The notes under the pieces are model-generated. The model was not told where the DNA came from, did no database searches, and saw nothing but the letters and a program-made list of their open reading frames with translations. The translations under genes were made by a program, and so were the position numbers. This document shows, piece after piece, positions 1-64,000 of a stretch of DNA of 64,000 bases; positions within the stretch are counted from its first letter, which is position 1; each line of letters starts with the position of its first letter. The DNA comes from Klebsiella sp. RHBSTW-00484 (GTDB taxonomy: Bacteria; Pseudomonadota; Gammaproteobacteria; Enterobacterales; Enterobacteriaceae), in contig NZ_CP055481.1 in assembly GCF_013705725.1 (NCBI RefSeq), positions 4,154,001 through 4,218,000 on the forward strand, read 5' to 3'.

Positions 1-103
1 CAAACGAACTCCAGATCAGCAGCGCTATCAATACGATGTGCAGCGCGACTGAAACTATGATCGCTCGTTTAAGCTTGTCGTTTTGTTCGGTTGCCTTTGA
101 CAC
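1..103 (-). CDS. tolA: TolA, Tol-Pal envelope protein (N-terminal fragment, cut by window edge)
   Basis: Only the first 34 codons lie in the window. Reading begins at a GTG (103-101) and gives MSKATEQNDKLKRAII, followed by a hydrophobic stretch ending in LLIWSSF. This is the cytoplasmic N-terminus and single membrane anchor of TolA, which links the TolQR motor in the inner membrane to TolB/Pal at the outer membrane. A GTG start is also used in E. coli. The gene follows tolR after about 105 bases, in the usual tolQRA order. Domains II and III lie outside the window. Confidence 0.93.
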   Translation of the reverse strand, partial: MSKATEQNDKLKRAIIVSVALHIVLIALLIWSSF

Positions 104-208
104 TATCGGTTCCCAAAAACTGTTCGCCTGTACCCGCTATATCTGCATGGCTACGAGCTGCTTTCAGCTCATAGCCAACATTCTGGCGGGCGCACATATC
201 TCGAGCGA

Positions 209-637
209 TTAGATCGGCTTGGTCATCAAGCCAACCGATTTAACCCCTGCGCTATGCAACAGGTTAAGCGCTTTAATAATTTCATCGTAAGGCACCTCTT
301 TGGCGCCACCGATCAGGAATACCGTTTTCTCATTCGCCTCAAGTCGGCGTCTGGCTTCGGCAATAACCTGTTCCGGCGGCAGCTGCGACAGCGTTTCCGG
401 GCCCACTTTCACGCTGTACTGCCCTACTCCGGAAACTTCAACAATCACCGGTGGATCGTCGTTGCTTTTCACCGCTTGCGATTCCGTTGCGTCCGGCAGG
501 TCGACCTCTACGCTTTGCGTAATGATCGGCGCTGTCGCCATAAAGATCAGCAACAGCACCAACAGGACATCCAGCAGCGGAACGATATTGATCTCGGACT
601 TCAGTTCGCGACGTCCGCGTCCACGTGCTCTGGCCAT
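209..637 (-). CDS. tolR: TolR, proton-channel subunit of the Tol-Pal system
   Basis: The protein has 142 residues, the E. coli length. A basic N-terminus is followed by a single membrane helix (about residues 17-37) with the conserved Asp of the LLDVLLVLLLIFMAT segment, which with TolQ forms the proton path. A periplasmic ExbD-like domain follows. It acts in the inner membrane to energise TolA during outer-membrane constriction at division. It starts 3 bases after the tolQ stop, so the two are translationally linked. It is an ordinary, intact gene. Confidence 0.97.
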   Translation of the reverse strand: MARARGRGRRELKSEINIVPLLDVLLVLLLIFMATAPIITQSVEVDLPDATESQAVKSNDDPPVIVEVSGVGQYSVKVGPETLSQLPPEQVIAEARRRLEANEKTVFLIGGAKEVPYDEIIKALNLLHSAGVKSVGLMTKPI

Positions 638-640
638 GGC

Positions 641-1734
<1,094 letters not shown>

Positions 1735-1883
1735 TTTACATCCCGGTAATGCAACAAAAGATTAGTGCTTTCAAACTTCGCTACTATACGCGCGGGAATC
1801 GTGGTTTGGAATGGGAGAAAGTAAACGGCGAGTAAATTTTTATGGGCTTATGCAAGCCCATATGATTAACAGAGATTTCTTAT
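1735..1883. promoter_or_regulatory. ybgE-ybgC spacer with a 9-bp-stem hairpin
   Basis: This spacer divides the cyd operon from ybgC-tol. At 1841-1862 a perfect 9-bp inverted repeat (TATGGGCTT/AAGCCCATA, loop of four) could form a hairpin. Neither strand has a clear T-tract directly after it, so I do not call it a standard terminator. The tol operon promoter is expected in this spacer but I could not fix its boxes. Confidence 0.45.
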
Positions 1884-2174
1884 TCAAAAGAAGAAAAAGA
1901 ACAGGCCCAAAACGAGCACAATATCAGCGATGAGTGGACAAAAAATTCCCTGCCAGTGAATAGCACGCGGACGAAAACCCACGCCGTGGATGACGCCGGT
2001 ACAAACCGCCCACATCAGCAGGAAACCATGCCAGATTTCCAGCTCGCTGGTTTTCGCCGCAAAGCGCGACGGATCCCAGAAGATACAGCCAGCTAACGCC
2101 AGCGCCATCAATAAGGAAAGCGCCCTTAACGGGCGCTTGTCCATTATCGCGTAAAGGGTCGCGATAATACTCAT
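1884..2174 (-). CDS. ybgE: YbgE, small inner-membrane protein of the cyd operon
   Basis: The protein has 96 residues with three hydrophobic segments and the conserved core CIFWDPSRFAAKTSELEIWHG, ending in a run of Phe as in E. coli YbgE. It is co-transcribed with the cytochrome bd-I genes. Its biochemical role is not established; assembly or maturation of the oxidase has been suggested. Its ATG overlaps the cydX stop by one base (TGATG). Confidence 0.93.
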   Translation of the reverse strand: MSIIATLYAIMDKRPLRALSLLMALALAGCIFWDPSRFAAKTSELEIWHGFLLMWAVCTGVIHGVGFRPRAIHWQGIFCPLIADIVLVLGLFFFFF

Positions 2175-2287
2175 CAGTGTTCTTCTTTACCTGCTTTGGT
2201 AGCTTCCACGTGCTCTAGCGCCAACGCGGTAATCACTCCAAAGGCACAAGCAAGAAGCGTTCCTAAAATCCATGCGAAATACCACAT
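2174..2287 (-). CDS. cydX: CydX, 37-residue subunit of cytochrome bd-I oxidase
   Basis: Reading from the ATG at 2287 gives 37 residues beginning MWYFAWILGTLLACAFGVIT, a single membrane helix with a charged tail ending KEEH. This matches the E. coli small subunit CydX (YbgT), needed for stability and activity of the CydAB oxidase, where it packs against CydA. It sits 15 bases after cydB and overlaps ybgE by one base. An AGGAGC-like ribosome site precedes the start. Confidence 0.95.
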   Translation of the reverse strand: MWYFAWILGTLLACAFGVITALALEHVEATKAGKEEH

Positions 2288-2302
2288 ATATAGCTCCTTA
2301 CC

Positions 2303-3442
2303 TTAGTACAGCGAGTGGGTGTTCTTTTCAATGTCTTCGCGAGTGATGCGTCCGAACATTTTCCAGTAACACCAAGTGGTGTAAGCCAGAATAATCGGTA
2401 CAAACACAATTGCCACGTAAGTCATCAAGTTCAGCGTCATCTGGCTGGAAGTCGCATCCCACATGGTCAGGCTAACGTTCATCATAGTGCTTGATGGCAT
2501 TACGAACGGGAACATCGCAATACCAGCGGTCAGGATGATGCAAGCCAGCGTCAGGGAAGAGAACAGGAACGCCCAGGCGCCTTTATCAGCTTTCGTCGAG
2601 ATGACGGTCAGCAGCGGCAGCACCACGCCCAGGACAGGAATCGCCCACAGCGCTGGCATATTGTTAAAGTTCACCATCCAGGCACCAGCTTCACGCGCCA
2701 CTTCTTTGGTCAGCGGGTTAGATGGGGCAGTATGATCCATGACGGACTTAACCACATAGCCATCGATACCGTAGTAAACCCAAACACCCGCCAGCGCGAA
2801 GCAAACCAACGTCACCAGCGCCGCAATCGTAGAAACGGAGCGAGTGCGCAGGTGCAGTTCACCGACGGTACGCATTTGCAGATAGGTTGCGCCCTGGGTC
2901 AGGATCATCGCCACGCTAACAATACCGGCCAGCAGACCAAACGGGTTCAGCAGTTGGAAGAAGTTACCGGTGTAGTACAGGCGCATATATTCGTCCATAT
3001 GGAACGGAACGCCCTGCAGCAGGTTCCCAAAAGCCACGCCAATCACCAGCGGCGGCACGAAGCTACCGATGAAAATTCCCCAGTCCCACATGTTACGCCA
3101 GCGGGTGTCTTCAATCTTCGAACGGTAGTCGAAACCAACCGGACGGAAAAATAAAGACGCCAGCACCAGCACCATTGCCACGTAGAAGCCGGAGAACGCA
3201 GCAGCATAAACCGCCGGCCAGGCAGCAAACAGCGCGCCACCCGCGGTGATCAGCCATACCTGGTTTCCGTCCCAGTGCGGGGCAATGGAGTTAATCATAA
3301 TTCGACGCTCGGTGTCGTTACGACCGAGGAAGCGGGTGAGCATGCCCACCCCCATGTCGAAGCCATCGGCGACAGCAAAACCAATCAGCAGTACACCAAT
3401 CAGCAGCCACCAGATAAAACGCAATACTTCATAATCGATCAT
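2303..3442 (-). CDS. cydB: CydB, subunit II of cytochrome bd-I ubiquinol oxidase
   Basis: The protein has 379 residues, the E. coli length, with many membrane helices and the early GFAVADGFDMGVGM motif, including the conserved Asp of the proton entry region. It pairs with CydA in the inner membrane. The complex oxidises ubiquinol and reduces O2 with high affinity under low oxygen. It is the second gene of cydABX-ybgE, 15 bases after cydA. Confidence 0.98.
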   Translation of the reverse strand: MIDYEVLRFIWWLLIGVLLIGFAVADGFDMGVGMLTRFLGRNDTERRIMINSIAPHWDGNQVWLITAGGALFAAWPAVYAAAFSGFYVAMVLVLASLFFRPVGFDYRSKIEDTRWRNMWDWGIFIGSFVPPLVIGVAFGNLLQGVPFHMDEYMRLYYTGNFFQLLNPFGLLAGIVSVAMILTQGATYLQMRTVGELHLRTRSVSTIAALVTLVCFALAGVWVYYGIDGYVVKSVMDHTAPSNPLTKEVAREAGAWMVNFNNMPALWAIPVLGVVLPLLTVISTKADKGAWAFLFSSLTLACIILTAGIAMFPFVMPSSTMMNVSLTMWDATSSQMTLNLMTYVAIVFVPIILAYTTWCYWKMFGRITREDIEKNTHSLY

Positions 3443-3457
3443 TTGACGACTCCTGTC

Positions 3458-5026
3458 TTAGCGTGCCGGCTGAGTAGTCGCGGAAGACTGCTCAAAGTGG
3501 TAACGACCGGTTTTCAGGCTGCTTGGGCCACGGCGCGCGAATTTGAACATCAGGTACAGCTCCGCCACCAGGAACAGGGTATACAGACCACAAATCAGCA
3601 GCATCGAGAAGATCAGGTCGCCCACGGTCAGCGACGAGTTAGCGACGGCCGTTGGTAGCACCTCACCTATCGCCCACGGCTGACGGCCATATTCCGCCAC
3701 GAACCAACCGGATTCGATAGCAATCCACGGCAGAGGAATGGAATACAGCGCGATGCGCAGCAGCCATTTTTTCTCGCCTATCTGGTTACGGATAACCGTC
3801 CAGAAGGAGACCGCAATGATCGCCAGCATCAGGATGCCGCATGCCACCATGATACGGAAGGCAAAATAGAGCGGCGCAACAGCAGGAATGGAGTCTTTGG
3901 TCGCCTTAGCAATCTGCTCTTCCGTCGCGTCAGCGACGTTTTCGGTATAGCGTTTCAGCAGCAGACCGTAACCAAGATCTTTCTTAACATCGTTAAACCG
4001 ATCGCGAACGGTTTGGTCGGTTGAGCCAGCACGCAGCTGTTCCAGCAGCGAGTAGGCTTTCATCCCGTTACGGATACGCTCTTCGTGCTGAATCATCAGG
4101 TCTTTCAGGCCGGTAACCTGTTTATCCACGGAGCGAGTGGCAATGATGCCCAACGCGTAAGGGATTTGAATCGCGAAGTGGTTTTCCTGCGCATCCTGAT
4201 CGGGAATACCAAAAAGGGTAAAGGAAGCCGGAGCCGGCTGCGTTTCCCATTCGGCTTCGATAGCCGCGAGTTTGGTTTTCTGCACGTCGCCCATTTCGTA
4301 ACCGGATTCATCACCGAGAACGATAACGGAAAGGATAGCCGCCATACCGAAGCTGGCAGCGATAGCGAAGGAACGCTTAGCAAAAGCGAAGTCACGGCCG
4401 CGCAGCATATAGTAGGAGCTGATGCCGAGGACGAACATCGCGCCGCAAACGTAGCCAGAAGCAACGGTGTGGACAAACTTAACCTGAGCGACAGGGTTCA
4501 GGACCAGCTCAGAGAAGCTGACCATTTCCATACGCATGGTTTCAAAGTTGAAGTCCGACGCAATCGGGTTCTGCATCCAGCCGTTAGCAACGAGGATCCA
4601 CAGTGCTGACAGGTTAGAACCCAGCGCCACCAGCCAGGTCACCGCCATGTGCTGAACTTTGCCCAGACGATCCCAACCGAAGAAGAACAGACCTACAAAG
4701 GTAGATTCGAGGAAGAAGGCCATCAAACCTTCAATGGCCAGCGGCGCACCGAAGATATCGCCCACATAGTGAGAGTAGTAAGACCAGTTAGTCCCGAACT
4801 GGAACTCCATGGTCAGACCGGTTGCCACACCCAAAGCGAAGTTGATACCAAACAACTTGCCCCAGAATTTGGTCATATCTTTATAAATCTGTTTGCCGGA
4901 AAGGACGTAGACCGTTTCCATGATGGCCAGCAGGAACGCCATACCGAGCGTCAGTGGCACAAAAAGGAAGTGGTACATCGCGGTCAAGGCAAACTGTAAG
5001 CGCGACAGTTCGACTATATCTAACAT
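3458..5026 (-). CDS. cydA: CydA, haem-bearing subunit I of cytochrome bd-I oxidase
   Basis: From the second of two adjacent ATGs the protein has 522 residues, the E. coli length; the first ATG at 5029 adds one Met. I chose the second because AAGGAGTC then stands at normal distance. The N-terminal [20 protein letters not shown] holds His19, the haem b595 ligand, and the [13 protein letters not shown] motif belongs to the quinol site. It carries haems b558, b595 and d. FNR- and ArcA-like sites lie upstream. Confidence 0.97.
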
Positions 5027-5366
5027 CATGACTCCTTGCTCATCGCATGAAGACTCCGAGAGTGAACCCCGTTAGAAAGGGTCACACGCATGCCCCAATA
5101 CACAAATTTATTTGCGTCTTATCGCCACCGCCGTTTCGCCAGAATCAGGAAACGGCAGTCGTGAAAAGTTACAAACATGTTAACAAAACACCCAAATTGA
5201 TCCCGTGATTATATTACGCCGCAAAACCCTTACAATAAATAGGTTTTTATTGAGATAAATTTGCAGTTTTCGACGGCGATCAATTTATAGCGAAAATACC
5301 GGTTTCCGGTCAATTTGATCCGCGACAATTTAACTCCATTTCATATTCTTTTCCAAGTTTTAAACG

Positions 5367-5380
5367 TTGATTTAAATCAA
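5367..5380. promoter_or_regulatory. FNR box upstream of cydA
   Basis: TTGATTTAAATCAA is an exact match to the FNR consensus TTGAT-N4-ATCAA. It lies about 340 bases before the cydA start, where the E. coli cydA control region also has FNR sites. FNR represses cydA when oxygen is fully absent. Confidence 0.82.
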
Positions 5381-5393
5381 TTTTCATTTTAAA

Positions 5394-5403
5394 TGTTAAT
5401 TAT
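5394..5403. promoter_or_regulatory. ArcA-P box upstream of cydA
   Basis: TGTTAATTAT fits the ArcA consensus (A/T)GTTAATTA(A/T) exactly. It is 13 bases from the FNR box. ArcA activates cydA in low oxygen in E. coli, so the two sites together suggest the same microaerobic control here. Confidence 0.75.
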
Positions 5404-5412
5404 GTTTATCTT

Positions 5413-5429
5413 GTTCACCTCTGGTGAAC
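5413..5429. promoter_or_regulatory. Perfect short palindrome in the cydA/glmS intergenic region
   Basis: GTTCACC-TCT-GGTGAAC is a perfect 7-bp inverted repeat with a 3-base centre, just beyond the ArcA-like box. Its symmetry suggests a binding site. I cannot name the protein. Confidence 0.4.
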
Positions 5430-6250
5430 CTAAGGTTAACGGTATGTTTTACAACAGTATCATCGGTTATTGAAAATGATAGTCGATTTATTTAATCCCG
5501 GAGCGGAATTTAATGAGCGGAAGAATAGCTGTCAAAACTGAGCCATAAACTGATAATGACGTGTAGCTCACAGATTTTTTTTATCAAGTCAGCACCCTAT
5601 ATTTTTTTGCTTATTTTATTTATCATTGATTTTACCTTTAATTAACACACATACGTAACTATCTCATTCTCAAGTAAATGCACTGCATAACAACCCCCTC
5701 CTCTGCAGTCAGAACGACTTCCCCAGCCTCGTTATCGACAAAGCGCCCTTTTCCCCCTGACGATGTTCATCGGGTCGATTTACGCCTTCTTCGTACTCGC
5801 CAACAAAAATGAAATATAAAAATCACATATCGTCATTTTTTATCTTTAATCTAACAATTTGATTTTTGTATATATAAACGACTGTCTAAATTCCGTTATG
5901 CGGCTCACAAAAAAATTTAAAGAATTGTATCTCTTACTTATTAAAAAAAGACCAATTAACTAAAAACAAAATAAGACCTTGCTCACAAACATCACAACGC
6001 ATTTATTAGATCCACGCTAACCAACAATACCCCGGTGTAAAAATAAAAATATAACTATATGATATTTAATGACTTTAAAAACAAAAATCAAAAATGATAG
6101 TTTTTCGAAAGATATTCTGAAAATAGATCAATTGCTTCCCCCCTACTAACCACAGACACTCCAGCCCTATTAACAGGCAGCCGGAATCAACGCTGCTAAA
6201 TATTAAAAGTCGTTTTTATTTTAGACCATCAGCCCTACAGAGGATTACCC
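5430..6250. other. Long AT-rich noncoding region before the glutamate mutase operon
   Basis: About 820 bases hold no credible gene on either strand. The stretch from roughly 5560 to 6240 is much richer in A and T than its surroundings, with many A- and T-runs. It must contain the promoter and control sites of the glmS operon. I looked for a cobalamin riboswitch and for sigma-54 boxes and saw neither. The AT richness would fit H-NS binding or horizontal gain. Confidence 0.6.
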
Positions 6251-6700
6251 ATGAAGAAATCAACACTTGTTATTGGCGTCATTGGTGCTGACTGCCATGC
6301 AGTAGGTAATAAAGTTCTGGACCGCGTTTTTACTGGCCATGATTTTCGCGTAATCAATCTGGGGGTGATGGTAAGCCAGGATGAATATATTGATGCCGCC
6401 ATCGAAACCGGTGCTGACGCCATTGTCGTGTCATCCATTTACGGTCACGGCGATATCGACTGCCTGGGACTGCGCGAACGCTGCATCGAACGCGGTATTG
6501 GCGACATTCTCCTCTTCGTCGGCGGTAATCTGGTCGTCGGCAAACACGATTTTGCCGATATTGAGGCCAAATTCAAAGAGATGGGCTTTAACCGCGTCTT
6601 CGCTCCAAGCCACGATCTTGAAGATGTCTGCCAGCTCATGGCCAATGACATAAATCAGCGCCACGGCGTCGAGCAGCGCTGCCTGGAAGAGGCTATCTGA
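6251..6700 (+). CDS. glmS: Glutamate mutase sigma (S) subunit, B12-binding
   Basis: The protein has 149 residues with the cobalamin-binding signature DCHAVG (Asp14, His16, Gly19), followed by SSIYGHGD and the GGN loop, the standard Rossmann-type B12 domain. With the E subunit it converts L-glutamate to L-threo-3-methylaspartate by an adenosylcobalamin radical mechanism, the first step of the methylaspartate route. The symbol follows the glutamate mutase literature (also mutS); it is not glucosamine-6-phosphate synthase. Its stop overlaps the next ATG by one base. Confidence 0.96.
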   Translation: MKKSTLVIGVIGADCHAVGNKVLDRVFTGHDFRVINLGVMVSQDEYIDAAIETGADAIVVSSIYGHGDIDCLGLRERCIERGIGDILLFVGGNLVVGKHDFADIEAKFKEMGFNRVFAPSHDLEDVCQLMANDINQRHGVEQRCLEEAI

Positions 6701-8088
6701 TGCAGACCGTCTCTGTCGATATCGGCTCGACGTGGACCAAAGCAGCCCTCTTCGCGAAGGAGGGAGATGCATTAACGCTGGTTAACCACGTTCTGACCCC
6801 GACCACTACGCATCATCTGGCAGACGGTTTTTTTGCCAGCCTGAATCAGGTGCTAAACGTTGCCGATGCTCGTCCCCTGCTCAATAGCGGTGAAGTGACG
6901 CTAAAGTATTCCTCGTCGGCAAAAGGCGGTCTTGCCGTCGCTGCCATGGGGCTGGTGCCATCCATCACCCTGGAATCTGCAAAGGTGACCGCCCACTCGG
7001 CGGGGGCGAAAATCGCCCAGTACTACTCGTATAAACTCAACCGCCACGATATCGAGTCGCTGGAGGCCTCGCCGCCGGATATCCTGCTATTTACCGGCGG
7101 AACGGACGGCGGCGAAGAGAGCTACGGCCTGGCCAATGCCCATGCGCTGGCAGAGTCAACGCTCGACTGCGCCATTATCTACGCCGGGAATCGTGATATT
7201 CAGGACGACGTGCAGGCTATCCTGGGGCATAAAGATCTGACCACGGTGGACAACATTCTGCCCGACCTCGATCACCCAAATCCTTACGCTGCCCGCAAAG
7301 CCATTTGCGATGTGTTCTTGTCGCGTATCGTCAAAGGTAAAGGGCTGGACGTGATCGTCGGTGAAACCGGTGAAGAGCCGATGCCGACCCCGTGGACCGT
7401 TTATGAGCTGGTCAAAGCCATCAGCGACTACGACAGCGCATGGAAAGAGTTCATGCTGATCGACATGGGCGGCGCCACCACCGATGTCTATTCCGCCAGC
7501 GCGAACACCCTATCACCCGATACCGTCCTGCACGGGGTTCCTGAACCGTTTGTTAAACGCACGGTAGAGGGCGATCTCGGAATGCGCGTCTCCGCGGTGG
7601 TGGTTGGTGAAAGCACCCATGAGCTGGTGAAGGTGGTCTTTGCTCAACAGCCGGAACGTCAGGAGGCCTTTTACGGCTATCTGCGCCATCTGGTCGCCCA
7701 TCCCGATTACCTGCCGCAAGGCGCCGAAGAGACATTCTTCGACGCCCTGCTCGCCGGACTGTGCGTCGGCTACGCCAGCGAACGCCACGCGGGCACCAAA
7801 AAACAGGTCTGCACCTGCGTGGGCAACGTCGATTTACAGATGGGCCGCGACCTGACCACCGTACGCAAAGTCGTCGGTTCCGGGGGATGGCTCTCCCGCG
7901 CCAGCCAGTTCGACATCCATAGCTGGCTGAAATACCGCGAACTGGACGACGACGGCAGACGCATTCTCTTACCCACTCAGTTTGAATATTACCGCGATGC
8001 TAAAGGCCTGCTTCCTCTACTGGCAAACGTTGCCAGGCTCTACCCAGAACTTGCCGCCCGCACCAGCATTCAGTGTTTAACCCTATAA
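6700..8088 (+). CDS. glmL: GlmL/MutL, glutamate-mutase-associated ATPase-fold protein
   Basis: The protein has 462 residues with two ASKHA-fold nucleotide-binding signatures: VDIGSTWTKAALF at residues 5-17 and IDMGGATTDVYSA near the middle. This is the MutL protein coded between the S and E subunits in clostridial and enteric operons. Its role is taken to be ATP-dependent reactivation or repair of the B12 enzyme, by analogy with diol dehydratase reactivases. It is unrelated to DNA mismatch repair MutL. It starts at the last base of the glmS stop. Confidence 0.93.
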   Translation: MQTVSVDIGSTWTKAALFAKEGDALTLVNHVLTPTTTHHLADGFFASLNQVLNVADARPLLNSGEVTLKYSSSAKGGLAVAAMGLVPSITLESAKVTAHSAGAKIAQYYSYKLNRHDIESLEASPPDILLFTGGTDGGEESYGLANAHALAESTLDCAIIYAGNRDIQDDVQAILGHKDLTTVDNILPDLDHPNPYAARKAICDVFLSRIVKGKGLDVIVGETGEEPMPTPWTVYELVKAISDYDSAWKEFMLIDMGGATTDVYSASANTLSPDTVLHGVPEPFVKRTVEGDLGMRVSAVVVGESTHELVKVVFAQQPERQEAFYGYLRHLVAHPDYLPQGAEETFFDALLAGLCVGYASERHAGTKKQVCTCVGNVDLQMGRDLTTVRKVVGSGGWLSRASQFDIHSWLKYRELDDDGRRILLPTQFEYYRDAKGLLPLLANVARLYPELAARTSIQCLTL

Positions 8089-8106
8089 AATTTAAGGCAA
8101 TGACGA

Positions 8107-9552
8107 ATGGAACTCCGCAATAAAAAGCTAACCCATGATGAATTCATGACCGAGCGGCATCAGGTATTGCAGACCTGGCAGACCGGGAAAGATGTTGAGA
8201 AATTCGAAGATGGCGTGAAGTACCAGCAGACCATTCCTGAGAAAAAACGTTTTTCTCACGCCCTGCTGAAGGCCGATCAGGAAGGGAAAACCCTGAGCCA
8301 GCCGCGCGCGGGCGTGGCGTTAATGGATGAGCACATCGAACTGCTTAAAACGCTGCAAGTTGAATGCGACCTGCTGCCCAGTACCATCGATGCCTATACC
8401 CGTCTGAACCGTTATGAAGAGGCGGCGATTGGGATTCAAAAATCCATCGAAGCGGGAACGTCCAAACTGAACGGCCTGCCGGTAGTCAACCACGGCGTTG
8501 CTGAATGCCGTCGAATGACCGAGTCGCTGGAAAAACCGGTTCAGGTGCGTCACGGCACGCCTGATGCGCGTCTGTTAGCTGAAATCTCAATGGCCAGCGG
8601 CTTTACCAGCTACGAAGGCGGCGGCATCTCCTACAACATTCCTTACGCCAAGCGCGTCACCCTGGAAAAATCAATTCGTGACTGGCAGTACTGCGACCGC
8701 CTGATGGGCCTGTATGAAGAACACGGCATCCGCATTAACCGCGAGCCGTTTGGCCCACTGACCGGCACGCTGATCCCACCGTTTATGTCCCACTCGGTGG
8801 CGATTATCGAAGGTCTGCTGGCGCTGGAACAGGGCGTGAAATCCATCACCGTCGGCTACGGCCAGGTCGGTAGCCTGACGCAGGATATCGCGGCGATTCA
8901 ATCCCTGCGCGAACTGTCGCACGAATACTTCGGCAATTATGGCTTCGACGATTATGAGCTGAGTACCGTCTTCCACCAGTGGATGGGCGGCTTCCCGGAA
9001 GATGAATCTAAAGCGTTCGCTATTATCTCCTGGGGCGCGGCGGTGGCCGGTATGTCCGGCGCGACCAAAGTGATTACCAAGAGCCCGCACGAAGCCTTCG
9101 GCATTCCGACGGCTGCCGCTAACGCCCAGGGCCTGAGGGCGTCACGCCAGATGCTCAACATGGTCAGCGACCAGAAATTCCCGCCATGCGCTGCCGTTGA
9201 GCAGGAAGTGGATCTGATCAAGAGCGAAGTTCGCGCCGTACTGAAGAGGGTTTTCGAACTGGGCAACGGCGATATCGCTCGCGGCACGGTACTGGCTTTC
9301 GAAGCCGGCGTGCTGGATGTGCCTTTCGCTCCGGCCTCTTGTAACGCGGGCAAAATCCTGCCGGTTCGCGATAACTCAGGCGCCATTCGCGTGCTTGAAG
9401 CCGGCGCGGTTCCGCTGCCAAAAGACATTCTCGCCCTGCACCATGATTACGTCGCCGAGCGTGCGAATTTCGAAGGACGCAAGCCTTCATTCCAGATGGT
9501 TGTTGATGACATCAACGCTGTATCCCACAGTAAATTAATAGGAAGACCATAA
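8107..9552 (+). CDS. glmE: Glutamate mutase epsilon (E) subunit, catalytic
   Basis: The protein has 481 residues, close to the 483 of the Clostridium tetanomorphum enzyme, and forms the TIM-barrel subunit that binds glutamate and houses the radical chemistry. Recognisable stretches include the GFTSYEGGGISYNIPYAK segment and the VGYGQVGSLTQDI segment. It forms a tetramer with GlmS around adenosylcobalamin. It begins 18 bases after glmL and its stop overlaps the next gene by one base (TAATG), so stoichiometric translation is likely. Confidence 0.96.
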   Translation: MELRNKKLTHDEFMTERHQVLQTWQTGKDVEKFEDGVKYQQTIPEKKRFSHALLKADQEGKTLSQPRAGVALMDEHIELLKTLQVECDLLPSTIDAYTRLNRYEEAAIGIQKSIEAGTSKLNGLPVVNHGVAECRRMTESLEKPVQVRHGTPDARLLAEISMASGFTSYEGGGISYNIPYAKRVTLEKSIRDWQYCDRLMGLYEEHGIRINREPFGPLTGTLIPPFMSHSVAIIEGLLALEQGVKSITVGYGQVGSLTQDIAAIQSLRELSHEYFGNYGFDDYELSTVFHQWMGGFPEDESKAFAIISWGAAVAGMSGATKVITKSPHEAFGIPTAAANAQGLRASRQMLNMVSDQKFPPCAAVEQEVDLIKSEVRAVLKRVFELGNGDIARGTVLAFEAGVLDVPFAPASCNAGKILPVRDNSGAIRVLEAGAVPLPKDILALHHDYVAERANFEGRKPSFQMVVDDINAVSHSKLIGRP

Positions 9553-10793
9553 TGAAAATTAAACAGGCCCTTTTTACCGCTGGCTACTCTTCATTCTATT
9601 TTGACGACCAGCAGGCGATTAAAAATGGCGCGGGTCATGATGGATTCATGTATACCGGCGCGCCGGTTACCCCGGGCTTTACGTCGGTGCGCCAGGCGGG
9701 CGAGTGCGTCTCGGTACAGCTGATTCTGGAAAATGGCGCGGTGGCGGTCGGTGATTGCGCCGCCGTACAGTACTCCGGCGCGGGCGGCCGCGATCCGCTG
9801 TTCCTGGCGGAAAACTTTATCCCGTTCCTCAATGATCATATCAAACCGCTGCTCGAAGGCCGCGATGTCGATACGTTCCTGCCGAACGCCCGCTTCTTCG
9901 ACAAGCTGCGTATCGACGGCAACCTGCTGCATACCGCCGTCCGCTACGGCCTGTCTCAGGCGCTGCTCGACGCCACCGCGCTGGCAAGCGGTCGCCTGAA
10001 GGCGGAAGTGGTTTGCGACGAGTGGCAGCTGCCGTGCATCCCGGAAGCGATTCCTTTATTTGGTCAGAGCGGCGACGACCGCTACATCGCCGTCGACAAA
10101 ATGATCCTCAAAGGCGTGGACGTGCTGCCGCACGCGCTAATCAACAACGTCGAAGAGAAGCTGGGCTTTAAAGGCGAAAAACTGCGTGAGTATGTGCGCT
10201 GGTTGTCCGACCGAATCCTCAGCCTGCGTACCAGCCCACGCTATCACCCGACGCTGCACATTGATGTCTACGGCACCATCGGTCTGATCTTCGATATGGA
10301 CCCGGTGCGCTGCGCCGACTATATCGCCAGCCTGGAGAAAGAAGCGCAAGGTCTGCCGCTCTATATAGAAGGCCCGGTAGATGCCGGTAACAAACCGGAT
10401 CAGATCCGTATGCTGACCGCCATCACCAAAGAGCTGACTCGTCTGGGTTCCGGCGTGAAGATTGTCGCCGACGAATGGTGCAACACCTATCAGGACATCG
10501 TTGACTTCACCGATGCCGGTAGCTGCCACATGGTGCAGATAAAAACCCCGGATCTTGGCGGTATTCACAACATCGTGGATGCGGTGCTGTACTGCAACAA
10601 ACACGCGATGGAAGCCTATCAGGGTGGTACCTGCAACGAAACCGAGATCAGCGCCCGCACCTGCGTACACGTTGCGCTGGCCGCACGTCCTATGCGCATG
10701 CTGATCAAACCAGGCATGGGCTTCGATGAAGGTCTCAACATCGTGTTTAACGAAATGAACCGCACCATCGCGCTGTTGCAGACTAAGGATTAA
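9552..10793 (+). CDS. mal: Methylaspartate ammonia-lyase
   Basis: The protein has 413 residues, the length of the Citrobacter amalonaticus enzyme. All key residues of this enolase-superfamily member fall at the published numbers: catalytic His194 and Lys331, and Mg ligands Asp238, Glu273 and Asp307. It removes ammonia from 3-methylaspartate to give mesaconate in the cytoplasm, the second step after glutamate mutase. It is coupled to glmE by a one-base overlap and stands 3 bases before the AtuA-like gene. Confidence 0.97.
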   Translation: MKIKQALFTAGYSSFYFDDQQAIKNGAGHDGFMYTGAPVTPGFTSVRQAGECVSVQLILENGAVAVGDCAAVQYSGAGGRDPLFLAENFIPFLNDHIKPLLEGRDVDTFLPNARFFDKLRIDGNLLHTAVRYGLSQALLDATALASGRLKAEVVCDEWQLPCIPEAIPLFGQSGDDRYIAVDKMILKGVDVLPHALINNVEEKLGFKGEKLREYVRWLSDRILSLRTSPRYHPTLHIDVYGTIGLIFDMDPVRCADYIASLEKEAQGLPLYIEGPVDAGNKPDQIRMLTAITKELTRLGSGVKIVADEWCNTYQDIVDFTDAGSCHMVQIKTPDLGGIHNIVDAVLYCNKHAMEAYQGGTCNETEISARTCVHVALAARPMRMLIKPGMGFDEGLNIVFNEMNRTIALLQTKD

Positions 10794-10796
10794 GAG

Positions 10797-12167
10797 ATGG
10801 CCCGTACATTTAAGATCTTATCGCCTACGGCTATTCTGGGTTATGGCTTCCCGGAAGAGAGTTTTCGTAAAGCCATGGAAGAGTCGCCAGATCTTATTGC
10901 CGTTGACGCAGGTTCATCCGATCCCGGCCCCCACTACCTGGGGGCAGGTAAACCCTTTACCGACAGGGCCGGAGTGAAACGCGATCTGCGCTATATGATC
11001 GTCGCTGGCGTGAAAAACAACATTCCAGTCGTCATTGGCACCGCCGGCGGTTCTGGCGCTGCCCCGCATCTGGAGTGGTGTCGTCAGATAATTCATGAGA
11101 TTGCGCAGGAAGAAAAACTGTCTTTCTCTATGGCGCTAATCCCGTCTGATGTTGATAAAGAAGTTGTTCATCAGGCGCTGGATAACGGCAAAATTACCGC
11201 GCTGGATTTTGTCCCGGAACTGACTCACGAGGCTATCGAAGAGAGCACCTACATCGTCGCACAGATGGGGATCGAACCTTTCCAGCGGGCGCTGAAAGCC
11301 GGTGCGCAGGTGGTATTGGGTGGACGCGCTTACGATCCGGCCTGCTTTGCCGCCCTGCCAATTATGCAGGGTTTCGATGAAGGGCTGGCGCTGCACTGCG
11401 GCAAGATCCTTGAATGTGCGGCCATTGCCGCCACGCCGGGTTCCGGTTCCGACTGCGCCATGGGGATTATCGACGATCACGGCTTTACGCTGAAAGCGTT
11501 CAATCCAAAGCGTAAGTTCACCGAAACCTCCGCGGCGGCGCATACCCTGTATGAGAAGTCCGATCCGTACTTCCTGCCGGGCCCTGGCGGCGTGCTGAAC
11601 CTGAAAGGGTGTACCTTTAAAGCCGTCAACGAGGGCGAAGTCTACGTCAGCGGTTCACGTCACGAAGAAACACCGTACGCACTGAAGCTGGAAGGTGCTC
11701 GTCAGGTCGGCTTCCGCTGCCTGACCATTGCCGGAACGCGCGACCCGATCATGATAGCCGGGATCGATAACATTCTCGAAGAGGTACAAGCCAGCGTGGC
11801 GCGCAACCTCTCGCTGACTGACGACAGTATCCGCATGACCTTCCACCTGTACGGTAAGAACGGCGTGATGGGCAACCATGAGCCGATGAAAACAGCCGGA
11901 CACGAGCTAGGGATTTTGCTGGATGTGGTCGCGCCAACTCAGGATATCGCCAACAGCGTCTGTTCGCTGGTGCGCTCTACCCTGCTGCACTATGGCTATG
12001 AAAATCGCATTGCAACTGCAGGTAACCTCGCCTTCCCGTTCTCACCGTCTGATATTCAAAGCGGGCCGGTGTATGAGTTCTCTATCTATCACCTGATTGA
12101 AGCCAGCGACGCGCTGCGTTTTGATTTCCATATTGAACAGGTGACGCCAGAAGGAGTTCAGGCATGA
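10797..12167 (+). CDS. AtuA-like (DUF1446) protein of the methylaspartate operon, function unassigned
   Basis: The protein has 456 residues and belongs to the acyclic-terpene-utilisation AtuA/DUF1446 family. Gly- and acid-rich motifs are visible: DAGSSDPGPHYLG near residue 37, GTAGGSGAAPHLEW near 81, GGRAYDP near 178 and ATPGSGSDCAMG near 213. The family has no well-defined reaction that I know of. Its place 3 bases after methylaspartate ammonia-lyase and its four-base overlap with the DUF4387 gene imply a role in the same route, perhaps on mesaconate or citramalate. That role is inference. Confidence 0.85.
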   Translation: MARTFKILSPTAILGYGFPEESFRKAMEESPDLIAVDAGSSDPGPHYLGAGKPFTDRAGVKRDLRYMIVAGVKNNIPVVIGTAGGSGAAPHLEWCRQIIHEIAQEEKLSFSMALIPSDVDKEVVHQALDNGKITALDFVPELTHEAIEESTYIVAQMGIEPFQRALKAGAQVVLGGRAYDPACFAALPIMQGFDEGLALHCGKILECAAIAATPGSGSDCAMGIIDDHGFTLKAFNPKRKFTETSAAAHTLYEKSDPYFLPGPGGVLNLKGCTFKAVNEGEVYVSGSRHEETPYALKLEGARQVGFRCLTIAGTRDPIMIAGIDNILEEVQASVARNLSLTDDSIRMTFHLYGKNGVMGNHEPMKTAGHELGILLDVVAPTQDIANSVCSLVRSTLLHYGYENRIATAGNLAFPFSPSDIQSGPVYEFSIYHLIEASDALRFDFHIEQVTPEGVQA

Positions 12168-12481
12168 AACAATCCATATGCTCGCTGGCGCAGGTAATTC
12201 GTTCCAAAAACGCCGGACCGTACGAGCTGGTTTTAGATATTTTATTTAAAACCCGGGAAGATTATCAGCGGGTAAAACGTTCGGAGCAATTAACGCCGCA
12301 GCTTATTGCCAGCTTATATAACGTGAAGCCTGATTTTATTCATCGCATTGTGTGGTTTGATCCGGCTAATGCGGTAAAAATCGTCATGCCTCGCGATATT
12401 ATTTCCGGCAACGTCGGTGACAATGATGTATATGGCGCGCAGCAGCATGCGCCATTATTAAGTATTGAGTTCGATCTGTAG
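12164..12481 (+). CDS. DUF4387 small protein, probable partner of the AtuA-like protein
   Basis: The protein has 105 residues and no signal or membrane segment. Visible landmarks are IRSKNAGPYELVLDI near residue 12 and IVMPRDIISGNVGDNDVYGAQQH near the end, the DUF4387 pattern. Its ATG overlaps the AtuA-like stop (ATGA). As I recall, DUF1446 and DUF4387 also occur fused in other organisms, which would fit a two-part enzyme. No reaction is known to me. It ends the run of tightly coupled genes that starts at glmS. Confidence 0.82.
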   Translation: MKQSICSLAQVIRSKNAGPYELVLDILFKTREDYQRVKRSEQLTPQLIASLYNVKPDFIHRIVWFDPANAVKIVMPRDIISGNVGDNDVYGAQQHAPLLSIEFDL

Positions 12482-12570
12482 AAAAATACACAATAACAGC
12501 CATTGGAGCACCGAATTCAGCTGTATCACCGTGCTTCGAATTATCCATGCGGTTGGTCACAACAGGCATA

Positions 12571-12598
12571 CGCCTGAGCTTCTGTCCGAGCTCAGGCG
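12571..12598 (+). other. Perfect 10-bp-stem hairpin between DUF4387 and the symporter gene
   Basis: CGCCTGAGCT and AGCTCAGGCG pair perfectly around an 8-base loop. No T-run follows, so it is not a standard intrinsic terminator. It could stabilise or separate the glmS-DUF4387 transcript from the transporter section 50 bases on. The rest of the 165-base spacer shows nothing clear. Confidence 0.5.
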
Positions 12599-12646
12599 CT
12601 CGCCGCCCTACACCTAAATTGCCAACCTTTATCCGATGGAGTCACA

Positions 12647-13954
12647 ATGAAGAAAATAAGTTTAACCAAAATGATCATATTAGGCCTGATACTCGGCATG
12701 ATTGCCGGGGTGGCTATTAATAATATGGCCTCAGCTGATACAGCAAAGTCGTACGCGCAGGATATTTCAATTTTTACCACCATATTTTTACGCATGGTAA
12801 AAATGATCATCGCCCCATTGGTTATTTCTACCCTGGTCGTCGGCATTGCCAAAATGGGCGATGCGAAAACGCTCGGGCGTATATTCTCTAAAACCTTTTT
12901 CCTGTTTATTTGTGCTTCGCTACTGTCGATTGCGCTGGGCCTGGTGATCGTCAATATGTTCCAGCCAGGCGCTGGCATTAACTTCGTTGCCCACGACGCT
13001 GGAGCCGTTGCGGCCGTGCAGTCAGAACCGTTCACACTGAAAGTGTTTATCTCTCACGCGGTGCCCACCAGCATCGTTGATGCGATGGCGCGCAACGAAA
13101 TTCTGCAAATCGTGGTGTTCTCGATCTTCCTTGGCTGCAGCCTGGCGGCAATCGGCGAAAAAGCCGAACCGATCGTGAAGGTACTCGACTCGCTGGTCCA
13201 CGTCATGTTGAAGCTGACTGGCTACGTCATGCTGTTTGCACCACTCACCGTTTTTGCCGCCATCTCCGGGCTGATTGCCGAACGTGGCCTGGGCGTGATG
13301 GTTAGCGCCGGGATCTTTATGGGTGAGTTCTACCTGACGCTGGGTATGCTGTGGGCGATCCTGATTGGCCTGTCGACGATGATTGTCGGTCCGTGCATTG
13401 GCCGTCTGACCAAAGCGATCCTCGAACCCGCGCTGTTGGCCTTCACCACATCCAGCTCAGAAGCAGCCTTCCCTGGCACGCTGGATAAGCTGGAAAAATT
13501 TGGCGTCTCTTCCAAAATTGCCAGCTTCGTTCTGCCGATTGGCTACTCCTTTAACCTCGTCGGCTCGATGGCCTACTGCTCGTTTGCCACGGTATTTATC
13601 GCCCAGGCCTGTAATGTCCATCTCGGGATGGGCGAGCAGATCACCATGCTGCTGATCCTGATGCTGACCTCGAAGGGAATGGCGGGCGTGCCGCGCGCCT
13701 CAATGGTGGTTATCGCCGCCACCCTGAACCAGTTCAACATTCCGGAAGCCGGTCTGATCCTGTTGATGGGCGTCGATCCGTTCCTCGATATGGGCCGTTC
13801 TGCCACCAACGTCATGAGTAACGCCATGGGTGCAGCCATTGTTGGCCGTTGGGAAGGCGAACACTTCGGTGAAGGCTGTCGTGGCAAAGCGCCAGCCAAA
13901 ACGCCGGAGCATGAACGTCCTGCGACCGAACCTTCAGAAGTTGCTCTGTCCTGA
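12647..13954 (+). CDS. Dicarboxylate/amino acid:cation symporter (DAACS family)
   Basis: The protein has 435 residues and multiple membrane helices, with family landmarks IFLRMVKMIIAPLVISTLV near residue 46, a Ser-rich hairpin region FTTSSSEAAFPGTL and the C-terminal GVDPFLDMGRSATNV motif. This is the GltP/GltT/DctA family, which couples uptake of glutamate, aspartate or C4 acids to protons or sodium. Its place with glutamate mutase and glutaminase suggests glutamate as substrate. An intrinsic terminator follows its stop by 8 bases. Confidence 0.93.
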   Translation: MKKISLTKMIILGLILGMIAGVAINNMASADTAKSYAQDISIFTTIFLRMVKMIIAPLVISTLVVGIAKMGDAKTLGRIFSKTFFLFICASLLSIALGLVIVNMFQPGAGINFVAHDAGAVAAVQSEPFTLKVFISHAVPTSIVDAMARNEILQIVVFSIFLGCSLAAIGEKAEPIVKVLDSLVHVMLKLTGYVMLFAPLTVFAAISGLIAERGLGVMVSAGIFMGEFYLTLGMLWAILIGLSTMIVGPCIGRLTKAILEPALLAFTTSSSEAAFPGTLDKLEKFGVSSKIASFVLPIGYSFNLVGSMAYCSFATVFIAQACNVHLGMGEQITMLLILMLTSKGMAGVPRASMVVIAATLNQFNIPEAGLILLMGVDPFLDMGRSATNVMSNAMGAAIVGRWEGEHFGEGCRGKAPAKTPEHERPATEPSEVALS

Positions 13955-13961
13955 TCCAACA

Positions 13962-13986
13962 GGCCGACTTCGCGTCGGCCTTTTTT
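13962..13986 (+). terminator. Intrinsic terminator after the symporter gene
   Basis: GGCCGAC-TTCGC-GTCGGCC is followed by six T. It ends only 23 bases before the glutaminase ATG, so it should reduce but perhaps not abolish transcription into the glutaminase-hydratase-adenosyltransferase section. Confidence 0.88.
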
Positions 13987-14009
13987 CAACATTTCAACAG
14001 GGTTGCACC

Positions 14010-15011
14010 ATGAATGTAAAATTTCTCAGCACGTGCATCTTAACTGCCAGCTTACTGTTTAGCGCCACGACACTGGCGCAGAACGCGCCGGATTACGCCA
14101 GTATTATCGAACAGGCGCACCAGAAATATAAAAGTAACAACGACGGTAAAGTCGCCGACTACATCCCTGCCCTGGCGACCTACAGCCCGAATAATTTCGC
14201 CATCACCCTTGCCACGGTTGACGGCAAAATTTATCAGGTTGGCGACGTGAAAAAAGCGTTTCCGATGGAGTCCCTGAGCAAGGTTTTCACGCTGGCACTG
14301 GCGATGGAGCAGCGCGGGCCGCAGGAAGTTTTAGATAAACTCGGTGCCAATGCCACCGGCCTGCCCTTCAACTCCGGCTTAGCGGTGGAATTAACCAAAG
14401 GGGCCCCTGAGAATCCGTTAGTCAATGCAGGAGCCATGAGCACCGTCAGCCTGGTTGAAGCAAAAGACAAAACCGATCGCTGGAACAAAATCCTCAACAA
14501 TCTCAACGCCTGGGCCGATGCCTCACTCACCGTTAACGAGCCGGTATTTAAATCCGAAATGGAAACTAACCAGCATAACCAGGCGCTGGCGATGCTGATG
14601 AACTCTTATAACAGCTTCTATGGCGATACCCAGGAAGCCGTCGAAATTTATACCCGCCAGTGCTCGGTGGATGTCACCGTTGAGCAGCTCGCCAAAATGG
14701 GGGCCGTACTCGCCAACAAAGGCCAATCCCCCTTCAACGGCAAGCAGTTGCTAAATGAAAACTATGTCCCGCAGGTGCTGGCAGAAATGGCCATCGCTGG
14801 ACTATACGACGGCAGCGGCAAATGGCTGTACACCGTGGGCATCCCGGCGAAATCCGGCGTTGGCGGCGGAATGGTTGCCGTGATACCAGGACAATACGCC
14901 ATTGCGGTCTACTCTCCCCCGCTGGATGAAGCCGGTAACAGCGTTCGCGCCCAGCAGACCATCGGATATGTCGCCCATGCGACCCAGGCCAATCTCTTTT
15001 TAGCAAAATAG
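14010..15011 (+). CDS. Exported glutaminase (serine-dependent beta-lactamase-like fold)
   Basis: The protein has 333 residues. The first 23 or so form a signal peptide ([17 protein letters not shown], cut near TLAQ-NAPD), so it should act in the periplasm, unlike cytoplasmic GlsA/GlsB. Family landmarks include the catalytic [14 protein letters not shown] motif (Ser-x-x-Lys), NPLVNAGAM, and the distal [14 protein letters not shown]. It hydrolyses glutamine to glutamate and ammonia, and the neighbouring symporter would import the glutamate. I chose the ATG at 14010 because only it gives a proper signal peptide. Confidence 0.92.
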
Positions 15012-15022
15012 TGAGACGTAAA

Positions 15023-16675
15023 ATGTCTAAACCCTTTGTCTGGCAGGAACTCTTTGTTCAAAGCAAAGATAATACAGAGTATGAATTACTGAGCAGTCAA
15101 CACGTTACGGTGACGGAGTTAGATGGGGAAGAAGTCATCAAAGTCGCGCCAGAGGCGTTAACTCTGTTATCTCAGCAGGCGTTTTATGAGGCTTCATTTT
15201 TCCTGCGCAGCGGGCATTTAAAACAGATTGCCAGTATTTTGCGCGACCCGCAGGCCAGCAGTAACGATAAGTACGTCGCTCTCCAGCTGCTGCGCAATGC
15301 CGAAGTCTCCGCCAAAGGCGTGCTGCCAAACTGTCAGGACACCGGCACCGCAACCATTGTGGCGAGTAAAGGCCAGAACGTCTGGACCGGTTGCGACGAT
15401 GCCGAAGCCTTAAGCAAGGGCATCTACACCACGTTTCAGGAAAACAATCTTCGCTACTCGCAAAACGCGCCGCTGGATATGTACACCGAAGTGAATACCC
15501 ATACCAACCTGCCCGCGCAGATCGACATCAGCGCTACGCAAGGTAGTGAATATCGCTTCCTGTTCGTCAATAAAGGCGGTGGCTCGGCCAACAAAGCGGC
15601 GCTATTTCAGGAAACCAAATCGATTCTACAGCCGGAGAAACTCACCGCTTTCCTGACCGAAAAAATGAAATCGCTGGGCACCGCCGCCTGTCCGCCGTAT
15701 CACATCGCTTTTGTTGTGGGCGGCCTCTCCGCCGATCAGGCGCTGAAGGTGGCAAAGCTGGCCTCAACGAAATACTACGATAACCTGCCCACCGAAGGGA
15801 ACGAACTGGGCCAGGCGTTTCGTGATACCGCGATGGAAACCACCTTGCTCAACGCCAGCCGCGAATTCGGCATCGGTGCGCAGTTTGGCGGTAAATACTT
15901 CGCCCACGATATTCGCGTCATTCGCCTACCGCGTCACGGCGGCTCCTGTCCAATCGCCATGGCCCTCTCCTGCTCCGCTGACCGTAATATCAAAGCGAAA
16001 ATCAACAAGCACGGCATCTGGTTGGAGAAACTGGAACATAACCCGGGTAAATTTATTCCCGAATCCTGCCGCGTGGAAAACAGCGGCCAAACCGTACAAC
16101 TCAACCTGAACCGACCGCTGCATGAGATCCTGCGCGACATGTCCACCCTGCCGGTCGGTACCCGATTGTCGCTGAGCGGGCCAATTGTCGTCGCCCGCGA
16201 TATCGCCCATGCCAAGATCAAAGAACGTCTGGATAACGGCGAGCCGATGCCGGAATACATGAAAAACCATATCGTCTATTACGCAGGCCCGGCGAAAACC
16301 CCGGACAATCAGGCCTGCGGTTCAATGGGGCCCACCACCTGCGGACGCATGGACGGTTATGTCGATGCTTTCCAGGCGGCGGGCGGCAGCCTGATTATGC
16401 TCTCCAAAGGCAACCGCAGCCAGCAGGTGACCGACGCCTGCCAAAAACATCGGGGATTTAACCTCGGCAGCATTGGCGGTGCGGCGGCCCTGCTGACGCA
16501 GCAGTATATCAAGAGCCTGCATTGCCTCGAGTATCCCGAACTGGGGATGGAGGCGGTGTGGATGATGGAAGTCGAAAACCTGCCCGCCTTTGTGCTGGTG
16601 GATGACAAAGGGAATAACTTCTTCAGTCAGTTTGAGCAGCAGCATCGCTGCGCAACCTGTCCGGCCGGACATTAA
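15023..16675 (+). CDS. Class I fumarase-like hydratase, probable mesaconate hydratase
   Basis: The protein has 550 residues and aligns along its length with E. coli FumA (548). Conserved parts include [12 protein letters not shown] with cluster-ligand Cys104, [32 protein letters not shown], and the C-terminal IGGAAALL and [11 protein letters not shown] segments. Such [4Fe-4S] hydratases interconvert fumarate and malate and, in known cases, mesaconate and citramalate. Its place after methylaspartase points to mesaconate as the real substrate; that is inference. It starts 11 bases after glutaminase; a GTG at 15011 is a weaker alternative start. Confidence 0.92.
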
Positions 16676-16684
16676 GGAGCGAAT

Positions 16685-17287
16685 ATGCAAGCGCGAGGAA
16701 ATACCGACCGCCACCGCCTGCGCCAGCAGAAGCTGAAAGAGCAGGTCGATACCCGCGTGGCGGCGGCGACGGAGAAAAAAGGCGTTCTGATCGTCTTCAC
16801 CGGAAACGGCAAAGGCAAATCCACCGCAGCCTTTGGTACCGCGACGCGCGCCGTCGGGCACGGAAAAATCGTCGGCGTCGCGCAGTTTATTAAAGGCCAG
16901 TGGGATAACGGTGAATACAACACGCTGCATCCGCTGGGCGTGGAATTTCACATTATGGGCACCGGCTTTACCTGGGAAACGCAAAACCGGGAGGCCGATA
17001 TTCAGGCGGCAACGGCGGTATGGCAGGAGAGTAAGCGTATGCTGGCCGACCCGCACTACGATCTGTTGGTCCTGGATGAGCTCACCTATATGCTGGCGTA
17101 TCACTATCTGGATACAGAGGAGGTGATCGCCGCAATCGTGGATCGTCCGCCACAGCAGAGCGTGATTATAACCGGACGCGGCTGTCACGCCCGATTGCTG
17201 GATCTTGCCGATACGGTGAGTGAACTTCGCCCGGTGAAGCACGCGTTTGATAGCGGTATTCAGGCACAAGTGGGCATCGACTGGTAG
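16685..17287 (+). CDS. cobA: ATP:cob(I)alamin adenosyltransferase (CobA/BtuR type)
   Basis: The protein has 200 residues with the P-loop FTGNGKGKSTAAFG near residues 38-51 and the LVLDELTYML motif near 120, matching the CobA/BtuR family (196 residues in E. coli). It transfers adenosyl from ATP to cob(I)alamin, giving the coenzyme used by glutamate mutase. It is probably an extra, operon-dedicated copy next to the usual genomic one; I cannot see the rest of the genome. It follows the hydratase by 9 bases and ends the operon. Confidence 0.94.
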   Translation: MQARGNTDRHRLRQQKLKEQVDTRVAAATEKKGVLIVFTGNGKGKSTAAFGTATRAVGHGKIVGVAQFIKGQWDNGEYNTLHPLGVEFHIMGTGFTWETQNREADIQAATAVWQESKRMLADPHYDLLVLDELTYMLAYHYLDTEEVIAAIVDRPPQQSVIITGRGCHARLLDLADTVSELRPVKHAFDSGIQAQVGIDW

Positions 17288-17309
17288 TTTTATCCGATTC
17301 GCTTTTCTC

Positions 17310-17400
17310 CCGGCTCGCGCTGCGCTTAGCCGGGCTACGGGCTCACCGCCGTCTGCGGGCCGGTAGCCCGGACAGGCGCGTCAAGCGCCGCCTCCGGGAA
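17310..17400. repeat. REP/BIME element after cobA
   Basis: Two inverted REP-like arms (core GCGCTTAGCCGGGCTACGG and GGTAGCCCGGACAGGCGCGT) form a BIME between cobA and the broken LysR gene. It is related to the 95-bp units near 58.3-60.0 kb. It sits at a transcript end, the usual location for REP elements. Confidence 0.8.
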
Positions 17401-18030
17401 ACAGCGCGCAACGCAGCTTCCACTTTTCTCCCCAGAGCCATCAGGTCGTCGACACCACTGATTTATGCAACAACCAGTCGCGGAATACCTGTAAATGCCG
17501 GGATTCCGCTTTATCTTCCTGCCACGTCATAATAAAACGGTTTCCGGTGCGAATCGGCACATCGCAAGGAATGACCATCTCGCCGCTATCGAGATCGTGC
17601 TGAATGGCAAAACGCGGTAGCAGCGCCACCCCCAGATTCGAACGCACCGCCGCAATCAGCATCGATAGCAGGTCAAAACGCGGGCCGATATTAATCTGCG
17701 CGCTGGTGATATTCGACAATGCGAACCACTCCTGCCAGCCGTGAATTCGTGTGCTTTGATGCAGCAACGGAAATTCACCCAGCAATTCCTCGACCGCCAG
17801 CTTTTGACCAGGGTCTGATAGCAGCCCGCAGCCGCATACCGGTAGGATCTCCTCTTCGAATAAGTACTCAACCTCCGTCCACGGCGAGCAAAAATCCTCG
17901 CGCATGATGGCGGCATCATACTCACGGCTGAGAAAATCGCCAATATTAGCCAGCGAATGAATATTGACGATAATACCCGGGTTTAATTTATTAAACTCAC
18001 GCAGATTAGGGATTAACCAGTGGGTGCTAA

Positions 18031-19225
<1,195 letters not shown>

Positions 19226-19554
19226 CTAAAGGTGGGGTTCACTGCCAGTTCAAGAACCCGCACCGTCGGCTGCCAGGTCATAATTGAATTGGTATCACGC
19301 TCCAGCTTGTTAAGCGTTTCCTTAACGATGGGCAAATAATGCTTGCCCGCCGCATTTAAAAAAATCCTTTTTTTCACATGATTAAATAATGACGTATGGA
19401 GGAAATCCTCCAGCGCCGTGACTTGTCTGAACACGGCGCTTTGTGTTAAAGCTAACTCTTCCGCTGCTCGGGTATAGCTTTCATGGCGAGCCACAACTTC
19501 AAAGGTCACCAGCAATTCGGTTTTGGGGATTTTTCCTCTCATAACGTCTTCCAT

Positions 19555-19933
19555 TTACGGCGTGCAAAAATTGTTTAAAGAATAAAAAAAGCGCGCAAGG
19601 ACATCAGGTTATCCCCGAGTGTTATATTTTATTATCCCGTCAGATGTCATTGATCTATTCCATGATTAATGCATATTAGCAGTGATCAAATAATAACCAA
19701 TAATACCCAGGCATCTCAATAAACACAATTTAAACAAGGTGTCTGCCCCGCAAATAGCGTCAATAAGTTGTCAATATTTTTTCACGTTAACTTGTTTATT
19801 ATCGAAGTCAGCCTGAGGGGGTAAAAAATTAATTTTCAGCTACCAGCTATAAATTAAAATTTTCAGCGACCGGGGACACATTATGAGTGCTTCAGGAAAA
19901 ATCTGTCTTACCTTTATCCTGCCCCGGTATGGG
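19555..19933. other. AT-rich spacer between AraC-type and LysR-type genes
   Basis: About 380 bases without a credible gene on either strand. It should hold the LysR promoter and the end of the AraC transcript. I saw no strong terminator or repeat. Confidence 0.5.
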
Positions 19934-20614
19934 CTATGACGATGCCGAGAGAGACTGCTGGCGGAATGATTGCGGCGTAGTGCGATGTGCCATGCGGAAC
20001 ACTCGACAAAAGTAGCTGGTTTGTGCGTACTGCAGCTTTCGGGCGACGCCATCTATCGAATACGCAGGATCGCCAAGCAGTTCCCCGGCTCGCTGCATTC
20101 TCTTCTGGCTCACCCAGACTTTGAAATTCACCCCCTGCTGCTTTTTAAAAAAGCGACTAAAGTAATTGGCGCTCAGGCAAACATGAGCCGCTACCGATTC
20201 GAGAGACAACTCATCATATAAATGCTCATCAATATAACGTAGGGCAGAGGCCATTTTTATTTCATGCGATGCACGTTGCGCATAATAAAAATCACTATTT
20301 CGGCGAGATTGCTTATTCGCGATCACTTTTATCCCCTCAACCGGCGTGACATTATTCACAATAAAATGAAGTAATCTTTCTGCCGCCAATCGATGACTAT
20401 TGTCGATGGCCTTACTGTGGTCACAAATAATATATCCCCACACTTTTTCAAAACGCATGAGGGGCAGTGAAAAGAAATTTAACCCTGCATAGCGGCCAGG
20501 CAATCTCTCCCCGCGGGTATCAATAACCACGGCGACCAGACCGGTTGCACGAGAAAAGGTCGTTGCCAACGAAGAGAAAAACTGGTGTTCATCATCCCTG
20601 TCTCTTTGCTGCAC
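19934..20614 (-). CDS. AraC-family regulator with a PocR-like sensory part
   Basis: The protein has 226 residues. The C-terminal 100 form the two helix-turn-helix AraC domain: IDEHLYDELSLESVAAHVCLSANYFSRFFKK, then a second helix pair ending YFCRVFRMAHRTTP. The N-terminal part (GLVAVVIDTRGERLP, then YAGLNFFSLPLM) resembles the PocR sensory domain but lacks the Cys-rich middle that PocR domains usually have. It is divergent from the sugar-acid operon, 381 bases away, and is its likely regulator. The PocR link is my reading of a few motifs. Confidence 0.85.
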   Translation of the reverse strand: MQQRDRDDEHQFFSSLATTFSRATGLVAVVIDTRGERLPGRYAGLNFFSLPLMRFEKVWGYIICDHSKAIDNSHRLAAERLLHFIVNNVTPVEGIKVIANKQSRRNSDFYYAQRASHEIKMASALRYIDEHLYDELSLESVAAHVCLSANYFSRFFKKQQGVNFKVWVSQKRMQRAGELLGDPAYSIDGVARKLQYAQTSYFCRVFRMAHRTTPQSFRQQSLSASS

Positions 20615-20995
20615 ATTATTCTCCAGTAGCCTGATAGTCAGCCGCTAATATGCAGAATTTAGCGCATCAAAAGAATGACCTTAAACGCAAAAAATAATCT
20701 CATTTTCGCAGATGAATATGATCAAAATGCATGATCATCCCAGCATCATGCCAACGTCCACACATGGTCAATGAAAGCGGCCTCACTCAGTATTTCTCAA
20801 ACTTTAACGAATCTTCACAGATTGTTGTGAGCATGATTTTATTATCGCAGATAACAATAATGCTTAATTTTCAAATCATTAGCTATTTTTAATACATTCA
20901 CATGATGTTCTTGTTTGTGAGAATCATCATGTGAATGTGAAAGCGACTGCTGAATAATATGCTCAATCAGTAAACAATCTGAACGGAGTGGAGTC
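20615..20995. promoter_or_regulatory. Divergent promoter region with a perfect 13-bp inverted repeat
   Basis: No gene is visible here. CATTCACATGATG (20895-20907) is repeated inverted as CATCATGTGAATG (20925-20937), with 17 bases between. The right arm ends 58 bases before the kinase ATG, a good place for an operator of the DeoR- or AraC-type regulator in this cluster, or for a hairpin in the leader RNA. The centre contains TTTGTGAGAATCA, which has some CRP-site likeness. Confidence 0.65.
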
Positions 20996-22252
20996 ATGGC
21001 CGTCACAACAGGGGTTATCGCCGACGATTTTACCGGCGCAACGGATATAGCAAGTTTTATGGCAGAACAGGGCTGGCGAGTCGCGCTATTGCCCGGAATG
21101 CCCGACCTTACGCAGCAGTGGAACGAAGAAGTTGATGCCATTGTTATCTCGCTGAAAAGCCGCTCTCTGCCCGCAGAGCAGGCCGTCGCCCAATCGCTGG
21201 CTTGCGCCCGGTGGCTAAAACAAAATGCAGGCGTCAGGCAAGTCTATTTCAAATACTGCTCAACGTTTGACTCTACACCACACGGCAATATTGGCCCGGT
21301 GAGCGATGCCCTGATGGAAGCGATGCAGCTCCCGCTTATCGTTCATTGCCCCGCCCTGCCGCAAAACGGACGCACGGTGGTGCACGGTCATCTGTTTGTC
21401 AACGGTGTTCTGTTGAACGAGTCCGGCATGGAAAAGCATCCGCTTAATCCGATGACCGATGCCAATTTGTCACGTCTGCTGTCCGCGCAAACGCCAAACG
21501 CCGTTGGCAATATTGATCTCAATACCATTCGCAGCGGTGTGCAAGCAGTCACTCACGAGCTGACCAGCCTTAAAGCTGAAGGAAAACGCCACGTGATTGT
21601 CGATACGCTGGACGAAGCCGATCTCCACACGCTAGCCCAGTCGCTACATGACTCACCCTTGTTAGCCGGAGGTTCCGGGCTCGGCGGCGCGCTGGCCGCC
21701 AACGCCGGTGCTCAGCAGACATCACCACCGCAGGACTTTCCGCACCCCGTCAAAGCGATGGTCTTTTCCGGGAGCTGTTCGGCGATGAGCAACCGTCAGG
21801 TCAATCGCTATAAAACGGCAGCGGCCTCTCGTTTGCTCGACGTAGCACGTTGCCTGTCGGACGCCGAGCGCTATACCGATGAGCTATCCCAGTGGGCCAT
21901 GTCGCATATCAGCGACCCGCATGCGCCGCTGATTTACGCCACCCAGCCACCTGATGCGCTAAAACGCATTCAGCAAGAGTATGGCGAGCAGCCCGCCAGC
22001 CAGGCGATTGAACATACGTTTGCCCGGCTGAGCGCGAAGCTCCAGGCCGCAGGCGTGAACACCTTTATTGTTGCTGGTGGCGAGACATCCGGCACCGTCG
22101 TGGAAGCGCTACAGGTCACGCGCCTGTCCGTCGGCAAGGCCATCGCCCCAGGGGTTCCATGGGTCTTCTCCGCCGAACTGGCGCTGGCGTTGAAGTCAGG
22201 CAATTTTGGCGACGAAGATTTCTTTTTTACCGCCCAGGAGTACACATCATGA
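20996..22252 (+). CDS. Four-carbon acid sugar kinase (OtnK-like, DUF1537)
   Basis: The protein has 418 residues, the usual size of OtnK (3-oxo-tetronate 4-kinase). It begins with the family signature IADDFTGATDIASF (residues 8-21), then YFKYCSTFDSTPHGNIGPV near 80, and the C-terminal nucleotide-binding part VAGGETSGTVVEAL with KSGNFG. The family phosphorylates 3-oxo-tetronate, erythronate or threonate derivatives in the cytoplasm. It is the first gene of the operon and overlaps the aldolase gene by four bases. The true substrate is not fixed by sequence. Confidence 0.92.
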   Translation: MAVTTGVIADDFTGATDIASFMAEQGWRVALLPGMPDLTQQWNEEVDAIVISLKSRSLPAEQAVAQSLACARWLKQNAGVRQVYFKYCSTFDSTPHGNIGPVSDALMEAMQLPLIVHCPALPQNGRTVVHGHLFVNGVLLNESGMEKHPLNPMTDANLSRLLSAQTPNAVGNIDLNTIRSGVQAVTHELTSLKAEGKRHVIVDTLDEADLHTLAQSLHDSPLLAGGSGLGGALAANAGAQQTSPPQDFPHPVKAMVFSGSCSAMSNRQVNRYKTAAASRLLDVARCLSDAERYTDELSQWAMSHISDPHAPLIYATQPPDALKRIQQEYGEQPASQAIEHTFARLSAKLQAAGVNTFIVAGGETSGTVVEALQVTRLSVGKAIAPGVPWVFSAELALALKSGNFGDEDFFFTAQEYTS

Positions 22253-22893
22253 GCCCGGTGAGTGAGCAACAACTTCGCGAGCAGCTCGTCCATTATGGTC
22301 GCTCTCTGTTTATGCGCGGCTACAGCAGCGGCGGCTCCGGCAACCTGAGCGTTAAGCTCGCGGATGGCGGTTATCTGGTCACCCCAACCAACTCCTGTCT
22401 GGGAGAACTTGACGCCGCAACGCTGAGCAAACTGGATGCCAACGGCGTTCATCTCAGCGGCGACAAACCGTCGAAAGAGGTGCCGATGCATTTGGCATGG
22501 TATCGCCACCGTCCCTCCTGCGGAGCAGTGGTTCATCTGCATTCGCCGTGGCTGACCGCACTCTCTTGTCTGCCGTGTGAAACACCGGAGAACTGCCTGC
22601 CGCCATTAACGCCATACTACGTGATGCGCGTCGGGCAGTTGCCGCTGCTGCCCTACTTCAAACCTGGACATGAAGGCATTGCCAGCGCGCTTAGCGAAAT
22701 CGCCGCTGACCACACGGCGGCGCTGCTGGCCAACCACGGCCCGGTCGTCAGCGGTCGCTCGCTGCGCGAAGCGGTATTTAACGCCGAGGAGCTGGAGGAC
22801 AGCGCCCGCATCTGGTTGACCTTAAAACCGCTCGGTTACGTACCGCTCTCAGTTGAGGCAGTAGCCGAACTCGAACAATCCCGGCGAGCGTGA
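22249..22893 (+). CDS. Class II aldolase family protein (OtnC-like, 3-oxo-tetronate 4-phosphate decarboxylase)
   Basis: The protein has 214 residues from the ATG overlapping the kinase stop. Zinc-binding features are VVHLHSPW near residue 92 and ALLANHGPVVSGRSL near 160; the N-terminal GGSGNLSVK substrate loop is present. In the Otn pathway OtnC decarboxylates 3-oxo-tetronate 4-phosphate to dihydroxyacetone phosphate. Overlap with the kinase gene supports the same job here. Other class II aldolases (fuculose- or ribulose-phosphate type) are less likely given the partner kinase. Confidence 0.91.
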   Translation: MSPVSEQQLREQLVHYGRSLFMRGYSSGGSGNLSVKLADGGYLVTPTNSCLGELDAATLSKLDANGVHLSGDKPSKEVPMHLAWYRHRPSCGAVVHLHSPWLTALSCLPCETPENCLPPLTPYYVMRVGQLPLLPYFKPGHEGIASALSEIAADHTAALLANHGPVVSGRSLREAVFNAEELEDSARIWLTLKPLGYVPLSVEAVAELEQSRRA

Positions 22894-22899
22894 GGTGAG

Positions 22900-23709
22900 A
22901 TGATGATCCCCGAACAACGACGTGACTTTATCTATCGCTACGTTCATGAAAAAAACGTCGCCTCATTTAATGAGCTGGCGGACTTGATGAGTGTGTCGCA
23001 TATGACCGTGCGCCGCGATATTCAATTGCTGGAAGAGGAAGGCAAAGTTATCTCGATTAACGGCGGCGTGAAGCTCAATAACCTGCTGAAGTCCGAGCTG
23101 CCGTGGCGGGAAAAGGCGGAGTTGCATCATGAGGTAAAACGCAAAATGGGTCAGCTTGCCGCCATGCTGATTGAGCCGGGGCAAACGCTGTATCTGGATG
23201 CCGGAACCTCGCTGTTTGAAGTGGCGAAAGCGGTGGCCGCCAGCCACTGCTTTAACCTGACCGTGGTGACGAACGACTTCTCCATCAGCCACTACCTGAT
23301 GGACATGCCGCATATCACCCTCTATCACACCGGCGGTCTGGTGGATCAGCGCAACCGCTCAAGCCTTGGCAAAAGTGCGGCCAGCTTTTTACGCACCATT
23401 AATATCGACGTGGCGTTTCTCAGCTCCTCGTCGTGGGATACCGAGCGCGGCATGTCGACCCCCAGCGAAGGCAAAGCCTCGGTCAAAGAAGCGGTTCTCA
23501 CCGTTTCCCGCCGCCGGGTGCTGGTCTGCGACAGCAGTAAATTTGGCAAGTACGGGATGTTCCATATCTGCGGTCTGGATCAGCTAACCGATATTATTTC
23601 TGACAATCAGCTGCCAGATGATGCGCAACAAGCCATCGCCAATCAGGGGGTAAAACTGCACCTGGTCGATAGCCGGGAGGGGAAACATCATGCTGAAATT
23701 AGCGGCTAA
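22900..23709 (+). CDS. DeoR-family transcriptional regulator of the sugar-acid operon
   Basis: The protein has 269 residues. An N-terminal winged helix (FNELADLMSVSHMTVRRDIQLLEEEGKV) is followed by a DeoR sugar-phosphate sensor domain (YLDAGTSLFEVAKAV, TVVTNDFSI, VLVCDSSKFGK). Such proteins usually repress the operon they lie in until a phosphorylated intermediate binds. Here it lies inside the operon, third, which suggests autoregulation. Two ATGs stand in tandem (22900, 22903); either may be used. Its end overlaps the next gene by 20 bases. Confidence 0.93.
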   Translation: MMIPEQRRDFIYRYVHEKNVASFNELADLMSVSHMTVRRDIQLLEEEGKVISINGGVKLNNLLKSELPWREKAELHHEVKRKMGQLAAMLIEPGQTLYLDAGTSLFEVAKAVAASHCFNLTVVTNDFSISHYLMDMPHITLYHTGGLVDQRNRSSLGKSAASFLRTINIDVAFLSSSSWDTERGMSTPSEGKASVKEAVLTVSRRRVLVCDSSKFGKYGMFHICGLDQLTDIISDNQLPDDAQQAIANQGVKLHLVDSREGKHHAEISG

Positions 23710-24472
23710 CCTTGACTGGTTGTTTACTGAATTGCCGATAGCAGCACGCTTTCAGGCGGCAAAAGACGCGGGTTTTCGCGGCGTGGAGGGGCTGTTTCTC
23801 TGGCAGCATCCGCTGGAGACGTTGCTGGAAGCTCAAGGGCAAACCAGCCTGCCGGTAGTGCTAATGAACGCCCCAGCAGGCCACTGGCAGCAGGGTGAAC
23901 GGGGGCTGGCGGCGTTACCGGGCCGCGATGAGGAGTTTCGCCACAGCCTGAATCTGGCCCGGGAATACGCCACAGCGTTAGGCTGCCGCCGGGTTCACGT
24001 GATGTCGGGCCTGCGCTGTGATTCTCTCACCCTCAACGCTCAGCGCACTCTTCTAACCGACAGATTGCGCAGCGCCTGTGATGTGATGGCGGAAGCGGGA
24101 ATCGACGTACTTATTGAGCCATTAAATCCGCAGGATATGCCGGGCTATATGATTGATAACTTTCCGCTGGCCGAATCCATTATTCACGAGGTCGGCCGGA
24201 AAAACATCGGCTTGCAGTTTGATATTTACCACTGCCAGAAAATTCACGGCGATGTGGTAAAAAATATTGAATGTTATTTCCCATTGATAAAACACTTTCA
24301 GATTGCCTCTGTTCCTTATCGTCATGAACCAGGAACCGGAGAATTAAATGAAAAATGGATTTTCGATTTTATTGAACAACTGAATTATCAGGACTGGATC
24401 GGCTGTGAATATCAGCCGTCAACATCAGGACCTGAATCATTACACTGGATAACGCCTTACCTACAATTTTAA
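23690..24472 (+). CDS. TIM-barrel sugar isomerase (OtnI-like 2-oxo-tetronate isomerase)
   Basis: The protein has 260 residues in the hydroxypyruvate isomerase/OtnI family: MLKLAANLDWLFTELP at the start, a metal-site VLIEPLNPQDMPGYMID segment near residue 144, GLQFDIYHCQKIHGD near 178 and GCEYQPS near the end with its conserved Glu. OtnI interconverts 2-oxo- and 3-oxo-tetronate. It starts inside the DeoR gene after a strong GGGAGGGG site. Together with the OtnK- and OtnC-like genes it makes three steps of an Otn pathway, but no dehydrogenase gene is present. Confidence 0.91.
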   Translation: MLKLAANLDWLFTELPIAARFQAAKDAGFRGVEGLFLWQHPLETLLEAQGQTSLPVVLMNAPAGHWQQGERGLAALPGRDEEFRHSLNLAREYATALGCRRVHVMSGLRCDSLTLNAQRTLLTDRLRSACDVMAEAGIDVLIEPLNPQDMPGYMIDNFPLAESIIHEVGRKNIGLQFDIYHCQKIHGDVVKNIECYFPLIKHFQIASVPYRHEPGTGELNEKWIFDFIEQLNYQDWIGCEYQPSTSGPESLHWITPYLQF

Positions 24473-24500
24473 TATTGCTATCTCTGTACCGGAGGAATAA

Positions 24501-25313
24501 ATGTCGGATACCGTTATTATCTCACTGGCGCCCGTGGCCGCGGATTGCCCCAGAGTGATACCTGAGGAACTGGCGCAGGAAATACTCGCCAGCGTGGAAC
24601 ATGGCGCGGCCATTGTTCATTTGCACGTTCGCGATCAACAGGGGCGCCTGACCCCGGACACCCGTGATTTTCAGGCGACCATCGACTGCGTGATGCGCCA
24701 CTCAGACCTGATTATTCAGGCCTCAACCGGCGGTGTTTCAGCGATGTCCATCGCTGAACGCTGCGCCCCGCTGACCTGCCCCGGCGTGGAAATGGCCTCG
24801 CTGAACGTCGGTTCCGTCAACCTCGGCGATGTGGTCTATTTTAATCCTGGTCCGGATGTTGAATATTGCTCCCGGCAAATCACCGAGCGCAATATTATTC
24901 CGGAATTTGAAGTTTTCGAAATTGGCATGATTAATAACATCCTCACTCTACAAGATAAGATTAAATTTAAACAGCCGATGTTATTTAACATCGTCCTGGG
25001 ACATCGCGGCAGCACCCCAGCCACCGTTGATGCCTTAATTGCTCTGCGCAGTATGATTCCGCGCGATGCGTTATGGGGAATTACCCATTTCGGCAGAAAG
25101 AACTTCGATATTATTGCCGCTGCGGTTGGCATGGGTGCCAGCGAAGTGCGTATCGGTTTTGAAGACAGTTATTATTTAAGCGTTGAAGAACGCGCTGAAC
25201 ATAATTACCAGCAGGTCGCCAAACTTGCCACGTTGATTCGTAGCATGGATAAAAAAGTCGCCACGCCAGAAATAGCGCGGCAAATGTTAGCCATTCCGCC
25301 CCGGCAGCAATAA
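24501..25313 (+). CDS. Beta-keto acid cleavage enzyme (BKACE, DUF849 family)
   Basis: The protein has 270 residues with the BKACE zinc site: HLHVRD at 40-45 and the Glu of RIGFED (Glu221), the counterparts of His46, His48 and Glu230 in the founding 3-keto-5-aminohexanoate cleavage enzyme. The family condenses a beta-keto acid with acetyl-CoA, releasing acetoacetate and a new acyl-CoA. Members vary widely in substrate. Its addition to an Otn set is unusual; 3-oxo-tetronate is itself a beta-keto acid and would be a chemically reasonable, untested substrate. Confidence 0.9.
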   Translation: MSDTVIISLAPVAADCPRVIPEELAQEILASVEHGAAIVHLHVRDQQGRLTPDTRDFQATIDCVMRHSDLIIQASTGGVSAMSIAERCAPLTCPGVEMASLNVGSVNLGDVVYFNPGPDVEYCSRQITERNIIPEFEVFEIGMINNILTLQDKIKFKQPMLFNIVLGHRGSTPATVDALIALRSMIPRDALWGITHFGRKNFDIIAAAVGMGASEVRIGFEDSYYLSVEERAEHNYQQVAKLATLIRSMDKKVATPEIARQMLAIPPRQQ

Positions 25314-25332
25314 CGAGGAAGGACATTTCATT

Positions 25333-26679
25333 ATGACTATGACGAGCGTTATACATAAAGCCGGGCTCGGCGTCAGCATCGCCGGTATCGCGCTGGCGGC
25401 AATTGGCGCGCTGATGCAGTCACCAGCTCTCTGGCAGCCCGGACTGGTGATGTTCACCGCCGGATTTGCGGCAGGCGCAGGCTACTGGCCCGGATTACGC
25501 AGCTACCAGTTTACGCTGTGGATCATCGCCGGTTTTGTCGCCGCGATGACCTGGTCTACAGATCTGATCGTCTGGGGCGGTTTCAATATCACCCATAAAT
25601 GGATCGTGTTTTTGGTTATCCAGGCCACCATGTTCAGCATGGGCACCAAGTTGACGATCCAGGATTTTATCGACGTCGCCAAAATGCCGTGGGCGGTATT
25701 TATCGGCACCTTCTGCCACTTCGTGATCATGCCGCTGCTTGGCCTGAGCATTACCCTGATCTTTGATTTTCCGCCTGAAGTGGCGGTGGGTATTCTGCTG
25801 ATCGGCGCCTGTCCGAGCGGCCTCTCTTCGACGGTAATGGTGTATATCGCTAACGCCAACCTGGCGCTGGCCGTTTCCATCGCCGCAGTTTCGACGCTGG
25901 CGGCAACGGTGATGACGCCGCTATGGGTGAATTTGCTGGCCGGTTCCATGATCGATATTCAGCTCACCGCGATGGTGATGGACGTGGTGAAAATCGTGCT
26001 CATCCCTATCGGCGCGGCGATTTTACATGACTACCTGAAAACTTACGCTGGCGTGCGCGGCCGTCGTACCGTGCAAGTTCTGGCCGGGATTGGCGCTCTG
26101 TGGCTGCTGTATATGAGCGCCGGTGGCTGGGAGGCACAGTTCGGCTCCGCCAGCGCAGAAGCGCAAATGTACGCGGTAGTGCTGAACTTTGTCGCAGGCG
26201 GTCTCGTCTGGGCGCTGTTCTACAACTGGCTGTACGGTCGCGTTGAGAGCATTAAGAAGATTATGCCGACCATCTCAATGATCGGGATTATTTTCTTCAC
26301 GACTACCGCCGCAGCCGCAGGGCGCGACAACCTGGTGCAGGTCGGCTTCCTGCTCTGCTTCGCCATGCTGATGCACAACCTCGGCGGCTTCCTGATTGGC
26401 TACCTGATGAGCCGCTGGATCTTCCGCATGGATGTACAGTCCGCCCGCACCGTGGCCTTTGAAGTCGGCCTGCAAAACGGCGGCATGGCCTCAGGACTTG
26501 CCGCCGCCATGGGCAAACTGGCGACCGTCGGCCTCGCCTCGGCGGTAATGACCCCGCTTGGCAACGTCAGCGGCTCGCTGCTCGCCAACTACTGGCGCAA
26601 AAAAGATGCCCGCCAGGCGCAGGCGGCAGCCGCTCAACAGACGCATCAGCCCGTTTCTGAACATCTTTCAAAAGGATAA
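25333..26679 (+). CDS. Bile acid:sodium symporter (BASS) family transporter
   Basis: The protein has 448 residues. After about 80 residues with extra hydrophobic segments comes the BASS core: TMFSMGTKLTIQDF near 100, the crossover motif LIGACPSGLSSTVMVYIANANLALAVSIAAVSTL near 155-190, and EVGLQNGGMASGLA near 380. The family imports organic anions (bile acids, pantoate, 2-oxo acids) with sodium. Here it is the only transporter of the operon and probably brings in its acid substrate. The first hydrophobic segments are an addition relative to shorter ten-helix BASS proteins. Confidence 0.9.
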   Translation: MTMTSVIHKAGLGVSIAGIALAAIGALMQSPALWQPGLVMFTAGFAAGAGYWPGLRSYQFTLWIIAGFVAAMTWSTDLIVWGGFNITHKWIVFLVIQATMFSMGTKLTIQDFIDVAKMPWAVFIGTFCHFVIMPLLGLSITLIFDFPPEVAVGILLIGACPSGLSSTVMVYIANANLALAVSIAAVSTLAATVMTPLWVNLLAGSMIDIQLTAMVMDVVKIVLIPIGAAILHDYLKTYAGVRGRRTVQVLAGIGALWLLYMSAGGWEAQFGSASAEAQMYAVVLNFVAGGLVWALFYNWLYGRVESIKKIMPTISMIGIIFFTTTAAAAGRDNLVQVGFLLCFAMLMHNLGGFLIGYLMSRWIFRMDVQSARTVAFEVGLQNGGMASGLAAAMGKLATVGLASAVMTPLGNVSGSLLANYWRKKDARQAQAAAAQQTHQPVSEHLSKG

Positions 26680-26682
26680 TTC

Positions 26683-27105
26683 ATGATGACTACTCTGACC
26701 TTACAGCAAGCAATACGTGCCGTGGAGAGTGCGCTCACCCTCGCCGAAAATCGTTACGCAAATCGCCCGCTAAGCGTGGCGGTGTGCGATGCCTGCGGGG
26801 AGCTGCTGAGCTTTGCCCGCATGGATACAGCCAAACTGTTAACCATTGAGCTGACTCAGCGCAAAGCACGCACCAGCAGCCGCTTAGGCTGCACCACCCA
26901 GGCGTTTTTGCAGCGCCTGCAAAAAGAACAGTTAGATATTGGTTATTTTGCCGACCCGCGTTTTACCGCCCTGCCCGGCGGAGTTCCAATTCTGCATGAC
27001 GGTAAATGCCTGGGCGCCGTCGCGGTCGGCGGCCTGTCAGCACAGGAAGATCATGATGCGGCAATGACCGTCGCGGAAAATTTGCTTAAGGAGATTGTCC
27101 AATGA
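26683..27105 (+). CDS. HbpS/GlcG-like (DUF336) small protein
   Basis: The protein has 140 residues, a single DUF336/GlcG domain. Landmarks are LSVAVCDACGELLSFARMD near 34, the GGVPI turn near 105, and GAVAVGGLSAQEDHDAA near the end. Relatives include HbpS (haem binding), GlcG and the C-terminal domain of PduO. They recur in catabolic operons without a settled role. It starts 3 bases after the transporter stop and overlaps the next gene by four bases, so it is clearly part of the operon. Confidence 0.87.
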   Translation: MMTTLTLQQAIRAVESALTLAENRYANRPLSVAVCDACGELLSFARMDTAKLLTIELTQRKARTSSRLGCTTQAFLQRLQKEQLDIGYFADPRFTALPGGVPILHDGKCLGAVAVGGLSAQEDHDAAMTVAENLLKEIVQ

Positions 27106-27755
27106 AAAAAGTCGCTATGTTGCACACCAGTGCCGCCACCCTCGCCATGATGCAGCAGCTAATTGCCGACATCATGCCGGAAGTCGACGTGATGCACCTG
27201 GTCGAAGAGTCCATGATTAAACAGGTGATGAAGGCCGGAGGCGTAACGCCAAATATTGCCGCCCGCATCGCCGACTATGTGCATATCGCCGAAAAAGCGG
27301 ATTGCGATATCTTTATTACCGCCTGCTCCTCAATTGGCACCGCGGTCGAACAGTGCCAGTTTATGACCCCGCTCCAGCTTGCGCGTATTGATTGCGCGAT
27401 GGTGGAGGAGGCCATCAGTAAAGGCGAGCGTATCGCCGTGCTGGCAACCGTCGCCACCACGCTGAAGCCGACGCTGGATTACGTGCAGCGCAAAGTCCAG
27501 GAAAGCGGTCAGCGGCGCACTATCACGCCAATACTAATGGAAGAAGCCTTCCATGCGCTGTTAGCGGGAGATATGGACACCCACGATCGTATCGTCAGTG
27601 AAGGATTAAAGAGCGCGTTTACTCAGGCGGATGTGGTGATGCTGGCTCAGGCCTCGATGGCGCGGGTATTACAGCAGCTCCCTGCCCCGCCGGTACCGGT
27701 AATGACCTCACCGGAAAGCGGCATTCGCTGGCTGAAGGCGCTGGCGGAAAGCTGA
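27102..27755 (+). CDS. Asp/Glu/hydantoin racemase-fold protein with one active-site Cys
   Basis: The protein has 217 residues. The first-half catalytic loop is present as FITACSSIG (Cys75). At the place where two-base racemases have a second Cys (typically GCTH) it reads VVMLAQASMARV, with no Cys. This argues against plain racemase activity and for another reaction on the same fold, such as decarboxylation or isomerisation of a keto or hydroxy acid. It is the last gene of the operon and faces sucD across a shared terminator. Confidence 0.85.
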   Translation: MKKVAMLHTSAATLAMMQQLIADIMPEVDVMHLVEESMIKQVMKAGGVTPNIAARIADYVHIAEKADCDIFITACSSIGTAVEQCQFMTPLQLARIDCAMVEEAISKGERIAVLATVATTLKPTLDYVQRKVQESGQRRTITPILMEEAFHALLAGDMDTHDRIVSEGLKSAFTQADVVMLAQASMARVLQQLPAPPVPVMTSPESGIRWLKALAES

Positions 27756-27764
27756 GTTACAGGC

Positions 27765-27790
27765 AAAAAAAAGGCCATCATCAGATGGCC
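27765..27790 (-). terminator. Intrinsic terminator of sdhCDAB-sucABCD
   Basis: On the minus strand GGCCATC-TGAT-GATGGCC is followed by eight T (27772-27765). It stands 63 bases beyond the sucD stop and should end the TCA transcript. Confidence 0.88.
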
Positions 27791-27809
27791 AACCATGTCG
27801 AAACTGGAC

Positions 27810-27847
27810 CAGCCCTTGACCATGCAGATAGTCAGGGCTGTTTTTTT
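27810..27847 (+). terminator. Intrinsic terminator of the sugar-acid operon
   Basis: CAGCCCTTGAC pairs with GTCAGGGCTG (one bulged T) and seven T follow at 27841-27847 on the plus strand. It ends the operon 55-90 bases after the racemase-like gene. On the minus strand the same stem is the first hairpin of the sucD 3' UTR. Confidence 0.85.
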
Positions 27848-27852
27848 ACTTA

Positions 27853-28722
27853 TTACTTAATGACTGATTTCAGCGCTTCGCCGATATCGGCCAGGCTGCG
27901 AACGGTTTTCACGCCTGCGGCTTCAAGAGCGGCGAACTTCTCATCCGCCGTCCCTTTACCACCCGCGATGATCGCGCCCGCGTGACCCATACGTTTGCCT
28001 TTCGGCGCGGTCACACCGGCGATATAGCCAACAACCGGTTTAGTCACGTGATCTTTGATGTAAGCAGCCGCTTCTTCTTCCGCGCTGCCGCCGATCTCAC
28101 CGATCATGACGATCGCTTCGGTCTGCGGATCTTCCTGGAACAGCTTCAGGATATCGATAAAGTTAGAGCCCGGGATCGGGTCGCCGCCGATGCCCACGCA
28201 AGTGGACTGGCCGAAACCGTAGTCAGTAGTCTGCTTGACCGCTTCGTAAGTCAGGGTACCAGAGCGGGAAACGATGCCCACTTTGCCCGGCTTGTGAATG
28301 TGGCCCGGCATGATGCCGATTTTGCATTCGCCTGGGGTGATAACGCCCGGGCAGTTCGGGCCAATCATGCGTACGCCAGCTTCATCAAGCTTCACCTTCA
28401 CGGTCAGCATATCCAGCGTCGGGATACCTTCTGTGATGGTGATAATCAGTTTGATGCCTGCATCGATAGCTTCCAGGATGGAGTCTTTGCAGAACGGAGC
28501 TGGAACGTAGATAACCGATGCGGTCGCGCCGGTCGCGTCTACCGCTTCACGCACGGTGTTGAACACCGGCAGGCCCAGGTGAGAAGTACCGCCTTTGCCT
28601 GGCGTCACGCCGCCAACCATTTGGGTACCGTAAGCAATCGCTTGTTCAGAGTGGAAAGTCCCCTGGCTACCGGTGAAGCCCTGGCAGATAACCTTGGTAT
28701 CTTTATTAATTAAAACGGACAT
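27853..28722 (-). CDS. sucD: Succinyl-CoA synthetase alpha subunit
   Basis: The protein has 289 residues. The CoA-binding Rossmann part begins [17 protein letters not shown]; the [11 protein letters not shown] motif is near 121; the phospho-His is His247 in [13 protein letters not shown]. With SucC it makes ATP from succinyl-CoA in the TCA cycle. It overlaps sucC by one base, as in E. coli, and is the last gene of the sdh-suc operon. Confidence 0.98.
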
Positions 28723-29888
28723 TATTTCCCCTCCACTGCGGCAACAACCTGCTGAGCTGCATCCGTCAGACTTTTCGCTGCAATAATATTCAGGCCGCTG
28801 TCAGCCAGTTTTTTCGCGCCCAGTTCGGCGTTGTTACCTTCCAGACGAACAACCACCGGGACGTTAACGCCCACTTCGGCAACCGCGCCAATGATACCGT
28901 CAGCAATCAGGTCACAACGAACGATACCGCCGAAGATGTTAACCAGAACCGCTTTCACATTGTCATCAGAGAGGATGATTTTGAACGCTTCGGTGACGCG
29001 CTCTTTGGTCGCACCGCCGCCAACGTCGAGGAAGTTAGCCGGTTCGCCGCCGTGCAGCTTAACGATGTCCATGGTACCCATCGCCAGGCCTGCGCCGTTA
29101 ACCATACAGCCGATGTTGCCGTCCAGCGCGACGTAGTTCAGTTCCCACTGTGCTGCCTGCGCTTCGCGCGGGTCTTCCTGAGACTGGTCGCGCATTTCGC
29201 GCAGATCAGGCTGGCGGAACAGCGCGTTGCCGTCAGCGCCCAGTTTGCCGTCGAGGCAGATCAGGTCGCCCTGCTTAGTGATAACCAGCGGGTTGATTTC
29301 GATCAGCGCCAGGTCACGCTCAAGGAAAATGGTCGCCAGGCCCATAAAGATTTTGGTGAACTGCTGAACCTGCTTACCTTCCAGACCCAGTTTGAACGCC
29401 AGCTCACGCCCCTGGTAAGGCATCGGGCCCGCCAGCGGATCGATAGCAATTTTGTGGATCAGGTGCGGGGTCTCTTCCGCCACTTTTTCGATTTCCACGC
29501 CGCCTTCGGTAGAGGCCATAAAGACCACGCGACGGGAGCTACGGTCAACCACAGCGCCAAGGTACAGTTCTTTAGCGATATCGGTCGCTGCTTCAACCAG
29601 GATCTGGTTAACCGGCTGGCCGTTGGCATCAGTCTGGTAGGTCACCAGGCGTTTGCCCAGCCAATGTTCAGCAAAGGCGCGAATGTCTTCTTTGCTGTTA
29701 ACCACTTTCACACCGCCCGCTTTGCCGCGGCCACCAGCGTGAACCTGACATTTCACTACCCACGGACCCGCGCCGATTTTTGAAGCGGCTTCTTCTGCTT
29801 CACGCGGAGTAGTACAGGCATAACCCACCGGCGCCGGTAAGCCATAGCGGGCAAAGAGTTGTTTTGCCTGATATTCATGTAAGTTCAT
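28722..29888 (-). CDS. sucC: Succinyl-CoA synthetase beta subunit
   Basis: The protein has 388 residues, the E. coli length. An ATP-grasp domain begins [18 protein letters not shown], with [19 protein letters not shown] near 48; the C-terminal part carries the [13 protein letters not shown] loop that contacts the alpha-subunit phospho-His. It binds nucleotide and succinate. It follows sucB after about 104 bases and overlaps sucD by one base. Confidence 0.98.
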
Positions 29889-29992
29889 GTGTTCAGTCCA
29901 TCCTTCAGGTAATCGTTATCATGTAGCCGACAAAACTGCAGGCTGATGATGTTTTTATTGGCCCGGGCCTACGCACCGGGCCATTGGGACTA

Positions 29993-31222
29993 CTACACGT
30001 CCAGCAGCAGACGAGTCGGGTCTTCCAGCAGATCTTTAATCGCCACCAGGAAGCCAACCGATTCACGTCCGTCGATCAGACGGTGGTCGTAGGAGAGCGC
30101 CAGGTACATCATCGGCAGAATTTCTACCTTACCATTGACCGCCATCGGACGGTCTTTAATGGCATGCATACCCAAAATAGCGCTCTGCGGTGGGTTGATG
30201 ATTGGCGTGGACATCAGAGAACCGAATACGCCGCCGTTGGTAATAGTGAAATTACCGCCGATCAGGTCATCTACGGTCAGCTTGCCGTCGCGGCCTTTCA
30301 GTGCCAACTCTTTAATATTCTTCTCGATGTCCGCCATGCCCAGCAGGTCAACATCGCGCAGAACCGGGGTCACCAGGCCGCGCGGCGTGGAGACTGCCAT
30401 GCTGACATCGAAATAGTTGTGGTAAACCACGTCATCGCCATCAATGGAAGCGTTCACTTCCGGATAGCGTTTCAGCGCTTCAACCACCGCCTTCACGTAG
30501 AAGGACATAAAGCCCAGGCGGATGCCGTGACGTTTTTCAAACGCGTCGCCGTACTGCTTACGCAGATCCATAATTGGCTTCATGTTGACTTCGTTGAAGG
30601 TCGTCAGCATGGCGGTAGAGTTCTTCGCTTCCAGCAGACGCTCAGCAACCCGTTTACGCAGACGGGTCATCGGCACACGTTTTTCAGAGCGATGGCCCAG
30701 TTGTGCTGCCGGAGCCGCTGCGGTGGTGGCAGTTGCCGGGGCTTTCGCTTCCGCTTTAGCCGGAGCGCTTGCCAGATGTTTCTCAACATCTTCACGGGTC
30801 AGGCGGCCGCCAACGCCGGTACCTTTAATGGCCGCCGCGTCGAGGTTGTGTTCAGCCAGCAGGCGACGAATCGCCGGGCTCAGCGCGTCGTTGCTTTGTT
30901 CTTCCAGAGACGCTTGCTGACGCTGAGCCGGGGTAGACTCTTTGGCGTCGGCTTTCTCGCCGGACTCTTTGCCTGCGCTGTTGCCTTCACGCAGGCGACC
31001 GAGGATCTGACGAGACAGCACGGTGGCGCCTTCATCTTCCAGCACTGCTTCCAGAATGCCGTCCGCTGATGCCGGTACTTCCAGTACCACTTTGTCAGTT
31101 TCGATTTCTACCAGCACTTCATCACGCTGGACGCTATCGCCCGGTTTTTTATGCCAGGTCGCAACCGTCGCGTCAGCTACGGACTCAGGCAGATCGGGAA
31201 CCAGAATATCTACGCTACTCAT
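29993..31222 (-). CDS. sucB: Dihydrolipoyl succinyltransferase (E2 of 2-oxoglutarate dehydrogenase)
   Basis: The protein has 409 residues. One lipoyl domain has its lipoate Lys44 in [13 protein letters not shown]; an E1/E3-binding domain ([22 protein letters not shown]) lies near 110-145; an Ala/Pro-rich linker leads to the acyltransferase core with [11 protein letters not shown] near the end. It is slightly longer than E. coli SucB (405) because of the linker. It transfers succinyl groups from E1 to CoA. It lies 14 bases after sucA. Confidence 0.98.
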
Positions 31223-31236
31223 TATGTATCCTTTAA

Positions 31237-34044
31237 TTAATCGACGTTCAGCGCGTCATTGACCAGATCTTGTTGCTGTTTCTGGTGAACGGACAAGTAT
31301 CCTACCGCCGGAGAGGCGGAGGCCGGGCGGCCTGCATAACGCAGAGAAGCCCCAAACGGAATCACTTCGCGGAAGTGATGCTGGCTGCAGTACCACGCGC
31401 CCTGGTTGAGCGGTTCTTCCTGACACCAGACAAATTCATGCACGTGCGCATAAGGTTTCAGCGCTTCCTGTACCGCCTGATGCGGGAACGGATAGAGCTG
31501 CTCTACGCGAACGATAGCAACATCTTTTTGGTCGTTCTTGCGGCGCTGTTCCAGCAGGTCGTAGTAAACCTTACCAGAGCACAGCACAACGCGCTTCACC
31601 GCTTTCGGGTCGAGGTCGTCGATTTCTCCGATAGCCGGTTGGAAGGTGCCGTTCGCCAGTTCGTCCATGCTCGACACCGCCAGCGGGTGACGCAGCAGAG
31701 ATTTCGGTGACATCACGATCAGCGGACGGCGCATACCGCGCAGCGCCTGACGACGCAGCATATGGTAAACCTGCGCCGGGGTTGAAGGCACGCAGACCTG
31801 CATATTTTGCTCAGCGCAAAGCTGCAGATAACGCTCCAGGCGCGCGGAGGAGTGCTCCGGACCCTGGCCTTCGTAGCCGTGCGGCAGCAGCATCACCAGG
31901 CCGCACATACGACCCCACTTCTGCTCACCGGAGCTGATGAACTGGTCGATAACCACCTGCGCGCCGTTGGCGAAGTCACCAAACTGCGCTTCCCAGATGG
32001 TCAGGGTACGCGGCTCAGCGGTGGCATAACCGTATTCAAACGCCAGAACGGCTTCTTCAGACAGGACGGAGTCCCAAACCTTGAAGTGACCCTGACCGTT
32101 GTGAACGTGCTGCAGCGGCGTATAAGTCGAACCATTTTTCTGGTTATGGATCACCGCATGGCGGTGGAAGAAGGTGCCGCGCCCGGAGTCTTCACCCGAC
32201 AAGCGCACGGAAATTCCTTCATCAACCATGGTGGCGTAGGCGAGGTTTTCCGCGCCGCCCCAGTCGAACAGCTTCTCACCGGCGGCCATTGACTGGCGAT
32301 CGCCGTAAATCTTCGCCACGCGGGACTGCATCTCAATGCCTTCCGGCACGGTGCTGATGCGCTTAGCCAGCTCCTGCAGACGCTTAGGCTCAACTTTGTC
32401 CGGGTAGCTCTCATCCCACTCGTGGTTGAGGTACGGGGACCAGGTAAAGGAGTGCATGTTCATCGGACGCCACTCCTGCACCACGCATTCGCCAGCATCC
32501 AGCGCGTCGCGGTAGAGGTTAACCTGCTCGGTAGCGTCTTCCAGCGTCGCGACTTTATCGGCTTCCAGCTTGTCAGCGTAGATTTTACGCGGCGTCGGAT
32601 GCTTTTTGATTTTCTGATACATCAACGGCTGGGTTGCGCTCGGCTCATCGGCTTCGTTATGGCCGTGACGGCGATAGCAGAACAGGTCGATAAAGACATC
32701 GCGCTTGAAGGTGTTGCGGAAATCCAGCGCCAGGCGGGTAACGAAAGCGACGGCTTCCGGGTCATCGGCGTTAACGTGGAAAATCGGCGATTGCACCATT
32801 TTACCGATATCGGTGCAGTACGGGGTAGAACGCGCATCCAGTGGGTTGGAAGTGGTGAAGCCCACCTGGTTGTTAATAACGATGCGGACGGTACCGCCCA
32901 CTTCATAGCCGCGCGCTTTGGACATGTTCAGGGTTTCCTGAACCACGCCCTGCCCGGTAACTGCGGCGTCACCGTGAATGGTAATCGGCAGAACTTTGTT
33001 GCTGCTCGGCTCGTCCAGACGGTCAAGGCGAGCACGTACGGAACCAATAACCACCGGGCTGACGATTTCCAGGTGCGACGGGTTAAACGCCAGCGCCAGG
33101 TGCACCAGACCGCCTTCGGTTTCCATATCGGAAGAGAAGCCCATGTGGTACTTCACGTCGCCGGTGCCGAGGTGTTCTTTATGTTTGCCGGCGAACTCGT
33201 CGAACAGGTCCTGTGGTTTTTTACCCAGCACGTTGACCAGTACGTTCAGACGACCACGGTGCGCCATACCCAGCACCACTTCGCGGGTGCCGCTCTTACC
33301 CGCGTGGCGGATAATCTCTTTCAGCATTGGGATTAACGCATCGCCGCCTTCCAGCGAGAAACGTTTTGCGCCAGGGAATTTCGCCCCGAGGTAGCGCTCC
33401 AGGCCTTCCGCTGCGGTCAGCTCGCTCAGGAAGCGTTTTTTCTCTTCTGCGCTAAAGCTCGCTTTGCCAGCTACCGACTCGATGCGCTGCTGGATCCAGC
33501 GTTTTTCTTCGGTAGAGGTAATGTGCATGTATTCCGCGCCGATGGAGCCGCAGTAGGTTTGCTTGAGGGCGGAAACCAGATCGCCCAGCTTCATCGTATC
33601 TTTACCGATGGCAAAAGAACCTACGTTATAGATTTCCTGGAAATCGGCCTCAGTCAGATCGTGGTAAGCCGGATCAAGATCCGCCACTCTCTCTTGCTGC
33701 CACAGTCCCAGCGGATCGAGATTCGCATGCTGGTGACCACGGAAGCGGTATGCGTTGATGAGCTGCAGGACTTTTACCTGCTTCACATTGGTGTCAGGGT
33801 CGGATATCGAAGAAGTGTAACGTGAGGCATCCTTCGCCAGGCGGCGGAAATAATCACGCGTTTTGGAATGAAATTGATCCGGTTTGACTCCGGTGCCAGG
33901 TAACTGCTGGAACATAGAACGCCAGTTGGCGTCAACAGAGTCAGGATCGGTTAAGAAGTCTTCATAGAGCTGTTCTATCCAGCTCTGGTTAGAACCAGAG
34001 AGGTAAGAAGAGTCCAGCCAGGCTTTCATTGCGCCGTTCTGCAT
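31237..34044 (-). CDS. sucA: 2-oxoglutarate dehydrogenase E1 component
   Basis: The protein has 935 residues (933 in E. coli). The thiamine diphosphate region with [18 protein letters not shown] and the metal-site [12 protein letters not shown] is central; [18 protein letters not shown] lies near 260; the C-terminal transketolase part holds [15 protein letters not shown]. It decarboxylates 2-oxoglutarate and passes the succinyl group to SucB lipoate. It is preceded by a repeat-filled spacer from sdhB. Confidence 0.98.
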
Positions 34045-34160
34045 CGTGATCCCTTAAGCATTTATATGCTTATTTCGCCGTAGAAACTACCACGCACAGA
34101 AGTTGTACGTGCCGGGGTTCACTTTTTGCGGAGGAGTTGTGGTTTCTTCCGCTAAGGAAC

Positions 34161-34325
34161 CTTTAAAAACTGCCATTAATCTTCGGCGTTCAGGCTGCGG
34201 TTGCGTTGGCTGCCTTCACTTACCCCGGTCACATAGTTCACTATGCTCCCGGGGATACGTTCAGTTGCCGCCTTACCTCGCTCTGAACGCCTTGATTACT
34301 GGTACATATTTGGCGGTTTTTAAAG
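34161..34325. repeat. ERIC-like palindrome with an outer inverted repeat, sucA-sdhB spacer
   Basis: The core (about 34186-34292) begins GGCGTTCAG and ends CTGAACGCC, and its middle TTACCCCGGTCACATAG resembles the ERIC consensus. An outer pair, CTTTAAAAACTGCCA (34161-34175) and TGGCGGTTTTTAAAG (34311-34325), matches inverted at 14 of 15 bases. The whole could fold as one long hairpin in the sdh-suc mRNA. Confidence 0.75.
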
Positions 34326-34339
34326 ATTTCCTGCTATCC

Positions 34340-34456
34340 CCTTCATACTTCAAGTTACATGTGCGTTGGCTTTCCTCACTCACCCCAGTCACTTACTTGA
34401 GTAAGCTCCTGGGGATTCGCTGCGTCGCCGCCTTCCTGTAACTCGAATTATTTAGG
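34340..34456. repeat. Second ERIC-like element, sucA-sdhB spacer
   Basis: The stretch contains CTCACTCACCCCAGTCACTT and GTAAGCTCCTGGGGATTC, the hallmark ERIC core, between inverted TTCAAGTTACA and TGTAACTCGAA arms. It lies 14 bases after the first palindrome. Being inside the sdh-suc operon, it is transcribed and may affect mRNA processing. Confidence 0.88.
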
Positions 34457-34499
34457 GTATTCATTTCCTGGTGGCACAAACGCTACCGGGGTTACTGCT

Positions 34500-34548
34500 T
34501 TTGGTAGCCCGGATAAGCGGTAGCGCCATCCGGGACAGTCCGGGTTAC
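34500..34548. repeat. REP element directly after sdhB
   Basis: GGTAGCCCGGATAAGCGG and CGCCATCCGGGACAG form an imperfect REP hairpin ending at the sdhB stop. It lies between sdhB and the ERIC pair. Confidence 0.75.
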
Positions 34549-35265
34549 TTATGCACTGCGCTGCAACAGCATCGACTTAATGTGGCCGATGGCGCGCGTC
34601 GGGTTCAGACCCTTAGGACAAACACTGACGCAGTTCATAATGCTGTGACAGCGGAATACGCTGAAAGCATCGCTCAACCCTTCAAGACGGCTGTCGGTTT
34701 CGGTATCGCGGCTGTCAATCAGGAAGCGATACGCCGCCAGCAGACCGGCCGGGCCGACAAACTTGTCAGGGTTCCACCAGAACGACGGGCAAGACGTCGA
34801 ACAACATGCGCAGAGAATACACTCGTACAAACCATCAAGTTTCTCACGCTGCTCTGGCATCTGCAGATGCTCGCGAGCCGGAGGATTTTGCCCATTATTC
34901 AACAAGTAAGGCTTAATCTTCTCATATTGTGCATAGAATTGCCCCATGTCTACAACCAAATCGCGAATAACTGGCAACCCTGGTAGCGGACGGATAACAA
35001 TTTTCTTACCTGGCTTATTCAGCGCGGAAATAGGTGTGATGCAGGCCAGACCATTTTTGCCGTTCATGTTCAGACCGTCGGAGCCACAAACCCCTTCACG
35101 ACAGGAGCGGCGGAACGACAACGACGGATCTTTTTCTTTCAGCTGCATCAGCGCATCGAGCAGCATCATGTCGCGACCTTCTTCCGCTTCCAGGGTGTAA
35201 TCCTGCATATGCGGAGCATCGTCTACGTCCGGGTTATAACGATAAACTGAAAACTCGAGTTTCAT
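34549..35265 (-). CDS. sdhB: Succinate dehydrogenase iron-sulfur subunit
   Basis: The protein has 238 residues, the E. coli length. Cys motifs bind three clusters: SCREGVCGSDGLNMNG for [2Fe-2S], CILCACCSTSCPSFWWN and CHSIMNCVSVCPKGLNP for the [4Fe-4S] and [3Fe-4S] centres. It carries electrons from SdhA flavin to ubiquinone at SdhCD. It follows sdhA after 15 bases. Confidence 0.98.
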   Translation of the reverse strand: MKLEFSVYRYNPDVDDAPHMQDYTLEAEEGRDMMLLDALMQLKEKDPSLSFRRSCREGVCGSDGLNMNGKNGLACITPISALNKPGKKIVIRPLPGLPVIRDLVVDMGQFYAQYEKIKPYLLNNGQNPPAREHLQMPEQREKLDGLYECILCACCSTSCPSFWWNPDKFVGPAGLLAAYRFLIDSRDTETDSRLEGLSDAFSVFRCHSIMNCVSVCPKGLNPTRAIGHIKSMLLQRSA

Positions 35266-35280
35266 ATTCCTGTCTCCGCA

Positions 35281-37047
35281 TTAATAAGTACGAATCTTCG
35301 GCGGGAATGCCGGACGCAGTTTCGGTTCCATATTGACTTGACGTCGCGTCATGGATTCCGATTCTGGCAGATACAGGGAATGACACAGCCAGTTCGCATC
35401 ATCACGATCCGGATAGTCGAAGCGGCTATGCGCGCCACGGCTTTCAGTACGGAAGTTTGCAGATACCGCAGTGGCGTAAGCGGTTTCCATCAGGTTATCC
35501 AGCTCCAGGCACTCAACGCGCTGGGTGTTGAACTCGCTGGAAGTGTCATCCAGACGGGCATTTTTCAGGCGCTCGCGGATAGCTTTCAGCTGTTCAAGAC
35601 CTTTGGCCATCGCATCACCTTCGCGGAATACCGAGAAGTTGTGCTGCATACATTCTTGCAGCGCTTTGCGGATTTCGACCGGGTCTTCACCGTTACGGTT
35701 GCCGTTCCAGCGGTTCAGGCGCTCCAGAGAAGCATCAATCTCTTCTTCTGTTGCATCGCGAAGTTCGCCCTGCTCAGCAATAGATTCTTGCAGATGCAGA
35801 CCAACCGCGCGGCCAAAGACCACCAGGTCAAGCAGCGAGTTGCCGCCCAGACGGTTAGCGCCGTGGACCGATACGCAGGCGATTTCACCCACCGCGAACA
35901 GCCCCGGAATCACCACGTCTTCACCCTGCTCGTTCACGGTCAGCGCCTGGCCGCTTACGCGGGTCGGAATACCGCCCATCATGTAGTGGCAGGTTGGAAT
36001 GACCGGAATCGGCTCTTTCACCGGATCAACGTGGGCGAAGGTACGGGAGAGCTCAAGGATACCCGGCAGACGGGATTCGAGAACTTCTTTACCCAGATGG
36101 TCGAGTTTCAGTTTGGCGTGCGGGCCCCACGGACCGTCGCAGCCGCGGCCTTCGCGGATTTCGATCATGATGGAACGCGCCACCACGTCACGACCCGCCA
36201 GGTCTTTCGCATTCGGGGCATAGCGCTCCATAAAGCGCTCGCCGTGTTTATTCAGCAGGTATCCGCCTTCACCACGGCAGCCTTCGGTGACCAGAACCCC
36301 TGCCCCGGCGATACCGGTTGGGTGGAACTGCCACATCTCCATATCCTGCACCGGCACACCGGCGCGGATAGCCATGCCAACACCGTCACCAGTGTTGATA
36401 TGCGCGTTGGTGGTGGACTGGTAAATACGGCCTGCGCCGCCGGTCGCCAGCACGGTGGCGCGGGCTTTGAAGTAGACCACTTCACCGGTTTCGATACACA
36501 GGGCGGTACAACCGACCACAGCGCCATCGGCGTTTTTCACCAGATCCAGCGCATACCACTCAGAAAAAATAGTGGTGTGGTTTTTCAGGTTCTGCTGATA
36601 CAGCGTGTGCAGTAAGGCGTGACCAGTACGGTCAGCCGCCGCTGCGGTACGTGCCGCCTGCTCGCCACCGAAGTTTTTCGACTGGCCGCCAAACGGACGT
36701 TGATAGATGGTGCCATCGTCGAGACGAGAAAACGGCAGCCCCATATGATCCAGTTCAAGAATCGCTTCCGGACCGGTTTTGCACATATATTCAATGGCGT
36801 CCTGGTCACCAATATAGTCCGACCCTTTTACGGTGTCGTACATGTGCCATTCCCAGTTATCTTCATGGGTATTACCGAGCGCCACGGTGATGCCACCCTG
36901 TGCGGAAACGGTATGGGAACGGGTCGGGAAAACTTTGGAGAGCAGCGCACAGGTCTGGCCGCTCTGGGAAATTTGCAGCGCCGCGCGCATACCTGCGCCA
37001 CCGGCACCAATCACAACTGCATCAAATTCTCTGACAGGCAATTTCAT
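35281..37047 (-). CDS. sdhA: Succinate dehydrogenase flavoprotein subunit
   Basis: The protein has 588 residues from the ATG at 37047, the E. coli length; an upstream in-frame start is not used because this ATG overlaps the sdhD stop by one base (TAATG). FAD binding is seen in [14 protein letters not shown]; the covalent-FAD His is in SHTVSAQGG; active-site segments include the HPTG and [18 protein letters not shown] motifs. It oxidises succinate to fumarate on the inner face of the membrane. Confidence 0.98.
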
Positions 37048-37394
37048 TACACACCCCACACCACAACAAATCCATAAAGAACGTAAGCCACCAGCGCAAC
37101 CACGATAAGCAGTTGCAGAACCAAACGTACAGCCAGTGGTTTAACGTAGTCCGTTAACACCTGCCACATACCGATCCAGGCGTGGATCAGAATGGAGACG
37201 AGAGCCAGCAGGGTGAAGACTTTAGTGAACGCGGAGGAGAAAAAGCCCGTCCAGACTTCCCATGAAATTTCACCGGTGGTGGCAAAGAAGCCGACCATGT
37301 AGATGATGTATAGGGTGAGGACGATGGCGGTAGCACGGACCAGAATAAAGTCATGTACGCCGTTGCGTCCTAGTGCTGAGGCGTTGCTTACCAT
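37047..37394 (-). CDS. sdhD: Succinate dehydrogenase membrane anchor subunit D
   Basis: The protein has 115 residues with three membrane helices, beginning [20 protein letters not shown]. The haem-ligand His lies in [16 protein letters not shown], followed by the Asp and Tyr of the quinone site. With SdhC it anchors the complex and binds haem b556. It overlaps sdhC by seven bases and sdhA by one. Confidence 0.97.
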
Positions 37395-37777
37395 ACGAGT
37401 ACTCCTGCGAGAAGTGAAAGCACGACAGTAATAACAAAAGAAATCTTGGCGGAGCGTGTCCCTACTTCGAGGGTTTCTTCAAGATAGCCAAAATCCATCA
37501 GCAGATGGCGAATACCCACCACTGCGTGATAAGCCAGCGCGGTTAAAATGCCCCACATGATGAACTTCACAAAGAAGCTATCCATGATGGATGCCGCCGT
37601 GAGGAAACCTTCGGGAGAGGAAAGGCTGGTGCCCAACAACCAAAGCAGAATCCCGACCGCCACAAAAGTGATCACTCCGGATACGCGATGGAGAATGGAC
37701 GCTATCGCCGTGATTGGGAACCGGATCGTTTGTAGATCCAGATTGACAGGTCTTTGTTTTTTCACATTTCTTACCAT
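37388..37777 (-). CDS. sdhC: Succinate dehydrogenase cytochrome b556 subunit C
   Basis: The protein has 129 residues when started at the ATG of [20 protein letters not shown], equal in length to E. coli SdhC; starts further upstream add unmatched residues. Three membrane helices are seen, with the quinone-site [12 protein letters not shown] motif and a haem-ligand His in [14 protein letters not shown]. It is first in sdhCDAB-sucABCD, divergent from gltA. Confidence 0.96.
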
Positions 37778-38430
37778 GAATAACGCCCACATGCTGTTCT
37801 TATTGTTTCCTTCCTCCGGTCTGCTTGCGGGTCAGACAGCGTCCTTATCTATAACCTGAAGTCATATTAAAACCCCTTTTCAAGAGTTCAAATCTGACAA
37901 AATAACGCTGGGTGGCTCGGGATTGCAGGGTGTTCCGGAGACCTGGCGGCAGTATAGGCCGTTCACAAAATCATTACAATTAACCTACATATAGTTTGTC
38001 GGGTTTTCTCCCGAACAGTGATCAATGTCACGATAAAAACATATTTTTAAAATTTAATCATCTGATTTGACAAATATTAAACATTATTGTTACAACCATT
38101 ACCAGATAAATGCGATGATAGGCAAAAGTTATGGGGTCACTCTTTTACCTGCGAATAAGTTATGTAACAGTGAGAGAGTATTGACCGATGTAATCAGGAC
38201 AGTTATTAGTGGTATATAGTTTATAAAATTCGGGCTGCTAAAACGCTGATTTGCTGTTGTTTCAACGTAGACGGAAGACTTACCATCAAGCGCCCTTGCT
38301 CTGTACCCTGCCCTTTTCGCGACGCAGAGCGATGTGCAACATAACAAACTGGTAACGTCATCCGCTACGGGCCGAATGCAAATCCACCACCCGGCAGCCT
38401 TAAGCAATAAAGGCGCTAAGGAGACCATAA
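37778..38430. promoter_or_regulatory. Divergent sdhC-gltA control region with a CRP-like site
   Basis: About 650 bases without a credible gene. GTGA-TCAATG-TCAC at 38018-38031 fits the core of a CRP site, about 240 bases before sdhC. AT-rich stretches around 37970-38110 would fit ArcA control, which represses both operons in E. coli without oxygen. The gltA ribosome site AAGGAG lies just before 38431. Confidence 0.65.
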
Positions 38431-39714
38431 ATGTCTGATGCTAAAGCAAAAATCACCCTGGGTGGTGATACTGCTATTGAACTGGATGTGCTAAAAGGCA
38501 CTCTCGGTCAGGATGTTATTGATATTCGTAGTCTTGGTTCAAAAGGCGTATTTACTTTTGACCCTGGTTTCACCTCAACCGCATCATGTGAATCTAAAAT
38601 CACCTTTATCGATGGTGATGAAGGTATCCTGCTGCACCGCGGTTTCCCGATCGATCAGTTAGCGACCGATTCCAACTACCTGGAAGTGTGCTACATCCTG
38701 CTGAACGGTGAAAAACCGGACCAGGCCCAGTACGACGAATTCAAAACTATCGTTACCCGCCACACCATGATTCACGAGCAGATCACCCGTCTGTTCCACG
38801 CATTCCGTCGCGACTCTCACCCGATGGCCGTGATGTGCGGTATCACCGGTGCGCTGGCTGCGTTTTATCACGATTCGCTGGATGTGAATAACCCACGCCA
38901 CCGCGATATCGCCGCATTCCGCCTGCTTTCCAAAATGCCGACTATGGCGGCGATGTGTTACAAGTATTCAATCGGCCAGCCTTTCGTTTATCCGCGCAAT
39001 GACCTCTCCTACGCGGGTAACTTCCTGAATATGATGTTCTCCACGCCGTGTGAAAAGTATGAAGTGAACCCGATACTGGAACGCGCCATGGACCGTATCC
39101 TGATCCTGCATGCCGATCACGAACAGAACGCCTCAACATCCACCGTGCGTACCGCAGGCTCTTCTGGCGCGAACCCGTTCGCCTGTATCGCTGCGGGTAT
39201 TGCTTCCCTGTGGGGACCGGCACACGGCGGCGCCAACGAAGCAGCGCTGAAAATGCTGGAAGAGATCAGCTCGGTTAAACACATTCCGGAATTTGTGCGT
39301 CGTGCAAAAGACAAAAATGACTCTTTCCGCCTGATGGGCTTTGGTCACCGTGTTTATAAAAACTATGACCCGCGCGCCACCGTGATGCGTGAAACCTGCC
39401 ATGAAGTGCTGAAAGAACTGGGTACCAAAGACGATCTGCTGGAAGTGGCGATGGAGCTTGAGCACATTGCGCTCAACGACCCGTACTTCATCGAGAAGAA
39501 ACTCTACCCGAACGTCGATTTCTACTCCGGTATCATTCTGAAAGCGATGGGTATCCCATCTTCCATGTTTACCGTTATCTTCGCGATGGCGCGTACCGTG
39601 GGCTGGATTGCACACTGGAACGAAATGCACACCGATGGCATGAAAATCGCCCGTCCACGTCAGCTGTACACCGGCTACGAAAAACGCGATTTCAAAAACG
39701 ATATCAAATACTAA
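38431..39714 (+). CDS. gltA: Citrate synthase, type II (hexameric, NADH-sensitive)
   Basis: The protein has 427 residues, the E. coli length. The citrate synthase signature [14 protein letters not shown] holds one catalytic His; another is in [15 protein letters not shown]; the catalytic Asp is in YPNVDFYSG. It condenses acetyl-CoA and oxaloacetate to start the TCA cycle. It is single-gene and ends in an intrinsic terminator. Confidence 0.98.
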
Positions 39715-39732
39715 GCCTGATATTGTGAAGAT

Positions 39733-39761
39733 AAAAAACGCGCCTGACGGCGCGTTTTTTT
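39733..39761 (+). terminator. gltA intrinsic terminator
   Basis: AAAAAACGCGCC-TGAC-GGCGCGTTTTTTT is a symmetric hairpin with T-tract on plus and A-tract before it, so it can act in both directions, also for the nei transcript arriving from the other side. Confidence 0.92.
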
Positions 39762-39838
39762 ATGGCTGACAAACTGCACCTGGCTGGAATTGCCCGGTGG
39801 CACTTCGTTTGCACGGGCCACCAAAAACAGGCATATAG

Positions 39839-40630
39839 CTAGTGCTGACACCCCGGGCACCAGTAGAACGGCCTTGATGACAGCATGGTTCTCTCGATAA
39901 TCCCGCCGCAGCGCTCGCAGGCTTCCCCTTCACGATGGAAAACCTTAAAACGAAACAGTGCGCCGTGATGCTTATTTTCATCCACCAGACCGCGCGTATT
40001 GTAAGACAAACGTGGGATATCGAGCAGCGCGTGGGCCAGCGCCTCAAGCTGTTTATCATCCAGCTCTGAGGCTTTATGACGCCCGGTTAATCCCACCTGC
40101 CAAAGGATCTCAACGCGCAGATAATTTCCCAATCCCGCAAGAAACGCTTGATCCAGCAGCAGCCCGGAGAATTGACGGTTGCGAAATTTCGTCGACAGAA
40201 GCCGCTCTTTGACCTGTTCAACAGTGAGGGTCATATCGAGCACATCCGGCCCCACCCGCAGCAAAAACGGATGCTGAGCGAGCTGTTCCGGGGTCAGCAT
40301 CTCAATATCGGAGGCGCTATAGAGCAAAATGGCCTTGTGCGCCGTCTGTAGCCTGACGCGCAGAATGCGGGTCGTCTCTGGCTGAGACTCAGCCTCGACC
40401 ACCCGCCAGACGCCGTACAGCTGATTATGGCTATAAAGCGTCAGCCCACCGGAGAAATGAGTCAACAGCGCCTTACCGCGAGTTTCAATGCGCGTTACCT
40501 GCTGACCGACCAGTTGAGATTGATAAGATTGTAATTGCGGAAAGGCGAACCACGCTCGCGTGAGGGGCTCGCCTTTGATCGCCGCTTCCAGGCTATCCGC
40601 CGCGCGGCGGATTTCCGGGCCTTCCGGCAT
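39839..40630 (-). CDS. nei: Endonuclease VIII, oxidised-pyrimidine DNA glycosylase/AP lyase
   Basis: The protein has 263 residues from [12 protein letters not shown], with Pro2 as catalytic amine and Glu3. The C-terminal zinc finger is CERCGGII...CPGCQ. Length and start equal E. coli Nei; the 12 upstream in-frame residues are excluded since Pro2 must be N-terminal after Met removal. It excises oxidised pyrimidines. It follows pcp by 16 bases, at the end of the oxoproline cluster. Confidence 0.97.
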
Positions 40631-40646
40631 AATCATGTCCTTCTGT

Positions 40647-41291
40647 TTAGTGCGTGGCGCCGCCACCGATTTTCACGTCATCGCCCTGTTGCAGGGCAAC
40701 AGCGATAGCCGTTTCCAGCGCCGCACGCACCGTATCTACCGCCATGCTCGCTTCACCGGGATGAGCCGCAGCCTGCTCCGGCAGATACGGAATATGGATA
40801 AAGCCACCCTTTGCACCTGCCTTTGCACGCAGTCCATGCAGCAGACCGTACATCACATGGTTGCAGACAAAGGTTCCCGCCGTTTGCGACACCGATGCAG
40901 GGATCCCCCGACCACGTAGCGCGGAGACGATCGCTTTGATCGGCAACGAGCTGAAGTAGGCCGCTGGACCATCGGCAACAATCGGCACGTCGATCGGCTG
41001 CAAACCTTTATTGTCCGGGATCCGCGCATCATCGACGTTAATCGCCACCCGTTCGACGGTAATATCAACGCGTCCTCCCGCCTGCCCAACGGCAAGGGTC
41101 AAGACGGGATCCAGCTCATCGAGCGCGGCATTTAATACCGTGAGGGCCTCACCAAATACGCACGGCAGCTGCCGCGCCACCACGGGTTGTCCGGCAATAA
41201 TAACGCCATCCAGTTGCTTTACCACTTCCCACGAAGGGTTAACCGCCTCGCCGCCAAACGGCTCGAAACCGGTAATCAATACGCCAGCCAT
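40647..41291 (-). CDS. pcp: Pyrrolidone-carboxylate peptidase (pyroglutamyl peptidase I)
   Basis: The protein has 214 residues with the C15 peptidase triad at expected places: Glu80 in [18 protein letters not shown], Cys143 in [17 protein letters not shown], and His166 in [12 protein letters not shown]. It cuts N-terminal pyroglutamate from peptides in the cytoplasm, releasing 5-oxoproline, the substrate of the adjacent PxpABC. It is absent from this cluster in E. coli K-12. It follows the DUF979 gene by 9 bases. Confidence 0.97.
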
Positions 41292-41300
41292 GATCCCTCC

Positions 41301-42296
41301 TTACAGGAACATCAGGAAATAGAGCAAAAAGACGTTAACGGTAAGCAGCAGTACGCCAGTCGGTATCTGCGCCTTAATGACCGCATTTTTATCCGGCAGA
41401 TCCAGTAACGCTGCCGGAACGATATTAAAGTTGGCCGCCATTGGCGTCATCAGGGTGCCGCAATAGCCGGAGAACATACCAATCGCCGCCATCACCGCCG
41501 GGTTACCGCCATGCTGAAGCACCAGAATGGGAATGCCGACCCCCGCGGTAATAATGGGGAACGCGGCAAAGGCGTTACCCATGATCATCGTCAGCAGCGC
41601 CATGCCAATGGTATAGACGGCAACGGCGATAAACCGGCTGTCTACCGCCAGATAGTTCTGCGTCAGCCAGGAGATGCTATTGCCAACGCCCGCAGCGGTA
41701 AACAGCAGCCCGAGAACCGCGAGGATCTGCGGCAAAATAAACGCCCAGCCGACCGAATCCAGCAGACGACGCGCTTCCTGTAACGGCTGCGCCGCCGTTT
41801 CATGGGTCATTCGAATAGCCATCGCCAGACCGATCAACGTTCCGAGCGTCATTGAGAAGAGAGTAATCAGCGTAGAGTGGTTACCCGCGCCAAATACCAT
41901 CACTTGTAACGACGGCACATTGTTAAACAATAAGACGCCGACGACCGTCACCACTGGAATCGCCAGTGCCGGATAGAACAGTCGGTTACCGAGGCGGGTC
42001 GCGCTCTCAGTACGCTCTTCAGGCGAACGTTGATGATATTTTCCCAGCTTCACGCCGCCAAAACCGGCAATAAGCGCCAGCACCACCACCACGCCGCCAA
42101 CGGCAATATTAACGGTGCGTTTATCGCCGAACAGTTGGTATGTCCAGTCACCAAACAGGAATACAACACCGTACAGACCCCAGAACAAACCGGTAGTCAG
42201 ACGGCGCGGATTCGCTTTATCCCGCCATGACATCACCGCCACAATCAGCAGAATGACTCCCGCAAGCCAGTAGAGATAGTTTTGTTGGAAGTTCAT
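41301..42296 (-). CDS. DUF979 integral membrane protein, putative pyroglutamate permease component
   Basis: The protein has 331 residues with about nine or ten hydrophobic segments. A Gly-rich stretch ITAGVGIPILVLQHGGNPAVMAAIGMFSGYCGTLMTPMAANF near 250-290 resembles the core loops of ion-coupled permeases. No transport reaction is proven for the family to my knowledge. It overlaps the DUF969 gene by four bases and sits between 5-oxoprolinase genes and pyroglutamyl peptidase, so uptake of 5-oxoproline or pyroglutamyl peptides is the natural guess. Confidence 0.85.
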   Translation of the reverse strand: MNFQQNYLYWLAGVILLIVAVMSWRDKANPRRLTTGLFWGLYGVVFLFGDWTYQLFGDKRTVNIAVGGVVVVLALIAGFGGVKLGKYHQRSPEERTESATRLGNRLFYPALAIPVVTVVGVLLFNNVPSLQVMVFGAGNHSTLITLFSMTLGTLIGLAMAIRMTHETAAQPLQEARRLLDSVGWAFILPQILAVLGLLFTAAGVGNSISWLTQNYLAVDSRFIAVAVYTIGMALLTMIMGNAFAAFPIITAGVGIPILVLQHGGNPAVMAAIGMFSGYCGTLMTPMAANFNIVPAALLDLPDKNAVIKAQIPTGVLLLTVNVFLLYFLMFL

Positions 42297-43018
42297 GCTG
42301 CACCGCCTTCAGTCCGGCCAGCATTGATCTTCTTCAATTCACGCTGTAACTGATGATCCAGCCGCCACAGGCGTGCGGAGTGAATCAAGAAGGCGCAGAC
42401 CGCCGTTGGGATCCCCCACAGGGCGATATGCAGCGGTTCGGTCTGAATACCGCCCGACTCCAGCATGAAGTTATGCATAAAGATAATCGCACCGAAGGCG
42501 ACGAAGATATCCTCACCAAAAAACAACCCGACGTTATCCGTCGCGGCCGACATGGCGCGTAAACGATAGCGAATTGCGCCGGGCAGCGGCCCGTGGACTT
42601 TCTCCGCAGCCCCCTCCGCCATCGGCGCCAGCAGCGGGCGCACCATTTGGGGATGACCACCCAGGCTGGTCAACCCGAGCGCGGCGGTCACTTCACGGAT
42701 AAACAAGTAGACGATCAGCAGACGACCAGACGTAGCGCTTTGGATCTTCGCGATCCACGCCTGCGCACGTTCTTTCAGGCCGTGCCGCTCCAACAGGCCA
42801 ATAACCGCCAGCGGCAACAGCAGGATAAGCGGTAGGTTGCGGGTATTAAGGAACCCTTCACCCAGCTTTTCAAAAATGGTGGCAACCGGCATATGGGCCG
42901 CCAGGCCAGTGACTATGCCGGAGACAATCACCACCAGCACCGGGTTAAAACGCAAAACGAATCCGACCACGATCGCAGCAATACCGATCAACGGCCAGAG
43001 GGATACTGACTCTCCCAT
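42293..43018 (-). CDS. DUF969 integral membrane protein, partner of DUF979
   Basis: The protein has 241 residues with about six hydrophobic segments, including IGIAAIVVGFVLRFNPVLVV near the start and LPLILLLPLAVIGLLERHGL near 58, plus a TSLGGHPQMVRPLLAPMAEG loop. It resembles one half of a two-part secondary transporter, with DUF979 as the other half; the pair overlaps (ATGA) and always seems to travel together. It follows pxpA after 59 bases. Function is inferred from context only. Confidence 0.84.
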   Translation of the reverse strand: MGESVSLWPLIGIAAIVVGFVLRFNPVLVVIVSGIVTGLAAHMPVATIFEKLGEGFLNTRNLPLILLLPLAVIGLLERHGLKERAQAWIAKIQSATSGRLLIVYLFIREVTAALGLTSLGGHPQMVRPLLAPMAEGAAEKVHGPLPGAIRYRLRAMSAATDNVGLFFGEDIFVAFGAIIFMHNFMLESGGIQTEPLHIALWGIPTAVCAFLIHSARLWRLDHQLQRELKKINAGRTEGGAA

Positions 43019-43077
43019 AGAAACATCCTGTATGTTGTGAATTGTTGTTTGTTGTTAACTAACTGATAATATTGTTT

Positions 43078-43824
43078 TTATTCTTCTATTTCAGCGCTGA
43101 CCTGTATATTGCGCCCGGCAAACGCCGCACGCAAGCGGCGCGCAAAAACTAATGCATGTTCCCCGTCGCCATGTAAACAGACGGTTTCTGCCATCACATG
43201 CGCCCATTCTCCGGTGACGCTGCGCACCCGATTGTGTTGCACCATTTCCAGGGTCTGCGCCAGCGCTTGCTCTTCGCTATCGATAAGCGCCCCCGGCTGC
43301 GTGCGCGGTACCAGGTTGCCATCAGCCTGATAGCCGCGATCGGCAAAAACTTCCTGCCGCGTGGTCAGGCGATAGTGCTGCCCGGCGCGGATCAGTTCAC
43401 TGCCCGCCAGCCCCACCAGCACCAGCGCCGAATCGAGATCGCGGACCGCTCTGGCGATAGCGTCCGCCAGCTGCGGGTCTTTTGCCGCCTGGTTGTAGAG
43501 CATTCCGTGAGGTTTGACGTGCTGGAGCGTGCCGCCTTCCGCGCGAACCATCGCCGCCAGCGCACCAACCTGATACAGCGTCTGCGCATAAACCGTCTCC
43601 GGCGGCAACTGCATGGCCGTGCGACCAAAATTCTCCCGGTCTGGAAAGCTGGGATGCGCGCCCACGGCAACGCCGTACTTTAGCGCTTCACGGACGCACT
43701 GATGCATCATCACCGCATCCCCTGCGTGGAAGCCGCAGGCGATATTGGCGGACGAGACCAGTTGTAATAACGCGCTGTCGTTACCACAGCCTTCGCCGAG
43801 GTCGGCATTCAAATCAATTTTCAT
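43078..43824 (-). CDS. pxpA: 5-oxoprolinase subunit A (LamB/YcsF family)
   Basis: The protein has 248 residues (244 in E. coli YbgL). It begins [16 protein letters not shown], the family signature, with [13 protein letters not shown] near 28 and [14 protein letters not shown] near 103. With PxpB and PxpC it hydrolyses 5-oxoproline to glutamate with ATP. Its start overlaps the pxpC end by 11 bases. Confidence 0.96.
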
Positions 43825-44746
43825 CGTTCAGTCTCCACGCCAGTTGCTCCAGATAACGCTGCTGATCGGCGCGGGCTTTCAGCGCCTCTTCCAGCGTACA
43901 GGGGACAAAGTGAATCGGTTGGCCGAGCGGTATTTGCGCCAGCTGATACATATCGGCTTCGATAATGCTGGCAATGCGCGGATAGCCGCCGGTAGTCTGC
44001 GCATCGTTCATCAGCACGATAGGCTGGCCGTTATGCGGAACCTGCACCACGCCGGGCAGCAGGCCGTGGGAAAACATCTCCCGGTTGGTGGTACGCACCA
44101 AAGGCTGCCCTTGCAGGCGATAGCCCATGCGGTTGCTCTGCGGGCTAAGCTGCCACGGCGAGCGCCAGAAAGCTTGCTGAGACGCACTATCAAACTCATG
44201 GTACTCCGGGCCCGGCAAGGCACGGATCCAGTTACCCACAGGCAACTGTTTTACGCCACGCGCAGCGCTAAACTGTTTTGACGATTTCCCCAGTTTTAGC
44301 TGGTCACCGTCCTGCAATCGTCGCCCCTCAAGGCCGCCAATTCCCACTTTCAGATCGGTACTGCGCGAGCCGAGGACTTTCGGTACCGCAATCCCTCCCG
44401 CCACCGCCAGATAGCTACGAATGCCGATCCGCGGCGTTTTGAGCACCAATCGTTGACCCGCTTTTGCTGCCACGCGCCAGCCCAGCCAGACCGGTTGACC
44501 ATCCAGCGTCGCTTCGCAGGCGGCACCTGTCAATGCAAACCAGGCATCGCGGGCAAACTGAATATCCACCTGACCCAGGGTGATTTCCAGCGCTGCGGCG
44601 TTGGCCCCATTACCGACCAGCAGATTGGCGATAACCAGCGCCGGTTTATCCATCGCGCCGCAGCGGCTGATGCCCAGCTGGCGTAACCCTTCACGCCCGC
44701 CGTCCTGTACCGAGGTATACATCCCGGCACGGATAATCTTCAACAT
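43814..44746 (-). CDS. pxpC: 5-oxoprolinase subunit C (KipA/AHS2 family)
   Basis: The protein has 310 residues, the E. coli YbgK length. Landmarks are the N-terminal [20 protein letters not shown] and [13 protein letters not shown] near 200, with the [14 protein letters not shown] motif near 245. It is a biotin-independent carboxylase-like fold acting with PxpB on 5-oxoproline. It overlaps pxpB by seven bases and pxpA by 11. Confidence 0.96.
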
Positions 44747-45396
44747 ACGCCCTCCTTTTGCGGCACGAAACGCACCCTGTCACCGGAACGCAGCAGCACC
44801 GGTTCTTTGCGCTTCGGATCAAACAGCGCCAGCGGCGTATGGCCCAGAAGCTGCCAGCCGCCCGGCGTGGCCAGCGGATAGATCCCGGTTTGCGCCCCGC
44901 CGATACCGACAGAACCGGCGGGCACCAGCAGACGCGGCTCCGCCCGGCGCGGCATCGCCAGCTGCTCCGGCAAGCCGCCAAAGTACGGGAAGCCCGGCTG
45001 GAAGCCGAGGAACCACACCACGTACTCCACCGACGAGTGCAGTTCAACTACCTGCTTTTCGCTCAGGCCGCTGTGGCGAGCCACCTCTCCCAGATCCGGC
45101 CCCCCTTCGCCGCCGTAAACCACCGGAACCGAAATCTCCCGCGATTCTGGCTCAAGCGTGTCGCACTCCTCCCACCAGAGCTGTAAACGCTCAATCGCAT
45201 CCCACGCCGTTCGCTGGGGGTTACGCAATATCACGGTAATGTTGTTCATGCCCGGAACGGCTTCCACCACCTCGGTATGACCAATCAGCCGCTGGGCTAA
45301 ACGCCAGATCCGTTTCTGACTCTCCAGCGTCACCGGAGGTTCAAGCTCCAGTACGACTGCCGTTTCACCTAACAAATAACAACGCGCTCGCTGCAC
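44740..45396 (-). CDS. pxpB: 5-oxoprolinase subunit B (KipI/AHS1 family)
   Basis: The protein has 218 residues, the E. coli YbgJ length. The AHS1 landmarks are [14 protein letters not shown] near 44, [20 protein letters not shown] near 127 and [25 protein letters not shown] near 157. It is the cyclophilin-like partner of PxpC. It follows ybgI by 15 bases. Confidence 0.96.
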
Positions 45397-45411
45397 TTTT
45401 GCCTCCGTTCA

Positions 45412-46155
45412 TCAAGCCGGGTTCGGAATATCAATAAACGTGACATCCAGTTCGGTGTTTTCCGTCAACCATTCGCTTAACGCGCGAATACCGCCGCGCT
45501 CGGTGGCATGATGGCCGGCGGCATAGAAATGCAGCCCCTGTTCGCGCGCCGAGTGGATGGTTTGCTCCGAAACTTCACCGGTAATAAACGCATCAACGCC
45601 AAAACGGGCCGCGCTATCGATAAAGCTCTGGCCGCCGCCGGTGCACCACGCCACGCGGGTCACTTTGTCCGGCCCGGTATCACCGCTCCACAGCGGTTTA
45701 CGCCCCAGCCGTGCTTCAATCCACGAGGCCAGCTCCAGCCCGGATACCGCCATCGACAGTTCGCCCCACGGCACCAGCGGCTCGATTTCGCCCATCACAT
45801 TAATGCCAAGTAATGAAGCCAACTGAGCGTTATTACCCAGCTCCGGGTGAGCGTCGAGCGGAAGGTGCCAGCCATAGAGGTTGATATCGTTGGCCAGAAG
45901 CGTTTTGAGACGGTTGCGCTTCATGCCGCGAATAATGGGCGATTCGCCTTTCCAGAAATAACCATGATGAACAATCACCGCATCGGCCTCCAGGCGCACG
46001 GCTTCATCAAGCAGCGCCTGGCTGGCGGTCACGCCGGTCACGATTTTTTGCACCGTCTCACGCCCTTCCACCTGTAACCCATTGGGTGCGTAATCGCTGA
46101 TGGCCGCGCTATTCAATTTTTCATTAATCAGTTGTTCCAGTTCGCTATTTTTCAT
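45412..46155 (-). CDS. ybgI: YbgI, Nif3-like dinuclear metal-centre protein
   Basis: The protein has 247 residues from MKNSELEQLINEKLNSA, matching E. coli YbgI in length and sequence layout. Metal-binding motifs are VIVHHGYFWKG near 62, the GWHLPLDAHPELGN segment near 94 and YAAGHHATERGGI near 212. It forms a toroidal hexamer with two metals per subunit. A hydrolase or GTP cyclohydrolase-like role has been proposed for the family without settling. It heads the oxoproline operon. Confidence 0.95.
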   Translation of the reverse strand: MKNSELEQLINEKLNSAAISDYAPNGLQVEGRETVQKIVTGVTASQALLDEAVRLEADAVIVHHGYFWKGESPIIRGMKRNRLKTLLANDINLYGWHLPLDAHPELGNNAQLASLLGINVMGEIEPLVPWGELSMAVSGLELASWIEARLGRKPLWSGDTGPDKVTRVAWCTGGGQSFIDSAARFGVDAFITGEVSEQTIHSAREQGLHFYAAGHHATERGGIRALSEWLTENTELDVTFIDIPNPA

Positions 46156-46425
46156 TATCGCTCCATCAGGTCTTCGTGTAATGCAAAGGAATAACATAGC
46201 GTTATCCGCCCGCTCCGTCGATAGTTCTGCCGCTTCGGCGTCTGTTTTGACTTTTAGCAAAATCCCGCGATTTGTCTACTCCTCCCTTCGCGCATTCGTG
46301 TATATTTATGCATTATTACAGCATATTAAATAACCAGAAAGCCTATAAGGCCATGAATATCACTAGTTAATGGCTATTCATGCAGAAAGATCGACTTTCC
46401 TTTTTATGGCAGGACAGAACGTTAA
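46156..46425. promoter_or_regulatory. Divergent ybgI-dtpD promoter region
   Basis: About 270 bases separate two divergent starts and must hold both promoters. I could not assign boxes with confidence and saw no repeat or RNA structure. Confidence 0.4.
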
Positions 46426-47907
46426 ATGAACACATCATCTTCACAGCCGCGGGCGATTTATTACGTCGTCGCGCTGCAAATCTGGGAATATTTCAGTTTT
46501 TACGGTATGCGCGCACTGCTGATTTTGTATCTCACCAATCAGCTTAAGTATGACGATAACCATGCGTACGAACTGTTCAGCGCCTACTGCTCTCTGGTTT
46601 ACGTTACCCCTATTCTCGGCGGCTTTCTGGCCGATAAGCTGCTCGGCAACCGCATGGCGGTGATGATTGGCGCCCTGTTGATGGCTGTCGGTCATCTGGT
46701 GCTCGGGGCCAGCGAAGTCGCTCCCACCTTCCTTTATCTGTCGCTGGCGATTATCGTCTGCGGCTACGGGCTGTTTAAATCCAACGTCAGCTGTCTGCTC
46801 GGCGAACTGTACGAACCCACCGATCCGCGTCGCGATGGCGGCTTCTCGCTGATGTATGCCGCGGGTAACGTGGGGTCGATCATTGCGCCAATCGCCTGTG
46901 GCTACGTGCAGGAAGAGTACAGTTGGGCAATGGGCTTCGCCCTGGCGGCGGTCGGGATGATCGCCGGGCTGGTGATTTTCCTTTGCGGCAATCAACACTT
47001 CCGCCACACCCGGGGCGTGAATCGCGAAGCGCTGCGGGCGCGGAATTTCGTGTTGCCAAACTGGGCCTGGCTGCTGGTACTGCTGGTCACGGCGCCGTTG
47101 TTGATTACCGTGCTGTTCTGGCAGGAGTGGTCGGTGTATGCGCTAATTGTGGCGACGATTATTGGCCTGACGGTTCTGGCGCGTATCTACCTGCGCGCAG
47201 AGACTGCCAAACAGCGTAAAGAGCTGCGCCTGATTATGGTGCTGACCTGCTTCAGCCTGCTGTTTTGGGCATTTGCGCAGCAGGGCGGCAGTTCAATCAG
47301 CCTGTATATCGACCGCTTTGTGAACCGCCATTTTATGAGCTACGAGATACCGACGGCGATGTTCCAGTCGGTCAACGCCTTTGCGGTCATGCTCTGCGGG
47401 GTCGTGCTGGCGTGGTTGGTGAAAGAGAATATCAACGGCAACCGTACCGTGCGTATCTGGGGCAAGTTCGCGCTGGGCCTCGGCCTGATGAGCGCCGGTT
47501 TTTGTATCCTGACGCTGAGCGCGCGCTGGTCGGCGGCTTACGGGCAATCCTCAATGCCGCTGATGGTGCTGGGGCTGGCGGTGATGGGCTTCGCCGAGCT
47601 GTTTATCGACCCGGTGGCGATGTCGCAAATTACCCGTATTGAGATCCCCGGCGTGACCGGCGTACTGACCGGCATCTATATGCTGCTCTCCGGGGCTATC
47701 GCCAACTATCTGGCGGGGGTGATTGCCGACCAAACCTCACAAAGTTCGTTCGACGCCGCCGGGGCCGTCAACTACTCCATTAACGCCTACATCGAGGTGT
47801 TCAGCCAGATCACCTGGGGCTCGCTGGCCTGCGTCGGCCTGGTACTGGTTATCTGGCTGTACCACTCCGTGAAGGTCAGAGCTCGTCGTCTGGCGCTGGA
47901 GTCTTAA
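46426..47907 (+). CDS. dtpD: DtpD, proton-coupled peptide transporter (POT/PTR2 family)
   Basis: The protein has 493 residues, the E. coli length, with 14 membrane segments expected. POT landmarks are [21 protein letters not shown] near 17 (the ExxER-like motif is degenerate) and [12 protein letters not shown] near 65. It imports di- and tripeptides with protons. Its last 32 bases overlap the end of convergent phrB. Confidence 0.96.
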
Positions 47908-49318
47908 GTTCTCTGGCGGCTTCCCAGGCCGCCAGCGTCTCCAGCCGCGCCTGTTTGTGATCGACAATCGGGCGCGGGTAATCCAGCGTCACGCCATTTT
48001 TCTCCGCCCACAGCCACGGTTGATGCACCGCTTTCTCCGGTACATTGGCCAGCTCCGGCAACCAGTGACGAATAAACTGCCCGGATTTATCAAACCGCTC
48101 TCCCTGGGTCGTCGGGTTAAAAATGCGGAAATAAGGTGCAGCATCGGTGCCAGTTGACGCCGCCCACTGCCAGCCGCCATTGTTCGCCGCCAGGTCGCCA
48201 TCAATCAGCTGTTCGATAAAGTAGCGCTCCCCCAATCGCCAGTCGATTCGCAGGTCTTTCACCAGGAAGCTGGCGACAATCATCCGCAAGCGGTTATGCA
48301 TCCACCCTGTAGTATTAAGCTGACGCATGGCGGCATCGACAATCGGGAAACCGGTTTGCCCGCGCTGCCAGGCCTGCAGCGCGGATTTATCATCCAACCA
48401 CGCCACGTTATCGGTCCAGGCAATAAAAGGTCGCCCTTTACACAGGTTCGGGTAGTAAACCATCAGGTGGCGATAAAACTCGCGCCAGATAAGTTCGTTG
48501 AGCCAAACCGCCCCCGCTTCACCCTCCAGCGCTCGCGGCTGCTCCACCAGCAGGCGATGCAGGCACTGACGCGGTGAAAGCACGCCAACTGCCAGGCACG
48601 GCGACAGTCGGCTGGTCCCCTCGATGGCCGGAAGGTCGCGCTGCTCATCATAATCGGCGGCCTTCTGCTGGCAAAAACGGCGTAGCTGATTGATAGCGGC
48701 TTTTTCATCCGCAGCAAACAGGTCGCTATCAAACGGCGTCTGCGAATAGTCTATTTTCACTTCAGTCGTTGCATCTATTGCCCCACCGACGCGGGCTTTC
48801 GGCGCAGCAACGCACTCCGGCAGCGCCTCCTTTAAGCGGCGAATAAAGGCATTTTTAAACGGTGTAAACACCTTATACATTTCGCGATTGCCGGTCAGCA
48901 CGCTGCCGGGTGGTAACAGCACACTGTCATCAAAGCCCTGACATATCACGCCTTGTAAGTTTTTCTCGACTAACGCATCGCGCTGGCGTTCATTAATTTC
49001 ATACTGGTAATTGTAGAAAAGATGGCTGACCTGCTGCTGCTTACAGACTTCAGATAGCAGCGTCACGCTGGCGGCGAAGTCCTCCGCATGTTCAATGAGC
49101 AGCGGGATCCCCCGCTCGGCCAGCGCCATTTGTAAGCTATCAAGATGGCTGACAATAAATGCCGCCTGACGCGGTGCCATGCCGTGCTGACGCCATTGTC
49201 CCGGCGTGGCGATAAACAACGCCACCACGCGAGCATGAGGATCGCGACAGGCAGCAGCAAGCGCCAGGTTATCGTGAACGCGCAAGTCCGCGCGAAACCA
49301 GACCAGATGGGTGGTCAT
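47876..49318 (-). CDS. phrB: Deoxyribodipyrimidine photolyase (CPD photolyase)
   Basis: The protein has 480 residues (472 in E. coli). The N-terminal antenna domain starts [18 protein letters not shown]; the FAD-binding part holds [37 protein letters not shown] and [20 protein letters not shown]. It repairs UV cyclobutane dimers using blue light. The C-terminus is extended and its coding end overlaps dtpD by 32 bases on the other strand. Confidence 0.97.
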
Positions 49319-49342
49319 AAAACTCCTGCAATCAGTTATTTT

Positions 49343-49834
49343 TTATTCGTCCAGCGCTTGCGGCCAGCCGGTGAAGTAGCGCTGACCGGAGAGATAAGCG
49401 TCCGGAAATTCGGCCATATAGTGTTTGAGCTGATTCACCGCCGCAAGCAGCGGCTCTTTTCCCAAACGATAGTCGTCGATAAGTGCAGTCAACGCCTGCT
49501 TCTGTTGGGCAGTGAGATGTTCGCGGAAATAACCCTGAACGTGCATGAGCACATTAGTATGGTTTTGCCGGGTGGAGGGATGAGCCAGCAGCGTCACCAG
49601 ACGCTCACGATAGGCGTCAAAGAAAGCGTCCAGCGAAGGCCAGTCGGCGATGGCTGCCACAAAAGGCCCAATCTGGCGGTATTCAGGTTGTGAATGCGCC
49701 AGCAGTATCAGCTTGTAGCGGCTATGAAAATCCACCAGTTTGCCCCGGGTCAGCCCATCGCGGCGCAGATTATCCAGTTCACGTAAGGTGTAAATGCGGG
49801 TTTTGTTATCGTCTTCCAGCCAGTCGTCGCTCAT
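49343..49834 (-). CDS. ybgA: YbgA, DUF1722 family protein
   Basis: The protein has 163 residues starting at MSDDWLEDDNKTRIYTL, preceded by AAGGAG; the in-frame sequence upstream would add an unrelated hydrophobic part and is excluded. DUF1722 landmarks are LVDFHSRYKLILLAHSQPEYR near 36 and NHTNVLMHVQGYF near 88. It neighbours phrB as in E. coli. DUF1722 proteins have been linked to DNA repair or thiouracil desulfuration; no firm reaction can be stated. Confidence 0.94.
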   Translation of the reverse strand: MSDDWLEDDNKTRIYTLRELDNLRRDGLTRGKLVDFHSRYKLILLAHSQPEYRQIGPFVAAIADWPSLDAFFDAYRERLVTLLAHPSTRQNHTNVLMHVQGYFREHLTAQQKQALTALIDDYRLGKEPLLAAVNQLKHYMAEFPDAYLSGQRYFTGWPQALDE

Positions 49835-49882
49835 TATGGCTCCTTGTATCATCAGGAGTAATAAGTGTAAGCCACAACAGGC

Positions 49883-49912
49883 AAAAAAAAACCGCCGGAC
49901 GAACCAGCGGTT
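49883..49912 (-). terminator. Intrinsic terminator after ybfA
   Basis: On the minus strand AACCGCTGG-TTC-GT-CCGGCGGTT (one mismatch in the stem) is followed by eight T. It lies 27 bases beyond the ybfA stop and separates ybfA from ybgA. Confidence 0.85.
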
Positions 49913-49938
49913 TACAACGTTCAGACGATATGTGGATA

Positions 49939-50145
49939 TCAGTAAAAATCTGCGGAGACCTTTTCCGCCTCCGCCATCCATACCGGCTGGTCGCTGGTTT
50001 TTGACCACACACGGTGCAGCCAGCTGTAAAAACGTGCGCGATCTTTCCAGAACAACATCACCGGAAGCGCCGCCACGCCAGCCACAACGGCGAAAGTGCG
50101 ACGCGCGAAGATTACGTGAGCAGGATAAGTTTTGTACAACGCCAT
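49939..50145 (-). CDS. ybfA: YbfA, DUF2517 small protein
   Basis: The protein has 68 residues, the E. coli length, beginning [16 protein letters not shown], with one hydrophobic segment and the conserved [21 protein letters not shown]. It probably sits in the inner membrane. Function is unknown. It is next to the kdp promoter in divergent orientation, as in E. coli. An in-frame upstream ATG at 50178 is excluded because the GGGGAGA ribosome site precedes 50145. Confidence 0.93.
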
Positions 50146-50353
50146 AATTTCTCTCCCCTTTGTCAGGCCGGCAATCAACGCCGGTAAAGTATCAATGTGT
50201 CTCTGGTTAAAATAGTACCGCTTTGGCTGTAATTTTACTACTCATCCGACCACTAAAAAGCACTTATTTAGCCTTTATTTACATTCACCCGGTAACTTAG
50301 TTACATAGAAGTTAAATTAATACTAACCATTAGTTAAATTAAGGGATTGGTGA

Positions 50354-50375
50354 TTTTTATATTTTTTTTACACCC
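50354..50375 (+). promoter_or_regulatory. KdpE-binding T-rich tract upstream of kdpFABC
   Basis: TTTTTATA, eight T and then ACACCC match the E. coli KdpE site (TTTATA then T-run then TACACC). It ends 79 bases before the kdpF start. The 300-base ybfA-kdpF spacer shows no gene otherwise. Confidence 0.85.
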
Positions 50376-50454
50376 TTGCAGCTAATTTTTGCGAAATCTT
50401 TGCACCCGACTTTCTATCCTCCTCGTAAATCAAAAAGACACCCGGAGGTGGATT

Positions 50455-50544
50455 GTGACTGCAGGCGTAATCGCTGGCATAGCGCTGGTGTTCCTGTTGC
50501 TGGTTTATCTGGTTTATGCCCTGATACACGCGGAGGCATTCTGA
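50455..50544 (+). CDS. kdpF: KdpF, 29-residue subunit of the K+-transporting ATPase
   Basis: A GTG start preceded by GGAGG gives 29 residues, mostly one membrane helix ([17 protein letters not shown]), the same length as E. coli KdpF. It stabilises the KdpFABC complex. Its TGA overlaps the kdpA ATG by one base (TGATG). Confidence 0.95.
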
Positions 50545-52223
50545 TGGCAGCTCAAGGATTTTTACTCATCGCGAGCTTTATTCTGCTGCTGATGCTCCTG
50601 GCTCGTCCGCTGGGAACAGCGCTGGCGACCATGATCAACGATGTCCCGTTACCGGGACTTGCCGGTATCGAACGCAGATTATGGCGGGCTGTGGGCATTC
50701 GTTCGCAGGAGATGAACTGGTATCAATACTTACTCGCCATCCTGCTGTTTAACGCGCTGGGTCTGGTGACGCTGTTTGCGTTGCTTATGTTCCAGGGCTC
50801 CCTGCCGCTCAATCCGCAGCATCTGCCCGGCTTGTCCTGGGATCTGGCGCTGAATACGGCGGTGAGCTTTGTCAGCAACACCAACTGGCAGGCCTACGGC
50901 GGGGAAGCCACCATGAGCTACCTCAGCCAGATGGCGGGGCTGGCGGTGCAAAACTTCCTCTCCGCCGCCACCGGCATCGCGGTGGTCTTTGCCCTTACCC
51001 GCGCTTACGCCCGGCAGAAAGTCAGCACGCTTGGCAATGCCTGGGTCGATCTGACTCGCATCACCCTCTGGCTGCTGCTACCCATTTCGCTGCTGATTGC
51101 ACTGTTCTTTATTCAGCAGGGCGTGCCGCAGAGCTTCGCGCCGTACCAGGGTTTTACGTCGCTGGAAGGGGTACGCCAGATGCTGCCGATGGGGCCGGTC
51201 GCCTCGCAGGAAGCGATTAAAATGCTCGGTACCAACGGCGGCGGCTTCTTTAACGCCAACTCGGCGCACCCGTTTGAAAACCCGACCGCGCTGACCAACA
51301 TGGTGCAGATGCTGTCGATCTTTTTGATCCCGGCGGCGCTGTGTTTTGCCTTCGGTGAGGTAGTGGGCGACCGCCGTCAGGGACGGGCAATTCTGTGGGC
51401 AATGACGCTTATCTTTATCGTCTGCGTGGCGGTAGTCATGTGGGCCGAAACTCGCGGCAACCCGCACCTGTTAAGCCTTGGTGCCGACAGCAGTCTAAAT
51501 ATGGAAGGCAAAGAGAGCCGCTTCGGTATTCTCGCCAGTAGCCTGTTCGCCGTGGTCACTACCGCCGCCTCCTGCGGGGCGGTCAACGCCATGCATGACT
51601 CCTTTACCGCACTGGGCGGGATGGTGCCGATGTGGTTAATGCAGATTGGCGAAGTGGTGTTCGGCGGCGTTGGCTCAGGGCTATACGGCATGCTGCTGTT
51701 CGTGATGCTGGCGGTATTTATCGCCGGGCTGATGATTGGCCGCACACCGGAGTACCTCGGTAAGAAAATCGATGTCCGCGAAATGAAGATGATTGCGCTG
51801 GCCATTCTGGTTACGCCAACGCTGGTGCTGCTCGGCACGGCGCTGGCGATGATGACCGAGGCCGGGCGCGCGGGGATGTTTAACCCCGGTCCGCACGGCT
51901 TCAGCGAAGTGCTGTACGCCGTCACCTCAGCGGCGAATAACAACGGCAGCGCCTTCGGCGGCTTAAGCGCAGCAACGCCGTTCTGGAATCTGCTGCTGGC
52001 GTTCTGCATGTTGGTCGGTCGCTTCGCGGTCATTATTCCAGTGATGGCGATTGCCGGTTCGCTGGTGAACAAGAAAATTCAGCCCACCGGTACCGGTACG
52101 CTCGCCACGCATGACGTGCTGTTTATCGGCCTGCTGATCGGCACCGTACTGCTGGTTGGCGCGCTGACCTTTATTCCCGCGCTGGCACTCGGCCCGCTGG
52201 CGGAACACTTTTCCTTACTTTAA
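50544..52223 (+). CDS. kdpA: KdpA, potassium-binding channel-like subunit
   Basis: The protein has 559 residues from [12 protein letters not shown]; longer in-frame starts upstream run through kdpF and are rejected. Four selectivity-filter repeats are visible ([55 protein letters not shown]), as in the superfamily of K+ transporters. It binds and conducts K+ in the high-affinity uptake complex of the inner membrane. Confidence 0.98.
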
Positions 52224-52244
52224 GCGATTGCGGAGCAACCTGTT

Positions 52245-54293
52245 ATGAGTCGCAAACCATTAGCCCTGCTGGAGCCGACGCTGGTGCGCCAGGCGCTGCT
52301 GGACGCAGTGAAAAAACTTAGCCCGTCAGTACAGTGGCGTAACCCGGTGATGTTTATCGTCTGGATTGGCAGCTTGTTAACCACCCTGCTCGCCATCGCC
52401 ATGGCGAGCGGGCAGATCGCGGGTAGCGCCGGGTTTACCGCCACCGTCAGTCTCTGGCTGTGGTTCACCGTACTGTTTGCCAACTTCGCCGAAGCGATGG
52501 CTGAAGGCCGCAGTAAAGCGCAGGCCAATAGCCTTAAAGGGGTACAAAAGACCTCATTTGCCCGCAAGCTACGCGCCCCGCAGCACGATGCGCAAATTGA
52601 TCACGTTCCCGCCGAAGAGCTGCGCAAAGGCGACGTGGTGCTGGTCGAGGCGGGGGATATTATTCCCTGCGATGGCGAAGTTCTCGAAGGCGGCGCATCG
52701 GTAGATGAAAGCGCCATAACCGGCGAATCTGCGCCGGTTATCCGTGAATCCGGCGGCGACTTCGCCTCGGTGACCGGCGGGACGCGTATTCTTTCCGACT
52801 GGCTGGTGATCCGCTGTAGCGTTAACCCCGGCGAAACCTTCCTTGACCGGATGATCGCTATGGTTGAAGGGGCCCAGCGTCGCAAAACGCCAAACGAAAT
52901 TGCGCTGACGATCCTGCTGATCGCCCTGACGATTGTCTTTCTGTTAGCCACCGCGACCATCTGGCCCTTCTCCGCCTGGAGCGGTAACGCGGTGAGCGTA
53001 ACTGTACTGGTGGCGCTGCTGGTGTGCCTGATCCCAACCACCATCGGCGGCCTGCTGTCAGCCATCGGCGTCGCCGGGATGAGCCGGATGCTCGGTGCTA
53101 ACGTGATCGCCACCAGCGGCCGCGCGGTCGAAGCGGCGGGCGATGTCGACGTGCTGCTGTTGGACAAAACAGGCACCATCACCCTTGGTAACCGCCAGGC
53201 CTCGGCGTTCCTGCCCGCCCAGGGCGTGGAGGAGAAAACCCTTGCCGATGCCGCCCAGCTCTCTTCGCTGGCAGATGAAACCCCGGAAGGCCGCAGTATC
53301 GTGGTACTGGCGAAGCAGCGCTTTAATCTGCGCGAGCGCGATCTGCAATCACTGCACGCCACCTTCGTGCCGTTTACCGCGCAAACGCGGATGAGCGGCA
53401 TCAATATCGACCAACGCATGATCCGCAAAGGTTCAGTCGACGCCATTCGTCGCCACGTGGAAGCCAACGGCGGTCACTTCCCGGCCGATGTCGAAAAACA
53501 GGTTGAAGAGGTCGCGCGCCTCGGCGCAACGCCGCTGGTGGTTGCCGAAGGCGAACGGGTGCTGGGGATTATTTCACTCAAAGATATCGTCAAGGGCGGT
53601 ATCAAAGAGCGTTTTGCTCAACTGCGCAAAATGGGGATTAAAACGGTGATGATCACTGGCGATAACCGCCTGACCGCCGCCGCCATTGCCGCAGAGGCCG
53701 GAGTGGACGACTTCCTTGCCGAAGCCACGCCGGAAGCCAAGCTGGCGCTGATCCGCCAGTATCAATCTGAAGGGCGACTGGTGGCGATGACCGGTGACGG
53801 TACCAACGATGCCCCGGCGCTGGCGCAGGCCGACGTGGCGGTAGCGATGAACTCCGGTACCCAGGCGGCAAAAGAGGCAGGCAACATGGTTGACCTCGAC
53901 TCCAACCCGACCAAATTGATTGAAGTGGTACATATCGGCAAACAGATGCTGATGACCCGTGGCTCTTTAACCACCTTCAGTATCGCCAACGACGTGGCGA
54001 AATATTTCGCCATTATTCCGGCCGCGTTTGCCGCCGTCTATCCACCGCTGGCGATGCTTAACGTGATGCATCTGCACTCGCCCTCCTCGGCGATTTTAAG
54101 CGCGGTGATTTTTAACGCGCTGATTATCGTCTTTCTGATCCCGCTGGCGCTGAAAGGCGTGAGCTATAAGCCGCTGTCGGCCTCGGCGATGCTGCGCCGT
54201 AATCTGTGGGTCTACGGTCTCGGCGGGCTGCTGGTGCCGTTTATTGGTATCAAAGCCATCGACCTGTTACTGACCCTGACCGGGCTGCTGTAA
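52245..54293 (+). CDS. kdpB: KdpB, catalytic P-type ATPase subunit
   Basis: The protein has 682 residues, the E. coli length. The phosphorylated Asp307 is in DKTGTITLG; the actuator motif is [10 protein letters not shown]; the hinge is [12 protein letters not shown]. Membrane helices flank these. It hydrolyses ATP to drive K+ uptake. It follows kdpA by 21 bases. Confidence 0.98.
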
Positions 54294-54303
54294 GGAGATA
54301 ATC

Positions 54304-54879
54304 ATGTCAATAATTCGTCCGGCCCTTGTACTTTTTATTCTGTTAACGCTCATCACAGGCGGCGTCTATCCACTATTAACCACCGCGCTGGGACAGTGGT
54401 GGTTTCCGCAGCAGGCCAACGGCTCACTGGTGCGCATTGACGGCGAAGTGCGTGGTTCCCGCCTGATCGGGCAGAACTTTACCGCTGCGGGCTATTTCCA
54501 GGGCCGCCCATCCGCCACGGCGGAGGTGGCGGATAACCCGCTGGCTTCCGGCGGCAGCAACCTTGCCGCCAGCAATCCGGCGCTGGATAAAGCCATCAGC
54601 GAACGGGTGCAGGCCCTGCGCGACGCCAACCCGGATGCGAATCCGACAGTGCCGGTTGAACTGGTGACCGCTTCAGCGAGCGGGCTGGATTACAGCCTGA
54701 CCCCGGCCGCCGCGCTGTGGCAGGTACCTCGCGTCGCCAAAGCACGACAGCTCAGCGTTGAACAAGTCAGCCAGTTGGTTAATGAGGCAACGCAAAAACC
54801 GTTGCTCAGTTTTCTCGGCCAACCTGTGGTAAATATACTGCAGCTGAATATGTCGCTGGATGCCCTGAAGGATAAGTGA
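54304..54879 (+). CDS. kdpC: KdpC, K+-transporting ATPase subunit C
   Basis: The protein has 191 residues with one N-terminal membrane helix ([20 protein letters not shown]) and a periplasmic part with the GSRLIGQNF and YFQGRPSAT motifs. It stabilises the complex and raises ATP affinity. It follows kdpB by 10 bases; kdpD begins one base after its stop. Confidence 0.98.
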
Positions 54880-54880
54880 A

Positions 54881-57568
54881 ATGAGTGACGAGCCGCTGCG
54901 TCCGGACCCTGACCGCCTGTTACAACACACCGCCTCTGCGCATCGCGGAAAACTGAAGGTGTTTTTTGGCGCCTGCGCGGGGGTGGGTAAAACCTGGGCG
55001 ATGCTGGCGGAAGCGCAGCGGCTGCGCGCCCAGGGGCTGGATATTCTGGTTGGCGTGGCGGAAACCCATGGGCGTAAAGAGACGGCGGCGATGCTGGAAG
55101 GGTTGAGCACCCTCCCCCTGCGCCGCCTTTCCCATCGCGGGCGCTACGTTAAAGAGTTTGACCTTGACGGCGCGCTGGCCCGCCGTCCAGCGCTGATCCT
55201 GGTCGATGAGCTGGCGCACAGTAACGCACCCGGCTCGCGGCATCCTAAACGCTGGCAGGACGTTGAAGAGCTGCTCGAAGCCGGCATTGACGTTTTTACT
55301 ACCGTCAACGTCCAGCATCTGGAAAGCCTTAACGATGTGGTCAGCGGCATCACCGGCGTACAGGTGCGCGAAACCGTCCCCGACCCGTTTTTTGACGCCG
55401 CCGACGATGTGGTGCTGGTTGACCTTCCCCCCGACGATCTGCGCCAGCGGCTTAATGAAGGTAAAGTCTATATCGGCGGTCAGGCCGAGCGGGCAATTGA
55501 GAACTTCTTTCGCAAGGGCAACCTGATCGCCCTGCGCGAGCTGGCGTTGCGCCGCACCGCCGATCGGGTTGATGAGCAGATGCGCGCCTGGCGCGACCGA
55601 CAGGGCCAGGAAAAGGTCTGGCACACTCGCGACGCCATTTTGCTGTGCATTGGCCATAATACCGGCAGCGAAAAGCTGGTTCGCGCCGCCGCCCGACTGG
55701 CGGCTCGCCTGGGCAGCGTCTGGCATGCAGTTTACGTTGAAACCCCCTCTCTGCACCGGCTCCCGGAAGCCAAACGGCGGGCGATTCTTGCGGCGCTCCG
55801 GCTGGCGCAGGAGCTGGGCGCAGAAACCGCCACTCTCTCCGATCCTTCGGAAGAGAAGGCCATTCTGCACTACGCCCGCGAGCATAACCTCGGCAAAATA
55901 GTGATTGGCCGCCAGCAAAAAAGACGCTGGTGGGATCGCAGCGGCTTCGCCGATCGTCTGGCCCGGCACGCGCCGGATCTCGATTTGGTCGTCATCGCGT
56001 TGGATGAAAAAACCGCTCCTCTGCCCGCTCGCGCCAGCGATGGCCGCACGGCGATGGAAAAATGGCGTTTGCAGGTTCAGGGCTGCGTGGTCGCTATCGC
56101 GCTGTGCGCGGTCATTACCGTGGTGGCGATGCAATGGCTAATGGCTTTTGAGGCCGCCAACCTGGTGATGCTGTATCTGCTCGGGGTGGTGATTATCGCC
56201 CTCGTGTATGGCCGTTGGCCGTCGGTACTGGCGACGGTGATTAACGTGGTCAGCTTTGACCTGTTCTTTGTTGCGCCGCGCGGTACGCTGGCGGTTTCCG
56301 ATGTGCAGTATCTGCTGACTTTTGGCGTGATGCTGACCGTCGGACTGCTTATCGGCAACCTAACCGCTGGCGTGCGTTATCAGGCGCGGGTGGCACGCTA
56401 TCGCGAACGACGCACCCGTCATCTTTACGAAATGTCAAAAGCGCTGGCGGTGGGCCGCAGCCATGAGGATATCGCCACCACCAGCGAGCGATTTATTGCC
56501 TCGACGTTTCAGGCGCGCAGCCAGCTGCTGCTGCCCGATGATGCCGGAAGACTCTCGCCGCTGACCCAGCAAACCGCAGCCATCACCTGGGATGACGCCA
56601 TTGCCCGCTGGAGCTTCGATAAAGGCCAGCCCGCCGGAGCCGGTACCGACACCCTGCCCGGCGTGCCTTATCAGATTCTGCCGCTAAAAAGCGCCGCCCG
56701 TACCTGGGGATTGCTGGTGGTAGAACCGGATAATTTGCGCCAGCTAATGATCCCCGAACAACAGCGTCTGCTGGAAACTTTCACCCTGCTGGTCGCCAGC
56801 GCGCTGGAGCGGCTGACGTTAACCGCCAGCGAAGAGCAGGCCCGGATGAATAGCGAAAGGGAGAGCCTGCGCAACTCGCTGCTGGCGGCGCTGTCACATG
56901 ATTTGCGCACCCCGCTGACGGTGCTGTTTGGTCAGGCGGAGATCCTGACGCTCGATCTCGCCAGCGAGGGTTCGAAACATGCCCCGCAGGCCAATGAGAT
57001 TCGCCAGCATGTGCTGAACACCACCCGGCTGGTCAATAATCTGCTCGATATGGCGCGGATCCAGTCCGGCGGCTTTAATTTGCATAAAGAGTGGTTAACC
57101 CTGGAAGAGGTGGTCGGTAGCGCTTTGCGTATGCTGGAGCCGGGACTCGGCGGTCGGCATATTCAGCTTGTGCTGCCGAACCCGCTGCTGCTGGTGCACG
57201 TTGACGGGCCGCTATTTGAACGGGTGCTGATTAATCTGCTGGAAAACGCGGTGAAATACGCCGGGCCGCAAGCACAAATCGGCATTGCGGCGCATACCGA
57301 CCCGCATAATTTGTTTCTGGAGGTGTGGGATAACGGGCCCGGTATCCCTGCGGGGCAGGAACAGGCTATCTTTGATAAATTCGCCCGCGGCAATAAGGAG
57401 TCGGCAATTCCCGGCGTGGGGCTGGGGCTGGCGATTTGTGAGGCCATTGTCGAAGTCCACGGCGGGACGATTAGCGGCGCGACGCGTCCGGAAGGCGGTG
57501 CCTGTTTCCGTGTTACACTGCCGCGAGAAGCGCCCCCTGAACTGGAAGAGTTAGCCGAGGAAATGTGA
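54881..57568 (+). CDS. kdpD: KdpD, sensor histidine kinase for K+ limitation
   Basis: The protein has 895 residues (894 in E. coli). The N-terminal KdpD domain has Walker A GACAGVGKT and Walker B LILVDELAHSN; a universal-stress-like domain, four membrane helices (about 400-500) and a GAF-like part follow. The phospho-acceptor His673 is in LSHDLRTPLTVL, then N, G1 and G2 boxes (NLLENAVKYAG, DNGPGIPAG, GVGLGLAICEAIV). It phosphorylates KdpE when K+ is low. Confidence 0.98.
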   Translation: MSDEPLRPDPDRLLQHTASAHRGKLKVFFGACAGVGKTWAMLAEAQRLRAQGLDILVGVAETHGRKETAAMLEGLSTLPLRRLSHRGRYVKEFDLDGALARRPALILVDELAHSNAPGSRHPKRWQDVEELLEAGIDVFTTVNVQHLESLNDVVSGITGVQVRETVPDPFFDAADDVVLVDLPPDDLRQRLNEGKVYIGGQAERAIENFFRKGNLIALRELALRRTADRVDEQMRAWRDRQGQEKVWHTRDAILLCIGHNTGSEKLVRAAARLAARLGSVWHAVYVETPSLHRLPEAKRRAILAALRLAQELGAETATLSDPSEEKAILHYAREHNLGKIVIGRQQKRRWWDRSGFADRLARHAPDLDLVVIALDEKTAPLPARASDGRTAMEKWRLQVQGCVVAIALCAVITVVAMQWLMAFEAANLVMLYLLGVVIIALVYGRWPSVLATVINVVSFDLFFVAPRGTLAVSDVQYLLTFGVMLTVGLLIGNLTAGVRYQARVARYRERRTRHLYEMSKALAVGRSHEDIATTSERFIASTFQARSQLLLPDDAGRLSPLTQQTAAITWDDAIARWSFDKGQPAGAGTDTLPGVPYQILPLKSAARTWGLLVVEPDNLRQLMIPEQQRLLETFTLLVASALERLTLTASEEQARMNSERESLRNSLLAALSHDLRTPLTVLFGQAEILTLDLASEGSKHAPQANEIRQHVLNTTRLVNNLLDMARIQSGGFNLHKEWLTLEEVVGSALRMLEPGLGGRHIQLVLPNPLLLVHVDGPLFERVLINLLENAVKYAGPQAQIGIAAHTDPHNLFLEVWDNGPGIPAGQEQAIFDKFARGNKESAIPGVGLGLAICEAIVEVHGGTISGATRPEGGACFRVTLPREAPPELEELAEEM

Positions 57569-58242
57569 TTAACGTTTTGATCATCGAAGACGAAAACGCT
57601 ATCCGCCGCTTTCTGCGCACCGCGCTGGAAGCCGACGGCATGCGGGTATTTGAGGCAGAAACGCTGCAACGCGGGCTGATTGAGGCCGCCACCCGCAAGC
57701 CGGATTTGGTCATTCTCGATCTTGGTCTGCCCGATGGTGACGGCAATACGTTTATTCGCGAGGTTCGCCAGTGGAGCCAAATGCCGATTATCGTGCTGTC
57801 GGCACGTACCGAGGAGCAGGATAAAATCGCCGCTCTCGACGCCGGTGCCGATGACTATCTGAGTAAACCTTTTGGTATTGGCGAGCTGCAGGCGCGTTTA
57901 CGCGTGGCGCTGCGCCGCCATGCTGGCGCTCAGGCCGACGAGCCGCTGGTGCGCTTTGCCAATATTGAAGTTGATATTCCTGCCCGCCGCATCGTACGTG
58001 GCGACGAAGAGATCCATCTGACGCCAATTGAGTTTCGCCTGCTGGCGGTGCTGTTGAATAATCCCGGTAAGGTGCTGACCCAGCGGCAGTTGCTCAATCA
58101 GGTCTGGGGGCCGAATGCGGTGGAGCACAGCCACTATCTGCGGATTTATATGGGACACCTGCGGCAAAAGCTGGAGGTTGACCCGGCGCGACCGCAGCAT
58201 TTGCTGACCGAAACGGGGATCGGCTACCGGTTTATGCCGTAG
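57565..58242 (+). CDS. kdpE: KdpE, response regulator of the kdp operon
   Basis: The protein has 225 residues, OmpR family. The GTG start overlaps the kdpD stop by four bases (GTGA). Receiver Asp52 lies in LVILDLGLPDGDG, with Lys in DDYLSKPFG; the winged-helix output begins near 130 (IHLTPIEFRLLAVLLNNPGKV). Phosphorylated KdpE activates kdpFABC through the T-rich tract upstream. Confidence 0.98.
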   Translation: MINVLIIEDENAIRRFLRTALEADGMRVFEAETLQRGLIEAATRKPDLVILDLGLPDGDGNTFIREVRQWSQMPIIVLSARTEEQDKIAALDAGADDYLSKPFGIGELQARLRVALRRHAGAQADEPLVRFANIEVDIPARRIVRGDEEIHLTPIEFRLLAVLLNNPGKVLTQRQLLNQVWGPNAVEHSHYLRIYMGHLRQKLEVDPARPQHLLTETGIGYRFMP

Positions 58243-58278
58243 CCATTGCCCCAGGTTGCGATCGCGTGTCGATTGTTT

Positions 58279-58530
58279 CCCGGCGGCGCTGCGCTTAGCC
58301 GGGCTACGGATTCAACGCCGTCTGCCGATCAGGTAGCCCGGACAGGCGCATCGCGCCGCCTCCGGGGGTTCAACCCGGCGGCGCTGCACTTGGCCGGCCT
58401 ACGGATTCAACGCCGTCTGCCGATCAGGTAGCCCGGACAGGCGCATCGCGCCGCCTCCGGGGGTTCAACCCGGCGGCGCTGCGCTTAGCCGGGCTACGGA
58501 TTCAACGCCGTCTGCCGATCAGGTAGCCCG
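58279..58530. repeat. Tandem 95-bp BIME units after kdpE (units 1, 2 and first part of 3)
   Basis: Units start at 58279, 58374 and 58469, an exact 95-bp period. Each has a CCCGGCGGCGCTGCGCTTAG REP arm, a spacer with ACGGATTCAACGCCGTCTGC, and an inverted REP arm GGTAGCCCGGACAGGCGCAT. The third is cut at 58530 by an IS element and resumes at 59921. REP pairs in such arrays form hairpins and often bind gyrase, IHF or protect mRNA ends; here they follow the kdp operon. Confidence 0.93.
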
Positions 58531-58536
58531 ATGTGA

Positions 58537-58613
58537 TGGACACCTCCCACCTTACGGCATCAGAACGTGCCAGACTGGAAGTGTTACCTGCAGTCCACAG
58601 GAGGAGGTGTCCA
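58537..58613 (+). promoter_or_regulatory. Left-end inverted repeat covering the transposase ribosome site
   Basis: TGGACACCTCC (58537-58547, inside the left terminal repeat) is complementary to GGAGGTGTCCA (58603-58613), which includes part of the AGGAGG ribosome site of the transposase. Transcripts entering from outside could fold and hide the site. Transcripts starting inside would not. Confidence 0.6.
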
Positions 58614-58615
58614 CC

Positions 58616-59638
58616 ATGAATATTAAACGTATCGGTCTTGACCTGGCAAAAAATGTCTTTCAGATCCATGCCGTGGATCACCATGAGCATGTCGTCGTAC
58701 GAAAATCTATTCGCCGCGCCCACATGCACGCTTATTTCTCTCAGCTGGCTCCCTGCACCATCGGGATTGAAGCCTGCGCATCATCCCACTACTGGGCCCG
58801 CGAACTCACCCGCATGGGACATACCGTGCACATTATTCCCCCGAAGTTTGTTAAGCCCTACCTCAGGGGCAACAAGAATGATGCCAACGATGCCGAAGCC
58901 ATCTGTGAAGCCATCAGCCGCCCCGCCATGCGCTTCGTCGCGGTTAAGACAGAGCGCCAGCAGACTCTTCAGGCTGAGCATCGCGTGCGGGCCAGAGTGA
59001 TAAAAAGCCGCACGGCGCTGTGCAACGAGATACGGGGCTTTCTGGGCGAATTCGGCGTGGTGCTGCCGGTCGGCATCAGCCAGTTGCGTAAGGCGCTGCC
59101 GGAGATACTGTCACAGCAGGAGCAGTGGGATGACCGGTTTATGCGCCTGCTGTGCGAGCTGGCCGAAGAGCTGCGGATGCTGGATGACCGGGTGGCGGGG
59201 CATGACCGGCGGCTCGCAGAGGCGGCGCGGGAAGATATCTGCATCCAGCGGCTGATGAAAATAGAAGGTATCGGCGTGATAACCGCCAGCGCGATGGTGG
59301 CGTTGTTGGGTGACGCGACGCAGTTTAAGAACGGTCGGGAGATGGCGGCTTATGTGGGGCTGGTTCCCCGGCAGCACTCAAGCGGCGGTAAGCAGCAGCT
59401 GGGGCATATCAGCAAGCGGGGTGACAGCTACCTGCGTACGCTGGTCATCCACGGGGCACGGTCAGTTCTGAAGACATGTGCAGGCAAAGAAGACCGGCGG
59501 AGCCAGTGGCTGCAGTCGGTGGCGGAAAGACGGAACCGGAATATCGCGACGGTGGCGCTGGCGAACAAGAATGTGCGGATAGCGTGGGCGGTGATGAGTC
59601 GCGGAGAAGATTACCATGGCTCACGGGTCGCCGGTTAA
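58616..59638 (+). CDS. IS110/IS1111-family transposase (DEDD, serine-assisted)
   Basis: The protein has 340 residues from the ATG at 58616, eight bases after AGGAGG; a GTG at 58607 is a weaker start. The N-terminal RuvC-like DEDD part shows GLDLAKNVFQIH, IGIEACASSHYWARELTRMGH and the KNDANDAEAI motif. The C-terminal transposase_20 part has IEGIGVITASAMVALLG, YVGLVPRQHSSGGKQQLGHISKRGDSYLR with the catalytic Ser. It needs a guide RNA from its own noncoding end in studied relatives. Confidence 0.94.
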   Translation: MNIKRIGLDLAKNVFQIHAVDHHEHVVVRKSIRRAHMHAYFSQLAPCTIGIEACASSHYWARELTRMGHTVHIIPPKFVKPYLRGNKNDANDAEAICEAISRPAMRFVAVKTERQQTLQAEHRVRARVIKSRTALCNEIRGFLGEFGVVLPVGISQLRKALPEILSQQEQWDDRFMRLLCELAEELRMLDDRVAGHDRRLAEAAREDICIQRLMKIEGIGVITASAMVALLGDATQFKNGREMAAYVGLVPRQHSSGGKQQLGHISKRGDSYLRTLVIHGARSVLKTCAGKEDRRSQWLQSVAERRNRNIATVALANKNVRIAWAVMSRGEDYHGSRVAG

Positions 59639-59902
59639 CCGACGCCCCGTGAGCCATGCAGTAAAAAGAGCAGTAACCCTGTCGTGAGATTGCGAAGCGA
59701 TTTAGCGTGATGAGTAACCGGTAAGACCAGCACCTGAGAAATCCGGCCTGTCCGAAGGCTCCCTGCGAAGCAAAGCCGATAGCCCGAAAGGAAGCAGGTG
59801 CGCAGAACACATCATGGCCCGGGTACGACGGTACCGAACGAGAGGCCGGATATACGAACGCAACTTACCCTGGTGACTCACACAAAAAATAGCTTGCATC
59901 AC
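59639..59902 (+). ncRNA. Candidate seekRNA/bridge RNA of the IS1111-group element
   Basis: The 264 bases between the transposase stop and the right terminal repeat hold no gene. They begin with a 13-bp perfect hairpin that spans the stop codon (CATGGCTCACGGG at 59615-59627 with CCCGTGAGCCATG at 59646-59658). In IS110-family elements the noncoding end yields an RNA that pairs with target and donor. Position makes this the likely source. I did not derive its guide loops. Confidence 0.55.
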
Positions 59903-59920
59903 GGGAGGTGTCCATATACG

Positions 59921-60041
59921 GACAGGCGCATCGCGCCGCCTCCGGGGGTTCAACCCGGCGGCGCTGCGCTTGGCCGGGCTACGGATTCAACGCCGTCTGC
60001 CGGTCAGGTAGCCCGGACAGGCGCATCGCGCCGCCTCCGGG
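59921..60041. repeat. Rest of BIME unit 3 and unit 4
   Basis: The third 95-bp unit resumes with GACAGGCGCATCGCGCCGCC and the fourth starts at 59954, ending near 60041, just before the epimerase gene stop at 60054. Unit 4 differs at few bases from units 1-3. Confidence 0.92.
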
Positions 60042-60053
60042 AGATTCCCACGA

Positions 60054-60749
60054 TTATTGCCCGTAATAGGCCCCTGCCCCATGCTTGCGTAAATAGTGCT
60101 TATCCAGCAGCGTCGACGAAACCGGCTGCTCCTCGCTCACCAACTGCCGGGTCCACATATTCATATAGGCAATCTCTTCCAGCACCACCGCATTATGCAC
60201 CGCGTTCGCCGGATCTTTTCCCCACGCAAAAGGGCCGTGACCATGCACCAGTGCGGCAGGCACGCTGAGAGGTTCGATATCCTGCGTTCTGAACGTTTCA
60301 ATCATCACATGGCCGGTATTGGTTTCATAATCGCCGCGAATTTCATCATCGCTCAAGGGACGGGTACAGGGTATCGGCCCATAAAAATAGTCCGCATGCG
60401 TCGTCCCCATCGCCAGCAGCGGCCTGCCCGACTGCGCCCAAATCGTCGCGTGGCGCGAATGGGTATGAACGATCCCGCCCACGCCGCTAAACGCTTTATA
60501 CAGTTCAAGATGCGTCGGGGTATCGGATGAGGGTTTATAGCGCCCTTCCACCACTCGCCCGGTCGCCAGTTCAACCACCACCATATCGTCAGCCGACATC
60601 ACATCGTATTCCACGCCGGAAGGCTTAATCACCACCAGCCCCGCATCGCGATCGATGCCGCTGACGTTGCCCCAGGTAAAGGTGACAAGATTAAATTTCG
60701 GCAGCGCCAGATTGGCGTCAAGAACCGTCTGCTTGAGTTTATCCAGCAT
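60054..60749 (-). CDS. L-ribulose-5-phosphate 4-epimerase (AraD/UlaF/SgbE family)
   Basis: The protein has 231 residues, the family length. Zinc ligands are in [14 protein letters not shown] near 93 and [10 protein letters not shown] near 168; the N-terminal [12 protein letters not shown] substrate loop and the C-terminal [11 protein letters not shown] are present. It interconverts L-ribulose-5-P and D-xylulose-5-P. It overlaps the 3-epimerase gene by 11 bases, the sgbU-sgbE and ulaE-ulaF pattern. AraD, UlaF and SgbE cannot be told apart by sequence alone; context favours the L-xylulose route. Confidence 0.93.
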
Positions 60750-61638
60750 ACTTCACTCCTGAATTCACATTAACTTCATACTGCGGGGCAAGAAAACCCT
60801 GCTGGTATTTATCCGTTAACCACGCTTTGGCCTCAGCAATTCTCTCGCTATCCAGCCCGTCATTTTTGGCCCACATCTCAATCAACCATGCGCCGCGATA
60901 GTTCAGCGCGGCAAGCGAACGGAAGATCTCGCTGAAATCCACGCAGCCGGTGCCGAACGGCACATCGCGGAACTGCCCCAGCGAGGCGTGTGAAACGGGC
61001 TGGGTGTCCTTCAAATGGATGGCGCTGATTTTATGAATGCCCTTACTCAACTCTTCAGGAACATCATTTTGCCACGCGCTTAGGTTGCCAACGTCCGGAT
61101 AGACGCAGAACCACGGGCTACATACCTTGCGCTCCAGATCCAGCCAGCGGGAGATGTTGCTCATAAAGGCGGTGTCCATGATCTCCATCGACAACATGAT
61201 TTGCGCCTTCGCCGCTTCAGCCACCGCCCAGTTAATCCCTTCAATAAAATATTCGCGAGTTTGCGCGGAGGAGGATTCGTAGTAAACGTCATAGCCTGCC
61301 AGTTGGATATTGCGGATCCCGACGTGGCTGGCAAAGTCCAGCGCATCAAGCATCAGTTCGCGCGCCTTTAGCCGGGTATCACGGTTGACGCTGCCAAAAG
61401 GATGGCTGCGATGCGCGGAGAGGCACATGCTCGGCACATCGATGCCGCTGTTGATTTTGTCGGCAACGAACGCCAGCCTCTGGCCCCGATTCCAGCGCAG
61501 TCGGGCCTGGCGTTCCGGACTCTCATCAACGGAGATTTCGAGGAAATCAAACTCCAGATTTGCTGCCAATTCGAAGCGTTTTGGCCAGTCTAGCGCGACA
61601 GGGAGTGCCTTTTCATAAATACCAAGTCTGGGTTTCAT
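60739..61638 (-). CDS. L-xylulose-5-phosphate (L-ribulose-5-P) 3-epimerase, UlaE/SgbU family
   Basis: The protein has 299 residues (286 in E. coli SgbU), a TIM barrel. Landmarks: [20 protein letters not shown] near 28, the [14 protein letters not shown] metal Glu near 153, HLKDTQPVS near 207 and [11 protein letters not shown] near 255. It converts L-xylulose-5-P to L-ribulose-5-P, the substrate of the next enzyme. It overlaps the kinase gene by four bases. Confidence 0.93.
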
Positions 61639-63113
61639 CGCGCTGCTCCCGTCGCATTGGCCAGGCTCTGTGCGACCTGCAAGTAGCGGTCATAGCCTTC
61701 ACGCAGCTGCTGATGTCGTTTGGCATCCGGCTGGTAACAAACGACTTCCGGCTGCGTCGCCTGGATAGCTTCGCTGAAGTTGGCATAGGCACCGGTTCCG
61801 GCAGCCGCGCATAATGCAGCCGCGCGACATCCGGCCTGTTCAATATCCACCACTTCCAGAGGGAGGTTGGAGGCATCGGCGTACATCTGCGTCCAGCCTT
61901 TCGACTGGCTCGGTCCGCCGGTGAAGCGGATTTTTTGAATATCCTGATTGAGTTCAATGATGCGGTCCTGGTGCACCAGGTGGGAAAAGACGATCCCGCG
62001 ATAGATGGCCGCAATAATGTCTTTTTTGGTGTGATGACCCGCCAGGCCGACCAGCGCACCGGGGAGATCCATCGCCAGATTGGAACCAAACAGATACGGT
62101 AAAAAGACCAGATTGCTGTCGGTATCTTCTGCAATCCAGCTTTCGAAATGGTCGTAGCAGTGGTCATCGTCAGGAAAGAACTGTTTCACAAACCAGGACA
62201 GATTACTTGCCGAGGTAGGGCTGCCTTCATGAACAAAATATTTCCCCGGAATGCAGTATTTTCCCCAGATATACGGGAAGTCGCTGGCAATAATATTATC
62301 CGTCACCGAGGTGGCAATACTCCAGGTACCGGCTACCGCACTGAGGGTATCGGCCCGATCAATCCCCGAAGAAACGGCTGAGGCAACCACATCGAAAAAG
62401 CCGCCAAAAACCGGCGTGCCAGGACACAGCCCGCAGTCCAGTGATGCCTGCAGAGTAATGTGACCCACGCAATCCGTTGAGTTCACCACCGGCGCGGTTT
62501 TATCCACCACTTCCTCAATGCCAAATAGCGCCATCATGTCGCTGTCGTAGCGGGAGGTGAACTGGTTATAAAAATTACTGCCGGAGATATTGGTGATTTC
62601 TGCCGTCGCTTCGCCGGTCAGGCGGAAACGGATGTAGTCGTGGACCATCAAAACGGCATCGATTCTGTCGTAATTGGCCGGCTCATACTCTTTAAGCCAC
62701 GCCAGCAGCGACACCGGATGTCCGGTCCACAGCTGCTGCAATCCTTTTGGATAGGCCAGTTTGTCGATACCTTCGCGATACCATTTTTTGACAAACTCAA
62801 GCGCCCGGGTATCAGATGAAATAATCCCATTGCGTACCGGTTCGCCTTTTTTATCAATCGCGTAAAGCCCCTTACCGTGCGAGGAAAAACCGATCCCGCC
62901 AATACTTAACGGTGGCACCTGGCTTTCATACATCACTTTTTTAATGACGTTACATACGGTATCCCAAAGCTCATGCATATTTCGCTCGGTAAAACCCGGT
63001 TGATCGGATAACACCTGCGCATATTGCGACGCGACGTGGATCTCTTGCCCTAGTTCATTATAGATACCGGCTTTGGTCACCGTCCCGCCGATATCGACTC
63101 CGATAAAATTCAT
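61635..63113 (-). CDS. FGGY-family pentulokinase, LyxK-like (L-xylulose/3-keto-gulonate kinase)
   Basis: The protein has 492 residues (498 in E. coli LyxK) and follows it closely: GVDIGGTVTKAGIYN, GIGFSSHGKGLYAIDKKGEP, LWTGHPVSLLAWLKEYEP, MVHDYIRFRLTG, VFGGFFDVVASA, and the second phosphate site AGTWSIAT. It phosphorylates a ketopentose or keto-sugar acid before the two epimerases. Start ATG at 63113 has GAAGGGAT upstream. The MITE-like repeat lies between it and the permease. Confidence 0.92.
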   Translation of the reverse strand: MNFIGVDIGGTVTKAGIYNELGQEIHVASQYAQVLSDQPGFTERNMHELWDTVCNVIKKVMYESQVPPLSIGGIGFSSHGKGLYAIDKKGEPVRNGIISSDTRALEFVKKWYREGIDKLAYPKGLQQLWTGHPVSLLAWLKEYEPANYDRIDAVLMVHDYIRFRLTGEATAEITNISGSNFYNQFTSRYDSDMMALFGIEEVVDKTAPVVNSTDCVGHITLQASLDCGLCPGTPVFGGFFDVVASAVSSGIDRADTLSAVAGTWSIATSVTDNIIASDFPYIWGKYCIPGKYFVHEGSPTSASNLSWFVKQFFPDDDHCYDHFESWIAEDTDSNLVFLPYLFGSNLAMDLPGALVGLAGHHTKKDIIAAIYRGIVFSHLVHQDRIIELNQDIQKIRFTGGPSQSKGWTQMYADASNLPLEVVDIEQAGCRAAALCAAAGTGAYANFSEAIQATQPEVVCYQPDAKRHQQLREGYDRYLQVAQSLANATGAAR

Positions 63114-63143
63114 ATCCCTTCACCCCACAATGAAAATGATTTA

Positions 63144-63348
63144 GAGCCTATCCCAGTAGGCGTTATTGGCGCAGACAGTTTGAACACGGACAGCGCGGAA
63201 GAACCGGAGCGTACACGTAGTACGTGAGGATGATTCGCTCCGCTCACCCTTCGGGCCGCCCTGAAGGGCGTTCAAAACTCTGTGAGTTTTGTCTGAGCAC
63301 TGCCCAGGTTCAAAGTGGCAAGCAAAATAGCCCTAATGAGATAGGCTC
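63144..63348. repeat. 205-bp MITE-like imperfect palindrome
   Basis: Ends GAGCCTATCCCAGTAGG and (inverted) GAGCCTATCTCATTAGG match at 14 of 17 bases. TTA stands at both flanks (63141-63143 and 63349-63351), a possible 3-bp duplication; the right copy is also the stop codon of the permease. The interior has several short palindromes, such as CGTACACGTAGTACG and TTCAAAACTC/GAGTTTTG. No gene is inside. It looks like an internally noncoding mobile repeat of enterics; I cannot name the family. Confidence 0.75.
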
Positions 63349-64000
63349 TTAACGTCTGGCAGAACTAATAAAAGTAGCGCCCCAAATAATGAGCCCTTTC
63401 ACTACGTACTGGACATAAGGCGAGATCCCCAGAAGATTTAAGCCATTATTCAGTACCCCGAGCATCATCGCGCCAATTAACGTACCAATAATCATTCCTC
63501 GCCCACCGGCAATAGACGCGCCGCCGAGCACAACTGCGGCAATAGCATCCAGTTCAAAACCAACGCCGGCATTAGGCTGACCGCTCATGACGCGCGAGGT
63601 AAAAATAAGCCCGGCGAAACTCGCGGTAAAACCACTAATAACGTAGACCAGCAACTTATAATATTTAACCCGCAGGCCGCTCAGGCGTGCCGCCTCTTCA
63701 TTCCCCCCCAGGGAGTAGACATAACGACCGAACGGCATATGGTTCAGGACGATATAAAAGATGATATATAAAATCACCATCAGAATAATCGGCACCTGAA
63801 TACCGAACAGATATTCACGGCCCCAAAAGGCAAATGAATCAGGTAATCCAGAGATCGGATAGCCACCGGTATAAATCAGCGCCAGGCCCTTAGCAATAAT
63901 CATCGCCCCGAGAGTGACGATAATGGGCGGCATCTTGCCATAAGCGGTTAAAAAGCCGTTAATCGCGCCAAAAGCCACACCGGAACACAAGCCGATAAGG
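63349..64000 (-). CDS. Sugar ABC transporter permease, RbsC family (N-terminal part outside window)
   Basis: The 217 codons seen end normally at 63349, while the start lies beyond position 64000. The frame stays open to the edge. Landmarks: GFLTAYGKMPPIIVTLGAMIIAKGLALIYTGGYPI, the VYSLGGNEEAARLSGLRV loop that contacts the ATPase, and LDAIAAVVLGGASIAGGRG, all of RbsC-type permeases. It probably takes up the pentose or polyol used by the adjoining kinase and epimerases, with ATPase and binding-protein genes outside the window. Confidence 0.92.
   Translation of the reverse strand, partial: LIGLCSGVAFGAINGFLTAYGKMPPIIVTLGAMIIAKGLALIYTGGYPISGLPDSFAFWGREYLFGIQVPIILMVILYIIFYIVLNHMPFGRYVYSLGGNEEAARLSGLRVKYYKLLVYVISGFTASFAGLIFTSRVMSGQPNAGVGFELDAIAAVVLGGASIAGGRGMIIGTLIGAMMLGVLNNGLNLLGISPYVQYVVKGLIIWGATFISSARR

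Follow-up and report, generated by a model that had tools for sequence, protein, structure and literature searches.

L-Threonate is degraded via the LtnD-OtnI-OtnK-OtnC pathway, which we take to be that of the Escherichia coli ygb operon. In the oxidative D-apiose pathway, reportedly described by Carter et al. 2018, the 3-oxo-isoapionate kinase OiaK is said to act together with a dehydrogenase and a RuBisCO-like protein; to our knowledge, neither a BKACE nor a racemase-like gene takes part in it. Canonical BKACE enzymes follow a mechanism that requires an α-hydrogen. Their catalytic Tyr is Tyr145 in CcaKce and Tyr173 in PdKce (PMC12871164). The 2-OtnK/2-OtnC threonate bypass pairs a DUF1537 kinase with an F_bP_aldolase (PMC12540250). 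Here, we describe an operon from Klebsiella sp. RHBSTW-00484 that combines Otn-type genes with a BKACE-like and a racemase-like gene. It may allow a branched sugar acid to be catabolized without a dehydrogenase, with aceric acid as the most likely substrate, a proposal to which we assign an even chance.

The Klebsiella operon

The window, i.e. the whole stretch of 64,000 nt that was analyzed, covers positions 4,154,001-4,218,000 of the forward strand of contig NZ_CP055481.1 (assembly GCF_013705725.1). Eight genes at 20996-27755 lie on the plus strand with intergenic gaps of at most 28 bp and three overlapping pairs, and hence form a single operon. An earlier note had claimed an Otn-type operon with BKACE, BASS, HbpS-like and racemase-like genes at this place, which is borne out by matches to the respective family profiles.

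The operon begins with otnK (20996..22252, +), which encodes a 3-oxo-tetronate kinase of the DUF1537 type (NF043035, 530 bits, cut-off 350; Pfam SBD_N and NBD_C), and otnC (22249..22893, +; NF043034, 296 bits, cut-off 250), for which the ATG at 22249 was taken as the start, the listed open reading frame opening at 22159. These are followed by the gene of a YgbI-like repressor of the DeoR family (22900..23709, +; PF00455 and PF08220; NF040890, 256 bits, below the cut-off of 400) and by an otnI/hyi-like gene (23690..24472, +) for a sugar-acid isomerase and candidate aldose-ketose isomerase that remains under the cut-offs of both NF043033 (292 versus 325) and TIGR03234 (281.6 versus 353). The nearest solved structures of the latter protein are 3ngf and YgbM (1k77), and the motifs kept in its alignment presumably represent the metal site. 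Further downstream are encoded a BKACE-like (DUF849) Zn TIM-barrel protein, a predicted retro-aldolase (24501..25313, +; PF05853, 225 bits, cut-off 24.8), a BASS-family transporter and predicted acid importer (25333..26679, +; PF01758, 105 bits, cut-off 24.3) that falls below the PanS cut-off and scores 165 bits with TIGR00841 (cut-off 326), a small HbpS/GlcG-like protein (26683..27105, +; PF03928, 104 bits, cut-off 25), and an Asp/Glu-racemase-like protein (27102..27755, +; PF01177, 56 bits, cut-off 31), a predicted isomerase or epimerase in which a single Cys is conserved. Judging from its position, a divergently encoded AraC/PocR-like regulator (19934..20614, -; PF12833; PocR, 150 bits, cut-off 500) possibly controls the operon. 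When the operon was scanned for promoters and terminators, these were no more frequent than in shuffled sequence. E. coli genomes yielded no megablast match to the operon, and no plasmid record covered 80% of it, pieces of otn being the best among the matches listed.

An Otn operon without its dehydrogenase

As the earlier note had observed, the operon is devoid of a 3-hydroxyacid dehydrogenase of the LtnD/OtnD type: none of the 13 NAD_binding_2 matches in the genome (E≤0.001) falls inside the window, which holds no such dehydrogenase. A tetronate dehydrogenase encoded elsewhere, which the note had considered, was searched for by family in the host genome, and neither ThreonDh (NF043037) nor ErythonDh (NF043036) had a match over the cut-off. 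Among 26 proteobacterial relatives surveyed for the LtnD family, LtnD is absent genome-wide from all 25 that carry OtnK, OtnC and OtnI at the BKACE locus and is present in the single one without this trio there, which has a full LtnD-Otn operon elsewhere. E. coli otn operons with LtnD were recovered as a control, and the otnC genes of two loci (L138 and L141) were missed by ORF picking but shown by tblastn. In addition, LtnD, OtnK, OtnC and OtnI are encoded elsewhere in the genomes of L030-L032, whose BKACE loci lack the trio. Since LtnD is missing from the host and from all trio-bearing relatives, the BKACE/racemase half of the pathway very probably feeds oxo-tetronate to OtnK and OtnC without prior oxidation by LtnD.

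Genes that travel with BKACE

Relatives of the operon genes were collected at 80 named loci around BKACE relatives (phmmer, E≤1e-5), some of which fall short of 10 kb to one or both sides. The racemase-like protein has a relative at 75/80 loci, HbpS at 31/80, BASS at 26/80 and the OtnK/C/I trio at 25/80; owing to these recurrences, the gene set stands above chance, and the extra operon genes are conserved together across phyla. This DUF849 subfamily and the racemase-like family occur in Citrobacter, Klebsiella, Yersinia, Gilliamella and Lachnospiraceae of the gut. Acid importers occur at 43 loci and RG-II-type glycosidases at 28, with only one locus harboring both (glycosidase clusters were labeled from one or two scanned members each, and GH127 from all 17). 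OtnI is present at each of the 25 otn loci, GH127 at none of them. Two loci (L030 and L032) comprise only BKACE, the racemase-like gene and TRAP, to which L031 adds HbpS. At L061, L078 and L080 (Pelosinus, Sporomusa), BKACE occurs together with a DUF1537 kinase and an F_bP_aldolase, as assigned by cluster with L061 scanned; these two families are also those of the 2-OtnK/2-OtnC bypass. Fourteen genomes lack a kinase at the locus; 12 of them have a DUF1537 gene elsewhere, and two (G038 and G040) have none genome-wide. L071, which retains only the C-terminal part of the kinase, was scored as having none, and L067, located on a short contig without a full kinase, was left outside the genome-wide check.

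No dehydrogenase was found to be conserved across the 80 loci, and the only LtnD relatives among their called ORFs, at L046 and L071, are tartronate-semialdehyde reductases. These two genes lie shortly 3' of BKACE and are not explained by an aceric acid route. Another neighbor of 574-591 aa (c34), considered as a possible DHA hydrolase, recurs in six loci; one copy gave no Pfam or NCBIfam match and two copies no usable match to a solved structure.

A probable link to aceric acid

Aceric acid, i.e. 3-C-carboxy-5-deoxy-L-xylose, is a rare sugar that occurs in rhamnogalacturonan II (RG-II), a pectin of the plant cell wall. RG-II is conserved in plants and has aceric acid among its hallmark sugars (PMC12168206). 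In a sample of 397 genomes of Lachnospiraceae, the family of G046, aceric-acid-hydrolase-type GH127 (E≤1e-180) is encoded by 17 and this BKACE (E≤1e-80) by 22, which include all 17 (Fisher 1.6e-24 with the center genome excluded; 1.4e-15 with nine genomes excluded that were recognized as having already known BKACE loci). GH127 was the sole glycosidase given this genome-wide test. BKACE lies within 10 kb at 12 of 18 GH127 places, center included, and single open frames fuse GH127 to the DUF1537 kinase at L072 and the kinase to BKACE at L077. In a wider class sample, three of five GH127 genomes lack a BKACE of this type.

The aceric acid hydrolase model NF049879 is the only NCBIfam match of all 17 locus-linked GH127 proteins, but every GH127 match scores below its equivalog cut-off of 950 (best, 806 bits), so that the Clostridial enzymes may release another sugar. 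One of them, compared with solved structures, is nearest to 5mqo (532 bits; next, 344), presumably the structure of BT1003. BT1003 is the 3-C-carboxy-5-deoxy-L-xylose hydrolase (PMC5698469). In the BKACE tree, which like the alignment comprises 79 of the 80 loci (the fused frame of L077 was omitted), Enterobacteria form a clade outside the GH127-linked one. Aceric acid is thus carried over to this operon from relatives of ~50% identity, and the RG-II connection, which the earlier note did not make, likewise comes from relatives. The prospects of aceric acid being the Klebsiella substrate appear evenly balanced. Among the titles and abstracts listed on BKACE, DUF849, DUF1537, oxo-tetronate and RG-II, none connected BKACE with RG-II or with aceric acid, and bacterial aceric acid metabolism was not described in the searched titles and abstract starts, mostly from outside subscription journals, which leaves its absence unproven.

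The BKACE-like and racemase-like proteins

The BKACE-like protein agrees with its family in PF05853 profile and fold, and the canonical Arg equivalents are kept. The Zn ligands and Glu base (H40, H42, E221 and E137) are conserved in 79/79 aligned relatives, and so is R199, the counterpart of BsfD Arg226 that contacts the CoA adenosine. However, the position of the canonical Tyr (PMC12871164) is occupied by Phe (F139) in the window protein and all 79 relatives, which renders an acetyl-CoA-dependent cleavage doubtful, and BsfD Lys254 corresponds to V228. This Phe is not unique to the group, since 3no5, L006 and L007 share it. At the strand ends, H168 (79/79), T195 (79/79) and H196 (76/79) are conserved, residues that were not found in the five aligned DUF849 structures. 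The earlier note had envisaged that an acid imported by BASS enters via BKACE or the racemase-like protein, in agreement with the lack of LtnD in 25/25 relatives. Its alternative, in which BKACE would use acetyl-CoA to provide another outlet for oxo-tetronate, is not supported because of the Tyr replacement and the kinase already present.

Cofactor-independent Asp/Glu racemases (PF01177) employ two catalytic Cys. The racemase-like protein has the PF01177 profile and fold, but only one of these residues: C75 is invariant in 29/29, whereas the presumed second-Cys site reads Q183-x-S185-M186 in 29/29. Its sequence matched neither a solved structure (E≤1) nor any NCBIfam model. No TIM-barrel sugar isomerase is conserved in the Clostridial operons linked to GH127. 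In these, the racemase-like protein would have to carry out the isomerization, although we know of no aldose-ketose isomerization by this family.

Proposed pathway and alternatives

In Enterobacteria, BASS would bring the free acid into the cell, while in Clostridia GH127 would release aceric acid intracellularly. The OtnI-like and/or racemase-like protein may then isomerize the aldose to its 2-keto form, i.e. the β-keto acid HOCH2-CO-C(OH)(COOH)-CHOH-CH3, from which the BKACE-like Zn enzyme could generate acetaldehyde and 3-oxo-tetronate via a CoA-independent retro-aldol cleavage. Phosphorylation by OtnK and decarboxylation by OtnC would finally afford DHAP and CO2. Assignment of the BKACE-like protein as the retro-aldol lyase is tentative, falling somewhat short of even confidence, and we regard slightly more cautiously still the complete aceric acid pathway, shared by cross-feeding Enterobacteria and RG-II-degrading Clostridia, with a BKACE-fold retro-aldolase and a single-Cys isomerase before it.

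If BKACE yields 3-oxo-tetronate, OtnI should be superfluous, yet it is kept in 25/25 otn loci. This would be explained if the otn-type operon acted on another substrate, e.g. DHA or apionate, as would befit the separate Enterobacterial BKACE clade and the absence of GH127 from all 25 otn loci; we consider this rather unlikely in view of the racemase-like partner common to otn and GH127-linked loci, the single Pfam family of their kinases, and the complete co-occurrence of GH127 with BKACE in the family sample. Alternatively, a canonical BKACE could convert a β-keto acid and acetyl-CoA into an acyl-CoA and acetoacetate (or an analogue), either as the entry step or as an outlet for 3-oxo-tetronate. 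The retained fold, Zn ligands, Glu base, Arg equivalents and R199 are compatible with such chemistry, but the invariant Phe, V228 in place of Lys254, the lack of an α-hydrogen in keto-aceric acid, and the lack of a conserved dehydrogenase to make the β-keto acid make it improbable. Cleavage of 4-keto-aceric acid by BKACE with acetyl-CoA was rejected, as it needs an oxidation for which the 80 loci have no conserved dehydrogenase.

It is very unlikely that the Otn genes are mere neighbors of a self-contained pathway in which BKACE and the racemase-like protein alone lead to products at the pyruvate or acetyl level. The reduced loci L030-L032, the tartronate-semialdehyde reductases at L046 and L071, and the kinase-free genomes G038 and G040 would fit this idea; against it stand G020-G023, all of which keep LtnD with OtnK, OtnC and OtnI elsewhere, the DUF1537 genes in the other 12 of 14 genomes, and the frames that tie the kinase to BKACE and GH127. 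An ordinary threonate/erythronate operon with an unrecognized dehydrogenase elsewhere and four accessory genes would account for OtnK and OtnC as true family members, and LtnD-bearing Otn operons do exist, as in the E. coli control. Because LtnD and DenD are under the cut-off in the host, LtnD is missing in all 25 like-built genomes and the extra genes are kept together across phyla, this reading is most improbable and was rejected.

Further loci in G380 (scanned) and G207 (77-92% identical) combine GH127 and the racemase-like gene with a TIM isomerase, a split transketolase and a transaldolase-like gene, without BKACE. An FSA-type aldolase could take the place of BKACE there, but the transketolase may serve apiose instead, and these loci do not enter the argument.

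Should the aceric acid route hold, it would provide a function for a DUF849 subfamily and the racemase-like family, extend the BKACE fold to a new type of C-C bond cleavage, explain dehydrogenase-free Otn operons, and link gut Enterobacteria with cross-feeding on the products of pectin degradation.

Comparison with known systems

With the LtnD-OtnI-OtnK-OtnC pathway (PMC12540250) of E. coli ygb, the Klebsiella operon has in common OtnK and OtnC above cut-offs, an OtnI-like protein and a YgbI-like DeoR regulator, and DHAP is the expected end product of both. It differs in lacking LtnD in operon and genome, in an OtnI below cut-off, and in the addition of BKACE, HbpS, racemase-like and BASS genes. 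From BKACE/Kce enzymes (2Y7F, 8RIP), the Klebsiella protein is set apart by Phe for Tyr in 79/79, the conserved H168, T195 and H196, and the link to sugar-acid kinases. BsfD from flavophos biosynthesis (DUF849, 9ZSC series) likewise has Phe for the canonical Tyr and departs from BKACE chemistry; it belongs to phosphonate biosynthesis, uses acetyl-CoA, has no sugar-acid context and differs from the Klebsiella protein at the H168/T195/H196 positions. The aceric acid hydrolase BT1003, presumably 5mqo, is nearest to the one glycosidase of the Clostridial relatives that was compared (532 bits); the GH127 relatives score below the equivalog cut-off, and the window contains no GH127. Finally, in the OiaK pathway a DUF1537 kinase acts on a branched α-hydroxy-β-keto acid, and keto-aceric acid is a methyl homologue of 3-oxo-isoapionate.

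Operon organisation and distribution in relatives

The operon at 20996-27755 of the window consists of eight genes on the + strand, with three overlaps and no gap longer than 28 bp. The Otn-like operon with BKACE, BASS, HbpS-like and racemase-like genes described in the earlier note was confirmed by the ORFs, gaps and family matches. OtnK and OtnC both score above the NCBIfam equivalog cut-offs; the isomerase is matched by the OtnI and Hyi models, each under its cut-off, and the regulator is YgbI-like, again with a score under the cut-off. The last four genes, all on the + strand, encode in this order BKACE (DUF849), a BASS-family transporter, an HbpS-like protein and an Asp/Glu-racemase-like protein. 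Among 19 other genomes sampled from the same genus, three carry a close form of the operon (88-97% identity; G005 as well as G017 and G010, which correspond by coordinates to the loci L009 and L015) and four any match to it. At 17441-19554 of the window, a LysR-type regulator lies in two pieces around an ORF (18063-19079) judged by eye to be transposase-like; this regulator is one intact 304-aa gene in the relatives compared (L008-L010), and the split form is probably the result of an IS insertion.

A genome scan provided the relatives of the locus, of which the best 80 of 194 loci encoding BKACE relatives (46-97% identity) were evaluated, with partner genes counted from our own ORF calling and phmmer. 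Among these best 80 of 194, a racemase-like relative occurs at 75 loci, HbpS at 31, BASS at 26, a more distant DUF1537 kinase at 39, and OtnK, OtnC and OtnI together at 25. All 25 of the latter loci also encode racemase-like and HbpS proteins, with BASS at 21 and TRAP transporters at five. Placement of the OtnK/OtnC/OtnI trio is of at least three kinds: within a single operon as in the window, 3' of the TRAP genes (L033), or divergent, opposite TRAP, HbpS, racemase-like and BKACE genes (L035, L036 and L043).

Probable dehydrogenase-free entry into oxo-tetronate

The 6.9 Mb host genome contains 13 NAD_binding_2 matches, four of them strong (168-187 bits) and the others at most 36.6 bits. The strong match at 2242012 has a size like 6-phosphogluconate dehydrogenase; the other three are two tartronate-semialdehyde reductases (580.8 and 619.5 bits) and a sulfolactaldehyde reductase (584.9 bits), on which the L-threonate dehydrogenase (LtnD) model yields 169.7-203.5 bits versus the 350 needed. 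The D-erythronate dehydrogenase model reaches at most 59.4 bits in the host genome versus 325 needed. Besides the operon otnK, two DUF1537 genes are present, namely a D-threonate kinase (524, above the cut-off of 450) and a second gene that adjoins a PdxA gene. At G000:C1:3646316-3646993 (locus L089), beside a PdxA gene, one 572-aa frame consists of a PTS glucitol IIB-like part at the N-terminus and a DUF1537 kinase.

Using NF043037 at E<=1e-80, LtnD was not found in 25 of 26 genomes carrying the BKACE module, i. e. BKACE and its partners. The sole positive genome, Winslowiella (L020), is also the sole one without OtnK, OtnC and OtnI at the BKACE locus. The trio is likewise missing from the BKACE loci of G021, G022 and G023 (L030, L031 and L032), and in all four genomes LtnD (471-489 bits, cut-off 350) is found together with OtnK, OtnC and OtnI away from the BKACE locus. 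None of the 25 OtnK loci (best 80 of 194) has an LtnD relative among its called ORFs. In G050 and G054, OtnK and OtnC lie side by side on short contigs. A genome-wide DUF1537 search, which also took in three kinase-at-locus genomes as a check, detected such a gene elsewhere in 12 of the 14 genomes whose BKACE locus lacks a kinase and none in G038 and G040. Judged from this pattern, the module would need OtnK and OtnC, encoded either in the operon it belongs to or in a threonate operon; where it has an OtnK/OtnC set of its own, it would not need LtnD. We thus infer from the distribution of LtnD, OtnK and OtnC that the module supplies oxo-tetronate directly. A dehydrogenase-free entry into oxo-tetronate, with LtnD as the dehydrogenase looked for in relatives, is well supported by genome comparison, which in this part upholds and sharpens the earlier interpretation of an operon starting from an already oxidised or larger acid. 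A tartronate-semialdehyde reductase above the NCBIfam cut-off is encoded shortly 3' of BKACE at L046 (10821-11705) and L071 (11479-12372), two loci with no full kinase gene.

GH127 proteins and a possible link to aceric acid

GH127 proteins occur at 17 Clostridial BKACE loci (best 80 of 194), and each of the 17 matches a single NCBIfam model, 'aceric acid hydrolase'. The first of them scores 769 bits, below the cut-off of 950; the putative function in Clostridia is assigned by nearest model, with scores under the curated cut-off. The nearest solved structure for one GH127 protein searched is 5mqo (532 bits; next 344), presumably BT1003. Two publications describe BT1003 as the aceric acid hydrolase in RG-II breakdown (PMC5698469; PMC10850190). 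Further neighbours, i. e. apiosidase, GH78, GH106-like and GH42 proteins, fit RG-II side chains.

In 397 genomes evenly drawn from Lachnospiraceae, to which G046 (Mediterraneibacter agrestimuris) belongs, the GH127 type (E<=1e-180) was found in 17 and BKACE (E<=1e-80) in 22, with 17/17 shared. Ignoring kinship, Fisher p is 1.6e-24 with the centre genome excluded and 1.4e-15 (9/9 vs 4/379) with nine genomes recognised as known BKACE loci excluded. Including the centre, BKACE lies within 10 kb of GH127 in 12 of 18 places, at 18 kb in one and on other contigs in five. A wider class sample (391 genomes) yielded GH127 in five and BKACE (E<=1e-60) in nine, two being common to both, the centre G046 and G309 (genome of L075). 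Three genomes have GH127 but no BKACE: in G380 and G207, GH127 is accompanied by a racemase-like gene, a TIM-barrel isomerase, a split transketolase and a transaldolase-like gene, none of which occurs in the 20 kb around GH127 in G251. The loci L110 (3911-11105) and L111 (8948-16122) combine a GH127 of the aceric-acid-hydrolase type with the same four kinds of genes and GntR; BKACE is absent from these operons, which possibly represent a second route.

A GH127-type match (E 1e-50) is present in 18 of 39 genomes, 11 of these at >=700 bits; BKACE genomes without GH127 of the aceric-acid-hydrolase type (over E 1e-50), outside the GH127-linked group, are common among importers. Within the best 80 of 194 loci, BASS or TRAP as an acid importer is encoded at 43 and an RG-II-type glycosidase at 28, with both at one (L069) and neither at ten; for GH127 alone versus importers, Fisher p is 1e-5 (kinship ignored). 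It seems that a cell takes up the acid in free form or else liberates it from an oligosaccharide.

In a BKACE tree of 79 relatives and two outgroups, Enterobacteria and GH127-linked Clostridia form separate clades, and a common substrate is therefore deduced from shared partners. Aceric acid as this substrate is a testable prediction from sequence that we consider about equally likely to hold or to fail; the predicted BKACE-fold retro-aldolase, which would cleave the isomerised acid to oxo-tetronate, is somewhat less probable.

Several loci show additional features. Proteins of cluster c34 (574-591 aa), encoded at L034 (6006-7730) and five other loci, adjoin rhamnosidases and BKACE; the copies searched gave no usable match in Pfam, NCBIfam or solved structures, and c34 is maybe a new RG-II glycosidase family. 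At L049, L051 and L086, BKACE, a kinase and a different racemase subtype lie close to altronate dehydratase-like and glucuronidase-like genes, which, identified by eye from their N-termini, suggest a further pectin setting. At L072 (Roseburia MAG; 6602-9958), GH127 (residues 1-651) is fused in one frame to a DUF1537 kinase (about 655-1118), as is a DUF1537 kinase to BKACE at L077 (Murimonas, title flagged UNVERIFIED_CONTAM; 8555-10798); both fused frames may be sequencing indels.

Alternative downstream enzymes

According to protein clusters (L061 scanned), the partners of the module at the Pelosinus and Sporomusa loci L061, L078 and L080 are instead a kinase of the DUF1537 family and a protein of F_bP_aldolase type. 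The BKACE module thus occurs with one or the other of two kinase/decarboxylase pairs of the oxo-tetronate type, a further pointer to oxo-tetronate as the likely product of the module. In a published three-step threonate bypass, the functions of OtnI, 3-OtnK and 3-OtnC are taken over by 2-OtnK, which is a DUF1537 kinase, and 2-OtnC, which is an F_bP_aldolase (PMC12540250). The kinase and aldolase types of this bypass match the Pelosinus pair, which is a candidate 2-OtnK/2-OtnC.
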